Notes under the pieces: generated by a model
Databases searched by the model: none
The model's input: only the letters and a program-made list of their open reading frames with translations
Told to the model about the DNA's origin: nothing
DNA from: Agroathelia rolfsii
Taxonomy: Eukaryota; Basidiomycota; Agaricomycetes; Amylocorticiales; Amylocorticiaceae
DNA length: 64,000 nt
Direction: 5' to 3'
NCBI GenBank assembly: GCA_018343915.1
Contig: JABRWF010000001.1
Span: forward strand, 5,456,001 to 5,520,000
Position numbers and translations under genes: made by a program
In this document: piece after piece, positions 1 to 64,000 of the stretch
Numbering within the stretch: the stretch's first letter is position 1
Layout: each line of letters opens with the position of its first letter

Positions 1-113
1 TCTCAAAGTAAGACAGATGGGGAGCCACATTAGTGTAACTGTCTTTGTCAAAGGTCTAGGATTGAGCAGCATTAAGATGTCCACAAGCCTTTAGTAACTC
101 CTCAGTACCGGCG

Positions 114-716
114 TCAAGGCGTCCTGTGTAGTTCTAATTTGGAGATTTGCTGTATTAAGAAAATACTCAAAAGTGGAGTATAAGGAATGGGTGGGGCTCC
201 GGAGACAACCATCCGATGGCCTTGCAACGCATATACCGCCGTCAATGACAAGGCATCCTCGGGCCCTAAAAATACATGGACGTGACCGGGATATGATAGT
301 AGCTGCAAAAGGCATTTCATGATAGGTAGATATGAGAAGCTCAAGTGCTTTAGCCCAGTCAATTTCGGGAGAACAGCAATGACTTGCTCTTGAAGCCAGA
401 AGTCTGAGATCTGTATGTACACCAACCTGGATAACATGAGTGTAAAGAAGAGGGGCTGCACAACTTGTTTGAATCGACTAGGGACTAGAGATAAAGTATA
501 AAGGTCCGGTTTTCCTGACTTGGGTCGAAGGACTCGAACAAAATCAAGCTCCATATTTCCTTGAAAAGCAACAGCAGCACTTGAAGTATACACAGTCTCG
601 GTTTGTCCGCAGCCAATGGGGCGAGAAATGTGCAAAGAGGCCTTGGGTTGCAAGAAGAGAGGAATGAAACAACTTGAACTCTTGGACAGGGGCGGTAGTA
701 CGGCCCGAGCCGGCAT
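114..716 (-). pseudogene. Degenerate F-box/LRR-like copy
   Basis: A 200-codon open frame on the minus strand resembles the intact F-box protein encoded at 883-2451. The F-box-like stretch (TLSLVPSRFKQVVQPLFF) lines up with that protein's ALSLTCSHLREIAQPLAF. A second block (FWLQEQVIAVLPKLTGLKHL) lines up with its CWLQDRMIAILPKLTGLRYL. About 100 residues that separate these blocks in the intact protein are missing, and the C-terminal half is absent. I infer an internally deleted, inverted relic lying head to head with the intact gene. It is still open, so a short expressed protein cannot be excluded. Confidence 0.6.
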
Positions 717-882
717 ACCAGTGCAAGTGTCAGCAAGCCTTTAGCGCTTTAGCTTCAACTCGTTTACTGCCTTCAAGGCTTACACATCTCTTACCACAAA
801 GCCGTGACTATTTCTGTCTCCAGGCCAAACTCACTCCACCCCCCTTCCCACCATATCAACTATAATCGATTCGGGATAATAC

Positions 883-2451
883 ATGCGCATACACCAACCA
901 TCATCCCCATTACCGAGGGAAATTTGGAATTCAATTTTGTCCTCTGGCTTGGCACATCAGGACTTCTGCGCCTTATCTCTGACGTGTAGCCACCTGAGAG
1001 AAATTGCGCAGCCCCTTGCTTTTACGGAAGTTATTTTCAAGGTCGGAGTGCTTTGTAGGTATAGTCTTGAGAGCTCGGGGGTTCGGCCCTGCTGGTCCCA
1101 GCCCCAGCCACAACAGATGGAGCGACTCCTGGGACTTCTTGAATTCATAGCGTCGCCGCGCATAGCGACTCGTGTGAAGTTCTGTGAGGTAAAGTATGCT
1201 ACCATTGAGGAAGTCACGTCTCTGGCTACGAATCTGCAGGAAGAGGAAGTACGGAAGCCAGATTGCTGGCTCCAAGATCGAATGATCGCTATTCTCCCAA
1301 AACTAACTGGACTGAGGTACTTGGTCTTTTCCGACTCGCCTATCATGAGCCACCATTTGCAGCTTCTATCAGAACCCGGTCTCTGCTGTATTCAGATGGT
1401 CTTTTCGAACTGTTACTTTGTGGAACCCAGGGTCACACCGCTTCTAACGACTTCGGAGGGGCCTCAAAATCAGGAGCTGTCAACGACAGGACGCTCCCCG
1501 GTCTTCCATTACACCCCTCTTTTACCCGTCTCGTTTACACAAAAAACCATCGGATTGCGATTCCTTGATTCGGATAATGGAATGAAGCCCCTGCTAAGCG
1601 TTTGCAGACCTTTTGAAGCTGTTCAATCCTTATCACTATTCAACGACGGGACTTACATCAACTTCATCCCTCATCTTTACCACTTTCAGGGTATACAATC
1701 CTTGAATATGGCTACGGAGGACCTGATCATGAGTGGCCCAATTCATGAGCAAGTCGCCACGTTCCCAAGACTTCAGATTCTCACGTGCCCTTTACATATC
1801 CTTCCTAACTTCACCTCGTGTCCTATCCATACGCTGACGATTTGGAAAAAGTATTCATATCCACGTAAAGAAGACATCTATCCTGCCAATTTTGTCCTTC
1901 AAATCAAACCACTGCTGTCGGGGCTATCTTCCTTGACACTCTTGGAATTGGAGGTCGATGCTGTCATCCAAGAACTTCTCTCTGATTGTCACAGCCTCAA
2001 GTCGCTTGTTATCGAGCAAACTGAGTGGACCAGCTCTGACCCTTTCAGATTCATGTTGGATGCGACACAATTAAAAGCAGATGTAGAGGTACGCCGTTGC
2101 AATCACGCTCCATGAAGTTGTTGAATAGCCCCTCATCGCATTTGACTGTCACATCTGTGTCTCTTTGCACAGGCACGCCTTCGTTGGCTTGATACAATAC
2201 TCTGGCCTTCTACGCTCAAAGATGTTGAGATATGCCCAGAAGATCCTTGGCACCAAAAACCAGATGTTCAACACGAACGGGAAAGAATGTACCGAGATAT
2301 CTTGAATCCTCTTGACTTGGCGCGTTGGCCTCCGAGCCTGAGACGGGTGACGTTCTCAGCCTTCGTCATAGACTCGCACAGGTTTGAGAAGATATATTAT
2401 CCATTTATGCTTGTAACGCATAGCGATGGCACTCGTGAGTGGCGAAGATGA
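883..2451 (+). CDS. F-box protein with LRR-like C-terminal region (copy A, intact)
   Basis: Two exons, 883-2088 and 2173-2451, give 494 residues. The N-terminal PREIWNSILSSG...LSLTCSHLREIAQP is a typical basidiomycete F-box, which in other proteins recruits Skp1 and so an SCF ubiquitin ligase. The rest has irregular leucine-rich segments, presumably the substrate-binding part; no target can be inferred. The 84 nt intron has donor GTACGC at 2089 and acceptor CACAG ending at 2172, and splicing restores a frame ending ...THSDGTREWRR. The start was chosen because the paralogue at 3153 has an ATG at the same place within a shared GGGATAATACATGCGC context. Relatives occur at 114-716, 3153-4633, 22660-22890, 39819-41451 and 49440-51275. 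Family assignment is secure; function is inferred. Confidence 0.85.
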
Positions 2452-2610
2452 ATATCAGAAGCTGGGCACGATGTACATGTACGACTTCGTCATTTGAACT
2501 ACACTATACGTTATGCTCACATTGTAAATTATGTGTTGTTGTCTGTTCAAAAATCTAATTTTTGCTTGAGACTGAAGCCTAGTGTAAATTTTATACGTTA
2601 CATATTGTTG

Positions 2611-2876
2611 TAACGCCATAATCACCTAGCCATCCGCCAACTTCAAAACGGCCACAGACTCCATATGCATCGTTTGGGGGAATCCCACCAGACTCTCGAA
2701 GTCATCTTTCTCTTCCATCTTTCTCAGAATCATCCCCACATCCCTTGCCTGTGTGTGCACATTACATCTCACATACATCACCGTCTGCTATGCGAGGGAG
2801 TCCTTTACGGTGTTGAAGATGTGCTTCGTGTCTCCTGCGCACAGCGTGGTCTTCTCCTTTGGGATGCCGTTCAGCC
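2611..2876 (-). pseudogene. TRM2 3'-end fragment carried by tandem duplication
   Basis: This stretch is a diverged copy of the 3' end of the neighbouring TRM2 gene (4801-5163). It includes the region of the catalytic-Cys motif and the C-terminal coding sequence and starts just past the TRM2 stop codon. A 78 bp block of TRM2 (between the CCGTCTGC repeats at 4990-4997 and 5068-5075) is absent, and a single CCGTCTGC remains at 2781-2788. The fragment lies downstream of F-box copy A exactly as TRM2 lies downstream of copy B, so the duplicated unit ran from upstream of the F-box gene into TRM2. It has no start codon and cannot make an active enzyme. Confidence 0.85.
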
Positions 2877-3152
2877 CTTGGTATTTATGCTGTAGACAGT
2901 GGTGTATGTGAACTGGGATTGTTGCCTTTGTTTATCTGGAGCTGTCGCAGTAGTAGTACGGCTGGGCCCGGGCCGGGGCCATATATAGTGGCTTATTCAG
3001 TCTCCCAGGGTTTTTCTTGAATTGAAGTCTAAGTTTCCGCCCTAAGACATCCTTCATCACAAGTTTACAACGCCGTGATCACATCTATTCATAAGCCACA
3101 ACTCACTTCAGGACCCTCCACCAAACCAACTGCAATCAATTTGGGATAATAC

Positions 3153-4633
3153 ATGCGCGAGTTATCACTTCCATTTCCTAGGGAAATCTGGGACCCGATC
3201 ATGTCCTTTGACTTGGAAAAGCAGGATATCCGCTCCCTATCTCTGACATGTAGCCACCTCAGAGGCATCGCACAGCCCCTTCTTTTCACGTCTGTTACGT
3301 CCAAAATCGGCTCACTTCGTAAATTTAGTTTTGCAAACGGAGAGGCCCAGCCCTACTGGCGTCCCGGTCAGAAAGAAAAACTCTTGGAACTTCTCGAATT
3401 CATAGTATCACCGTGCATAGCGACTTGCGTGAAGATCTGTAGTGTGGATCGTCATGATAAAACTATTGAGACAATCGTGTTTCCGGATGTAGACTTACGG
3501 GAAGATGAGCTACGTATGCCAGACTGCTGGCTCCAAGACCAAGTGGTCACTGCTCTCCCGAAGCTAACTAGGCTCAGGCACTTGTTCATTTCGTACTCGT
3601 CTATCATGAGATACCATTTGGCGCTATTATCACATCCTAGTCTCTGTTGCATACGGATAGCGTTTATGAATTGTTATTTTGTGGAACCCAAGACTACTAC
3701 ATTACCTCTAATAACTTCGGAGGTGCCTCAGAATCAGGGTTTGCCGACAACAGGGCTCTCTTTGGCCTTCCTCTATACTACTCTTTTAACGGTCTCGTTT
3801 ACCCAGAAAAACATCGAAATGCAATTCATTGAACGGGGTGATGAGATGGAGTCCCTGCTGAGGGTTTGCAGACCCTTTGAAGCAGTCCAGTCATTGTCTC
3901 TGTTATCCGGGGATATCTACATCAGCTACGTCTCTCATCTTTACCACTTCCAGAACATGCAATCCTTGAACATGGCTACGGAGGACCTGATCATGAATGG
4001 CCCAACTCATGTGCAAGATGCCACGTTCCCGAGACTTGGGGTCCTCGCGTGTACTCTATCCTAACTTTATTTTGTCACCTGTCCATACACTGACGATTCA
4101 GGACGAGATTGGACTTCACGAAGACTGCGACCGTGCCAATGTCGTCCCTCTAATCAAACCATTACTGCCAAGGTAACCTTCCTTGATACTCTTGAAACTG
4201 AAAGTCGATGATGCCTTCCAGGAACTTCTCTCTTATTGCCACAACCTCAAGTCGCTTGCGTTTTTCATTCTAAGCCCAACCTCTTATCACTTTTTGTCAT
4301 CTGCATCTTGTTTCACAGGAATGTCTTCGTTGCCTTGATATAATACACTGGCCTTCTACGCTCGAAAGCGTCGAGATAAATCCACAAGTTCCTTGGAATC
4401 AAGAACCAGGCGATCGACACGAACGAGAAAGAATGTATCGAGACATTTTGAATTCTCTCGATTTGACGCAATGACCCCCGAGCCTGCGACGCGTCACGTT
4501 CTCGGCCGCAATCGAATCAGAGGGGATTCGCGGAGTGCGCAAGAGGAAATATTATCCATTTGTGCTCATGACTCTTGACGACGGCGGCGGCGGCGGCGGC
4601 AGCAGCAGCAGTAGCATTCGCGAGTGGCGAAGC
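3153..4633 (+). pseudogene. F-box/LRR-like gene copy B, decayed 3' half
   Basis: The first 303 codons (3153-4064) align with copy A through the F-box (PREIWDPIMSF...SLTCSHLRGIAQP), the CWLQDQVVTALPKLTRLRHL block and the MATEDLIM block. Small deletions near 4050 then shift the frame into a TAA at 4062. Further stops follow (for example in the CCAAGGTAACC stretch near 4170). The region matching exon 2 of copy A (about 4320-4633) is recognisable in DNA but out of frame, and carries a GGC/AGC triplet expansion absent from copy A. The 5' 303 codons might still make a truncated F-box protein. Copy B sits next to the complete TRM2, which suggests it is the ancestral locus. Confidence 0.75.
4583..4615 (+). 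repeat. (GGC)6(AGC)n trinucleotide tract
   Basis: Six GGC units are followed by three AGC, one AGT and one AGC. Copy A at the matching place (about 2421-2440) has only AGC GAT GGC ACT, so the tract grew after the duplication. It is inside the decayed 3' end of copy B. Confidence 0.9.
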
Positions 4634-4816
4634 TATTCGGAATGTCAGATGCCGATATACGATTGGTTGTATGGATACTATTAGTAATCTTTGCATCGTT
4701 ACTTATGTATTGCTGTTGCTGTGGTTTTGTGCTCATATCTTCTGATGTGTTTATGACCCACATGAAAATGTAGTTTGGTATCTTTTTATTTAGTACCGTT
4801 GTAACGTCAAGATCAT

Positions 4817-6959
4817 CTAGGCATCCACCAGCCTCAAAACGGCCACAGACTCCACATGCGCCGTCTGGGGGAACAAATCAAACCCAACGAGACTCTCGAA
4901 ATCATACCGCTTGCCTGTCCCTTCCATCTTCCTCAGAATCATCCCCACATCCCTTGCCTGTGTGTGCACATTACAGCTCACATACACCACCGTCTGCGGC
5001 ATAAAAGCCACCAGCTGGTCAATAAAGCCCTCATCGCTGCCCTTGCGCGGTGGATCGATGATGAGCGCCGTCTGCTGCGCGGGGAAGTCCCGCACGGTGT
5101 CGAAGATGTGCTTCGCATCTCCCGCACGGAAGGTAATCTTCTCCTTTGGAATGCCGTTCAGCTCTGCGTTGCGCGTCGCAGACCGGATGGATTCGGCGGA
5201 GAGCTCGATGCCGGCGATGGTGGAGAAATATGGCGAGAGTGTGATGGCGAAGAGGCCTGCGCCGCAGTAGGCGTCGACAAGGTGTGTCGGCTTTGTTATT
5301 GTCGTTATTGGGGCAAAAGAGGAGGATTCTGGCTCGAAGATCGCATCGCGCACGTATTCTGTGAGAGGTGGCAGTACGCTGTTGTTATTTTGGAAGAAAG
5401 AGCTGGCGGTGTACTCGAAGAGCATGTCGTCCACGCGTTCCATCATCGTTGCGCGGTGGTCTGTGACGCATAGATGCTTGTCCTCTGGGGCAAGAGTTTG
5501 CTCGGCCGAGCCGTCCGCGTTAATTGGAGGAGGTTCGATGGCGTCCCGGAAGATGAGAGAGACGCCTTTTTTGTATTTTCCTATGTTGTCTTGTATGTCT
5601 CGGCGGACGGGACCGAGGGCGTCGTTGATGGTTTGAGTTGCAATTGGACATTCCTAGAAATCGAAATCAGAGATTGAGGCACGGAGGAGAGTGTTGGAAA
5701 ATTAGAGCCTACTTCAATATCCATGACGTGACTTGTGCCAATTTTATTGAACCCAATCTTCAGCCAATCCGGTGGAGAGGCAGACGATGTAGGCGTAGGA
5801 GCCTTTTGCCATTGTTTTGGTGGTGCATCAAAATGAGGCGTAATTTTGGTACGGTAGCCGTACTGTAAGGGCGAGCCTACAGTTGCTCCGATTTCTGGCA
5901 TGAGATCCTCAGGTAGACCTGTTCATTCCCAGATGAGACACGTTGTTTAATGCCGTGAGATGGAAAGTACCTGCCCGAAAAGTTTTTAAAGGCCTTGACA
6001 ATGACATTCCGCTTCAGATACAGCTGTGTGTTGTAACTGAGCATCTGGGAAGGCCATGAGCATGCGTTCTCTGCAGAGGCAAGGTAGCAAAGAAAATACC
6101 TGGTATTGGCAACCAGCACAGGTGCCAAAGTATTTGCAACCGATGCGGCTATTGTCTCTGAGATCTGAGTTGGGTTTGAGCACTTCGAGAAGATCTGCCT
6201 GAGAGTGCATACGCCCGTTGCGGTAAATGCGTGCTCGGATAACTTCATTTGGCAGCGCGAAGGGGACAAGAACAGACCAGGGTTTATCACCAGGTGATTT
6301 TGCCAGGGCTTCACCTAAATAATAAAGCCACCTAGTTAGCTAAGTAATCAGGAACAACGTCAATCATGCGAGGGATATGGTGTCAGCCATGTGTCCTTAA
6401 GCAGATATGAAATCATGGAGAGCGAAGTGGTTTATGGATTGGAAACAGACATACCGTGAGATGTCAGTGCAGCGACAGTCAATTCCACTTCATCGTGAAA
6501 CTTGTGCGGTGAATCGAATTCAACACCGTCCTCGATTGCCTTGTACACTACATCCTTCCCCAGGACAGCCATGATATCGTGCCAGAGAACATCGTCATGC
6601 GAGTATGGCTCTGGCATTGCCGGCTTCCTGTTCTTGCGTTTCTTGGCGCCCTTTTTTGATGAGGCATTCTGTTTTGCGGGATGTTGTGAAGATGTCTCGG
6701 ATGGGTTGATTTGCTCTGAAATATCAGCCATGCCATCATCTAGGACGACCGTGTGCTGAGGCTCGGAGGGGCTTGAGAGACGAGGTCTTTTGGCAGGGGG
6801 TGGTTCAGATGCCATGGTGCGAAATAAGTTTGGTGAGAGCAAAAGCCCTTTGAGTCGATGGCTTCCTGTAGATGATATTGCGCTGGTAGGACGCAGCCAG
6901 CGTCCGAGTGAAGACCCAACTTGAAGTCGAGTTTGCAATAAAATCCGGGACTGGCACAT
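4817..6959 (-). CDS. TRM2: tRNA (uracil-5-)-methyltransferase, TRM2 family
   Basis: Makes 5-methyluridine at position 54 of tRNA using S-adenosylmethionine (known of the family). Five exons by inspection: 6959-6455, 6314-6100, 6044-5975, 5918-5713 and 5653-4817, giving 610 residues. Seen: a C-x5-C-x2-C iron-sulfur-type motif (CKYFGTCAGC); GSPLQYGYRTKITPHFD; the SAM-binding YCGAGLFAITLSP; DPPRKGSDEGF; and VYVSCNVHTQARD with the catalytic Cys. Intron 3 (5974-5919) appears to start with GC instead of GT; only this choice keeps NFSG joined to LPEDL. The upstream Met gives an Arg/Ser-rich, acid-free N-terminus; a second in-frame Met at 6815 begins MASEPPPAKRPRL, which looks nuclear. The 3' end is copied at 2611-2876. 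Function is secure; start choice and localisation are inferred. Confidence 0.93.
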
Positions 6960-7433
6960 GGCTCAAACGGAAGCAAAGAAAGAATGAGTAACTTCAAGTC
7001 ACATCACGTCACGTCACGGCCGGAAGACGCGGGGTTTCTCCGGCCCGGGCTACCGTGACAATGTGCTCATGTCTGACTTGAAGCTTCTCTCCGTCGCATC
7101 TTCCTGCCTTGACGGACGGAGGCTCAGGCTGCCCGTTTCCAAAACAACAAACCCCAAGAAATAAATGATCATTTGGTCCCCCACAAAGGGTTCAAGTTTG
7201 GCCGAATCTCAACATGGCGTCAATAATGCACGTCGAGTCTACCCACTGACGGGCCGTCGGATGAACACACTTTCTCTATTCACCAGGCACTTTTTGATGC
7301 GTGTCCATGGCTTCGGAGTAACTTTTGGTGAAAGGACAGCTGGCAGTACCAATGCAAACGCATATATTAGGATCGCCGGCGGAATCAAGCTACTATACTC
7401 ACAATGACCACTAATGAAGCCGTGTTCCAAATT
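6960..7433. other. Divergent intergenic region between TRM2 and GH74-1
   Basis: No convincing gene. It holds the divergent promoters of TRM2 (minus) and the first GH74 gene (plus). A GC-rich stretch around 7018-7052 contains CCGGCCCGGG-like palindromic sequence. Confidence 0.5.
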
Positions 7434-7526
7434 ATCCTACAATTCTCCGCCAAATTATCTATCCTGATGTTCTCAAGGCGACTGCTGGTGGCTTGGGATG
7501 CCCAAGACTTTTCATCCCTATATAAA
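7434..7526 (+). promoter_or_regulatory. GH74-1 promoter: shared ATCCTACAATTCTCC block and TATA box
   Basis: ATCCTACAATTCTCC (7434-7448) lies 149 nt upstream of the ATG and recurs at nearly the same distance before the other two GH74 genes. A short TGATGTTCTCAAGG-like stretch follows. TATATAAA is at 7519-7526, about 60 nt before the ATG. Which factor binds is unknown. Confidence 0.55.
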
Positions 7527-7582
7527 GCCACAAGGCGAGGATTCAGTGACCCAAATCGCCACTCGACATCATCATTGTGATC

Positions 7583-10500
7583 ATGGTGCCGAGGTTGAGC
7601 ATTGTAGCTGCCCTCCTTGCAGCTCCGCTGGCCCTTGCCGTATCATCCCAGCCGTACAACTGGGCCAGCGTTCAAATACGCGGTGGCGGCTTCGTTCCTA
7701 ACATCATCTTCAATCCATCCAAGCAGGGTCTAGCATACGCTCGCACAGATATCGGTGGAGCATACCGTCTGAACTCGGATGGGTCGACATGGACGCCCAT
7801 ACTCGATTGGGTAAACAACACTTACCCAAACATGTGGGGTACCGATGCCCTCGCGACGGACCCGGTTGATACATCAAGGCTTTACATTGTGCGTCCCGTG
7901 TCGCTTTGTTTTGTTTTTTTTAGGCTAAGTGGCTTGCCTTATCTAGGCTGCTGGCTTATACACCAATTCTTGGGATCCTAATAACGGCCACATTCTGGCA
8001 TCTACGGATGAAGGGAATACATGGAGCATTTATCCTTTGCCATTCAAAGTCGGAGGCAACATGCCCGGGCGTGGCATGGGAGAGCGGCTAGCCGTCGACC
8101 CAAACCTGAATAATGTCTTGTACTTTGGCACGCGTAATGGCGGTGGCTTGTGGAAATCAACAGATTATGTTTGTGCACGTCAAGTATTAAGTGCAGGTCA
8201 AGGATCTAATATTTTTCTTACGTTTAGGGTCAAACCTGGGCAAACGTGACAAATTTTCCCTCTGTCGGTAAGTTTCAAGATCAAGAGCTTGCAGGTGCGA
8301 CCTGTTTTTTTTTGAAACAGACTGCTCTTAGGGACGTACGCACCGGATCCTACCGACACCAGCGGATACAATAGCGCTCTTATTGGGATTGCTTGGGTCA
8401 CGTTTGACTCTACCACGGGCACATCTGGAAGCGCTACACCGCGCATCTTTGTTGGTGTAGCCAATTTAGGATCGACCAACATTTTCGTATCTGAAGATGC
8501 AGGATCGACGTGTGCGTATATATGCGGTCTTTAGTAGGGATAAAAGTCTCACACATAGAACGAAATATAGGGTCTGCCGTTGCGGGTCAAAACAGCACGT
8601 ATCTGCCTCACAAGGGTGTTTTGTCTCCTAAGGAAAAGACGCTATACGTATCTTACTCCAATGGTGCGGGCCCCTACGACGGGACGGATGGCTATGTACA
8701 GAGGTACAACATTTCCACTGGCGAGTGGACCGATATCACTCCCAGTAAGTCCGTTATTATAAGACAAGTATGAATGATAGCACCTAAATGGCGTTGTTTT
8801 AGGCGGAGAGTACTTCGGTTTCGGTGGCTTTGCGGTTGATTACCTCAACCCTGGAACGGTCATGGTTGCCGCGCTTAACAGCTGGTGGCCAGATGGTCAG
8901 ATATATCGTAGCACGGATAGTGGCAACACATGGACTGGCCTCTGGGCCTGGAGTACGTTGCTCTTTTGCATGTCACTCTTTGCCTTAATTACAATAGCTG
9001 ATCGCGCTCATCAGATCCCTACCCAACACTCGACAGATACTATACATATAGTGATGCCCTTGCTCCATGGCTCGGCCCCGACTATACATCGGCAACTGAA
9101 ACACTACAAATTGGATGGATGATGGAGGGTCTCTCCATCGATCCTTTCAACTCTGATCACTGGCTCTACGGCACTGGCGCGACCATCCAGGGCGGGTTTG
9201 ATCTCACAAAGTGGGACACGACAAGGAACATCACACTGGAGTCGCTAGCGGTCGGTATCGAGGAGACGGCTGTTCAGGATCTGATCTCGCCACCAGTGGG
9301 AGCTCATCTACTTTCTGCTGTAGGTGATATTGGAGGTAAGTTTGGCTTGAGGATATGGGCGCAGAGAGAGCCAGACAAAATGACTTGGATTAGGTTTCGT
9401 GCACGAGGATCTCAACAGTCCACCCGCTAACGAATATTCAAATCCGACATTCTCGACCACGTCTTCGATCGATTTTGCAGGAAATAACCCTCTGATTATT
9501 GTCCGTGTGGGAACGGGTACATCGTGAGTAGTATCCGAATACTAGACAGTCGTTTGCTTCCGCTGAAAAGCTGCATACAGCGACCCGGGTGAATGCGCGA
9601 TCTCGGCAGATGGAGGCTACACTTGGAGTAACGCTTCCGCAGCGCCTGCCAATGTTGAGGGTAAGTGATATGGGGATTGACCTGACACCTTCGCTCATCA
9701 TGTTTTAGGTGGCCAAGTCGCCATTTCTGCAAATGGGAATACTGTCTTGTGGAGCTCCGCTTCCAATGGTGTCCTCCAGTCGTCAAATGTCAACAGCACA
9801 TTCACAGCAGTTTCTTCCCTCCCCTCCGGTGCTGTTATTGCCTCAGATAAGCTCAACAACTCGATCTTCTATGGCGCATCGGGCTCCGTGTTCTACACGT
9901 CTACCAACGGCGGTCTCACCTTTTCCAAGACTGGGACACTCGGCAGCTCTAACACGCCAGTCAAAGTCGCTGTAAATCCCAACGTCACTGGTGATGTGTG
10001 GATCTCGACGGATGTTGGCTTGTTCCATTCCTCATCCCTGGGTGCTGCGCCTGTTGCTATAAGCCAGATCACAGAAGCTGTATGTACAATCACAGAACGT
10101 TTCCCGGCTCTTCTAACATATCTGATAGTGGGCTATTGCTCTTGGAGCACCAGCAACAAGCGGTGGATATCCGTAAGCATAAGATGATGTTGTGTACTTT
10201 CTCTTTCTCATCGCTTGCGTATACTACAATAGTGCTGTATATGCAGCTGCAACCATCGGTGGAGTGATGGCGTACTACCGCTCTGACGATAAGGGTGTTA
10301 CCTGGCTCCAAATTAACGACGAAGCTCATGGGTTCGGGCCTGTGACCTCTGTCGTGCTGGCCGGAGATCCTAGGATATATGGCCGGTGCGATGCAATTTT
10401 CATGTTTACTTACAGCGTCGCTGAAGAAGCTGAACACGTAGTATCTATCTGGGCTCTGGAGGCCGTGGTATATTCTACGGAGACATAGCCGGCTCTACCT

Positions 10501-10912
10501 CGTCTTCGACAACGACAGCTCCGACATCTACATCTTCGAAGGCATCTTCTACTTCACACTCGACAACGACCACTTCGAAGGCTTCTACAACAAGTACGAA
10601 ATCTTCAAGTACGAAGACGTCGTCTACCTCGACAAGTGCCTCTGCTACTTCCACCGGATCAATAGGCGCATATGGACAGTGCGGCGGTAAGCAACATTTT
10701 ACTTGACACTCAAGCGATGAAAAACTCCGTGATTGATTTGTAATGCCGTTGTGTAGGCTCCGGCTGGGCTGGCGCTACCGCTTGCGTATCCGGTTATGTA
10801 TGCACTTATTCGAATCCATGTCAGTGCATTTTCAGCTTTATCCAATATTTTTATATATATTTAACGATAACTTCTATACCACGTAGATTACTCGCAATGT
10901 CTCCCGAGCTAG
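7583..10912 (+). CDS. Secreted GH74 xyloglucanase with C-terminal CBM1 (copy 1)
   Basis: GH74 enzymes cut the beta-1,4-glucan backbone of xyloglucan outside the cell. About 15 exons can be spliced with GT-AG introns of roughly 50-90 nt; the first is 7583-7888 and the second starts at 7947. Residues 1-20 form a signal peptide ending LAAPLALA. The seven-bladed propeller repeats follow. Probable catalytic Asp residues, by family knowledge, are in RTDIGGAYR (near residue 56) and SAVGDIGG. A Ser/Thr-rich linker then leads to a CBM1 with YGQCGG, CVSGYVC and YYSQCLP, ending in TAG at 10910-10912. The true start is the ATG at 7583, preceded by a non-coding GTG. No frame break was seen. Endo- versus reducing-end-specific activity cannot be decided here. 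Confidence 0.93.
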
Positions 10913-12467
10913 GCAGAACAAGGGATAAGTTCATGGGTACGCCAGAGATTTCCGATTTCTGTGCCAGTGGGATTCCTTTCACACTGAAACTCGTAATAAT
11001 ACATTACGAAAGTCCAGTATTGTGTATATCAATATCAATAATAAAAACTTACACACGAAAAAATAGATTCCGCCACTCAAGATTTACTCATATACTGTTT
11101 GCTTTGATCCTATCATTTAAAATTCGCGCATACACTGGTTCAACGAAGGGTCAAATTATGCGTCCGCTGAGCGCCCATCGGGCGATGCGAAGCATGGCCC
11201 ACAGTTGCCAGAGTACCGGGCAGTTTTACGACCGTCCAAAGCACTGCCTTGTGAATCAGCCCTTTTTTCCTTATAGCCACCAGAGAAAAAAAAAAGTCCG
11301 GTAGCTGAGAATACTAGTAGACCAGATGTACACCAACAAAGCAAGAGTGTAGTGTTGCTCGATGAACAACATTCCGTATACTATCTATGGCTATAGCTGT
11401 GTGGATAACATGTAAAAAATCTGACCTGCTACAACGAAGTTTTTTATTTATTAAATATAACGATTAGAGACGCCCGGACCGTCATTCAACCACCGGCCCG
11501 GAACGACTTTTTTATTATTATCAGTAATTATAAATTGATACACTGCATTATGTACTGCAAATAAGCTAGTGTAAGAAATGTATTAGCAGGTCAAAAGTGA
11601 AGGTACTGGTGCACTTCACCAGCACCTTCACTTTTGAAGTGATGTAGGGGTTCATGCACGTTCCTATTTTGGGGAGTGAAGCTGTAAAATACACGTGAAT
11701 AAGTTTATGGCTAACTAACTCAAAAAAATGCGGGTTATCGGACTTCCGCAATCAGTACTTCAACGATATATAATATCTTGACCTTGGACTTGAATATGCC
11801 ACATACGTATATACTCTGGCCTTGTTCATGTACCACTGGCACATATAGTCCTATTTGAGATGCCCCTCTGGAAGCCTAACCAAAGTCGAACGAAACTCGA
11901 CTACTTCTCCCACTGACATTCAACTCCGCTTAAACATATCATATACCACTCCAAATCAGGCTGCATCGCACAATTATCTCTCATTACGCAGAATTGCTAG
12001 TGATCAGTCGGGGAGCTGAGCACCAACTTAGGATCTTTCCATTGGAGTCTTCGTAGACAGCACGCAAAACTGATTTACTGGCTTTCTGGCTTGGAAATTC
12101 GACTAGGAATATTCAAGTGCTCTACGTTCCGCTGATTCCTGGGTTGCCAGTGGACGCATGTGGGTCAACCAAGCTTCTAGTGGGCGGCTCGTAATCGACT
12201 CCCGGCAAAAGCTCGGTATGCCCCGTCATCAGTGATGTATGTGGGCTCACTGGATGTCCACCGGATGGAAGCATACAACAGCTCCTCTCTATCCAGTAAG
12301 TAGTTGTATTTAATGACACATACTTATCGCCCCGGAGTAATAGTAGTTTATGCTCGTCCTACGGCAGCTGACAATGCGACCGCAATATATTAGGAGTGCC
12401 ATCAAGCGCAAGAAAACATTTTTGCAATGGTGATCTATAAACTTGCAGTCACGTCGTCTTCCGAAAT
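10913..12467. other. Intergenic spacer between GH74-1 and GH74-2
   Basis: No coding sequence I can support. It is AT-rich in parts and contains one strong hairpin (11592-11636). Confidence 0.5.
11592..11636. repeat. 20 bp inverted repeat (hairpin)
   Basis: Arms 11592-11611 and 11617-11636 (CAAAAGTGAAGG...CTGGTG and its complement) match at 19 of 20 positions around a 5 nt loop. It could be a terminator-like hairpin or the core of a small foldback element. No flanking target duplication is obvious. Confidence 0.75.
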
Positions 12468-12566
12468 ATCCTATAATTCTCCGGAAGCTATCTGCTCTGA
12501 TGTTCCCAAGAGCAATGCTTACGACTTCAGTCTTGGGATATTTTGGCCTAGCTCGCAGTATATAAG
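12468..12566 (+). promoter_or_regulatory. GH74-2 promoter: shared block and TATA box
   Basis: ATCCTATAATTCTCC at 12468-12482 differs by one base from the block before GH74-1 and lies 148 nt before the ATG. A TGATGTTC stretch follows. TATATAAG is at 12559-12566. Confidence 0.55.
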
Positions 12567-12615
12567 TAAAAGCGGCTTAGATTTTTTCAAACCAATTCAT
12601 TCAGCATAACTACCC

Positions 12616-15600
12616 ATGATGTTGAAGTTGGGCATTGCAGCAGCTCTACTCGCGACGCCGTTGGCTCTTGCCATATCATCCCAGCCGTACAACTGGGCGA
12701 ACGTCCAAATCCACGGTGGCGGCTTTGTTCCTAACATCATATTCAATCCATCCAAGCAAGGTTTAGCATACGCCCGCACAGACGTCGGTGGGGCGTATCG
12801 TCTGAGCTCTGATGGGTCGACATGGACGCCCATACTCGATTGGGTGAACAACACTTATCCGGAAATGTGGGGTGTAGATGCCCTCGCAACAGATCCAGTC
12901 GATACATCGAGGGTTTACCTTGTTAGTAACACAATGACTGGAGATTGCTTTTGCTAGACTGATGTAATTTTCTACTCAGGCTACCGGATTGTACACCAAC
13001 TCCTGGGATTCCTACAATGGCCACCTTTTAGCATCTACGGATGAAGGAAATACGTGGAGTATATATACACTACCATTCAAAGTCGGAGGCAATATGCCCG
13101 GGCGAGGCATGGGAGAGCGGCTAGCAGTTGATCCAAATCTTAACAATGTCTTGTATTTTGGCGCGCGCAACGGCTATGGCTTATGGAAATCGACTGATTA
13201 TGTTTGTTTGTCTCATACAGAGGCATAACTGCATTTACTGACAGTTTTTGCGTTTAGGGTCAGAGCTGGTCTAATGTTACCAATTTTCCTTCTGTCGGTG
13301 AGTTGCCCACACCAAGCTGAAGCTATCGTACCTAAGCAGTTGATCTAGGGACATATGCGCCGGATCCTAGCGACACCGATGGTACAGATAGCGAGTTGAT
13401 TGGCATTGCTTGGGTCACATTCGACTCGACTACGGGTTCTTCGGGAAGTGCTACGCCACGCATCTTTGTTGGAGTAGCCAATATGGGGCCTACCAATATC
13501 TTCGTATCCAACGACGCGGGAGAAACGTGTTCGTTATCATTATCATTACCCACTTTTACGCTACGCAACTCATTTGTGAACGAACTTAGGGTCTGCTGTT
13601 GCCGGCCAAAACAGCACGTACCTTCCCCACAAGGGAGTTCTGTCCCCGAAACAAAAGACTCTTTACGTTTCTTACTCTAATGGGGCCGGGCCCTACGATG
13701 GGTCGGATGGTTACGTCCAGAGGTACAACATTTCAACAGGAGAATGGACTGATATCACACCCCCGTCACCCAGTGAGCAAACTGCCTAGTATTACTCTAT
13801 AGGCACTATCTGAAATACTATTGACAGGTGGAGCGTTATATTTCGGCTTTGGTGGTCTTGGCGTCGACTATCTTAATCCTGGCACTATTATGGTTGCCGC
13901 TCTGAATTCCTATTGGCCAGAGGGAATGATATATCGTAGCAAGGATAGCGGAGATACGTGGAGTCCCATTTGGGCTTGGAGTATGCAAAACATTTTGCGT
14001 CTTTATATATTATACTAACGATTGCTATAGATCCTTATCCCACCGTTGACAGATACTATACGTATAATGATACTCTTCAACCATGGCTTGGACCAGACTA
14101 CACAGCAACCGGAGATGCATTGCAACTTAATGTGATGATGGAAGGGCTTTCTATTGATCCTTTCAACTCTGATCATTGGCTCTATGGAACCGGCGGAGGT
14201 GTTCAAGGCGGATTTGACCTAAGCAAATGGGATACAGTCCACAATATGACTCTCGAGGTCCTTACAGCTGGTATAGAAGAAACTGTCGTCAAAGGTTTGA
14301 TTGTACCACCAGGCAGCCCCCTTATATCTGCTGTCGGTGATAGTGGAGGTCAGTATGCTACTGCAAATGAAGACACGTGTATCAGAATCACTCAAGTGAA
14401 TTGATGCTATCCTTTCAGGTTTTATTCACACCAGTCTTGACAGCCCACCTCTGAACGAATTCTCAAGCCCTTCTTTCCAGACTGTCTCTGGAATTGACTT
14501 TGCGGGAAACAACCCTCTGATCATTGTTCGCGTTGGAGCCGCAGCAGCGTGCGTTATCTATAATGCACCACGTAGTTAGCATGACTGAATTCTCTGCACA
14601 GCGACCCGGGTCAGTGCGCGCTCTCGGCTGATGGTGGACACACTTGGAGCAATGCTTCTGCAGCACCTGCCAACGTCCAAGGTAAGTGGCCCAGCTAAGC
14701 TCAAATATTGAGTCGTTAATTTATGAGGACTTACATCTGCCATAGGTGGTCAAGTCGCCATATCTGCAAATGGTGACACTGTTCTCTGGAGTTCATCTTC
14801 CAATGGTGTCCTTCAATCATCAGATGTCAATAGCACCTTTACAGCAGTTTCTTCTCTACCTTCTGGGGCAGCTATTGCTTCAGATAAGCTGAACAACTCA
14901 ATCTTCTATGGCGCATCGGGTTCTGTGTTCTATACATCTACCAACGGCGGTCTCACATTTTCTGAGACCGGTACACTTGGCAGCTCCACTGCTCCATACA
15001 CAGTCGTGGTAAATCCTAGCGTTACGGGCGATGTATGGATCTCGACGGATGTCGGCCTATTCCATTCTTCATCTCTGGGTGCTGCGCCTGTTGCTATCAG
15101 TCAGGTTACAGAAGCTGTGAGTATTGTCAAATGATGCCTTGTTGATGTTTCTAACCGCAAAATAGTGGGCTATTGCTCTCGGAGCGTCTGCAACGAGCGG
15201 TGGATACCCGTAAGTAGGAACATTGTATCGCGATTTTCTTTTCTCACATGCTACATATACCTTGATAGTGCTTTATATGCAGCTGCGACTATCAATGGGA
15301 TCATGGCATATTATCGCTCCGACGATAAGGGCGTTACCTGGCTCCAGATTAACGATGAAGCTCATGGATTCGGCCCTGTCACCTCTGTAGTGTTGGCCGG
15401 AGATCCTAAGAAATATGGCCGGTACGATTCTTTTTTGGTGCCCGCTCACAAAGCCACTGAAGAAGGCGATGATACAGTATTTATTTGGGTACTGGAGGGC
15501 GTGGCATATTTTATGGAGACATAGCCGGCTCTGCCTCGTCGGCTCCGACGTCTACGTCTTCGAAGGCAACGTCCTCCACGTCACATTCGACAACGACAAC

Positions 15601-15948
15601 TTCAAAGATTTCAACAACAAGTACTAAGTCTTCAAGCACTAAAACATCGGTAACGAAGACTTCAACTTCTACTAGTGCCTCTGCTACTTCCACCGGATCA
15701 GTAGGTGCATATGGACAATGCGGCGGTGAGTAGTACTTTCAAAGTTCATTTCCAAATAATTAACAATGTTATTTATTTATTGTAATGCTATCGTATAGGC
15801 TCTGGATGGACTGGAGCTACCGCTTGCATATCCGGATACGCATGCACCTATTCAAACCCTTGTAAGGCTGTACATTATCTTCTCATTTTTTAACTTTGAC
15901 TAATCACGACCTCTCTACGCAGATTACTCGCAGTGTCTCCCGAGCTGA
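12616..15948 (+). CDS. Secreted GH74 xyloglucanase with C-terminal CBM1 (copy 2)
   Basis: Closely related to copy 1 with the same exon plan; exon 1 is 12616-12921 and exon 2 starts at 12980. The signal peptide (MMLKLGIAAALLATPLALA) is followed by the propeller with RTDVGGAYR, GGNMPGRGMGERLAVDPN and SAVGDSGG. In that last motif Ser replaces the Ile of copy 1, but the Asp is kept. A Ser/Thr linker and a CBM1 (YGQCGG, CISGYAC, YYSQCLPS) end in TGA at 15946-15948. All junctions examined splice in frame, so the gene looks functional. The 2-3 intergenic gap is longer than the 1-2 gap because of inserted relics. Start: the first of two adjacent ATGs. Confidence 0.93.
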
Positions 15949-16826
15949 ATGATGAGCCCGATTGTTTTCTTAAAAACAGATGTACAAATGCACCAACTGT
16001 TTAAACTTTCCAATATCCATATAGAGATTCATTTGGACTGCAGCGCTTGGCTTTTGAATATGGTTTTCCTGTTGTATTTTCTCACAAAAAGTCATAATTC
16101 ATTGTGCCATTAAATCACAGCAGTCGCGGTTGAGAGCTACATGAATTGGACCGAGTACAAAAGGTTGGCACATGTAAGACTACTTATGCAAGTCAAAACC
16201 AAAAGTTATTTGACAGATGAAAGAAAGTAGAATGAGAAAAGGCCTAGTAAAAGCCAGAGAGATGGTCAAAGTGTTAAAATGCTGATATATGATGATAGAG
16301 GGTCGGCCGCAGACAACAGTAGACAACACGAGTAAAAATTCCGATTGTCGTAGTACGTGGTGGTACGCAGTCAAACGGATAGATCTACAAAACTTACATC
16401 TGCCAGATAAAGTACAATCTCATCACGTGATGAACTTATCCGCTGCATCGAACGCATGGTTTGCAACTCCAAGTGTGTTGCAATCAATGTGTGAAGCTCG
16501 CATGTGGCGTTAACAAATAAGTAAGACAGAGGGTCGCGTGAGAATTATTTTTTTTTAAACGTTTATATACCGCATCATGTACTAAAATCAAACTACGGTG
16601 TAACGAGGGCTGTAGTGTAAGTTACGCAGGATAAGGAAGTGTGGTGTATAGTGGCATGAGGGTTATCATGAAGAATGTACTGGAAAGGTTAAAAAAACCA
16701 GCTGATTGTGTTGTGGTGAGTACCAAAGTGGGGAGGGGAAGGGTATATATATGATTAGAAAGAAATTAGGGGGGGGGGTGGTGGTAAAGATGGAGTTCCC
16801 ATTTTGGTAGAATACTGAGGGCGTTT
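15949..16826. other. Intergenic spacer after GH74-2
   Basis: No gene supported. It contains a T-rich run near 16548 and leads into the LINE relic. Confidence 0.45.
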
Positions 16827-17060
16827 TTATTGTGGGGCTAAACTGGCAAGTTTTGCAAAGGCATTTGAGCCCGACACAAACTTTGCGAGGGCTGTAAGGC
16901 CTTTGTGTGTACCAAGGATAAGTGGGGGGGGGGGGGGGAGAGGCCACTAGAGGCCTTAACAATGTGGTGACGTTGATTGTCATAGAGGGGGCAGCCAGAA
17001 ATAATGTGATCACGTGTTTGAAAAGTGACCAAACTGTTGGGGTCTTCCGAACTTGAACTC
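16827..17060 (-). mobile_element. Relic of a non-LTR retrotransposon C-terminus
   Basis: On the minus strand, QTRDHIISGCPLYDNQRH is followed, after a C-run that breaks the frame, by LILGTHKGLTALAKFV...NAFAKLA and a stop. This is the zinc-knuckle-like tail seen after the reverse transcriptase/RNase H of many agaricomycete LINE-type elements (family recognition from memory). Only about 75 codons remain, with no catalytic domain. A run of 16 G on the plus strand (near 16922) is the C-run. It is dead and 5'-truncated, as usual for LINE insertions. Confidence 0.65.
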
Positions 17061-17837
17061 GAATGTTACACATCAAGATGCATCAAGTCTTGGGATTATT
17101 TCCTCATTATGACCTATGCCCTACCCAAGACATGTCAACCTGAACTCATGCTTAGTTTGTCTAGCCTCTTTTTAGTCCTTTGGTCATTGTGTATTACTAG
17201 CACCCCTATATACATGAACGGGAATTCTGGGTTCTGAATAGATCTGAATACTAAGTGTAATGCTTATTTGTCTTGATCTTACGCTTCATTGTCGAGTCTC
17301 TGTGCGTGATGAATGCACAACTATTCACTGAATTTCTAGATTTGGACCTTTGACTGGTAACAATGAAATATATGGTATCTGGCGGCTGATGCTCAGCGAC
17401 CTTTGAGGGGAGGGGCCTTTACAGTCATAATTGTACTCATGGCAGAAACTCGGGATGTCCTGTTATTGTGCCATTGGCGGTACATATTTGGTGTTCTGTC
17501 TGCCGACGGCCCGCCGAATGTATGCCTGAGAATCTCAAGGCTCTTTGCGGATGCGCGGCCCGGCATTTTCTTTTACTTGGATGTGTTGATCTTTTTTCTT
17601 GTTTCGAAGCTGGGGGAATGGGAATTTGGAGGGGCCACTTTCATAGAGAGCCGCGCGGGACTTTACACTTCCGTCGTCTGCAAGTCCGCCTCCTCTGACC
17701 GTGACTGCTATGTCTGTTTGATCGATGGCCAACTTTCATCTGAAATACCTAATAATTTATTTGCTCACTGGCGAAGGCTAAAATACCATGTTAGATCCAT
17801 CTGTTTATGGCATTAAATTTGGAATTTTCAGAGTGTG
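17061..17837. other. Spacer upstream of the RecQ fragment
   Basis: An open frame at 17403-17816 has no recognisable domain. The segment contains the left arm of a diverged inverted repeat (about 17560-17690). Confidence 0.4.
17560..17690 (+). repeat. Left arm of diverged inverted repeat around RecQ fragment
   Basis: Shared pieces with the reverse complement of 18600-18745 include TTTTCTTT, TTTCATAG...GAG and GCGGGACTT. The arms are diverged, so limits are approximate. Confidence 0.5.
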
Positions 17838-18460
17838 ATGTCAACGAGTGAAGATTTGTCTGCTTCAGCGCTTGCACCCAAGTCTACCAACCCAGATCTA
17901 CGTGAGCTCATCAAGTCTGCTTGCCTGATTAAGACCGGTCTCACGCCCTATGAATGGCAAATAGACGTCGTCGAGACACCGCTAAACCAACGCAACTGTG
18001 CTGTGATTGCAGGCACCGGAAAGGGCAAGACCCTGCCATTTGCTTTGCCATGCTTTTCAAAGCCCGATGCTGTCCTCTTTATTATATCTCCTCTCAATGC
18101 ACCCCAGGAAGACCAAGTGTGTAGTCCTGAATCTAATCTAATCAGAGCTTTGATGATTATACGGCTTAGGAATTGCATCTTAGAAGATAGGGGCTCGAAG
18201 GCAACTGCTGTTAATTCGTGGGCGTTAGCTGCGGAACAAGAAGCTATACAAGGTGAGTATTCCGATAGATTATATCTTCTCCTTATCACCTTACCCTCCG
18301 AGAGAATCCTGAATTCCAGGTTGTGCTCACATCTCCTGAAAACGCTCTATCGAGCGATTACTTGCAGCCAGTACTCATCAAACAAGATTTTACATCAAAA
18401 TGCATTGTTTTATCATAAGACGAACTCCGCAGTATTGTGAAGGACGATGTATTGGGCGTT
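17838..18460 (+). pseudogene. Truncated RecQ-like DNA helicase fragment
   Basis: The N-terminal helicase core is recognisable: LTPYEWQIDVVETPLNQRN, Walker A GTGKGKT, then LPFALPCFSKPDAVLFIISP. After two plausible introns come NSWALAAEQEAIQ and VVLTSPENALSSDYLQPVL. The frame stops just where a DEAD/DEAH box would be expected, and the rest of the helicase is missing. RecQ-like fragments of this type are common in agaricomycete genomes. Inverted repeats flank it, so it may have moved as a unit. No activity is expected. Confidence 0.7.
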
Positions 18461-18967
18461 TGAGATGTATTTTGGTCATGATGAGAAGCATGTGGATTCA
18501 TTTTTATTTGATTAAACTATAACATATAATAATGGGCCAGACGTTCAGCCCAGAGGCGAGTGGTCAAAGTGGTGGATACCAGTGTCTGTAGCCAGTTAAT
18601 TGGTAGCGCGCGCGAAAAGTGCCAAGTCCCGCGTAGCTCTGAGTCCCTATGAAAAACGGCTCCTCCTCGAGCCCTTTTCGGGAACACGCACGAAACCGAC
18701 AGCACATACAAACAAAAGAAAAAGTCGGATCGACTCGGACCAGAATTCAAGGTACGAGCGCGATAGCGCGGGGTTTCGTTCCTGTTCGCGAAAACGGGCT
18801 TGAGATTCTCAGGCCGGACTTTTTTATCCATCGGCCGTGCATGCTCATGGCGGCGGAATAATTCGTAGCTTTCAGGCAGCTGACTATTATCGCTTTATAT
18901 TAGGAATTCCATCAAGTGAGAGTTAATACTTTCGCTATCACAATACTCTTTCTCCGTACTCCGATTT
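18461..18967. other. Spacer before GH74-3 with right inverted-repeat arm
   Basis: No gene supported. It holds the right arm of the inverted repeat and the distal GH74-3 promoter. Confidence 0.45.
18600..18745 (-). repeat. Right arm of diverged inverted repeat around RecQ fragment
   Basis: Its reverse complement carries CATAGGGACTCAGAGC and GCGGGACTTGGCAC, matching CATAGAGAGCC and GCGGGACTTTACAC in the left arm. Confidence 0.5.
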
Positions 18968-19067
18968 ATCCTACAATTCTCCATCGAGTTCGTTATCTTA
19001 ATGTTGTCGAAGCAACTGCTGGGCGCTCTGATCTCGGAATCTTTTTGCTGGGATTGCAGTATATAAG
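18968..19067 (+). promoter_or_regulatory. GH74-3 promoter: shared block and TATA box
   Basis: ATCCTACAATTCTCC at 18968-18982 is identical to the block before GH74-1 and lies 160 nt before the ATG. TATATAAG is at 19060-19067. Confidence 0.55.
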
Positions 19068-19127
19068 GCAATATGTATTAAGCAAAAATTTCTCCCATTA
19101 ATCCCATCATTCAGCATAGCTGCCGCA

Positions 19128-22100
19128 ATGTTGAGGCCGAGTATTGCAGTAATTTTATTTGCAGCGCCATTGACACTTGGCATATCATCCCAGCCGTACA
19201 ACTGGGCCAATGTGCAAATACGCGGTGGCGGCTTCGTACCTAACGTCATTTTTAATCCATCCAAACAGGGCCTAGCATATGCCCGCACGGATATTGGTGG
19301 AGCATACCGTCTGAACTCGGATGGGTCGACATGGACGCCTATACTGGATTGGGTAAACAACACTTACCCAAATATGTGGGGCATCGATGCCCTTGCGACA
19401 GACCCAGTTGACACATCAAGGGTTTACCTTGTTCGTGGTTTATTTTATTTTTCATGCATATCCAGGCCTGATTTGTCTAGGCCGCCGGACTGTACACTAA
19501 CTCCTGGGATCCCAATAATGGGCATATTTTGGCATCCGCGGACGAAGGAAATACATGGGAAATTTATCCTTTGCCTTTCAAAGTCGGAGGCAACATGCCT
19601 GGAAGAGGCATGGGAGAGCGGCTAGCCATTGATCCAAATCTCAACAACGTTTTGTATTTCGGCACACGCAATGGCAACGGCTTGTGGAAATCGAGTGACT
19701 ATGTTTGTTCATTCTATGCAGTAATGTACGAATCAGACGCTGAATAATTTTTGTACTTAGGGTCAGACTTGGTTTAATGTTACCAATTTTCCTTCTGTGG
19801 GTTAGTGGTGCAATACAAAGTCGGAATTACATTTAATCAAATGACTTAGGAACATATGCACCGGATCCTAGCGACACCACTGGCTACAATAGCGCGTTGG
19901 TTGGTATAGCTTGGGTTACATTTGACTCAACTACAGGTACTTTAGGAAGTGCCACGCCACGCATCTTTGTTGGCGTAGCTAACTTGGGATCTACAAATAT
20001 TTTCGTATCTAATGATGCGGGAGCAACATGTTCGTCCATAATTGCTTGCTGTCACTTTCTACAGATTATTCATCTAGACAATAAATCCAGGGGATGCCTT
20101 AGCCGGACAAAACAGCACCTACCTACCACACAAGGGTGTTTTGTCCCCGAAACAAAAGACTTTATATGTTTCTTATTCTAATGGGGCTGGACCTTACGAC
20201 GGAACAGACGGTTACGTCCATAGATATAACATCTCGACAGGAGAGTGGACCGATATCACGCCCCCGTCACCCAGTAAGTCGTTTACACTGTACTCTATGG
20301 GTAACATTTAAGACTGGTTGTTCGCAGATGGGGGACTACTATATTTCGGCTTCGGTGGTCTTGGTGTAGACTACCTCAATCCCGGCACTATCATGGTTGC
20401 TGCTCTGAATTGCTATTGGCCTGAGGGAATGATATATCGTAGCACGGATAGCGGCGATACGTGGAGTCCCATTTGGGGCTGGAGTACGTGAAACAAATCA
20501 TAATATCCTTATGATTTGTGTTAAACATTGCTGCAGATCCTTATCCCACTGTTGACAGATACTTTGCATATAATGATTCCCTCGCGCCGTGGTTTGGACC
20601 GGATTACACAACAACTGGAGATGCATTACAGCTTAATGTAATGATGGAAGGACTTTCCATTGATCCCTTCAACTCTGATCATTGGCTCTATGGAACCGGT
20701 GGAGGCGTCCTAGGCGGATTTGACGTCAGTAGGTGGGAAACCGTTCATAATGTGACCGTCGAGGTTCTTTCTGTGGGTATAGAGGAGACAGCAGTACAAG
20801 ATCTGATTGCACCACCGATTGGCGCACCCCTAATATCTGCAGTTGGCGATAGCGGCGGTCAGTGTTGTCCTCAAAACGAAAGCTGGCCCTTCAGGAATGA
20901 TTAAATGAACTTGATTTTGTTTCAGGTTTTGTTCACACCAGTCTTACTAGCCCGCCTCTCAACGAGTTTTCAAGTCCCGTTTTCGCAACCGTATCTGCAA
21001 TTGACTTTGCAGGTAACAACCCTCTGATCATTGTCCGTGTTGGTACTGGTGCATCGTAAGTGGCGTAGAAGATACTAGATTATCATTGTAACCAACTCTC
21101 TCCAAAGTGATCCAGGCGAATGTGCCCTCTCTGCAGATGGGGGTTACACCTGGAGCATCGCTTCCGCGGCACCTGCCAATGCTGAGGGTAAGCGTTAAGA
21201 TCTAAGACATCAATCCAGACTGAATTTTCCCCTCTTTACTCACTATGCCCCAGGTGGCCAAGTCTCCATCTCTGCCAATGGTGACACCGTCCTCTGGAGT
21301 TCTGCTTCCAATGGTGTCCTTCAATCTTCAGATGTCAACAATACTTTTATAGCAGTCTCTTCTCTCCCCTCTGGTGCTGCAATAGCTTCCGACAAGTTAA
21401 ATAACTCGATCTTCTATGGCGCATCGGGCTCTGTATTTTATACATCTACCGATGGAGGTCTCACTTTTTCTGAGACTGGTACACTCGGAAGCTCTACCGC
21501 ACCGGTCAAAATTGTCGTAAACCCAAATATTACGGGTGACGTGTGGATCTCGACGGATATCGGCCTATTTCATTCTTCATCCCTGGGTGCTGCGCCTATT
21601 TCTATCAATCAAGTGACAGAAGCTGTGAGTGTCATATTTTCCCACGAAGAATCAGTGAATACCTCTGACGCTATCAATAGTGGGCCATTGCTCTCGGAGC
21701 ATCCGCAACGAGTGGTGGATATCCGTAAGCCGATAGAATACTACTCTCTTCTACCATATTTTCTAAATTATTGGTCATAAATCGTCAGTGCCATATATGC
21801 AGCTGCGACTATCAGCGAGGTCACGGCATGTTACCGCTCTGACGACAAGGGTATTACCTGGCTTCAGATTAACGATAAAGCTCATGGATTCGGGTCCGTG
21901 AACTTCATCGTATTGGCTGCGGACCCCAAGTTGTACGGCCGGTACGCTGCTTTTTTTGGCCTCCGCCCTTGAAATTTATTGAACAAGATTAGTATTTATC
22001 TTGGCGCCGGCGGTCGCGGTATATTCTATGGAGACATTGCTAGCAATACCGTGACATCATCCTCAAGCACGATGCGTTCGACCTCTACGATTTCAAAGAC

Positions 22101-22479
22101 AGGGTCGTCCACTTCCCACACAACGACTTCAAAAGTTTCTACGACAAGCCAGAAGTCATCGAGTGCAAGTATTTCAGTATCCAAGACGTCTACGCTAACT
22201 AGTCCATCGGCTACTCCCACATCACTAGCCGGCGCATATGGTCAATGTGGTGGTGAGCAATTTATATCTATGTACTTTATTCAACAGCCTTATTAACGTG
22301 TCTGTAATATTATTCTGGCAGGTTCTGAATGGACGGGCGCTACCGCTTGCGTGTCTGGATATATATGCACTGTCTCGAATCCTTGTCAGTAGTTTTCACA
22401 TATTTGCATCTTTTCGTCTTCCCTTTTTAATCAGATCTCTCTCACACTGGCAGATTACTCACAATGTCTCCCGATTTAA
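19128..22479 (+). CDS. Secreted GH74 xyloglucanase with C-terminal CBM1 (copy 3)
   Basis: Third tandem copy with the same exon plan; exon 1 is 19128-19430. The signal peptide is MLRPSIAVILFAAPLTLG. The propeller has RTDIGGAYR, GGNMPGRGMGERLAIDPN and SAVGDSGG. The last propeller part is more diverged than in copies 1 and 2 (for example CYRSDDKGITWLQINDKAHGFGSVNF). The linker is Ser/Thr-rich; the CBM1 has YGQCGG, CVSGYIC and YYSQCLP, ending ...LPI and TAA at 22477-22479. All exon joins examined keep the frame. Function is as for the other copies; the divergence may reflect altered specificity or relaxed selection. Confidence 0.92.
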
Positions 22480-22659
22480 ATGATGAATACGCTTGCTCTA
22501 TGAAAGAATGAATCCACAAATTTATCGAGGGTTTCTAATGCCTACGTATCGCTTTGAGATCTCGAAGATATAGATATGACCCCTTGATCGTATTTCATGA
22601 TAAATCAAATAGCAGAAGACACCGAAGAACAAATGAAACTTAAATCTCAGCAAAAGGAA

Positions 22660-22890
22660 CCTGATTTCATTGTCTCTGACCTGCAACAAACCCAGAGAAA
22701 TTGCCCAACCTAGCCTGTATCAAGCAATACTGGTTTCTCTCTATATGGCAAATTTTCCTCCATCATTGCGACAGTTGACAATTAATAATATCATTGTAAA
22801 GTCGGTGTCACATTACAAGGTTAAGCATCATATGTTTTGGCGTCGACCAAGTGTGCGCTCAGATGATGATTTGGGAATGGTGTAGTTATG
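22660..22890 (+). pseudogene. F-box relic with the two gene ends fused
   Basis: A short open frame contains SLTCNKPREIAQPSLYQAI, matching the F-box of copy A (SLTCSHLREIAQPLAFTEV). It runs directly into NFPPSLRQLTINNIIV, matching the C-terminal WPPSLRRVTFSAFVI of the same protein. About 400 intervening residues are gone. It lies between GH74-3 and cullin 4. Confidence 0.6.
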
Positions 22891-23135
22891 CGAAAGAATA
22901 GGAGAGGAGGGGGGGGGGCAAACAGGCGCCATATTATTATTCGAGTGAATAACTGTAATATCAATTTAGAATTGGCATTCGAGGTGTGAGGGAATTAAGT
23001 TAAATATCCACGATCCAAGAGTCAGACCTTTGAGCAGCGGGCCGGTTGATTCCGCCGCATCCCACGTTGGGAGCCTCGGCTTCAACTTCAAGCTCTCCCA
23101 CGCACTCACAAGTCATTTGGGTGCTATCAGTGATA

Positions 23136-26100
23136 ATGGCTAGCATCGGTATCCCAAATCTGCTAACATTGCCAAGCTCTGGTCTGGGAATATACTCGAC
23201 GCGCAGATTCTCAATCAAAGACGAAGTCGATGAGGTGCAGCAGACGTCATCACCCACTCGGAGTTCGTCTGCTAGAGCATCCTCCAGCGAACCTCCTCGC
23301 AAAGTCGCCAAGCTCAGTCATTCTTCAATCGGTACATCAAGGGCAGATGCTCTACGTGGAGAAGTAAAGAGAGTGAGACTTTACCTTGATGGTCGGTATT
23401 GTGCACGATATCTTGCTGGTCGACTATCCATCTATCTATCACATAGTCATTAATATCATTCCTACTCTGAATCACTGGTGTTCGTCAATCCATAAGGGCT
23501 ATATTCGAGGATTTTCTATGACTCCCGGACATGTATGGATAGCGCCTTGTCCTACCCACTCAAACGTTATCAAATGATATGCTATCATTCGACTATCTAT
23601 ACTAACTGCAATCTATTGTTTCACCTATCATCTGCTTTTCAATGAATTCTTTTGAGCGCTATCTAACAATGCCATCATTTTTTTTTTCAACATTAGATGT
23701 TCTGCAACCCACGGATAGCAGCTCATCCACGCTCCTCCTCCTCAAGCGTTGCCTCCGCGTTCTCCTTACACGACTATCGGACGACCCACTGCCAGCGACT
23801 TACGAGACTATCTACTCCGCTACGCGAGCGCTTATCATTGTGCACAAGAAAGGACAGGAGCTCTATGACGCCCTACAGATCGAAGTGGAAAAATGCGTTG
23901 GGGCCCTCGCCTCTGCACTACTAGCATCTATCCGACCTTCTTCGGGGGCTGATGATGCGGTAGACTTGCAGGACGATGGTGGTAATGATGAAAAATACGA
24001 ACAAGGACTTGAATGGCTTAAAGAATTCAATGCCGCATGGGTATGGTTTGATAAGCAGATTGTTAGTCAGGATAGATGGCTGGGGCCATGATAAGGATAC
24101 TGCTGATGCTGCGATCTATATAGGCACTTATAACATCTCTGCTCACGTATTTGGACCGAGCCTATATTCCCGGAAGCAAGGAAAAGAGGGAATTGCTGTC
24201 CACAGCGTGTGTAGCCGAATATGCAGAATAAACATTACTTTGAACACTAATTGTTTCCCAGGGAACTTGCCAAGTCTCAGTTCCGGCAGCGTATTCTCTT
24301 AAACACTGAAATTTCTCGCCAACTCTCGGTCGTCGTAGCCAAATGGGTAACACGAGAACGCACTCTCGGAGAGGCGCATGAGTATGTGGCTTGTGCTTTT
24401 CTTCTTTTTGTCTCATAATCTCATTCATGTATTTCTTTTTTGCGCATCGAACGCAGAGATGGACGAGAGATTGTCAAGACACTAACCACCAAGCTTCTTG
24501 CTGTGGGAGATTACAGTACTATATTTGAAGCTGACTACCTTCGCTTGGCTTCCCAATACTATCTCGACCTCTCTCCCGAAACGTTAATCGGCAGAGCAGG
24601 AAAATACACGGCGAAGAAAGAAGAAGAAGACATAGATATGGCAGCACAAACTGATGCAGAAATAATCGAGGCACAGCGCTATCTCAAAGCTGCCATGAGC
24701 GCCATCGATGCAGAAGACCAACGTACGGTAGCAGTGTTGCCGCTGTCGAGCCGGGGTAATATGAGGCAGATCATTGAGAGGGCCGTATTGGTGGGTAGAG
24801 TAAAGAACGGAATGGCAAGAGCCCAGTGGTTTGCGCAAGATGGTGTGTATTGGATGACCATGTTCATAATCCTTTTGCTAATACCTTGTATAGCTCTTCC
24901 CCCTCTCATGAACGCCAAGGATCTGGAGCAACTTACAGAAATGTATCATCTCTTCCATCGTGTTGATGCTGCTGAGGACGCCAGCGTCAAGGATAATCTC
25001 GGAGGCAAGACTCCCTTGGATTTGTTGCGCGATTCTTGGATGAGCTATATTATTGTGCGCCCTCCCTCTGAATGCATTTTTTCCCTACATGTAGTATTAA
25101 CGCAGCGTGGCGCACAGACAACGGCCACTAAGATCGTCCAAGATGAAAAACATGATGACGAGATGATCAAGCGTCTTGTCGATCTCAAAGTCTTCGCCAA
25201 CCAGATCGTCACCGAGTGCTTCGTTGGCTCGGGCACAACACCGACACCATTTGCACATGCACTCATGGACGGCTTTATGCGCGCACTGGGCACGCGACCC
25301 GTAGCGCCTGCGCGCTTGCTGGCGCTCCATCTTGACGCCGAGCTGAGAAAGGGACAGAAGGGCCAGTCGTCACAGGCGTTCTTGGACCAGCTCGCGGACG
25401 CGCTTGAGCTGTGGCGTTTCATGCCCGACAAGGACGTGTTTAGGAAGTGGTATGCGAGGAGGATGAGTAAGCGGTTGCTAATTGGGAGGAGCGCGAGTGA
25501 GGAGATGGAAACGCTCGTAGTGGGTGTTTTGAAGCAAAGTATGTCTTGTTTCTTCCCTCGTCTTCACTTGAATGATAATTGATTGATTTCGCGACAGAAT
25601 ACGATCCAGAATTCGGCACGTTCAACAAGATGTTCAACGACCTTGCGCTCTCGAAGGAGATGATGGATGAGTTCCGTGTGAAGGTAGTGCAGAATGAGCG
25701 GCGGCGGATGAGCACCAGTGCGGGTGATAGCACCAGTGATACATGGCTCACAGAGAGTGAGAAAAACATGGCGGAATTGCTTGAGCCTGTGGTGCTCCAA
25801 CAGAGCGTGTGGCCATTTTCGCCAAATAAGAAGGATACAATTAATCTACCTCCTGATGTATGTCTGTGCATTGCCTCCTATTTAAAATTGCAGCTAACTA
25901 TGACAGCGACGATAGATGGCAAAGGCGCTCGTAAAGTTCACAGAATACTACCAATTGAAGCATAAGGGACACAAACTGGAGTGGACGCACACATTGGGTC
26001 ATGCCGTGCTTACGGCGCGTTTTGCGATGGGCCCAGCGAAGGAGCTAAGCGTAAGCTTGTTCCAGGCTGTAGTATTGCTCTTGTTTAACGAGCAGACGAC

Positions 26101-26687
26101 GCTTACATTCGAGGATATCAAAGCCGGTGCGGGTATCGGTGCGTGTTTCTTTCTCTTGTTTTTTGTCTACCAGTCGATCAGCTCATTCTGTGCCTCAGAG
26201 GACGGGGAGTTGAGAAGGACGTTGCAGAGCCTTGCGTGTGGGCCCAAGAAGATATTGAAAAAGCAGCCCGTTGGGAGGGACGTGAACGATAGGGATGTGT
26301 TTGTGTTCAATGACGCATTTACGGATCCGCGCAGGAATGTGCATATCAATAGCATTCAAGCCAAGGAGACCGTGAGTATCGCTCTTTTTTACTTAGATGC
26401 AACGGCATATTCTAATGCCGATTTTATGGCAGGACGAGGAAACAAAAAAGACACAGAGCGCTATTGAAGGCGATCGCAAGTTCTATCTTGAGGCCGCGAT
26501 TGTGCGAATCATGAAGGCGCGCAAGGAAATGTCGTACGAGGCGCTCAAAACGGCGACGATCGACGCTGTCAAGGCGCACTTTGTGCCCGACGTAAGCATG
26601 ATCAAGCAGCGCATCTCGAGCTTAGTTGAGGCGGAATATTTGAGGCGGGATGAAGAGGACAGGCAGAAGTTCCATTATGTTGCATAG
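23136..26687 (+). CDS. CUL4: Cullin 4, scaffold of a CRL4 ubiquitin ligase
   Basis: Scaffold that holds a RING protein and a DDB1-type adaptor (known for the family). Exon 2 onward (23697-24061 and later, to TAA at 26687) gives a continuous cullin after removing about nine introns. Seen: N-terminal cullin repeats (YETIYSATRALIIVHKKGQELY, LDRAYIPGSKEKRELL), the cullin-homology core (DVFRKWYARRMSKRLLIGR, LFNEQTTLTFEDIKAGAGI), and the C-terminal domain IVRIMKARKEMSYEAL, whose Lys is the usual Nedd8 site. The ending FHYVA fits CUL4 better than CUL1 or CUL3. One intron (25060-25110) needs the acceptor at CGCAG. Exon 1 is tentative: MASIGIPNLL at 23136 leads to a Ser-rich, PPRKVAKL-containing segment, but its join to exon 2 is not resolved. 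Confidence 0.88.
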
Positions 26688-27326
26688 GTTGAAAATAGGG
26701 TCTAGTGAAACTGTGTATGATATATTCACGCTCGTATGTCCTAGAAAGAGTAAACGAATCTAATTCTCCTATGTATACTGCCATCTACTGTTATGACTAG
26801 TATCCTAGTCTGTTTATAGAAATTTGCTAGCGAATCTGGGGTTAAGATGGATCACAGCCCATTCTGTTCATGGCTGGCTGGAAGAATGAAGATAACAATA
26901 ATGCAAAGCATAGTATTAAACAGATGGCAGGCCACCTGCCGCAGGTGCTAATGACAGCTGAGTACGGCTTCAAGGCAGAGGATATATATATAATAAATAA
27001 AAATAATACAGCAAGAGATGAAACGTTTGATACCCGGAGAAACCGGACGGATTACATCACAGGAATAAAGGGTATAATGTGACCAGCGACTGCCAGCGAC
27101 ATACTCACGGTTTTCAAAAGTTTCCCGGGTCATAGTTGTATACTTTGCATGTTTCAGTCACATCCAGAGGGCATATATAGTCTCGCACGATTTTTTATTT
27201 TGAAGGAAACAATGTGGAAGTGGCTAAAATATGAAAAATGTACAATTTTTTTCTCCCCCTAATGATGGTTCTCACCATGTCACTGGCAGTGATTGTTGTA
27301 ATCAGAAGAATTCACACTCTAGTAAT
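26688..27326. other. Intergenic region after cullin 4
   Basis: AT-rich; no gene seen. A short perfect palindrome (CACCTGC/GCAGGTG) is at about 26933-26947. Confidence 0.5.
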
Positions 27327-27399
27327 GGCAAGATAGCTCAGTTGGTAGAGCACCTGTATATATAATGGGAGGCCCTGGGTTCAATTCCTAGTCTAGCCA
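27327..27399 (+). tRNA. tRNA-like gene, anticodon by position AUA; possible pseudogene
   Basis: 73 nt fold as a full cloverleaf. The 7 bp acceptor has one A-A mismatch (GGCAAGA/TCTAGCC). The D arm is GCTC/GAGC, the anticodon stem CCTGT/ATGGG and the T arm CTGGG/CCTAG with loop TTCAATT. A-box and B-box sequences are present, and TTTT (27401-27404) follows as a pol III stop. The anticodon loop ATATATA places AUA at positions 34-36, not a normal fungal anticodon. The body resembles tRNA-Lys. A decayed tRNA-Lys or a tRNA-derived SINE head is more likely than a working tRNA. Confidence 0.55.
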
Positions 27400-29027
27400 A
27401 TTTTCTAGTTTTATCAGTGATTATGTTTTCTTAGGGTTTGGCTCGGATTTGAATAAGGCAGTGATGCTATATCATGATTGTTCCATTGATATCATGATGT
27501 GTAAACCGGCAATTGTGTCAAGGGTACTCTCCTTGACTTGATGAAAACGCAGGTCAACACCCACAATTATCTTCAAATTCAATGATCGTCCCTCTTAACA
27601 CTAAGACTTTATTGAAGTACCTTACACGTAAGTTTTCCCACAGTTAGCACAGCCTTAATTTTATTGAAGGCGTGCCCAGGTACTTTCTTAGCTTACATGT
27701 ACTCGATGCTCTTAACGTTTCACACGCACACACGAGGGGGATTTGCACCGCCCACAAGTAAGAGAGAGAGAGAGAGAGAGAGGGAGGGGAGGGGGCTAGG
27801 ACGTTATGGCCTAGGCCAACAAGAAAATACCCTGAAGGCGAAGTTTGATTAGTAATCTATTTAAAGGAATACAAACTCTTTACTTGCCTGAAGGCGAAGA
27901 GGTTGAAGCTGAGCTCTTCAGGACAAGTTACATGCGTTATTTATACTACTACTGAAGGGTCCGTGCGCAGCTTTGATGGTCTGTGCACAGAGGGAAATAG
28001 AAGCATAATTGTGGCAATGCAGGGGAAGAGCTTTTACCCTAACTCCACCGGGCATCCGTGTGGAGATCCGTTTCTGGACCAATACCGGTAATTGTTAGGA
28101 ATTGCTCAGGGAAGGAAGGCTGTGTTCCTGGGCTGTGCATGATGGTGGAAATAGAAGTGCGCGCAGCCCCGAGATTACTCCTGTGACGTGCGGCTTGGAA
28201 CACGTGAGGGCCAATCACATGACCACTGCACTGCCCACAGTCCACGCCCTAAAGGGTAATTCTTATAAGGAAAATAAAGGAAAAGAAAGAAAATGCAATA
28301 ACTAATTAAATAATTGTCCAAATAATACAAGAAAATAGCCGAAAAATCGGCAAAAATTCCCTTCTCATGACAAATTGTCGGCAGAACAACATAACCACTC
28401 TTGAATCATTTTATCATCCCAATCATGATGCCTTCGGTTGGTACCTAATTACTGAAGCATCCATTGATAACCACTACCATGCAACTCCCTCACTAGCAGA
28501 TACATGTTGAAATCACGAGCTTATCATGACATGTCACGAATGTAACAAACGCCTGTTATAGGCATGTTGAAGGACAAAGTTGGATCATAAATATGTATAA
28601 CATTTTCTATTCCTTTTCCTCTCTTGTCTTTAATCTTCATGGAACGACGCATTACGGACTTTTACATTACTCGCTACATATAGCTCGTTACATGTTTTTT
28701 GCTTCCGCGGTCACATGACTACTGTTTATACTGTGCCGCGCTTTAGACCCTTTGTACCTCAGTTGTTTCTCTTTATACAGCTGAGGTGTAAGTGCTTTAG
28801 CATTCTTATATTCACATATATTCTAATACTCTTGTAGTAATATATTATAGGTGAATAAAATTGAGTTGTTTCTCTTTATACAGCTGAGGTTAATATATTA
28901 TAGTATTACACCCCTAATTTTAACAAGGCAAGTTTCCTTATTTGTTCTTCTGCTGTATGTACGAGTTTCTCCTATCTCTTCGTGTTTCTACTGTACTTCT
29001 CTTTTCTTGCTTTCTTTACCTACTGTC
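27400..29027. other. Gene-poor region with simple repeats
   Basis: No gene supported. It contains a (GA)n tract near 27764-27781 and the 27 bp direct repeats at 28761-28890. Confidence 0.5.
28761..28890 (+). repeat. Two identical 27 bp direct repeats
   Basis: The same 27 bases (starting AGTTGTTTCTC, ending CAGCTGAGGT) occur at 28761-28787 and 28864-28890. A TAATATATTATAG motif follows the second copy and also lies between the two, near 28840. This looks like a local duplication or element ends. Confidence 0.85.
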
Positions 29028-30307
29028 ATGGCCAATTCACGAGAGATCGATTGTTACGATTATTTAGTATTTTACATGTATATAAGAACAATTTACATGT
29101 ACTACAATCTACAGTGTCTTGTGTGTTATTTTCCCTCTGCTTGATCTTATTGTGACACTCCGGTCATTTGTCGATCACACCGCGTTACTTGTTACGCCGG
29201 CTCTCATAATCTTCAATAATACAAAGTGCCGAAATCTCTTGCTACATTTGCATAGTAATATCGGCCGCTCTTTATGGTCAATAGATTAAGCACACCTCCG
29301 TTAATTTGATATACTCACATACAACCAACGCACTAGGTGTCTATTTCGGTGCCTATTGCCTATCCGTTTCTGCCATATTGCGCAATCCCAATTTCACTCG
29401 CTCATGGAGAACCTCGTACATGTTCTTTAGCAGTCTGCTGCTAATATTGAACTCTATAGTATTCTTCAGCATTTTGATTCTTGGAATCAAAGTTTTAGTT
29501 ATCAACAGAGCGGAGTTTTTGAAAAATCCAGGAGGATATTTTTCTGAATATAGTGGATCTGTTTACTTGGTTATTGGAAGCGCATCACAAAACATAGCCA
29601 TATTTTTATCTCAAGCACTACTGGTACGTTTACGTATTCTTGACTTATTGAATAGATCTTCTTGAATTCATTTCAGAGTAGATATATCGTTGCTATATCG
29701 TTTTCGGCTCAAGACTCCGTATCATCATTCTGCCAGGCCTGTTAGCTATATTAGCATTTGGCAAGTTGCACCTACCAGACCTCGGTCCATGATCCATAAT
29801 TCTCATGATGATATATGCTCATAGTCATATCGATGGCGCCCACAGGACTTGATACTAACCTATTTTCTGATCTCACGAGCAACGTAGAGGAAGTTTTCAC
29901 TTCGACTGGCATTATGCTTTCCGCGATTGTCGATATCGTAATTACCGCAATGATTTCCATCAAGATTCTCATTGTATATTACAATGTGCGGAATTTTGTC
30001 AGTCCCGAGGTGACGAAGCCATACGCCAAAATTATTGCTATATTCGTTGAATCTGCAGCACCGTGTGCTATGTTAGGGATCATCTGCAGTGTGTCTATTC
30101 TCAGGTTTGGTCAGGCAATACCATGGACTGCGGCCGCATTTATATTCTGGACAGTTGGTATGGTAAGTTTTTTTTTCTTTATTTTATTTTATTTTTTTAG
30201 TCGTATGACCAACACAATCCTTGTTAAAGATGCTATTTCCGCAACTTATCATTCTTCGCATTGCATACGGTGTTGCATGGACTAGCTTGTCCGAGGATAT
30301 CATCTAA
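29028..30307 (+). CDS. Orphan multi-pass (about seven TM) membrane protein
   Basis: Six exons: 29028-29077, 29227-29276, 29337-29623, 29682-29760, 29825-30162 and 30230-30307, giving 293 residues. Hydrophobic segments include ISCYICIVISAALYGVYF, MFFSSLLLILNSIVFFSILI, IYRCYIVFGSRLRIIILPG, IMLSAIVDIVITAMISIKIL and AMLGIICSVSILRF. The loop RCYIVFGSRLRIIILP and the tail LIILRIAYGVAW are typical of a large agaricomycete family with no established role. The intron at 29761-29824 begins GCAAGT, a GC-AG intron. The first exon is the least certain: its join (29077/29227) was chosen because it keeps the frame into the first membrane segment. No ligand or function is inferred. Confidence 0.75.
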
Positions 30308-30954
30308 AGTATTACATGGCAATTTAGACGCCTTTAATGTGTAGTGATTCGGTGGCCTTGATAATGTTGATATATGCCATCCGTGTGTTGGATCATTTAG
30401 CCTTTACTTTTGTGACGGTGGTCCTGCGCTCTCTTTCTCCTTGAATACATGCATATATCCCATCTACTAAAAAATACGCTGTGTTTGTCCTTGTATATCC
30501 CAAGGGAAGAGTAATAGCAAGCCTAGAGTAAAATTGACGAGTCGACGACGCAGGAAAGAAAGATCGATCACCCTCTAATTGTCATACATAGTTGCACAGA
30601 GTCCCCGTTGAACGGATATCTAGTATTTGCGAAATTACAGCTGCAGTGTCGCCATCGTGGTGGCGATAGGTACTAAAGCATGCCCGGGGCTGATATCTGG
30701 ACAGTACAAAAATCCAAAACAGACAGTATAGTTGGGTAGGTCCCATCCCTTCTCGTGTCATCCTCCAACGCTATAGATTGCCTCACCAGCACTCTTCTAT
30801 GCTCCTTATGGATTTCTGATGGCTGATGTCGATGGCAAACCGGAAAATGTCATTAGTAAGACTTATTTTAATATTCAATGGAGTGATTGGAATGACGAGT
30901 AGGAGGAGAGAGGATCGTATGTCACACACAGAGATTTATAGTAGCACTACTCAC
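30308..30954. other. Spacer between membrane gene and degenerate G-alpha
   Basis: No gene recognised. On the minus strand a last exon matching the end of the other G-alpha genes could not be found here. Confidence 0.45.
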
Positions 30955-32509
30955 CCTAGAATTTATAGGAGTTTTATCAGTAAACAAGCGAAATTACATA
31001 GAGGGGATAGGCACGCCGGAAAATGAGTTGAAACGGTAAGCCTTACCTTCTATCACAGCCTGAACAAAATGCAAGCAATTCATGTCTGGGGTATCCACAA
31101 CACTTGACGCCAGCAAAAAAAAAAAAAAAAAAAAAAATGGTGAGTAACTCTGCATAGAAAAATAACAGATTGCTAATTATGTATTTACTGAGCGTATACT
31201 CGATCACTTCACAATCTTCCTGATTCATGCGCCAGATCGGTGAACTGCTTCTTAAAGTAGTCATGGCTGGCGCAGACATCGCCCTGCTCGCCATCGTAAT
31301 CGGGGAAATGCGTTTTTATGTGCGAATTCTGGATCTTCGCTTTGAATAATTCAGATCTTGTGAGGAATACGATCTGACTATATTTGTTTTTCTCTCATAA
31401 TAGAATATCCAGGGGGGAAATGACGTACGACATAGATGCCTCTTGAGTACATGGAATGTAGAATTTGCTGAAAGGTGTCTATAGCGTATTGCATTTGGTT
31501 CTAGATGGCAAAGTTAATTAAGCGTAAATTTACCACCAAAAACACTCACAACATCCTCATCCTCGGAAAGTGTTTGATCGTAGCAACTCAAGGGTACAAA
31601 GAACACCATGAAATACATGTCCTCAAAAGCCTGGACCCACTTCCGTCGTCTCATGTTCTGGTTGCCCGGATCTACAAACACGCACTCCCAGCTAGAAATG
31701 GGGAGGACTATCTCTATTGCTCCTTGTGCTGGCAAACTGGAATAGTTGATAGAGTCCTGGCCGTATGTCGGTTGATAGGCTGAGTCTGATAATCGATCCA
31801 GATTGGCAAGAAAGTATGCCAAGCCGCGCTAGATAGCGGAGGTTTCAAGTTGGAAAGGGACGAAGTCTCCCGTCAGTGCAGTTAGGATAGAAACAAGTCA
31901 AAAAGCGCTGCTTGGGGGCTGTTACCTCGTTTTGACAATCCAGGCTGGTCTTTGACCCTGCATTAGTCCAGAGCATTTTGGATGCATCACGGTATTCTTG
32001 AGAATGACGCTTATCGTCACGGATGTCTAGAGTCTTGTCGCCGACAAACTCGGTGTACACCTCATTCTCCAGAGATAGTTTCGTGTCCATCAAATCGAGT
32101 GGATGTTTCACTCGATCTGTGGGAAAAGGGAGAAGATGCTGGCTGTGCGCCTTACATTCTCTCTCAGACCCGTCATGTTGAGAAGAGCGTAATTGCTAGG
32201 ACATGTATACTCAGGGTAGGGATACTAGATGCTAGGGCCAAGAGAACCAAGCCAAAAGCTAGTGCCCACCTCAATGAATGCTGACTTTCCTGAATCGTGA
32301 ATACCAAGAACGAGTACCTGTATTTGGTTCCTCCTCCTCTTTCTGTCCTATCATTTACGATCGAAAAAAAAAAAATCGTTGAGCTGTCGATCGCCCCACG
32401 GAATTCAAAGCCAATGAACTTCTGTTAAAGCCTTTTCTATATCCTCTTGTCTCTGTTTTTCCTTCCTCTTCTTCACCATTGCGATCCCAAGGGACATGAG
32501 GGCTCCCAT
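30955..32509 (-). pseudogene. Degenerate G-protein alpha subunit (Galpha-2)
   Basis: Minus-strand paralogue of the intact gene at 43443-45337. Exon 1 (32509-32420) starts MGALMS, keeping the Gly2 acylation site; exon 2 (32347-32270) is 78 nt, as in both paralogues. It stays open through most of the protein, then has TGA at 31211-31209 where the intact copy continues to the TATDT region. Eroded motifs: P-loop GIHDSGKS, switch I AQGAIE for RTIGMT, DPGNQ for DVGGQ, TRSE for NKSD. Downstream an exon still resembling DTAMLRVVMAAVE ends at 31047. A one-base exon site (TTCTAG-G-GTGAGT) is at 30955. An A-run (31113-31136) interrupts the 3' part. A truncated protein could be made, but GTP binding is unlikely. 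Confidence 0.75.
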
Positions 32510-33887
32510 AACAACCAGAAAGCACAGAAATGGAACGTGACGGACAGCTGAACAACTCTTCAAGGAGAAGCAAGAAACATGGACAGTAAGAGAGAGAAGA
32601 CAGTTAAGCTCAGAGACCTGGAGCAGACAGAAAGTATGAGTGCAAGTATCGACGGAGAAACTCAATCACAACGTAAAGTCAAATATCGTGATTCGGACGA
32701 TACATGGATGCATAAACGGAAAGCTGGTTAAGATAGTGCCCATGATAAATACTGACAGCAGAAATGATGATGAGCAAATTTCTTTTTCGTTTCCACAGAG
32801 TTGTGATTGGAGGAGCCTGGAAATACTACATCAGGAAATGCTGAAAAAATATGTCGAAGCTGAGCATCGAGTTGAATTTACATCGTCATATGTAGTCAAT
32901 ATAGTGCTACATCAGTTGATCATGATGGCACTTTTATGTAGCACTATATCAACTATGCATGGGGCTATATAATCCCTGGCTGGGAGTCAGGTCCAAACAC
33001 AGATTTTTAGCATTTCTTGATGTATTGGCATTACCAAGTAGCATTCAGTCTTTGTTCAGGTAAAGATGCCGTCCCGTTCGGCCAGCGACAATTGCCGCCA
33101 AGGCACAAACTAAGAATCTGAGGAACCAGGGCGTACAGCTATTTTATTTGCCTGTACTAGCAATTTGGTGGATCATATACAGTAACTCACGTGCTCAACT
33201 GAACTGTTTTCATGAATATATATAAAATATAAAATAAAAAGTTCTACATGTATATCACGCTTCGGTCGAGCTCTTCTGTTCCGCCTTTGCATCGCTTATA
33301 AGCCGGAAACGTCGTCGGCTAATATAAGAGAGAAGAGTAAAATAAAATGCGACTAAAAATGACTTGCGAAAACTGCTAAGACGACGGCCGTAGCGCGCGC
33401 TAAGTGCAAGCGGGCGATGCATGCATCATCTTTCTACTGGCACCGTATTGCAAGAGTGGGTAATATTATTCAAGTGTATGCAAGGCAGTTTATGCCAGTC
33501 GCTGTATGGAGTAAAAAACAATAATGGCGAATTACAGAGGGAATAATAACAGCACCTTTACTTGAGCGGAGCAGTTTATGCCAGTTGCAGTATAGAGATA
33601 GCGAATTACAAGGAGAATAATAACAGCATCTTTACATCTGACTATTTTTTGATAGAGGCCATGATATGTATGATCGTATTTTCCAGCGGGACGATCAGGC
33701 GAGAAGACGGGCGTTGGAGGGCCAAGAAGCGACCATAAACTGCTGCACCTGACCCTGGCTCCTCCTCCTCCTCCTCCTCCTCCCCATTCTCTCTCTCCCT
33801 CTCTCTCTCTCTCTTTCATTACTGCTTGTTCATGGTCTATTACTCATTAATACCCCTGCTCTCGTGCTGATCTACTCATTAACATCG
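32510..33887. other. Intergenic region with small hairpin and CT-rich promoter
   Basis: No gene supported. A perfect 14 bp inverted repeat (ATATAGTGCTACAT, 32899-32912, and its complement at 32936-32949) has a 23 nt loop. The end of the region (about 33759-33816) is a (CTC)n/(CT)n tract just before the next gene, typical of fungal pyrimidine-rich promoters. Confidence 0.5.
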
Positions 33888-36546
33888 ATGGCCAACTCTA
33901 CTACCACGGCAACTACTGCTGCTACTGCTTCAGGAACAGTCAGGTCGACAGACGACCATCCAATCATCATCATCTCCGCACGGGGCTCCCCAGACGACGA
34001 CCATGCACATTCCCTGCATGACAGTCCCCCTACTTCCCCTACTATGTTGCAGCACCAGGGAAATGAGAGGATGCTGCGCTTCGACGCAGACTGCGTGCTC
34101 ATCCCACCCTCGACACTGCACAAGAAACAGCACTCGCGCTCGCAGTCTCTTGGCCGCAGACCAGTGCTCGTTACCAAGTCGTACTCGCTCCCCGTCCTCT
34201 GGAAACGCAAGACTTCCAACGAGTACGAGGGTGCCAATGGCGCTGCCCCCGAGGAGACATCTGCCGTCTTCAAGGTCTCCATACCAAGGTAATAATAATA
34301 AAACGACTTAATATTAATTGATAAAATCGTCTGATCTCCCGCACCGCCAACAAAATAAAAAATAAAAAATGAAAATAAACAGTTTCAAGACCAAGAAGCC
34401 ACCTACCATCTCCCTATCGTCGTCCCCTCTGCATTCACCCACAACGCCGACCTTTCAACCCCAATCGATCCTCGTCAATCGCCAGCCCACTTCACCAATA
34501 TCCCCACTCTTCTCCCCGTCCTCCCCTTCTCAACCGCGTCCGCAAATGAAGCGTTTCTCCTCGTACGGCTCCACGCCTTCCTCTTCAACGCCGTCATCAT
34601 CGTTGGCAGCGACACCCTCCCAGGCCCAACGGGAGCTCGTGCCTGCCATATCCGTCACGAGCGCAACGCATACGCATGCGGAAGAAACCGTGCCCCTCCG
34701 CGCGTGCTGCCTCGCCTGTATCCACGCGACCGAGGAGCCGATCCGCGTTGGCGACAGATGGGAGGTCAAGTTCACGCGTGGCGCATTACGCAGGCGATTG
34801 AGCGCCCAAGCGGATGACGAGGCGAACGGTGGCGGTGGTGGTGGAGTGACGATGAGAAAGTCAGGCGACTTTTCCGCCGTTCTCGCTGCGTCGCCGTTCT
34901 CGCCATCGACACTGTCATCTGCAGTCGTAGGATCGGGTACCGGTGGCGTAGGTGTGCTGTCCACCACTAGTGCGGGTGGCGTGATTAGCGTCGATGAGGT
35001 TGATAAGCGGCGCAGATCAAGCGAGAGTAGCCATGGCTCGCAGCAGCAATACTTTGATGGGCCGCCGCACAGCCATAACCTCGTAGGGGCAGTCGACGAA
35101 GAAGACGAGGAAGGAGAGGCGGTAGTGGAGGAAGAGGACGAAGACGAGCTCTTCCCTTTACCGAGCCCGCGCTCGACACCGCGCCCGTCGCCGACGCCCA
35201 GCCCGAACGGCTCGTCGTCGTCGTTGACCGTCAACAAGGACTGTGGTACGAAGAACAACAACAGCACGTCATCGTCGTCTTCAGGTCCACATGGGGCACT
35301 GAAAGTCACCGTCCCCATCCCCATCGCATCCTCCACGCCCCATCCGGATAGAATCTACTGCGCCTCGCCAGCGCGCAAGATGACCTGCAACTGGTCCTCG
35401 CGCTCCTCCTCGCCTGCCAATCAACAACAGCAGGGGCAAGCGGGCTGCTCCACCTCCACCTCCTCGGTGAACCTACGCAAAGCGGCGACTTCCTCCTCCG
35501 CCATGGCACGCGATGCCGGTAGTGGATCGACCGCGAATCTGAGCGGGTGTCGGGACAAGGCGCTCATGGCGATGATGAATGCGAACGGGTCACAGGATAC
35601 GTTGCCGATCGTCGGCGAGTCTTCTGTCGAGGGGTCTCAGGACGATGATGATGATGATGAGGTGGAAGGAGGCAGACGAGGAGAGACGGTGGAGAGTCCG
35701 AGGGCGGTGTACATCCCCCACTTGCTCAGACGGGGTGGCAAGAAGAAGCAGAGCCGTGTTGTGCACCGGATGGACGAGGTGCCCGACCATGAGGATGTCG
35801 ATGTTAATGAGGATGGGTTTATCGTGCTCCCTGCTTCTGCTGATAGTACTAGGCATATGCCCGCTGCATCCGCTTCCTCTTCGAGAATCACGGACGAAGA
35901 GCTTTGTGCTTTTCTGAAGGAGGAGGCTGCCGCAGCTGCAGCCCAGTTCTCTCCGGTATCTCCCTCTCTGGGCCGGCGAGGTGGCGGGGGATCAGTACCA
36001 GCACCAGCTGACGAACTTGCATCCTCTCCCCCCACGGGGGCTAGCTACGGTAGCACGGCACCGATGTCGATCCCTACCGCCGCCAAACCGACTACATCGC
36101 CATCTCTAGGGTTCACACTCCCCTCTTTCCTCTCTTCTACTTCACCCAGCTCGCCCAAGGACGATCGGCGCAGTGGGGGTAGCGGCTTGTCCGTCTCTCC
36201 GACGCGTCAGCGCGCGCGGGGTATCTTGTCGCGCAGTCTTTCGCGCTCGAGGCCGTCGGCTCAGCAGTCACACCAGCAGCAGCAGCAGCAGCAGCCACTA
36301 CAGCCAACCGACGAGGTTCCCACTAACAGTAACGCCAACGCCAATGTCGGTAATGGTAACAGCCACAATAGTGGTGCGGCGATTACTGAGAATGGTGTGA
36401 ACGCGCCCGGTACGTCGCCTCAGACGCAGACGACGACGCCTCGCAGGGGCCGATCGCAGTCATTCTTGAAGACGGGCGCGGATATGCTGCGTGGTGTTGG
36501 GCAGGGGCTGAGTTTGGGCTCCGGGTCCGGGATGGGTGGTATGTGA
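33888..36546 (+). CDS. Serine/proline-rich low-complexity protein, unknown function
   Basis: Two exons (33888-34288 and 34383-36546) encode 854 residues. Splicing joins VFKVSIP to SFKTKKPPTISL. Most of the protein is Ser/Pro/Thr-rich with acidic runs (EEDEEGEAVVEEEDEDELF), a DDDDDDE run, a QQQQQQ tract and basic SRSLSRSRPS-like segments. It looks intrinsically disordered and heavily phosphorylatable. The most structured piece is RACCLACIHATEEPIRVGDRWEVKFTR, near residue 250. I recognise no catalytic domain. The ATG at 33888 was preferred because the frame upstream begins only with GTG. It lies between two degenerate G-alpha copies with no shared regulation visible. Confidence 0.8.
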
Positions 36547-37842
36547 GCGAGCAAGCGAGTGAGTGGGAGTGGGAGTGGGCGAGAGAGTCCTACGATGCTG
36601 CCAGCGGTGATTTCAAAAAAAGGCTTCGGAGTTGAGTGGGTCTTTCGCTCGCTTTCTCCCTTTTTCGAGCTTGGCAGATGCCCAGGCGGGGGCCGATAGG
36701 ATGGTTGATAGAGGCTTCTGAACAATATCCTCTGAGTCATGATTGTTTTATTCCTCTCCCCGCACTTTTTTCGATCGCGGGTTGGTGGGATGTTGCTTAC
36801 ACGGTGGATCTCCTCCTCTTCTTCTCCTTCCGTCCTTTTCGGTGTGGATCTTGCACGTCACACTCTGTACTGTGATTATTATTTTTTCATACATGCACAT
36901 ACATGGTGCCTTTTTTTTTTTCTCTTTCTTGCCCCCTTCCTTTCCCCACCCACATCGCTCATCTACCTATTCTCACCCATCTTATCACGTTACGGTGCGT
37001 TGTACTCTCCCGCCCACTCCTACTTTTGGAATTTTCTTTATATCTGCTTATTACTTACCTATCCATTTACCTCTTTTTCGTCTTCATCTTGTCCGATATA
37101 TTGATCGATTAATTACCATCTTGCGCCACTACCTCCCCCTACTACCGTCGTATATACCACATCACGTACACACTCTTTTGCTTCTTCCTGACTTTTTGTT
37201 TGTTTGTTTTTTACCTCTTGTGTAAATCAGTGTAGTATATTACCATACGATAAATGGATTTGGGTTAATATACCCCTTTCTCCTGGAAGATAATCTGTTG
37301 GATTAGGTTGGTGAATAGCATGCCACCATGAACGGCAACACCAAATCACTTCAACAAGGATTTCTGCAGCTTGGTGGGTTATGTATTAAGGTTACTCCTT
37401 CGCTATCCGCACAAACAAAAGTTAGTTGCTTGTGGAATAGTATATAGCCAATTGAATGGAAAATGGTAGTCATCCTGATCTCTGTCAATGCTGCTCTCCA
37501 TCTGATTTTACATCACGATTGAGCAATGCCATGCATTATCTCTAGTAGTCAAAGTATCACCGTACTAATGCTGTTATCATATGATTGTTCCATCATGATC
37601 TTTATTGATTGATGGGTCTCCTCAAGGCATTGCCTTTATCGCTTTTGTGCCCCAAAAGAGAGGCTCGTCATTTGAACCGCCTGCTCAAGCTCACTTGCCA
37701 TAGTACCTGTTTCTTCTTGTTCATTGCAAGCACGAACTTCCTAGCTCTTACTTGAGGTCTATCCAGAGTTGCTTTCACCACAAGCTCCCGTCCTTCTGGG
37801 ATTGCGGCTAGCAGGAAAGAGAAACACAGACGCAAATCTATA
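36547..37842. other. Pyrimidine-rich 3' flank and spacer
   Basis: Long C/T-rich stretches (36740-37230) create open frames by composition only; no protein family is recognisable. From about 37780 the sequence resembles the first exon of the G-alpha genes without a usable MGxxxS start. Confidence 0.5.
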
Positions 37843-39446
37843 ATGCATATTCTAAAGAAGGTTTGTAGGATCTCCTGGCTTTACTGTTTTCAATATATAC
37901 CTCCTAACGCTCACAAATAATGTATAGGGCAACAAAGCAAGGAGAGTACGACTGGAAGTACTCATGATTAGCACCGATAATTCATCAAAAGCTAGATTCC
38001 TCGAGGTAGTGTTTCACTGGTATTTGCATCTATCTTTATCCTGGATTTAGTACGTATCTAGCAATTATACTTCCACAGAGGAATTTCTACATCCTTTTCG
38101 GAGAAGGAACGCGAAGCATATCGTCGGCATATTTTTCGCTCCGTCATAGACGCGCTGGAGCAACTGCTAGACTCGATGGTTGATTCGGGATTGAGGTTGT
38201 CTCCGGAAAATGAGGTGCATGCAAAACTTATTGACAGGGCTCCAGACATCCGTGATCATGAGCCTTACCCTCAAGAGTACCTTGATGCACTCAAAGCGCT
38301 CTGTAATGATGCAAGCGTAAAAGTCATCCTATATAGTCGACTCACAGATGGCGCAAGAGTTACAGCCCCTAAGTAGTACGTTCCAACACTGCTTGATTGG
38401 ATTTTTTTTCTCGTTCTTTTTCTTCGCCGACTTGAATCTCATTGACGGGCATAGCTTGTTATACTTCCTGGCCGATTTGGATCGGATTTTTGGCACCACT
38501 TACCAACCGACAGATAAAGATATCATCAATTGTCCTTATTTGCCCACCCAAGGAGTAATGGAGACAGTCATCCCATCTATTTACAATTTTAAGTTCATAG
38601 ATCTCGGCCCTCACAAAATTAAGCAAAGAAAGTGGATGCATATGTTTGAGGACGTCACTTGTATCCTGTTCTTTGTATCCTTGAGTTGCTACGATCAACC
38701 TCTTCCTGAAGATCCGGATATCGTGAGTGATCTACGGAAATTAATTCCTGTCATTCGCGACTCATGACACCTGCAGAATCATATGATCGATTCCATGAAT
38801 TCTTGGAGTTCTATCTGTCACTCCCAATGGTTCATGAATAAATCCATCGTGGGCAGCAATTTCTGCCATTGTTCCAAAAGAAATGACTACTTACCTAAGT
38901 ACTTGAAACTTCGTGCTTATCCTTAGATTCTATGCTTGACCGAATCCAAATCGTTTGAAGCAAAAATTCATCATTCAAACATACAAACATATTTCCCTGA
39001 TTACGACGGTGCTCCAGGAGATGCCCGCGCAGGTCGTAGCTACTTCAAGAAACGGTTCACACGTCTGGCACTGCAGGCAGGAAGGTCCCAGACGCGTGAA
39101 GTTTACGTTCAGTAGGCATTTCACTGCCTGGAGTATTGATTGAATTCAGTTTAAATCAATACCAAGTGTTACAGACTTCAATTATTGTGCGGATTGTTAC
39201 CGTTTTGTTTTATCCGCGTTGGAAGGTGAGCTCATCACTTCTTTTTTTTTCCCAACACTTTTATGGGTCCATATTCAACGATTTTTCCCTATGCACTTTC
39301 TTATGCACCCCCTTAGAGTAAGTAAAACTATCGTTTGATCTCCGTCCGTGATCCACATCCAATCACTATTAATCCAATTTCGAATATTCGTCAAATGAAT
39401 CTAATCACGGTTTGTCTCTAGTATCGTACTTCAGGGTTTCAAGTGA
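37843..39446 (+). CDS. Divergent G-protein alpha-like protein (Galpha-3), nucleotide-binding motifs lost
   Basis: Nine exons can be joined: 37843-37860, 37928-38005, 38062-38372, 38455-38722, 38777-38848, 38927-39111, 39167-39225, 39317 and 39422-39446. They total 1017 nt (338 residues), in frame only if the one-base exon at 39317 is counted. Exons 2, 4, 5 and 6 have exactly the lengths of those in the intact G-alpha. The fold is recognisable (FSEKEREAYRRHIF, YFLADLDRIFGTTYQPTDKD, PDYDGAPGDARAGRSYFKKR). But the P-loop is STDNSSKA, switch I TQGVME, DVGGQ is DLGPH, and NKSD is TESK. The acylated MGxxxS start is gone and the C-terminus is cut (IVLQGFK). GTP binding is not expected. It may be a decoy-like protein or an open pseudogene. 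Confidence 0.6.
39317..39317 (+). other. Candidate one-nucleotide exon (A) in Galpha-3
   Basis: Context CCCCCTTAG-A-GTAAGT. The intron before is 91 nt (39226-39316), the one after 104 nt (39318-39421). It sits at the same codon (Asp, GAT split G/A/T) as the one in Galpha-1. Confidence 0.65.
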
Positions 39447-39818
39447 ACTTTTCGAACAGGCATTTCTTTGTCTTGATAAATGTGCAATCTTTCGAAGTAT
39501 TACATGTCTTCAAATTATTTACCAATAATGCGATATGCTCTTACACATTTCATGCGCAAATTTCAAGGTCTATTTGGCAAAGAAATTGATTGTAATAGCT
39601 ACATGCATATACGCTCGCAATTCGTCTTCTCTGCCTTTGCTCACCATGCCACATCCCCAAAACTTATTACGGCATTGCAAACAATTCTTATGTACGAAAT
39701 AGCCAAAGTTTTACGAATCAGAAACGCGATCAATATATATGCATATCAGCTCACGCTCTTTCCGCTCTTAGCAACTGCCTACATTATCTCAAAGCGACTT
39801 ACTGAGAGTTTTTCGTTA
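39447..39818. other. Spacer after Galpha-3
   Basis: AT-rich with no recognisable gene. Confidence 0.45.
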
Positions 39819-41451
39819 TAAACTTCCACGCACCGCCACTCCTGATTCTCCTCCCCGTGTGTAACATATGCGAATGTCTGATATTCGAAACTCTTTGGGA
39901 TGGGATAGGTGTACTAAACGAGGCCGTAAAGGACCACTTGTTTCAGACCAGTGAGTCAGCGGGTCATATCGAGGGAGTTGAGGATTTCTTGATACACGCA
40001 TGTACGCAGAGAACAGGGGTTAGTTTCGTCTTTCCAGTGGATGCGAGGCGATAGCTGCATAGCTTCAAGTACCAACGGCCAGCGTATCTCCCTGAGATTC
40101 CGAGAGAGTCCTTAAGAGGATATACCGGTGGAAGAGAGAAGGAAGAATGAATACGGCGTGAGCATTTATAGTAGAGAATAGGCCATATATGATAGTGTAA
40201 GAAAGTCAGAACGAATTGTTTTCTTCCACTGAATGTCTGATTCATAATCTGGTCTGAATTCCTGATTAGTAAAAAACACGTCCATTCCAGTTCGAACATC
40301 GGGTTGAGTAAAGGACTTGAGGCCACGACAGTGTGAAACAAGCGCTATAAGTTCTTGGTTCAGTCCCATCGAGTTGATGAGCATCAAAGACTTTGGTCGC
40401 TGCAGTAAGTGTAATCCCGTGTCTAACAAGATACTGACGGCGCTGGCCCAATTTTTGCCTTGAAAATACGATTGCTGAGGGTCGAATGTGACGATGAGAT
40501 GCGAGATTGGGGAGTTAACTTTAACAAATTGAGAAAGCATAACAACAGGACACTCGAGAGTACGAAGATAGCGAAAGGAGTTGGCTGAGATAGGAGGTAT
40601 AATGTATGATTTCCCCGATGGTAGGGTTATGCCAAGAGTGCATATATTAGGGAATACCTGCTGGCGAGGGGCCAAGAGACGTAAACTTCGCATGTCGATT
40701 ACTAAAGTTTTCAAGTTTTGGAGAGGTGTTAGAGAGAAGATATTCTGTAAATTTTCTCTAGTCGAATTGATAACTAATTTCTCAAGTGATTGAGTCAGAA
40801 CAGCATCGAATAGCTGAGTATGATTGCCGGAATATTTGAGCGCTTGTACTGGTCTGAGTCTAGTAGTGTTGACTGCGTAGGAAATCTTCTTGAACGTCGG
40901 AGGGGTCGAGCCAACTTTGGGATCTGTAACATAACATTCTTGGAAATGGAACTTCATATTAGAAAGTGCGTCATTTTGTAGCAAGATCGGGTGACTGTTG
41001 AAAATGGGCGTGCATGAGATGTTCAACAGCTACAGTCTGGTAAATTGGGCAGCGGTTTGGATAACTTCGTCCAAGAGCCAAAGGTCAGGCTCCATCGGCA
41101 TGACTTCATCAACGATGGCTTTATCCCTTAGAGAAAACGACCAGAATTGGACCTTTCATCTAATTTCGCACATCTTCACAAAAGGTGCTATGTGCGGCGA
41201 TGCTATGAAGCGAAGTTTTTGCAAGGCCTCTTCTGCCTTATTCGAGGATCGAGTGTAAGAGTACCAAACATGCGAATCGTCACGTTCCATCGAGTAAATA
41301 CCCGCTGTCAGAGAAATAATATGGGCCGGGTGATCTCGTTCAGACGCATGCAAGTAAGGGAAACGCATAGGCCTTCTTTGTCTAAACGAGTTAGGATGCG
41401 GCACCAGATCTCCTTGGGAGACGAGACACGAATGGAGCCTAGTTGCAGCAT
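39819..41451 (-). pseudogene. Broken F-box/LRR-like gene
   Basis: Read on the minus strand from ATG at 41451, MLQLGSIRV...PKEIWCRILTRLDKEG...SLTCMRLNEITRPILF is an F-box, followed at once by a stop. The matching middle (LRFIASPHIAPFVKMCEI, PDLWLLDEV) is split over frames. A 286-codon open stretch (41026-40166) carries the LRR-like part (LLAPRQQVFPNICTLGI, LRTLECPVVML). The C-terminal exon is recognisable (YQEILNSLDMTR, LKQVVLYGLVY) near 39850-40000. Several frame breaks separate these parts. A shorter protein from the long open stretch is possible but would lack the F-box. Confidence 0.7.
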
Positions 41452-43442
41452 TTTACAGAGATAGAGATCGAAAGAGTCTACGGTGTAGCTGTAACTTGAT
41501 TAGGCCTATGAGGGTGTTATAGACTTCCTCAACTGAAGGTGATATAGTGATGTTCAAATCAGAGCTTGGAGCCTCGGACTCAGGCTGGGGCAAATTTACT
41601 TCCGATGAATTACACATTACGTGACTAGTGCCCTTTAATTACATGCCTAGTAACTAGTAGTAACCGGTAATTAGTCAACATAATTCATCGCTTAAGCGGC
41701 TTAACTATCGCTTAGTATTCACTAATATGTATTAACTGGCAGTGTTGTGAAAATATTATATGTGTAGACTATGCATTATTATTGCCTGAAAGTTAGATCC
41801 TCATTTTTAATTGACGTTGACTTAATACTCTGTATGCCCCCGATTGAGTTTCTGCCCTTTTCTCCCTCAATCTATCCTCATTGGACCATTGTCTAGCATG
41901 CTATCCGCTTTCACAAAACGACATTGTTTTGATTATATTATTAATATTTCCAAGCGAACTTATATGCACGCCATCAATGCATCAAATTCTCATCGCTCCA
42001 ACACTTCATCCTTCAAGTTTCAGTTAGCATCCGGCTCGCACTAATTGTTCTCAGGCTGTGGAGTCTTCATTTCAGCTGCAGTGTAGTGAAAACATACACA
42101 GCAACCAGGAACATTCAGGTTACAGTACAGGTACCTTACCGCCGGTCGGGCGAGTCAGGACTTAAAACCACCGCTGGTTCTCGAAGTTCTCTGAACCTGA
42201 CGCGACCTGATGGACTTTTTACCAAGTACGATTTTCCCCTGACATCATCCCTTTCGTGGACAGATTGTGTAAGACTCATGAGCACGAGGCTCCTTTCCAT
42301 CTTACTGTATATCGCATTATCATGTACATAACTGTTGGTTTGCAATATCGCTCAGCTGGAGTTAAACTGCCTAACTACGCATTGGGGTATCAATCTTCCT
42401 GTACTAATTTGGCAAGATTATTTTCCCTCTATGAACGTTGTATCTATCAAATTCTTGAGAAGTTACCTGTGCAGGGTAGCAGTAATGAAGGGCGCATATA
42501 ATGGCTATCTGAGAGGCCAATCATCAAAACCTTGTCGTTTTTAGGACGAAAGAGAGAGAGAGCTGTGAGGGAAAGAATGAGAACAGGATGTAGAGCCAAA
42601 AAAGTGACTTCCGTCCGTTGCCGGTACTTGCCGCATTGCTCTTGCTGCAATCTATGGCGTCGGCCGCGCGCACCCAGCCCCGGCAATCATCGGACAAATA
42701 TTATTTTCCTCTAAACTTTATCAAGGCTTACGTTGAGGGGAAAGATACTGTCCGTGCTCTCTCCCGCCGTCGTCCTTGTCGCCGTCGTTCCCGCCTGCAG
42801 TTTTCTTTGCACTTTCTCCTGTTTCGTAGTTCTTGCACCGCCTCCTCTCCCTCTTTAACCACCACTTTTATCACTGCGGCTGGTGGTGCGCTCATTTGTG
42901 TACATATCCTCGACCGCCGGAACCCAGTCCATCGAGCGCTTCCCCAGAGTCCGTTCCCTTCGTCTAACTATATTATATCCGTATTGCATAAGCAAGAAAG
43001 GCAAGGCAAAGAAACCTCTCCAGACTTGCTGCGTTTCCATTCCACATAACTCTGGTACGTGTGTATCTATCGCTAAAGCTTTGTTACCGGCGCTCAGGCC
43101 GACTGAAACACTTCCCTTTTTTTTTCTTCTTTCTAACCTTGTTGAACACTCATCGTCTTTCTGGGCTCGTTTCTGGATATCCCATGGTTCTGCGGTGATT
43201 TGATGTACCGTTGTTTTGTGCATCATATAAGCTTTTCGCAATAACTCTCGGGCACACTTCCCTTCTCTCTCTTTCCCTCCTTCCATCGTTCCACAACCTT
43301 CCGTCTCTCTTTCCATACCCTTTCTCCTCTACTCTCCGCCCTAGTGCCTCTCGCCTTCCATCTATCCTCACCACCGCTCGCCGCTCCTCTATACCCTATT
43401 TAGCCCATCCTTTGATTATAACTTCCCATCCATCCGATCAAT
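41452..43442. other. Upstream region of Galpha-1
   Basis: No gene supported. The part from about 42740 to 43440 is C/T-rich and probably the promoter and 5' leader of Galpha-1. An open frame at 42618-43049 has no recognisable features. Confidence 0.5.
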
Positions 43443-45337
43443 ATGGGAAACTGCATGTCTTCCGGGATCATTGAAGTGACAGAGGAGGACAAAGTAAGAC
43501 ACAAAGATGCTGAGAAGGCTTTAAAAGAGGTTCGTCTATCTTTCAACTCACCATAGCATGCGACCTGCAGGCTCTACGGGGTCAGCATTCTTGAGATGTT
43601 TCGACAGAACTTTCTCCCTATGGATCGATTTTATGTTCTTCTTCTTTTCTCACAACCACTTTGCTTGTCTAGGCCCAGAAAAAGATGGCAAAACAAGTGA
43701 AAGTTCTGCTACTCGGATCCGGCGATTCTGGCAAGTCAACCATCCTCAAGGTAGGTGGACCATTCTATATTTGGTTTTGCTAGTATTCATATTCTACAAA
43801 TATTTCGAATAGCAAATGCGTCTAATCCACTCTGTACCTTTCTCGACGCAAGAGCGGGAGTCTTACCGCCAGCTCATTTTCAATAACCTCACGGAGGGAA
43901 TGAAATATGTGCTTGACGCGATGGAAGATATGGATCTAAAGTTATCCAAGGACAACGAGCAGTATTATGAGCTCGTAGCCAACGCTCGTGATATTCGTGA
44001 TCACGAAGCATATCCCAACGAGTTTTATGAGCCACTCAAAGCGCTTTGGTTGGATCCTGGGGTGCAGGCAGCTTGGGAGCGTGGAAACGAGGCGGCCCTG
44101 CCAGAAAAGTACGTGCTTAGTTCGATTTGCTGTTCGCCCGATCAATTTTTCCTTGGGCTCGTTGTTTGATCGGCTAACTTCCTCATGCATTTTTTTTTTT
44201 TTTTGTTTGCTTACGCTTGAGTTTCAACAGTTTAATTTATTTCTATCCTGACCTGGATCGTCTCTTCGACTCCTCATACCAACCCACTGACCAAGACATC
44301 GTTCAATGCCGCGCACGTACAATTGGCATGACAGAGACAAGCTTCCATCTTCGCGACCATGAGATGCTTATGATTGACGTCGGCGGTCAGAAGAGCGAGC
44401 GACGGAAGTGGATCCACTGTTTCCAAGACGTGACGAGCATTCTTTTCCTTGTCTCCTTGAGCGGATACGATCAGCCTCTAATAGAAGACAAGGATGTTGT
44501 GAGTTATTGCCGCTGTTTCTGCGCTCCGTGATTGATTGCTGATGAAATCTTGATGGTGATGCGAATTCATATAGAATCAAATGCAGGACGCTATGACAAT
44601 CTGGGACTCCATATGTCACTCTCAATGGTTCAAGTCGACATCCATCGTACGTGATGATCATTTCATTCAACTGGAGCGTATGCACTAAAGACTCCGCGTG
44701 GTGCCAGATTCTGTTCTTGAACAAGAGCGACTTGTTCGAGGCAAAAGTGGCGAATTCTGATATCAAGAACTTCTTCCCTGATTACGATGGCGAGCCGGGT
44801 GATGCGCGTGCCGGCCGTAGCTATTTCAAGAAACGGTTCACGCGTTTAGCACAGAAGGCAGGAAGGTCGCAAGAGCGCGAAGTTTATGTCCAGTAAATAC
44901 ACCCTTCATCTTTCATTCCTCTCCCTCCTGACAGAGCTGGTTTGCTAACCTTATTTCTTCAACCTAAAGCGTTACGACTGCTACGGATACGGCTATGCTG
45001 CGTGTTGTCATGGCCGCAGTAGAAGGTGTGTTCATTACTTCGGTTTCTCCATACGTTTTCTCTGCGTGCTCTCAAATAGGTTAACTAATATTCGTGTCTG
45101 GTTTTACAGAGTGAGTCTCTCAGTTCTTTGCCATTTCTTGTTATTTTCTTTCGCCTATTTTTATTTTCTATTTCTTTCTTGTCTCTATTTTTCTTTTTTC
45201 TTTTTTTTTCTTGGTCATCTGCGTCCGTCCAAGCGTCCGAGTCTAATCATGTTCCTCTCCTCAACTCCAACTCTCGGATCTGGTCTCGCTCCAGTATTAT
45301 CCTTCGCGGCAATCTTGAACACGCGGCCCTTATATAA
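43443..45337 (+). CDS. Heterotrimeric G-protein alpha subunit (Galpha-1, intact)
   Basis: GTPase switch of receptor signalling at the plasma membrane. Nine exons: 43443-43529, 43673-43750, 43813-44108, 44231-44498, 44575-44646, 44708-44892, 44970-45025, 45110 and 45295-45337. Total 1086 nt, 361 residues, usual G-alpha size. Seen: MGNCMSSG (Gly2 and Cys4 acylation sites), P-loop GSGDSGKS (residues 44-51), switch I RTIGMTET, DVGGQKSERRKW, NKSD, TATDT, and the C-terminal helix AVEDIILRGNLEHAALI. The last helix is reached only through a one-base exon at 45110; a single intron from 45026 to 45294 would shift the frame. GSGDS replaces the classical GAGES. Receptor and effector are unknown. Confidence 0.9.
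45110..45110 (+). other. Candidate one-nucleotide exon (A) in Galpha-1
   Basis: Context TTTTACAG-A-GTGAGT, with a TTAACTAAT branch-like site about 25 nt upstream. It splits the Asp codon of AVED as G (45025), A (45110), T (45295). Flanking introns are 84 and 184 nt. Confidence 0.75.
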
Positions 45338-48300
45338 GCCTTTCGTCCGCTGTCTTCACTTTGGACACTATCACCATGCATTGTTGTACTACTTTGACAA
45401 GGAAAACCCTGCAAATTGTTACCTAATGTTAATACCTACACCTGCTGTTGTACTTTCACATCGTCACGTCGATCCGTCCGCACTCGACGCACTCACTGCC
45501 GCTGTCGCCTCTATTCCCGCACTCATGCCATCCCTAAATCATCGATCCTCGGACGGACGCCCCCATGGGGAACTTATTTAACTAGGACGCTTGGCATTCA
45601 TTCATGTTGTACTTCTTGCCTACTAAAGAGCTTTGTCATCTCGACGCATGCTTTTTTTTTTTTACTTGATTCTTTCATTGTGTTAGGGTGTATACCACTT
45701 TTTCATTTCATTTCATTCTTATATTTCCTTTTTTTCTTTCTTTCTTATCTTGTATGCGAACGGCTTACTCATGATTCTTTTCTCTCTTCTTTCTGCTTGC
45801 TTCACTCCTCCCATATCATTTGCACAATTGCATTTGACGTATGATCTGCAAACTGGATCTCGATTCAACCAATGAAAATCTCATCCAAAACGTATGCGTT
45901 CGGCCGTGCAACTAAAATGTAACATACCTTCGGTGTCAATGGTGGTAACGGTCATCACCATCGGTATGTATTTCTCCATCATTCATGTGTACCTGAATTA
46001 TTCGCGGCTTTGTGTGTACTGGCCCCATCCTTATTTGGGCGTATAACATTACCGGCTTCACTTGACATCGCTTCATGGTGAAATTTTTCACATGGCGCGT
46101 CTTTTCCTGCTGGGCTCATCAATATCATCACCTGGATCGAAATATGGCCGGCTTACATCCGCCGATCAAACCCGGTGGGTACACTCGAAAATACGTCTTC
46201 CCACTCACCTTCACACGCATTACCTACCGAACGGCATTTCCATACGAATCCGTTCCCCTGACCTCTTGGCGTTTTGCTTATTCGCGCCGGGTATTCGTCT
46301 TGTGCGTACTCATGGGTGCAACTTCTCGTATCGTGGCTGTGGTGACGGCCTCTGCTTTTGTTTTGGTGAATAACTGACGACTATGACGGACGGACATGTG
46401 GGGGGCGTTCGCATTGGTTTTCTTGCACGCACACTCCGCTTTTATATTCTCATCGGCTTCTTTGTGTCTTCTGACACTTTCCTTTTTATACACCCCCTTG
46501 TTCCCGTCCGACTTCGGCTTCGATCTTCTTTTTTTCCTTCCGGTGCCGCCGTTCCTGTCCATCACTTCATGTGCTTCTGAATTGGTCATCATGTTCTTTA
46601 GTGCCATATTGAGTAAAAACGTGGGTACATTATCCGTTCATTCCATTTTTCTCTGCACTTTTCGGTGCTTGCGTATTTGTTCCCTGAACGCTTGGTAACA
46701 AATTTGGCCATACTTTGATTGTGATTGAGGTGAGACGTAGACGCTGATGATTATCTTATTCCTTATTTTAGATACGTGAAGTCATGATGTGAAGGAGATG
46801 AGGTACTGGCTCAGGAGGACCATGCATGAAGGCTGAGGCAGGAGATTGCACATACGGGAGAGGACAGAGAGGGAGAGGATATGGACAGGGATACGGGGCC
46901 CGGCATAGTCGATCACCTCCCGCTCTGGCTTTTATAACTCCGTCACTGATCTAGTCTCAGTGGCCGTCTCCGTCTTTCTCCTTTTTCACTATGCCCCTTT
47001 CCGGTCTTACCTTTCCTCGCAAACTTCCTTACATCGCCAGGACTTCTCGCGTGCACATCGATCGTGGTTATAAATATATTGTGGCGCATGCATCCTCGGT
47101 AGATCCGAGGGTTGCTTATTCCCTATTGCCGCCTCGATTTTTATTGCTTATTTCTTGCCTTCATAGGTGTCATTAATTGATTTTATTTTACCCTTTACCC
47201 TTTCGTTTTTCCCTTTTTATCGCATTTACATCCTATCCGCCTTCTATTATGGTCATCATGCACCCTGCCCTGGGTCCGCCGCAAAGAGTCCATACATACA
47301 CTGGTGGGGAACGTATACCTATCTCCTTCGATCCCTCCCCCTTCTTTCTCCGCGGACCACATCAAGAGACTTGAACTCGCCGCTTTCGTATAGTCCCTAG
47401 TTGATGGACACTCCTCCCTGCGTTCGCAAACCTTATTTGTTTTCGCTATTATCTGCTGCCCTCCTTTTCTCTTCTCACAGACGTTGACCGCCATCGGGAA
47501 GATGAACAAGCAGCAAGGCATGCATACTGTTTCCTCTTCTTTTTCTCCGGTCTTTTATATCGTCTGTTAGCTCTGCATATTTTATATATTTCCCATCGCT
47601 TTCTATCATTTCGTTTTCCCTTTGATTTGTTTTCCATGATGCTCTTTGCATAGTTGCACAATCAAAATCCGGCCGTATCTGCACACATGTTCACATTTAT
47701 GTATATATCCTGTGTATCTCCACCGTATATGCCCTTTTTTCACCCTTTGTGTTTTTGCGTTTACCTTATCGTTCTTTAATCATTTTCATCATCTAAAGCA
47801 TATGCACACATTTAATTACTAGTTCTATTATTTTCCGTTGAGCGTCGGATCGAATGATGCACACAATTCAATGTCATCATTCTAAATTTTCGTGAGACCG
47901 CGGGTTAGTGGTTGACTTTCAATTGAATGACTTACTACACTCGCTAGTAGATGGGCCACTATTCAGGGGCTTTCTGGTTTAGCATTCCAATCGAAACGGC
48001 CTCATGCTCTGACCTAGACAGAAACCTGAACTTTGTATTGTATTTAAGCTCGATTAGTGGCGATGGACCCACTGGCAATTCAACAAGTTGTTAGTGTGGG
48101 TCCTAATTTACTAGAACTTGAGGGATCTTGCGACATCGACACTATATACGCGCGACAGCAACAAGCCAATGTAGAACTGGCATGTCCGCAATACCTGAAT
48201 TTTTTTTCGCACCATAAGCATTGCCGCTGAGTCTGACAGGCGCTCTTAGTATAAATGTGGGAGTTTGTATGGTTTTAGATTTGATTTGAATAACGACATG

Positions 48301-48837
48301 TCTACGTACCAAATGGTACATGAGAGTAGTGATCATTATGAGAGGATTTGGTCGCTGTGATAGATAACTCAGTTCGATCCAATTCCAACCCTTTCCTAAC
48401 ATTAGCCTGAGAGACTAACTCATCATTTCAATCAATATGATAATAAGATGTCATATTAGTTAAAGCAGATGACGACAGCCTGCACATGCTACCCTAGGAA
48501 AATACTAGCGATGTTTGAAGTTATTCAACAGTTTTTCTAGTGCCAATGGTATGTGACATGATAGCTATCTAATTGCATCATATATTTCAATTAAGGAATC
48601 AAAGGGACAAACACACTGGCAGAGTTGGATTATTTGAGTTGTTTCTCTTATTCTAAAGGCTGACCAGCCTCTAAGGCCTGAGGCTTGGTCAATTTGGGGT
48701 CATCACCCGGGTAGTGTCCACTGTCCACCAAAGTCCAAACTTGACTACTTTTGAGTACTTGACTAGTGGCTGTGGTCGGTCCATGCGGTCCGGTTTTTTC
48801 TTTTGCTTGTTTGTGTTATGCTTGAGCGGCAAGTGCG
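45338..48837. other. Gene-poor, pyrimidine-rich region
   Basis: 3.5 kb without a supported gene. Several open frames (for example 46075-46377) show no domain, signal or paralogue. Long C/T-rich stretches suggest 3' flanking or promoter-like composition. Confidence 0.5.
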
Positions 48838-49187
48838 TATACTTGCGGGTATCGAAAGTATCCATAGTTCCATATTTCTGTAATTGAGTCACTTCCATGC
48901 TGTTTCTCTTCAGATATAGGTTTGGGTGTATTCAACTGTATGTCCTCTATATTCATGCATAGTCATATGCTCGAAAAAGTCTGCTGGTTATTGGCATATA
49001 TGCACCATTTACATCTTTTGTACTTTTTTTAGCTGATCAGCCGACTTTTTCAAGCATATGGCTATGCATGAATATAGAGGGCATACAGTTGAATGCACCC
49101 AAACCTATATCTGAAGAGAAACAGCATGGAAGTGACTCAATTACAGAAATATGGAACTATGGATACTTTTGATACCCGCGAGTACAC
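48838..49187. mobile_element. Foldback element with about 150 bp inverted arms
   Basis: Arms 48838-48988 and 49034-49187 are nearly perfect inverted copies (shared pieces: GTATCCATAGTTCCATATTT, CACTTCCATGCTGTTTCTC, CTATATTCATGCATAG) around a loop of about 45 nt. There is no coding capacity. A non-autonomous foldback/MITE-type element is the simplest reading. A transcript through it would form a long hairpin. No target-site duplication was confirmed. Confidence 0.8.
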
Positions 49188-49439
49188 GTGATAAAAAGGT
49201 TTAGGATTACTAATGTATCTGGTATTATTCAACTCGGACTCTTCATTCTATCTTTGTCTCAATCCATAGTCACTGTTTGACAGTAAGCAGACTACTAGTA
49301 GTGGTCTTGAACATCTGGACCTCTAACTCTCGCAACTTGAATATTTACAAGACTGTTTCAGGTTACCGTATCCTTTTCTTGTCCCCAGATCCTACAGTTA
49401 GAAATATCAGGAGACCTGCACCACTAGCCGCTGAAAATA

Positions 49440-51275
49440 ATGGTCCAAATTCCTTGGGAGCTGTGGTCCCAGATCTTATCCTCGCCCGCACTTGAATGGA
49501 CGGATTTGAACGCGTTATCACTTGTCTGCCGTGACCTGAGGGATGTATCTCAACAATATCTTCTCTCAAAAGTTCATCTTGAATTCGATGAAACCGGACT
49601 TAGTATCCAGCATGTTAAAACACGGGCGATTACGATAGACTCAGACTATGATCCAAGTTTCTTGGAGCATCTAGAATATTTGAAATCGGCCCGAATAGCC
49701 TCCTTTGTCAGGACTTGCACCGTCAAATATCTACGATCGATGAACCCTACCCACGTGGATTATCAACATATAGTTAAGATACTTGACGTCCTCCCCTGGT
49801 TTACTCGACTGGAGGAGCTTCAGCTTATTGAAGTAGTTTTTCATCGCCACTCCTTACAGGCATTGCAACATGTGGTGCAACAAAGTACACACATCAGCTT
49901 CACGGATTGCACCATTGCAGACCTTGATATTGATTGGACGCCATTGGAATGCAGTTCCGTACAGATTAATCAAAATCATCATCAGGTACGACCCACTAGT
50001 AGAAGGCATAGAAACGTAGCAGACGAAGTCCTACTACTCATCAAGGGCACGATAACCCAAACGCTTGTTGAGCTTGATCTCAATATCTTCTCGGACGAAT
50101 CCAGACTCTACAAAAAAATGTCGAACACAGGCATAGAATTCCAGTCCCTGAGAGCCTTCAGTACCAACGAGGAAAGCCTGCTCAAGATGAGGACTTCCCT
50201 GAGCTTGTTCTCTGCCATTCGTTCTCTTCATATACGCCTTAGCGCTCTTCGCGCTTCAGATCTATTTAACCTCAGCTCGATTCCGCCAAGCACTGCGTTC
50301 CCAGAACTAGAAGAACTTGATTGCCCTCTCCATCTTCTCCCCCGATTCATCGCATCACCTCTTCGCAAGCTCACAGTGTATGCGACTAAATCCTCCATCC
50401 ATGACGGCTGGAGACTGTCTTCCGAATTGGTTAAACACTACGTGGCCCAGAGTGCACCTCTGTTGGCAAAGATTCAAACCCTGGCTATTTATGAATTAAT
50501 AGACGAGGATGAGGCTTTTGAATTCCTTATACTGCATTGCAAATCCTTACAATCCCTCGTTGCCGAAATTTGTCACAGTCCATTTCGGCCCCTGCTGCTA
50601 GGCGAGGCAATGATTAAGATATACATCCAGGTCTGGCTTCCTATTTCGCGTCAATTATGACACCAGGTGATATTGACTCGCTACATCATCACCAAGCTAT
50701 TTCTAGATCGCCTGGTTTGTTTAGATTGGCCGCCCACGCTTAGAGTTGTCGATATAGCGCCACCTTTCTGCTTGCGCACCGAAAATAAGTCCCCTCGTTC
50801 CAAGGCTACTAGCATACCCGTATACCACAACCAAACCCCGGGTATTGACCGGAATGCTCATGAGCGCATTTACAGAGCAGCGCTGGCATCCTGGTTATAT
50901 CAACGTCGTCATCCATTTCGAGCTGGAGACTACCCCGGCTTGCGTGACGGTGTGGCGTTTCGGCTCACATTCTATGACCGCTCGGTATACTTTCAACGCA
51001 ACTCGAACTGGAGTCAAAAAAGTTATTATTACACATTTGAGCACTTGGTGCGTCCGTGCAACGTATCGGATGATAGCAGTGCTAGAGAGTGGTATCTTCA
51101 AGGGCGAGGGATATATGCATCAAATACACATAACTATTCCCCTACCGCAAACCTTCCTGAACACTCCAGGCTTGACTTGGGATCAGACTCGGACTCGGAC
51201 TCTGACACTGGCCCGGACTCAGACTCGTCGTACCGGAACTCGGACTCGGAGCTCAATCTTATATTCAGATCTTGA
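49440..51275 (+). CDS. F-box protein with acidic Ser-Asp C-terminal tail
   Basis: Two exons, 49440-50630 and 50667-51275, give 599 residues; the intron is only 36 nt and is required because exon 1 otherwise runs into TGA. The N-terminal IPWELWSQILSSPALEWTD, then LSLVCRDLRDVSQQYLLSKV, is an F-box for Skp1/SCF. A long LRR-like region follows (FPELEELDCPLHLLPRF, SPLLAKIQTLAIYELIDED-like segments), similar in layout to the F-box protein at 883-2451. Exon 2 encodes a domain-free part ending in a run of Ser-Asp pairs (DSDSDSDTGPDSDSS), a possible acidic phosphorylated tail. Substrates are unknown. It is the only other full-length member of the family in this window. Confidence 0.83.
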
Positions 51276-52306
51276 TTAGCAGAATATGTATCTCTCTCTC
51301 TCTTCCTTTAACGTGATATGCTACGCCCAGTCTTGATTATGGAGAATGGTGTTTTTCGAAATTGTAAATGTCTTGTATTAGTACCAATCATTTTATATGA
51401 AGATAGCAAAGCTTGAAATAAAATCACTTATCTTGATAAATAGTTCGTAAATAGGTAATATGCTTGCAACGTCTACTGGCAGGAGACTTTGCATGTTGCG
51501 GCATATTTACAACACCATGCACCATGAAGCAAACGCATGGGCATTCGTGCTTGTCCGAGTCATACTCTCAAATCGGATCTAACGGCGAAGACTGAGTATC
51601 TCACAATATAGTCGACTGGTTTCCTCACTATTCAATTATCTCTCTTTGAGAAAGCAGCCATGACGAATTTTGTTGTCTATTTTCAGCCAGTGCATCTTAT
51701 AATCCACCATTTACTAGTAGTATCAAGATAGCGGACCGTTCGCAGTATTAATATAGCATACACAAGTGGTTTTTTTTTCTGTGTCTCCAAATAGTTGCTA
51801 ATTGTGTCTTTACTACATGTACTAATAACTACGTGTACATACATACTAGTTGTCGAAGTTGATACACATCTGTACAGCCAGTACAATTGAACACGAGTAA
51901 CCTATAGCTGAAAAGAAAAATAAATGTCGTCTACAGATGAAAATGAACAAGCGGATATATAGAAATACTGGAATGAACAGGAGATACCGATGAAAAAGGT
52001 AATGCATGATGGTGATAATAGTGTTGTGGTGATTGTAGCAATGAAGATGGCTTGAAAGAAAAGAAGAAAAAAAGATGATTGTGATGTGACGACAATAAGA
52101 GTGGGTATTATGAAGACACATTGTATAAAAATACACAAAGGAAAAGACCGGAAAAGAAGAGGGATAGAATGACCTAAAACTGACACGGGGATAGAAGGAC
52201 AAAAGAACGGGAAGTTGTAACATGTTCAGAAGAGAGACAGAGAGCCGCTCAGGCTCAGGTTTCCAGCATCATCAAGTGCGCCACAGACTGACAAACGGGC
52301 CGAGGG
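51276..52306. other. Intergenic region between F-box gene and CNNM-1
   Basis: Convergent 3' flanks; no gene seen. Open frames near 51846-52223 are AT/T-rich composition only. Confidence 0.5.
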
Positions 52307-55300
52307 TTATTGGTTCACGCACACCTGGACTTGGAAGATTCCCGTTGGCGTGCCAGTGGTTGGGGTCGACACGGAGAGAACGAGTGTGCCATGAGTAGTA
52401 ACGGCAGCCTGCTTGGTGGACAACAAGTCCAACGACTGCTGTTCCTGTTTTTGTCGTTCCAGCAGCTCCTTTTGGCGGACGTGGTATTGGCCCTCGACAA
52501 CCCAAGAACTATAGACATGATCATAATGTGAGCAGAGACATCCGGGATGAATACACGCGCGGAAGCGCAACGAAAATGCCAACGCACCGTATAGGATCAT
52601 CCAACGAGTCGGGAATGAGCCTCGACGCGCGCTTCTGCGACTTGTTGTCCTCGTACAGATCCGTCTCGTCAACGATCTCTTTGCCGATTATTTCCTGAGT
52701 ATGAGTTTACACCAGGTTAGACTGGTCGTTTGGGGGAAACTGCAAAGGGGAAAGCGGTTGCACTTGCCTCGATAACATCTGAACAGGTATACGTGTACAT
52801 AATAACAGACAAACGCAACAATGAGAACCATGATGGATGCACCAGCTTAATAACTCACCTTCGAGCGTGATGATACCAATCCCACCTCCTGAAACACCTG
52901 GTGTACGGCTGAGGAGGATCATGTGCGCCCGACCGCATTCGCTATACAAAGTAACCAGTGAGGAAGGGAGGCAAGAAAAATAATAATAAAAAGGCACATC
53001 GCTTACAAATACTTGAGCGCTTCAAAACACCCGATTGTCACGCTGGCCTCAGGCAGGATGGAGAGCGGCATTTGCGACACGGGCAAGGCTCGTGAAGGGT
53101 CATAGCTGATCAACTGTTTATCACTAAATCAACGTGAACGATAACAAATTAACGAGAAAAAGTATACATTTTTAACGAGCAAAATACCCCTGAACGCGAG
53201 TCGGTTCCCAGGCTCGTGGATTGGAATGCGCGAATATCCCGAGGTCATCCTATATACACAGCGTAACACATCAGTCGGCTTTCTTCGAGGAAAGAAGATT
53301 CTATACATACAACAGCTCCACCGTTGCCTCGTCCAAGATTGTATCCGCGCTGAGCGACAACACATTCTACAAAAAAAAAAAAAACATTAATCAGTCATGA
53401 TCAACACTGCACATTCGACATGACAGGGATTTTCAAAAATCCTTCGCCATTGCCTCACATTCATCGGCGTCATCACCTCCTCCATCCGGGTCTTACCCAA
53501 CCCAAGCACGCGCCCGAGAATGTCAAGCTCATCCTCCGTCAGCGGTTCCTCCATGTGCGCACCACGGTGCAAGCCAAAGAACGAGAGCAGCTCATGTCGT
53601 CTGTATGTGTGCACCTCTTCGCCGTTCCCGCCCAGGACGTAGTCCAGGAGTTTTGCACATGGGTAGGCAATCGGGGCTGTTTTTCCATTGAATAGGGAAA
53701 AAAAAGAAACGAATGTAGTGCAAGATAAAATCATCAGAGCGAGCTTATTTCGAAAAAAGTGAATATACAAGAAACATACCAGAGATATACATCAACATGA
53801 GTATCAACGGTGCACACCACGCACCGATACGCAGACCGTACTTGGCGTTGACAGATTGCGGTATAACCCTGTTGTCATCAGACGAGACCAGACGAGGTCA
53901 AAGAGCAACACAAGTCAGATGATGTGTTTCATTGGAGAAGAGCAAACAGTTGAAATAACTTACTCGCTGAGAAAAGCAGAAACAAACGCGCATGTACTCA
54001 TCAATTCCTCTTATCCGCCTCGCCAATGATGACGATAAAATGAAATAAAAGCAAATCAACGCACCCGAATATCACTATCATCCAAAAAAGGGAGAAATTC
54101 ATTCATCGAATCAGCCATCGATTTTGCAAGGATGACGAAAACCACTCACCAATCGCAACTGTAGCGATAAGCGCAGCTGCCAACCCGCCTCCGATCTATT
54201 CCGTCCGAGCATGATTTATCAGCATAAACCAATTCCGACCGACAACCAAACAGTAAAAAAAGAACGACGGAATTTATCAAAGAGGATGTGTAACATCGAT
54301 GCATGATGGTAAAGATGAGGGGTTATATCGTGAGTGAATGACAAGGCACAATCTGTGCACCAGTCACTTGGACTGATATAATAAGCCGGATCATTTTGGA
54401 TGCCGATATATGTATATGTGGTAGCATTTGCATTCGAAATGTAAGGCACGCGAACATAGATAAGCATGTCCATATGTATTGTTGCACCGCCCCTCAAGGT
54501 CCGAGGCGAGAGCTACTAAAGGAGGATAAAATAATAACAATGGTACTCACGGCGCGATCCAGAAAGATAGGCAGACTCTCGTTGACGACCTAAGAGAGAT
54601 GAATTTGAGCCGGTTGCGATTGCGAAATATGCGTTATTTCCGCTGATCTGGCTTGGCTTTCGGTTCTCCATCCACCACCTCTCATCTGATGGCGTTATCT
54701 CAGCCCAGAGGCATAATATGCGCACGTATGCAGCACATCGACGAGGAGCGGGAGTGTCGCCGAATTTTCGAAGCCAGAGGCCATACCAGCGAAAGGAATG
54801 CAAACATAAGTGGTACGATACATACCACATTAGCCAGGAGAAGCGACTGTGAAGAGAAGCGAAGCGGGTTACGATCAGCTACGGATTCTCTCAAAGTCGC
54901 GCGTACATGAAACAAAAGGAGGTAAAAAGTCTAAAAAAAAGACGCAAAAGTGCGCGCTGGCGTATAGGGGTTACACCGCTAATGACGTAGAAACCCCTAT
55001 TTCAAGAAAGGGAAAATGAAAAAAGAGAATTGCGCAAATATGTATCCATACATGACGCAAATTCCAGCGATAACGAGATAACAAGAATCAATAAAAGAAA
55101 CTTCCACGAGAAGCTGCAAATAAATAAATAAAAAGAAAAGTAGGGGGGAAACACTCACCACGAGAATCCAATGACGACCTTTTTGGAGCAAGCGCAATAC
55201 TGTGAAACAGCGATAAACGGCGGGAACAAGCGAGCCCATCAGTCAACCAACGTCTATTCGATCATTATCGAAGAGAAATGCCGCCCAAAAGAAGAAGAGG

Positions 55301-56053
55301 AACCGAAGAGAAGGAAGGAGATGACGTGCTGACGTGAGCACTGACATCTTTTGCTTCCCAAAAGGGGTAATGCTTCGGTGAGATGCGGGGCCGATTCGGG
55401 CCGAGGCATGGGGAAGCATAGAGGATGCGTGTGAGCAGGAGGGCCGCTCGTGCGAGCAGCAATTGGGCCGCTGTTGTGCAACCGACATGGTACACGCCAA
55501 AACCCCCATTCACAGGCAAAGAGAGAGGACGGGTGTGGACATGGCATAGAACAACTCACCGATAAGCGCATTCCGCTTTTGGGTTGCATCCGGTGAGGAA
55601 GTCGCAAGGACGTGTAGGCGCAGAGCGTCGAGGCCCATGAGTCCCAGCGTTAGACTGTGGTGTGTATGCGCAGTTTGTTTGTGCAATCATGAAACTTCGA
55701 CATGCATGTGTGTGCACTTACCCCGCAAAGAGACCACCAGCGAGGACGAGCACGAAGCTGATGACTAGGCGTGCCCGAACATCGCTGTAATCACCCTCAC
55801 TTGACATGGTAGTCACATCACTTGAGCGCGAATAGTATGCAGACACATAGGAGTGCATCGGGGACATGATCGTCATGGGCATCGTCGTCCAAAGCTTAAG
55901 AGGTGTGAGGATCTGCAGCAGAGGACCGAGGGAGGGCAAGCCACGAGGGGGGGGGGGGTCTTTCGTGGGCGGACGAGAAACGGCCACCAACAGAAAGATG
56001 AAGGGACAACGTCGAAGTGAACCGACGGCCGAAAGAAAGAGGGACGAGCTCAA
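52307..56053 (-). CDS. CNNM/Mam3-type membrane protein, DUF21 plus CBS pair (CNNM-1)
   Basis: CNNM/CorC proteins act in Mg2+ and divalent-metal homeostasis; yeast Mam3 is vacuolar. Seventeen exons total 1542 nt, 513 residues. Seen: first membrane helix [24 protein letters not shown], then [52 protein letters not shown], acidic cytosolic helix, EEVMTPMN, and a CBS-like pair (SGYSRIPIHEPGN; GRAHMILLSRTPGV...[22 protein letters not shown]). Exon 8 is three bases (53966-53964) and exon 7 ten bases (54074-54065); both are needed for IFGEVIPQ. Exon 15 (52778-52768) is followed by a GC-AG intron (donor GCAAGT) that CNNM-2 lacks. The start is the most upstream Met in frame; downstream Mets are possible. 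Confidence 0.88.
53964..53966 (-). other. Three-nucleotide exon (CGA) in CNNM-1
   Basis: Minus-strand context TTTCTCAG-CGA-GTAAGT. It completes GGC GAG (Gly-Glu) between the 10 nt exon and exon 9. Flanking introns are 98 and 95 nt. Confidence 0.8.
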
Positions 56054-56265
56054 ACACAGAGCAGAGCGCGCAAAGTCAGTCTGACTCTACACGAGCAATC
56101 AATCCACTAGAGAATATTAGAGGCGCTCCTTGATTATTATATACAGACTCGGCGAGTGATTTTTAATAAAGCAATTTCATATGCTACAGGTGTTGTACGG
56201 GAGGGAAGGTGTGTATATATATTCAATAAAGGTTGATTTGCCGAGTAAGGGGCCAGAATACAGAG

Positions 56266-56298
<33 letters not shown>

Positions 56299-57123
56299 AG
56301 ATGTGATTGCATTGGATAATAGAAGTTGTCGGGTGATGCATGATGTACCTATGATGCCGGCGATGATGACGATAAGACAATCGCCGCTTTAAAGAAAAAG
56401 AAAGAGAGTTCAACATGGCAAGTCAGTCAGACAGGAGAGCTAAGCTAAACCAGAGCATGCTAGATTCGTTCCAATGGAGCCATTCGGGATACTACAACAG
56501 GTAGTATCAAGATCGTAATCCGGTCAGCACGATCACCTCGTTTGCTCGGTCTTTTCTCGACACTCGGCCTGTCCTGCTGTCAGTCCACTCGCTCAAGTCG
56601 CGCAATCAATAGCCAATAGCAGCATTGTCAAGAGCAGGGGACCGCGTGGTGTTGGCATTATGAACAGTATCATCCCCTTCAAGCCGCCAAGTGACCTATC
56701 CGAGAGTATACATTGCCCAATCGTAATACAGCACAGAGCGGTCCCGGGCAGTAAAAGGGTGTTTGCCGCTTAAAAGGCCTCTCAGAGGCAAGCCATTGAA
56801 CGTAATACAATTCCGGCATGATAAAATTCCCAAGAGAGGAAAATAGTAAGCAACAAAGTGAATTGAGAAGGGTGAAAAATGCTAAAAGAAAGAAAAAAAA
56901 AGGAAATGAAGCCGGCGGTGGCTGGCGCGGATGAGACGGCGCAAGCGCAGGTGGGTAGTGGGTCCAGACCGCCCATTCAATTCTTTGCTCGCTTTTTTTT
57001 TTCATCCGTGTCGATCGGGTGTAAGACTGTCTGTCGCTTCGACGTACAGGTGGTTGCTTACTTCCGTTGCTGCAACTCTTCTTCTGCTTACAAGCTACCT
57101 ACACTCCTTATGGCAAGCCCGAG

Positions 57124-57154
<31 letters not shown>

Positions 57155-57626
57155 AAAAACCCCACCATCAAACATCAAATAATAGTACAAATTCAACATG
57201 ATCATGAGGACATTATCCTATTGACATCCTTGTCTTGGCATTCGCATACTAAAAATGAATGAAATAGGGAAAATGATAACAAAAAAATTTGTTTCGACCT
57301 CTGACACCCTCGGAGGTTCGGATTATAGGTGGAATTAGCGTGAATGTGTAACGAGTCCATGACACACGAAAAAGTCGAACAAGAGAGTTATGTCAAAAGA
57401 GAGAGAGAGAGAAAATATAATATAGACTATGGACATTAGTATCCGAATAGACAGGAATGACATTAATAAACAACATTATAGCACCCTCCTGTCACTCATA
57501 TACGCTCAAACACGCCGCCCTTCTTCGCTTCAACGCCGTCATCGTTATCATCCAAATCGTAGACAAGGACTTTTTATTATTATTATCGGTATATGGCATG
57601 TGACTGCACCCTGCGCACCATGTGCG
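56054..57626. other. Intergenic region between the CNNM genes, with microsatellites
   Basis: No gene supported. It contains (ACAG)n at about 56271-56298, (GAAA)n at about 57124-57157 and (GA)n near 57399-57411. It includes the CNNM-1 promoter and the CNNM-2 3' flank. Confidence 0.55.
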
Positions 57627-60529
57627 TTACGAGTGACCGCCGTTAGCTTGTCCATTGCCATTCGCCTTCCCGTTCGTGTGCTCCATCGGCTGAGGCGACA
57701 CCGACACCGACTTCATCTGCGCATCTTGCGGCACGACGCCCACGCGGGCGGGCAACATCGTCGGCACCGCCCCAGTCGCCGAAAAGGAGCCATACTGTCC
57801 CCCGGAGAAGGAAGTAGCAGCGGACGAAAGCACAGTCTCGGAGCGCAACAGGCCCGTGCGCTCATTGGCGTTCGCATTACCTTCTTTGATCTGTCGTTCG
57901 CGCTCGACAATGCTGTCGAATTACAGAGTATGACAAAGTAACCGCAACCAGTCAGGCCGGAGAATGTAATGAACGAATGAGAAAGATCACTGACCCCTTC
58001 ATGGCAGCAGCATTCGTGATCCGTCTCGCGAGCTTCTTACTCTGGTTATCCTCATACCGATCCGTCTCGTCGAGGATCTCCTCCGAGATGATCTCCTCGA
58101 TGACGTCTGTGGGGATATGTGATGCGTGACATGACCAAGCAATGGGGGGCAGCACACGAACAGTGCCGATCATCAGCCTCGTGGCTCCCTCGAAGAAAAT
58201 AGAACAGCGCTCATCCGCCTTTACTCACCTTCCAGCGTAATCACTCCGAGCGCACCACCTGGGAATCCAGGCGTCGAGCTGATCAACAACAAATGTGCGC
58301 GGCCTGTTTGGCTGTGGATAAAAAGAAAAAGTTGCAAGAATAAACATCAGAATAGATGCAAAAGGCGATTGCCGATAAACAAAAAAAAAACAGGCACTCA
58401 CAAGTAATCCAGAGCCTGGAAACAGTTGATGCTCGGTGGCGCCTCGGGTAAGATCGAGAGCTTGAAGTTGGATACAGGCTTGGCAGTCGAGGGGTCATAT
58501 TTGAGCAACTACATTTCAGACGATTGACATATCAGATTATTTGTCCGCCATATCCTCTCCATTCGCTCAATCGAGCTAGGCTAGTACGCACCGTCTTGAT
58601 TAGGAGCAGACCAAGGAACGCCTTAGGTTGGCCAGGTTCATGTACGGGGAAGCGCGAGTAACCGGTTGAGAGACTAGAAGCACGTGGGTGGAGCGAATAA
58701 TGGTATCCCAGTTAGAATGTGATGTGACGATAATACCAATAATCGCATGTCACGATGACGACACACGTACATGTAATCCACCGTTTTAAAGTCCAAAATC
58801 GTGTCCGAGCTCAAAGAGACCACATCCTATCAATGAGAGACGACAATGATAAGAGATATGAGGATAGAAAAAATTGCATGAAAGAAAACAGACCTGCATA
58901 GGGGTCATAATCGTCTCCACCTTCTTTGTATTCAGCTCCAGTACCCCATTAAGAATACTGATCTCATCATCACGCAACGGCTCTTCGCCCGTGCGGTGGA
59001 ATTGCAAGAATGACTTGAGCTCCGCCTTTTTGTATGTCGTCGCCTCGTTTGCTCCGAGGACAAAGTCGAGTAGCTTGGCAATTGGCCAGGCGATAGGGGC
59101 TAGAGGTAGCTCGTTTGCTTGTTTTCTTCTCTGAGATACCATGTACTAGCTTACCGAGAATGTACATGAGTCCAAGTACAAACGGCGCGCATCGGGCACC
59201 GATCGAGAGACCGTAGCGCACGCTGACGGCTTGCGGAATGATTCTTTAATGAATGTAAATATCAGCAATCTATAAGCACCTCCGAGCTCAACAAAATACA
59301 TCACTTACTCTCTGAAGACAATATGATAAGCGTTGAATATGAAACGGAGCGAAGAAATCGGCGATCAGAAACAGTGGGAAACGAAAACACGGATGAGAAA
59401 GGCGAGAAAAACTTCCGACATACCCGAAGATAACTGTGAGAAGGGGAAGCGAGTAAATGATTAGTGTGTCGGCAATAATGGGCAATGCAAAAATGAATAA
59501 AGCAGTGCATTGATGCAACCCACTCCGTCCGGAGTGTGGTCGTCAAGCTGCGTAAATGCCAGATTGAAAGAGGACTTACCAATAGCAGTTGTTGAAAGTG
59601 CGACGGCTGCGATGCCACCACCTATCTGTAGAGAATGGTTGAGACATCCAGGTCAGAGAAGGTAGGAAGAATAGCTGAGCGTACAGCGCTATCAAGGAAG
59701 ATTGGCAAACTCTCGTTGACAATCTAGCGTAGCATAAAGTTCTTTAGACACTTTAGTTCTCTCCAAATCCAGTTACCAGAACGTACAACGTTGCCCAGGA
59801 GCAGCACCTGAAAATCACAAGTATTAGATTCATGCACATGGCTCAAAAGGCAGACCGAGTTATTCAACGTACAACCAAGACCCAGTGTCTTCCTTTATTC
59901 ATGAGTTTCAGCACTGCACGTCCAAATTGTCAGTAACGGCATACTAGTAGAAGACCATCTTGCCAACGCTACCTTTCTGTGCATTCGCCTTTTGCTTAGG
60001 ATCGTCGGACGCCATGGCCAGGACGCGCAGGTGGAGCTCGTCCAGGCCCATTAGACCTAGCGTTAATCTGGATAACACATGAGCAAAATTCCTCCGCTAT
60101 GCGTATGCATATAGCAGAGTGAAATGGAGCTCACCCCGCAAACGCGCCGCCCAAGAGGACTAGTACTGCGCTAATGCCTAGCTTCCACCAGAATGACGAC
60201 GACCCTACAGGCTCTTCCGTTATGTCCACACCGGCAGCAGATATGCTCATATCAACTATACTGGCCCCAAGAGGAGACGCATGTGCGAGCCGTGCAAGTG
60301 CAAAGCATGAAAGGCGGACGAGCGTTGCGAGTGGGGCGGCATTGGTGGCTCCTCGCAATGGATTGCGAGATCGAGCGGTACGTGTTGCCATAAGCGGATG
60401 TGTCGTTTCAGATGTCCAATACGAGGAGACAGAGACAGAGACAGAGACAGAGGATATCGATAGCACCAAGACTGCAGGCCCAACAAGGAGAGAGGAAGCG
60501 TTTTCTTGTGTCGTAAATGCCAATGCCAA
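57627..60529 (-). CDS. CNNM/Mam3-type membrane protein, DUF21 plus CBS pair (CNNM-2)
   Basis: Tandem paralogue of CNNM-1, same strand. Sixteen exons total 1671 nt, 556 residues. Twelve internal exons have the same lengths as in CNNM-1 (95, 41, 21, 39, 46, 10, 3, 89, 56, 82, 107 and 83 nt). Seen: [62 protein letters not shown]...[72 protein letters not shown]. Its C-terminus differs (Gly/Asn-rich, ending GNGQANGGHS). Exon 8 (59311-59309) is again three bases. The N-terminal VSVSVSVS run comes from a hexanucleotide repeat. The start is the first Met; a later one (MATRTARSRN) is possible. Confidence 0.88.
59309..59311 (-). other. Three-nucleotide exon (AGA) in CNNM-2
   Basis: Minus-strand context GTCTTCAG-AGA-GTAAGT. 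It completes GGA GAA (Gly-Glu) at the same place as the CGA exon of CNNM-1. Flanking introns are 112 and 65 nt. Confidence 0.8.
60427..60449 (+). repeat. (GAGACA)n hexanucleotide repeat in CNNM-2 exon 1
   Basis: Tandem GAGACA units on the plus strand, read on the minus strand as the VSVSVS run of CNNM-2. Confidence 0.8.
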
Positions 60530-62378
60530 TGTTAACCCGCCCTACCAAATAGGGCAGTTGTCACACTTGTCACATATCCGTAAGCCGCCATGCCATCAAC
60601 AGCCCAGATCGATCTGAGATTTTCTTCTTGGCCGCTTCATGGCGCTCTGCTTGCGCTTCATGCGGACCAGTTCTTTTTGCGGGTGGCACAGATTTTTTTT
60701 GAACTCGGTCTCCAAGAATTTCTCAGTATTTTCCGTGTCATCTAGTCTATCCCCTTGGAGCTACAGACAATACTGCTGGTTGCTCAATCCCATCAGCGCA
60801 CAATCATCACAGCGGCTGACCGCCACTTGAGACAGTTCTCCTGTTTCGTACTGTCTTCTCTTTTTACTTCGACTTCTTGCATACACTTCGGGGTATTGTC
60901 CTTGTCCTCGAAGCTCGTACACTATCTGTAACTCTGTGTTACGGTATTAATATCTAACCTATTCATTCCATGGACACTTGACCGATACAATTACACGCTC
61001 TGATACGCCGACGTCCTGCGAAACAGATTACATATTCGCCAGACAGGACAACTTTTTCAATTTATTAACCTTGACCAGATGGCGATCTGGCCTGCTTCTC
61101 CTGTGTCATCTATACCCCGCATTCATTTCTCGGTTCGGCTTCTATATTCGTCCCTCTTCCTCAAAGTGCTACTCTTTTGTTACTCCCGGCAGCTACCTTC
61201 TGTAATCTATCAGCCTCGGCGGAAAAGCGTGGTATCATAACGGGTCAATAAATTCCCTAGCCTTTACGTGTACCTATCCCGACCGGTCGCTGGCTGATCA
61301 TGGTATGAGAGGATTGCCTGTCATAGACAGATAACTATTTCTTGTCATCAGCGACGAAATAACCAGAGGCATAAAGCACTCAAAGCGAGCATGATTAGCT
61401 ATTGTTGATGTTCCTCTGTCTTACAACCGGGTATATGGCATGTCGGAAAATAACGGAAACCTCATTCATTCCCCTTGTGCTCTCCAGGGGCAATAAGCCG
61501 GTGTTCAACCCGCTCGCTCCTTATGGACAGATGGATGGACGGATGTTCCCGTCTTATGTCTCCGATGGCATATTTTGATCTAATTATCCCCGCAATTGAT
61601 TGAGTTACCCTAATAAGATATCTATATCGGCATCGGCGACCATAGCCAGCTGAGTCAGGATCGCCGCTATTTGCAGCTCATGGACGATAACAAAGAGAAT
61701 ATATTTTCTATTCTCCTGTATACCAGAGTCTGCTTCGCTCTAGACCTCTTGCGACAGCGTGATAGCTGGATCAATATGCTCTCTGATTACCGATGGTCTT
61801 CTATGGCTGCTTCATGCTTTGTTTTCGCCATTGGCCTGGGCACTGAATAGAAGAACACTGTTACGGGTGGCATCATTCTCCGGCATTGCATTCCTTGGTC
61901 TAAATTTTCTGGAGCAACGAAAGCGTTGATATCCCTTATTTGTCCAAAATGCACAGCTTGAGCCACAGTATTCCAGTACTTTGTGCCTATGCTTGTAGAA
62001 ATAAATTTGGTCTATACACTGATAAGTACCATTTCGGATACAAAGACCATTAGTAGCTCCTTGTTTTTTTACCATTTTTCAATATTATAAATTAAGCAAA
62101 AAAAAGTCACAAGCCAGGTAACAAGATCCAAAATCGAAAAGAAATTATGAGATAAATCAAAAGTATTATGAAACTTCATACAATAATGATTACCAGCCTA
62201 GACCGCGTAAGGCATACCTTGGAGAGGCAGCACGCATCAGATAAGCTATGACACTTCCACTCGCGTTCGTGATGGGAATGGATTATGGACGAGGATCGTA
62301 GCTAAAACGCCAAGTGTTAAAGGCCGCTCTTTTAGTATAATTCTGAAGCTGCGACATGCCTAGTCTGATGGTTTTTTG
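60530..62378. other. Upstream region of CNNM-2
   Basis: No gene supported. Short open frames only; includes the CNNM-2 promoter. Confidence 0.5.
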
Positions 62379-64000
62379 TCAGACAAACATACGCTCACTA
62401 GTAGCGTTCGTCTCTGTAGATGTAGCCTGAGAAGGATTGAAGCCGAGGGTGGTGAGCATGATGCTCCGATCATTATCCGCTCTGGTATTGGATATCCCTT
62501 TGAACTCCCGTTGCACGGCAGAACGAGAATTGAGTCTATGTGAATACATGTTCAGCGTCGAGATAGAAAATGAGCGAGGGTTCGAAATCCTTACGTAGAC
62601 ACAAGGGAGCACATATATACTTGCGAATTGGTGGAATAGTGCTAATCAGTACTAACAACAAGCAAAAGGCCTCCTAAACCTACGTCGAGCCGACACGAAG
62701 TAGAATGGAGCGTAAATGAACCCGCTGTTTCCCACAAGCGCCTTTTCAAAATCATGCATTGTATTTTGTGCAAACATGTTTTCTTTAGACTTACAGTTGC
62801 GGTAGCTAGCAAAGCAAAAATACTGCCATAACATTTCTGAGTGTAATTCTGCTCATATAACCGGAGAAAAATTACGTTGTGATAAGTCCTGGTTGTCATA
62901 TTAGTGTAAATTTGATGTTTCAACGAAATCAACCCAAATAAGCCATACCGGTACTCAGTGTATACTTAATCATTTTGCTGATCACCCGGGTTGTACTAAA
63001 ACACTGCGGTTAAACGCAATCAAGATATCTCTGTATGAGCGGACAGAAACCTAGCAAGTCGAGTGCGACTGTTTTGAACCTGGAAGCAGTAGATTGTGCT
63101 GATTGTGATAACTGTGTCGCAGATAGCTAATACTAGAGCCGCTGAGCTGCCGATGATCTGGGAAGAAATTATGAGAACAAGAACTAAATAAACAGGAAGC
63201 CACGGAGTCTAGTTACAGCCAAGGGACTAATACTATTTGAACCTTTCGTATAAGGCAATGGCGGCGCTGTAGATCTAAGATACAGAATTCAAGCTCTCGG
63301 TAATTGAAAAAATATCGTTAGATAGTGCTATACCCTTCAATCACAAAATCTGTGACCTTCCGATGTTAGTTAGGCCGCAAGCGATCTAGTCAAAGACCCA
63401 CAAACCTATTGCAAGACCTATTACTCAGATTGAATTAGAACTATTCAAAAACTATTTCGGGGTTAAATATTACCCAGTGACGTCACGCTCAGAATGCACT
63501 GATAAATGATGAGTAAATATTTATCAACGAAGAATAGTTGGTGTTGTTCACTTCCAATTATGAGTGGTATAATAAGACGCTGTCTATTTACTAACCGTGG
63601 ATCGAAGTTGTTGGGTAGATAGAAGAAAGATTAGTTGGCATATAACTTGCTTACAATAGTATATCCGTCTAGCAAAGAAGCTATAGATCTTCAATTTAGT
63701 AAGCATGATTCGGGATTACAAGAGGTGAAACTACTTCACAGTTGTCACAGTGCTTAAGATAGCCTTACCCAACCGGTGAGCTTTAGTCTAATTGGAGACA
63801 GATTTGCCTCTTACCGAAACGTCTATATGGGCCTACAGACGACTGTTATGCATGACTCGACAACGATAGGATGAAGAAAATTCTTACCAAAAAGCTCCTA
63901 AGAGCGACGCAATGATTAGATGGCAAAGTAACGAGGCACCACGACTCACCATGTCATCTCCGTTAGCCTGTCAACATCCCCAAAAGCTTTTACAGAATAC
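62379..64000 (-). CDS. DUF6534-like multi-pass membrane protein (5' end beyond window)
   Basis: On the minus strand, short exons assemble into the C-terminal half of an agaricomycete seven-helix orphan protein. Seen: QIIGSSAALVLAICDTVITI with FQVQNSRTRLARF (near 63040-63160), MIKYTLSTGMAYL, GSIFALLATATALVGNSGF, then YFVSARLYMCSLVSTLNSR, the typical kLYtNSLLatLNaR signature, built over a 26 nt exon. A hydrophilic tail ends at 62379 (...ATSERMFV). Upstream pieces such as LIIASLLGAFW (63885-63920) fit the first helix but several early exons are not resolved. Function of the family is unknown. Family recognition is from memory; exon borders are approximate. Confidence 0.6.

Follow-up and report, generated by a model that had tools for sequence, protein, structure and literature searches.

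A putative one-nucleotide exon in a tandem cluster of G-alpha genes of Agroathelia rolfsii

The G-alpha gene at 43.4 kb and its reading frame

The window considered here, a 64-kb stretch of contig C1 of the Agroathelia rolfsii genome, carries three copies of a tandem G-alpha gene cluster, at approximately 31.2 kb on the minus strand and at 38.1 and 43.4 kb on the plus strand (W31, W38 and W43, respectively), while four more copies lie on contig C2 at 5402-5419 kb (L009, L010a, L010b and L012). Over most of its length the window is collinear with C2:5372001-5442000, in blocks that are ~82-90% identical, a relationship which would fit either very divergent haplotypes of a dikaryon or homeologous chromosomes. 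Three blocks of the window (7264-11044, 11637-16103 and 18845-22572) each have several matches to the C2 region at ~73-77% identity, and this sequence pattern suggests another tandem gene family. A tRNA gene at 27327-27399 on the plus strand (RF00005, 52.1 bits) was the sole Rfam match in the window at the gathering threshold.

The W43 protein matches the G-alpha family PF00503 with 393.7 bits (E 8.9e-118) over profile positions 3-333 of 333, and its translation contains the motifs GSGDSGKST, DVGGQKSERRKW, NKSD and TTATDT. With a full-domain match and the canonical motifs, the gene encodes a heterotrimeric G-protein alpha subunit. Its features are as follows.

43443..45337, plus strand: G-alpha gene of nine exons, including the putative one-nucleotide exon, 361 aa (gene model and Pfam)
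43443-43529, 43673-43750, 43813-44108, 44231-44498, 44575-44646 and 44708-44892, plus strand: exons 1-6
44970..45025, plus strand: exon 7, 56 nt, ending in phase 1 (..GTA GAA G)
45026..45109, plus strand: intron 7, 84 nt, GTGTGT...TTTTACAG
45110..45110, plus strand: candidate one-nucleotide exon A, middle base of a GAT (Asp) codon in helix alpha-5
45111..45294, plus strand: intron 8, 184 nt, GTGAGT...CTCCAG
45295..45337, plus strand: exon 9, T-ATT-ATC-CTT..., coding for IILRGNLEHAALI-stop

Exon 7 ends in phase 1 and exon 9 requires phase 2, so that the frame lacks exactly one base where the two meet. The initial annotation had counted 1085 nt for exons 1-7 and 9, and 1086 nt once a single A at 45110 is added; all of its coordinates hold, and the longer sequence encodes 361 amino acids plus a stop with normal spacing at the C-terminus. 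The same annotation had placed this A between a good acceptor and the donor GTGAGT, and the context is indeed present, with the base lying directly between AG and GT (ACAG/A/GTGAGT at 45106-45116, preceded more fully as TTTTACAG/A/GTGAGT). When the A is included, the protein reads across the junction of exons 7 and 9 as VVMAAVEDIILR and its C-terminus is restored as ...MAAVEDIILRGNLEHAALI. The distance from ATDT to the C-terminus is then 25 residues, equal to that in L011, a G-alpha gene on contig C3 of the same genome, and alignments to two solved G-alpha chains are free of gaps from ATDT to the end. Pfam scores place the A-included protein only slightly ahead, at 393.7 bits compared with 390.8 for a join from an alternative donor at 45030 (discussed below) and 389.2 when the A is skipped.

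Skipping the A yields a frame without DIILRGNLEHAALI. The initial annotation had held that skipping shifts the frame and loses helix alpha-5; the shift stands, but the loss is partial, since the first half of the helix is kept while the last 14 residues are replaced and the reading runs beyond the normal stop. The resulting C-terminal extension is unlike between W43 and L009, and we therefore rejected the skipped form as a functional product. Retention of intron 7 or of intron 8 was also rejected, as it leads to early stops in both copies. RNA folding around the candidate exon was unremarkable (z 0.86; 162 of 200 shuffles as good), and a search of the genome for a retrocopy of the spliced 100-nt junction returned no such copy, its four matches being the separate exons on C1 and C2, which is uninformative.

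Conservation of the site among G-alpha copies

L009 on C2 shares its exon structure with the window gene, and likewise the donor, the acceptor, the single A and the donor that follows it (AG/A/GTGAGT). The two coding sequences, both of 1086 nt, differ in 50 codons, of which 42 are synonymous and 8 amino-acid-changing, and the differences fall 7/0/44 over the three codon positions; this excess of synonymous change indicates that the gene is under constraint. In exon 9 there are three differences (ATT/ATC, ATC/ATT and CTT/CTG), all of them third-position and synonymous in the A-included frame and all amino-acid-changing in the skip frame. Because the donor at 45030 yields the same frame, this synonymy backs the frame and not the A alone.

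C1 and C2 show no difference over the 3' part of intron 8 (45204-45289), compared with ~82-90% identity for the blocks of the region; when one mismatch is allowed, the tract ranks about seventh in length among the distinct tracts of the window. It folds slightly better than shuffled sequence (z -1.84; 9 of 200 as good), which is not persuasive. The tract may be a splicing element, an alternative in-frame segment or a conversion tract.

Each of the seven cluster copies carries the sequence (C/T)AG-R-GTRAGT 78-91 nt after exon 7, so that within this one genome the splice sites are conserved in all of the related genes of the cluster. At the GT donor exon 7 ends in ..AAG in the cluster copies, or in ..AAGG in L010a, and the single base is A in six of seven copies and G in W31. 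The two further sites in the window are the following.

39317..39317, plus strand: homologous one-nucleotide exon (A) of W38, CTTAG/A/GTAAGT, with exon 9 picked by eye from 39422
30955..30955, minus strand: homologous site of W31 with G for A, TCTAG/G/GTGAGT; an in-frame stop lies upstream, and exon 9 was not recognized

In 18 of 21 pairs the alignment of the intron 7 interiors scores no higher than shuffled sequence (z below 2, with 30 shuffles per pair), and only W43/L009, W38/L010b and W31/L012 are alignable. Since the site is kept in all seven copies while the surrounding interiors are mostly unalignable, the 10-mer appears to have outlived the intron sequence around it. On both strands of the 64-kb window YAGRGTRAGT occurs three times, compared with a shuffle mean of 0.78, and 4 of 100 shuffles reach three. 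The count alone is not striking; the placement is, as all three occurrences fall at the homologous spot in the window's three G-alpha genes. Exon 9 could be picked in five copies (W43 and L009, and by eye W38, L010a and L010b), with T straight after the AG, and in all five the single nucleotide completes GAT. No exon 9 was recognized in W31 or L012, and the G of W31 would not give Asp.

The five cluster copies other than W43 and L009 have lost NKxD (TESK, TESE or TRSE), and their C-termini are altered or unrecognized. Most of their tblastn matches to the W43 protein show ~28-56% identity, with 67% in one exon, although some of these values include intron columns. Judged from these sequences, five of the seven copies look degenerate or re-purposed, and they may be decaying. 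Conservation of the site would thus point to long-lasting selection, which is not necessarily current and, given the loss of NKxD, the altered C-termini and the stop and G of W31, may be partly past.

At three G-alpha-like loci that are not part of the cluster, L011 (Glu), L028 (Glu) and L029 (Asp), no intron interrupts the equivalent codon; L011 has no intron at the equivalent place, and L029 has a nearby intron at another position. Among the loci read, these contiguous codons indicate that the one-base exon would belong to the tandem cluster. A gene-strand scan of nine other G-alpha-like loci for YAGNGTRAGT found it in one (L028), at an unrelated place upstream of the C-terminal exon, and the looser AGNGTRWG matched in five of the nine (L028, L029, L031, L034 and L035). 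Five matches to the site pattern were found in viral contigs, none of them a relative.

Alternative readings of the junction

Other in-frame joins exist around 45110, but they alter the protein. Among joins ending in NLEHAALI we counted 27 single-intron GT solutions and six cassettes of 1 to 28 nt in W43, and 19 and six, respectively, in L009; the single-intron GT solutions mostly insert long segments. GC-donor solutions numbered 22 in W43 and 13 in L009. The initial annotation's statement that no other GT donor near 45025 lies in phase proved incorrect, as there is one that adds a single residue.

45030..45031, plus strand: alternative in-phase GT donor in a poor context (TGT/GTTCAT), joined to 45295

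A single 265-nt intron from this GT would give the mRNA GAA GGT GTT ATT and one extra residue (VEGVIILRGN). The donor is in phase in the window copy and in L009 (AVEGVIILRGN), and the synonymous changes of exon 9 agree with it just as well. However, donors follow the consensus MAG/GTRAGT, which TGT/GTTCAT matches poorly, the extra residue would sit in the middle of alpha-5, and the conserved AG-R-GTRAGT would be left unexplained. Furthermore, none of the five other cluster copies has this GT, and their donors read GTGAGC, GTAAGC or GTAAGG. On sequence comparison it is the paralogs that decide between the A exon and the 45030 donor, and we consider a join from 45030 highly improbable. We give as small a chance to an alternative 3' splice site at 45233 (AAG/CG) that, used with the normal donor in a main or minor isoform, would add 20 residues in frame (VEASESNHVPLLNSNSRIWSRSSIILRGN). 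Here the frame is open in both copies and the last part of intron 8 (45204-45289), identical between the contig copies, is among the longest such tracts of the window, but the added residues would fall within alpha-5 of a conserved G-alpha, the window copy has no YTRAY branch motif upstream of 45233 within intron 8, and the single difference just past the identical tract is, in this reading, an amino-acid change (S/P).

The lack of exactly one base from the frame at a single junction could also be explained by an assembly or sequencing error that lost a base, or by gene decay, with AG-A-GT as a coincidence. Two contig copies nevertheless show the same structure, as do five more copies that differ in sequence, and the coding sequence is clearly constrained; taken with the placement of the sites in the window and the unalignable interiors of intron 7, the same arrangement in sister genes makes an accident very unlikely, and we would be most surprised if error or decay were the explanation. 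Scarcely any weight falls, finally, on a twin intron (stwintron) or a different micro-exon, for which the six cassettes in each copy leave room. One such candidate, the C at 45234 (AAG/C/GT, giving VEAIILRGN), is in frame and present in both copies, yet it has a poor acceptor and donor (AAG/C/GTCCGA), encodes Ala instead of Asp and lies away from the site kept by the paralogs. A stwintron of the [D1,2] type, in which the donor of an external intron is interrupted between its first and second bases, was rejected: a single base separates the end of intron 7 from the GTGAGT donor and would stay in the mRNA, and joining 45025 to 45295 without a residual base is out of frame.

Proposed splicing, precedents and significance

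Our preferred reading is that position 45110 is a real and old one-nucleotide exon spliced in steps, to which we assign a probability of about 0.88 on sequence grounds. Given the footprints of these factors on splice sites, U1 and the 3' splice-site factors are not known to occupy together an acceptor AG and a donor GT that lie one base apart. As the two sites could not be used simultaneously, removal of the introns would have to be stepwise, as the initial annotation had proposed; the order is an inference. In a first step intron 7 (84 nt) would be excised, joining GAAG to the A and leaving GAAGA/GTGAGT, and in a second the removal of intron 8 would produce GA-T and the normal G-alpha helix alpha-5. 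Two features favor this order. Transcription finishes intron 7 185 nt sooner than intron 8, and intron 7 contains branch-like YTRAY motifs (45081-45085 and 45085-45089) whose first bases lie 29 and 25 nt from its end, while the sole YTRAY motif of intron 8 (CTAAT, 45243-45247) is 52 nt from the intron end. The motif is absent from intron 7 of W38, and intron 7 of L010b has only one, far off at 57 nt from the AG. Whether intron 7 is still in place (acAG-A) or has been removed (gaAG-A), AGA directly precedes the intron 8 donor, so that the donor context and pairing with U1 would be independent of the order of removal. The arrangement probably predates the cluster's tandem duplication and originated when an intron was gained at AAG^A, a single base 5' to a phase-2 donor that was already there.

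One-base exons of this kind are already known in nuclear genes, namely the plant genes APC11 and VPS55 and the Fusarium gene CYP621A. The initial annotation had cited the rarity of such exons with APC11 as precedent; APC11 is borne out, and VPS55 and CYP621A have to be added. In APC11 of Arabidopsis and other land plants a single A lies between AG and GT and is essential for the frame (PMC4674806, PMC8831610), as would be the case in the G-alpha gene. The APC11 exon has been confirmed by cDNA and reporter assays (PMC4674806, PMC8831610), whereas the case made here for a G-alpha gene is one of sequence evidence. The authors of the APC11 study favor intron definition, with two introns removed successively, and cite the 9-nt exon of potato invertase, where the second intron is reported to leave first (PMC4674806). 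The 1-nt microexon of plant VPS55, described in 2022, is likewise old and has one base between AG and a conserved GTRAGT donor; after duplication one clade kept it and the other lost it, while all seven cluster copies of G-alpha keep the site, and intron retention provides a second isoform in some lineages (PMC8831610), while in G-alpha it gives early stops. CYP621A is likewise a fungal nuclear gene with an AG-N-GT arrangement; there too the nucleotide supplies the second position of a codon within a conserved motif and was spotted by a clash of phase. CYP621A differs in that the base is G, the protein is a P450 and the evidence consists of 20 orthologues across Fusarium species and RNA reads (PMC12940212), whereas the G-alpha site is common to tandem paralogues of one genome.

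Fungal stwintrons of the [D1,2] type resemble the proposed splicing in that two successive excisions occur at one position and the first prepares the donor of the second, but there the internal intron sits within the external donor, after its first base (PMC12403724, PMC9024468, PMC5639578), whereas intron 7 of the G-alpha gene stops short of the donor by one base, which would be kept in the mRNA. In passages of a Rhizoctonia genome paper (PMC4014442), small exons appear only in a software setting, and our searches of the open-licence PMC literature listed no one-base exon from any basidiomycete or from a G-alpha gene. As far as these searches show, a G-alpha gene with a one-base exon and the retention of such an exon across paralogs are both new.

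A bolder reading combines two proposals, namely that the one-base exon is an old and selectively kept control point of the G-alpha family, at which the success of two-step splicing decides the receptor-coupling C-terminus, and that regulation of this splicing, or else an alternative in-frame segment, comes from the conserved end of intron 8 (45204-45289); we regard the combination as a long shot. Automatic annotation of such G-alpha genes likely garbles the receptor-contacting C-terminus. If transcripts confirm the exon, the G-alpha genes would join APC11, VPS55 and CYP621A among the nuclear gene families known to have a one-base exon, as a family that encodes a core signaling protein. Because the diverged sister copies keep the 10-base site while the intron sequence around it has turned over, the cluster would offer a natural series on what splicing needs and on the order in which the introns are removed.
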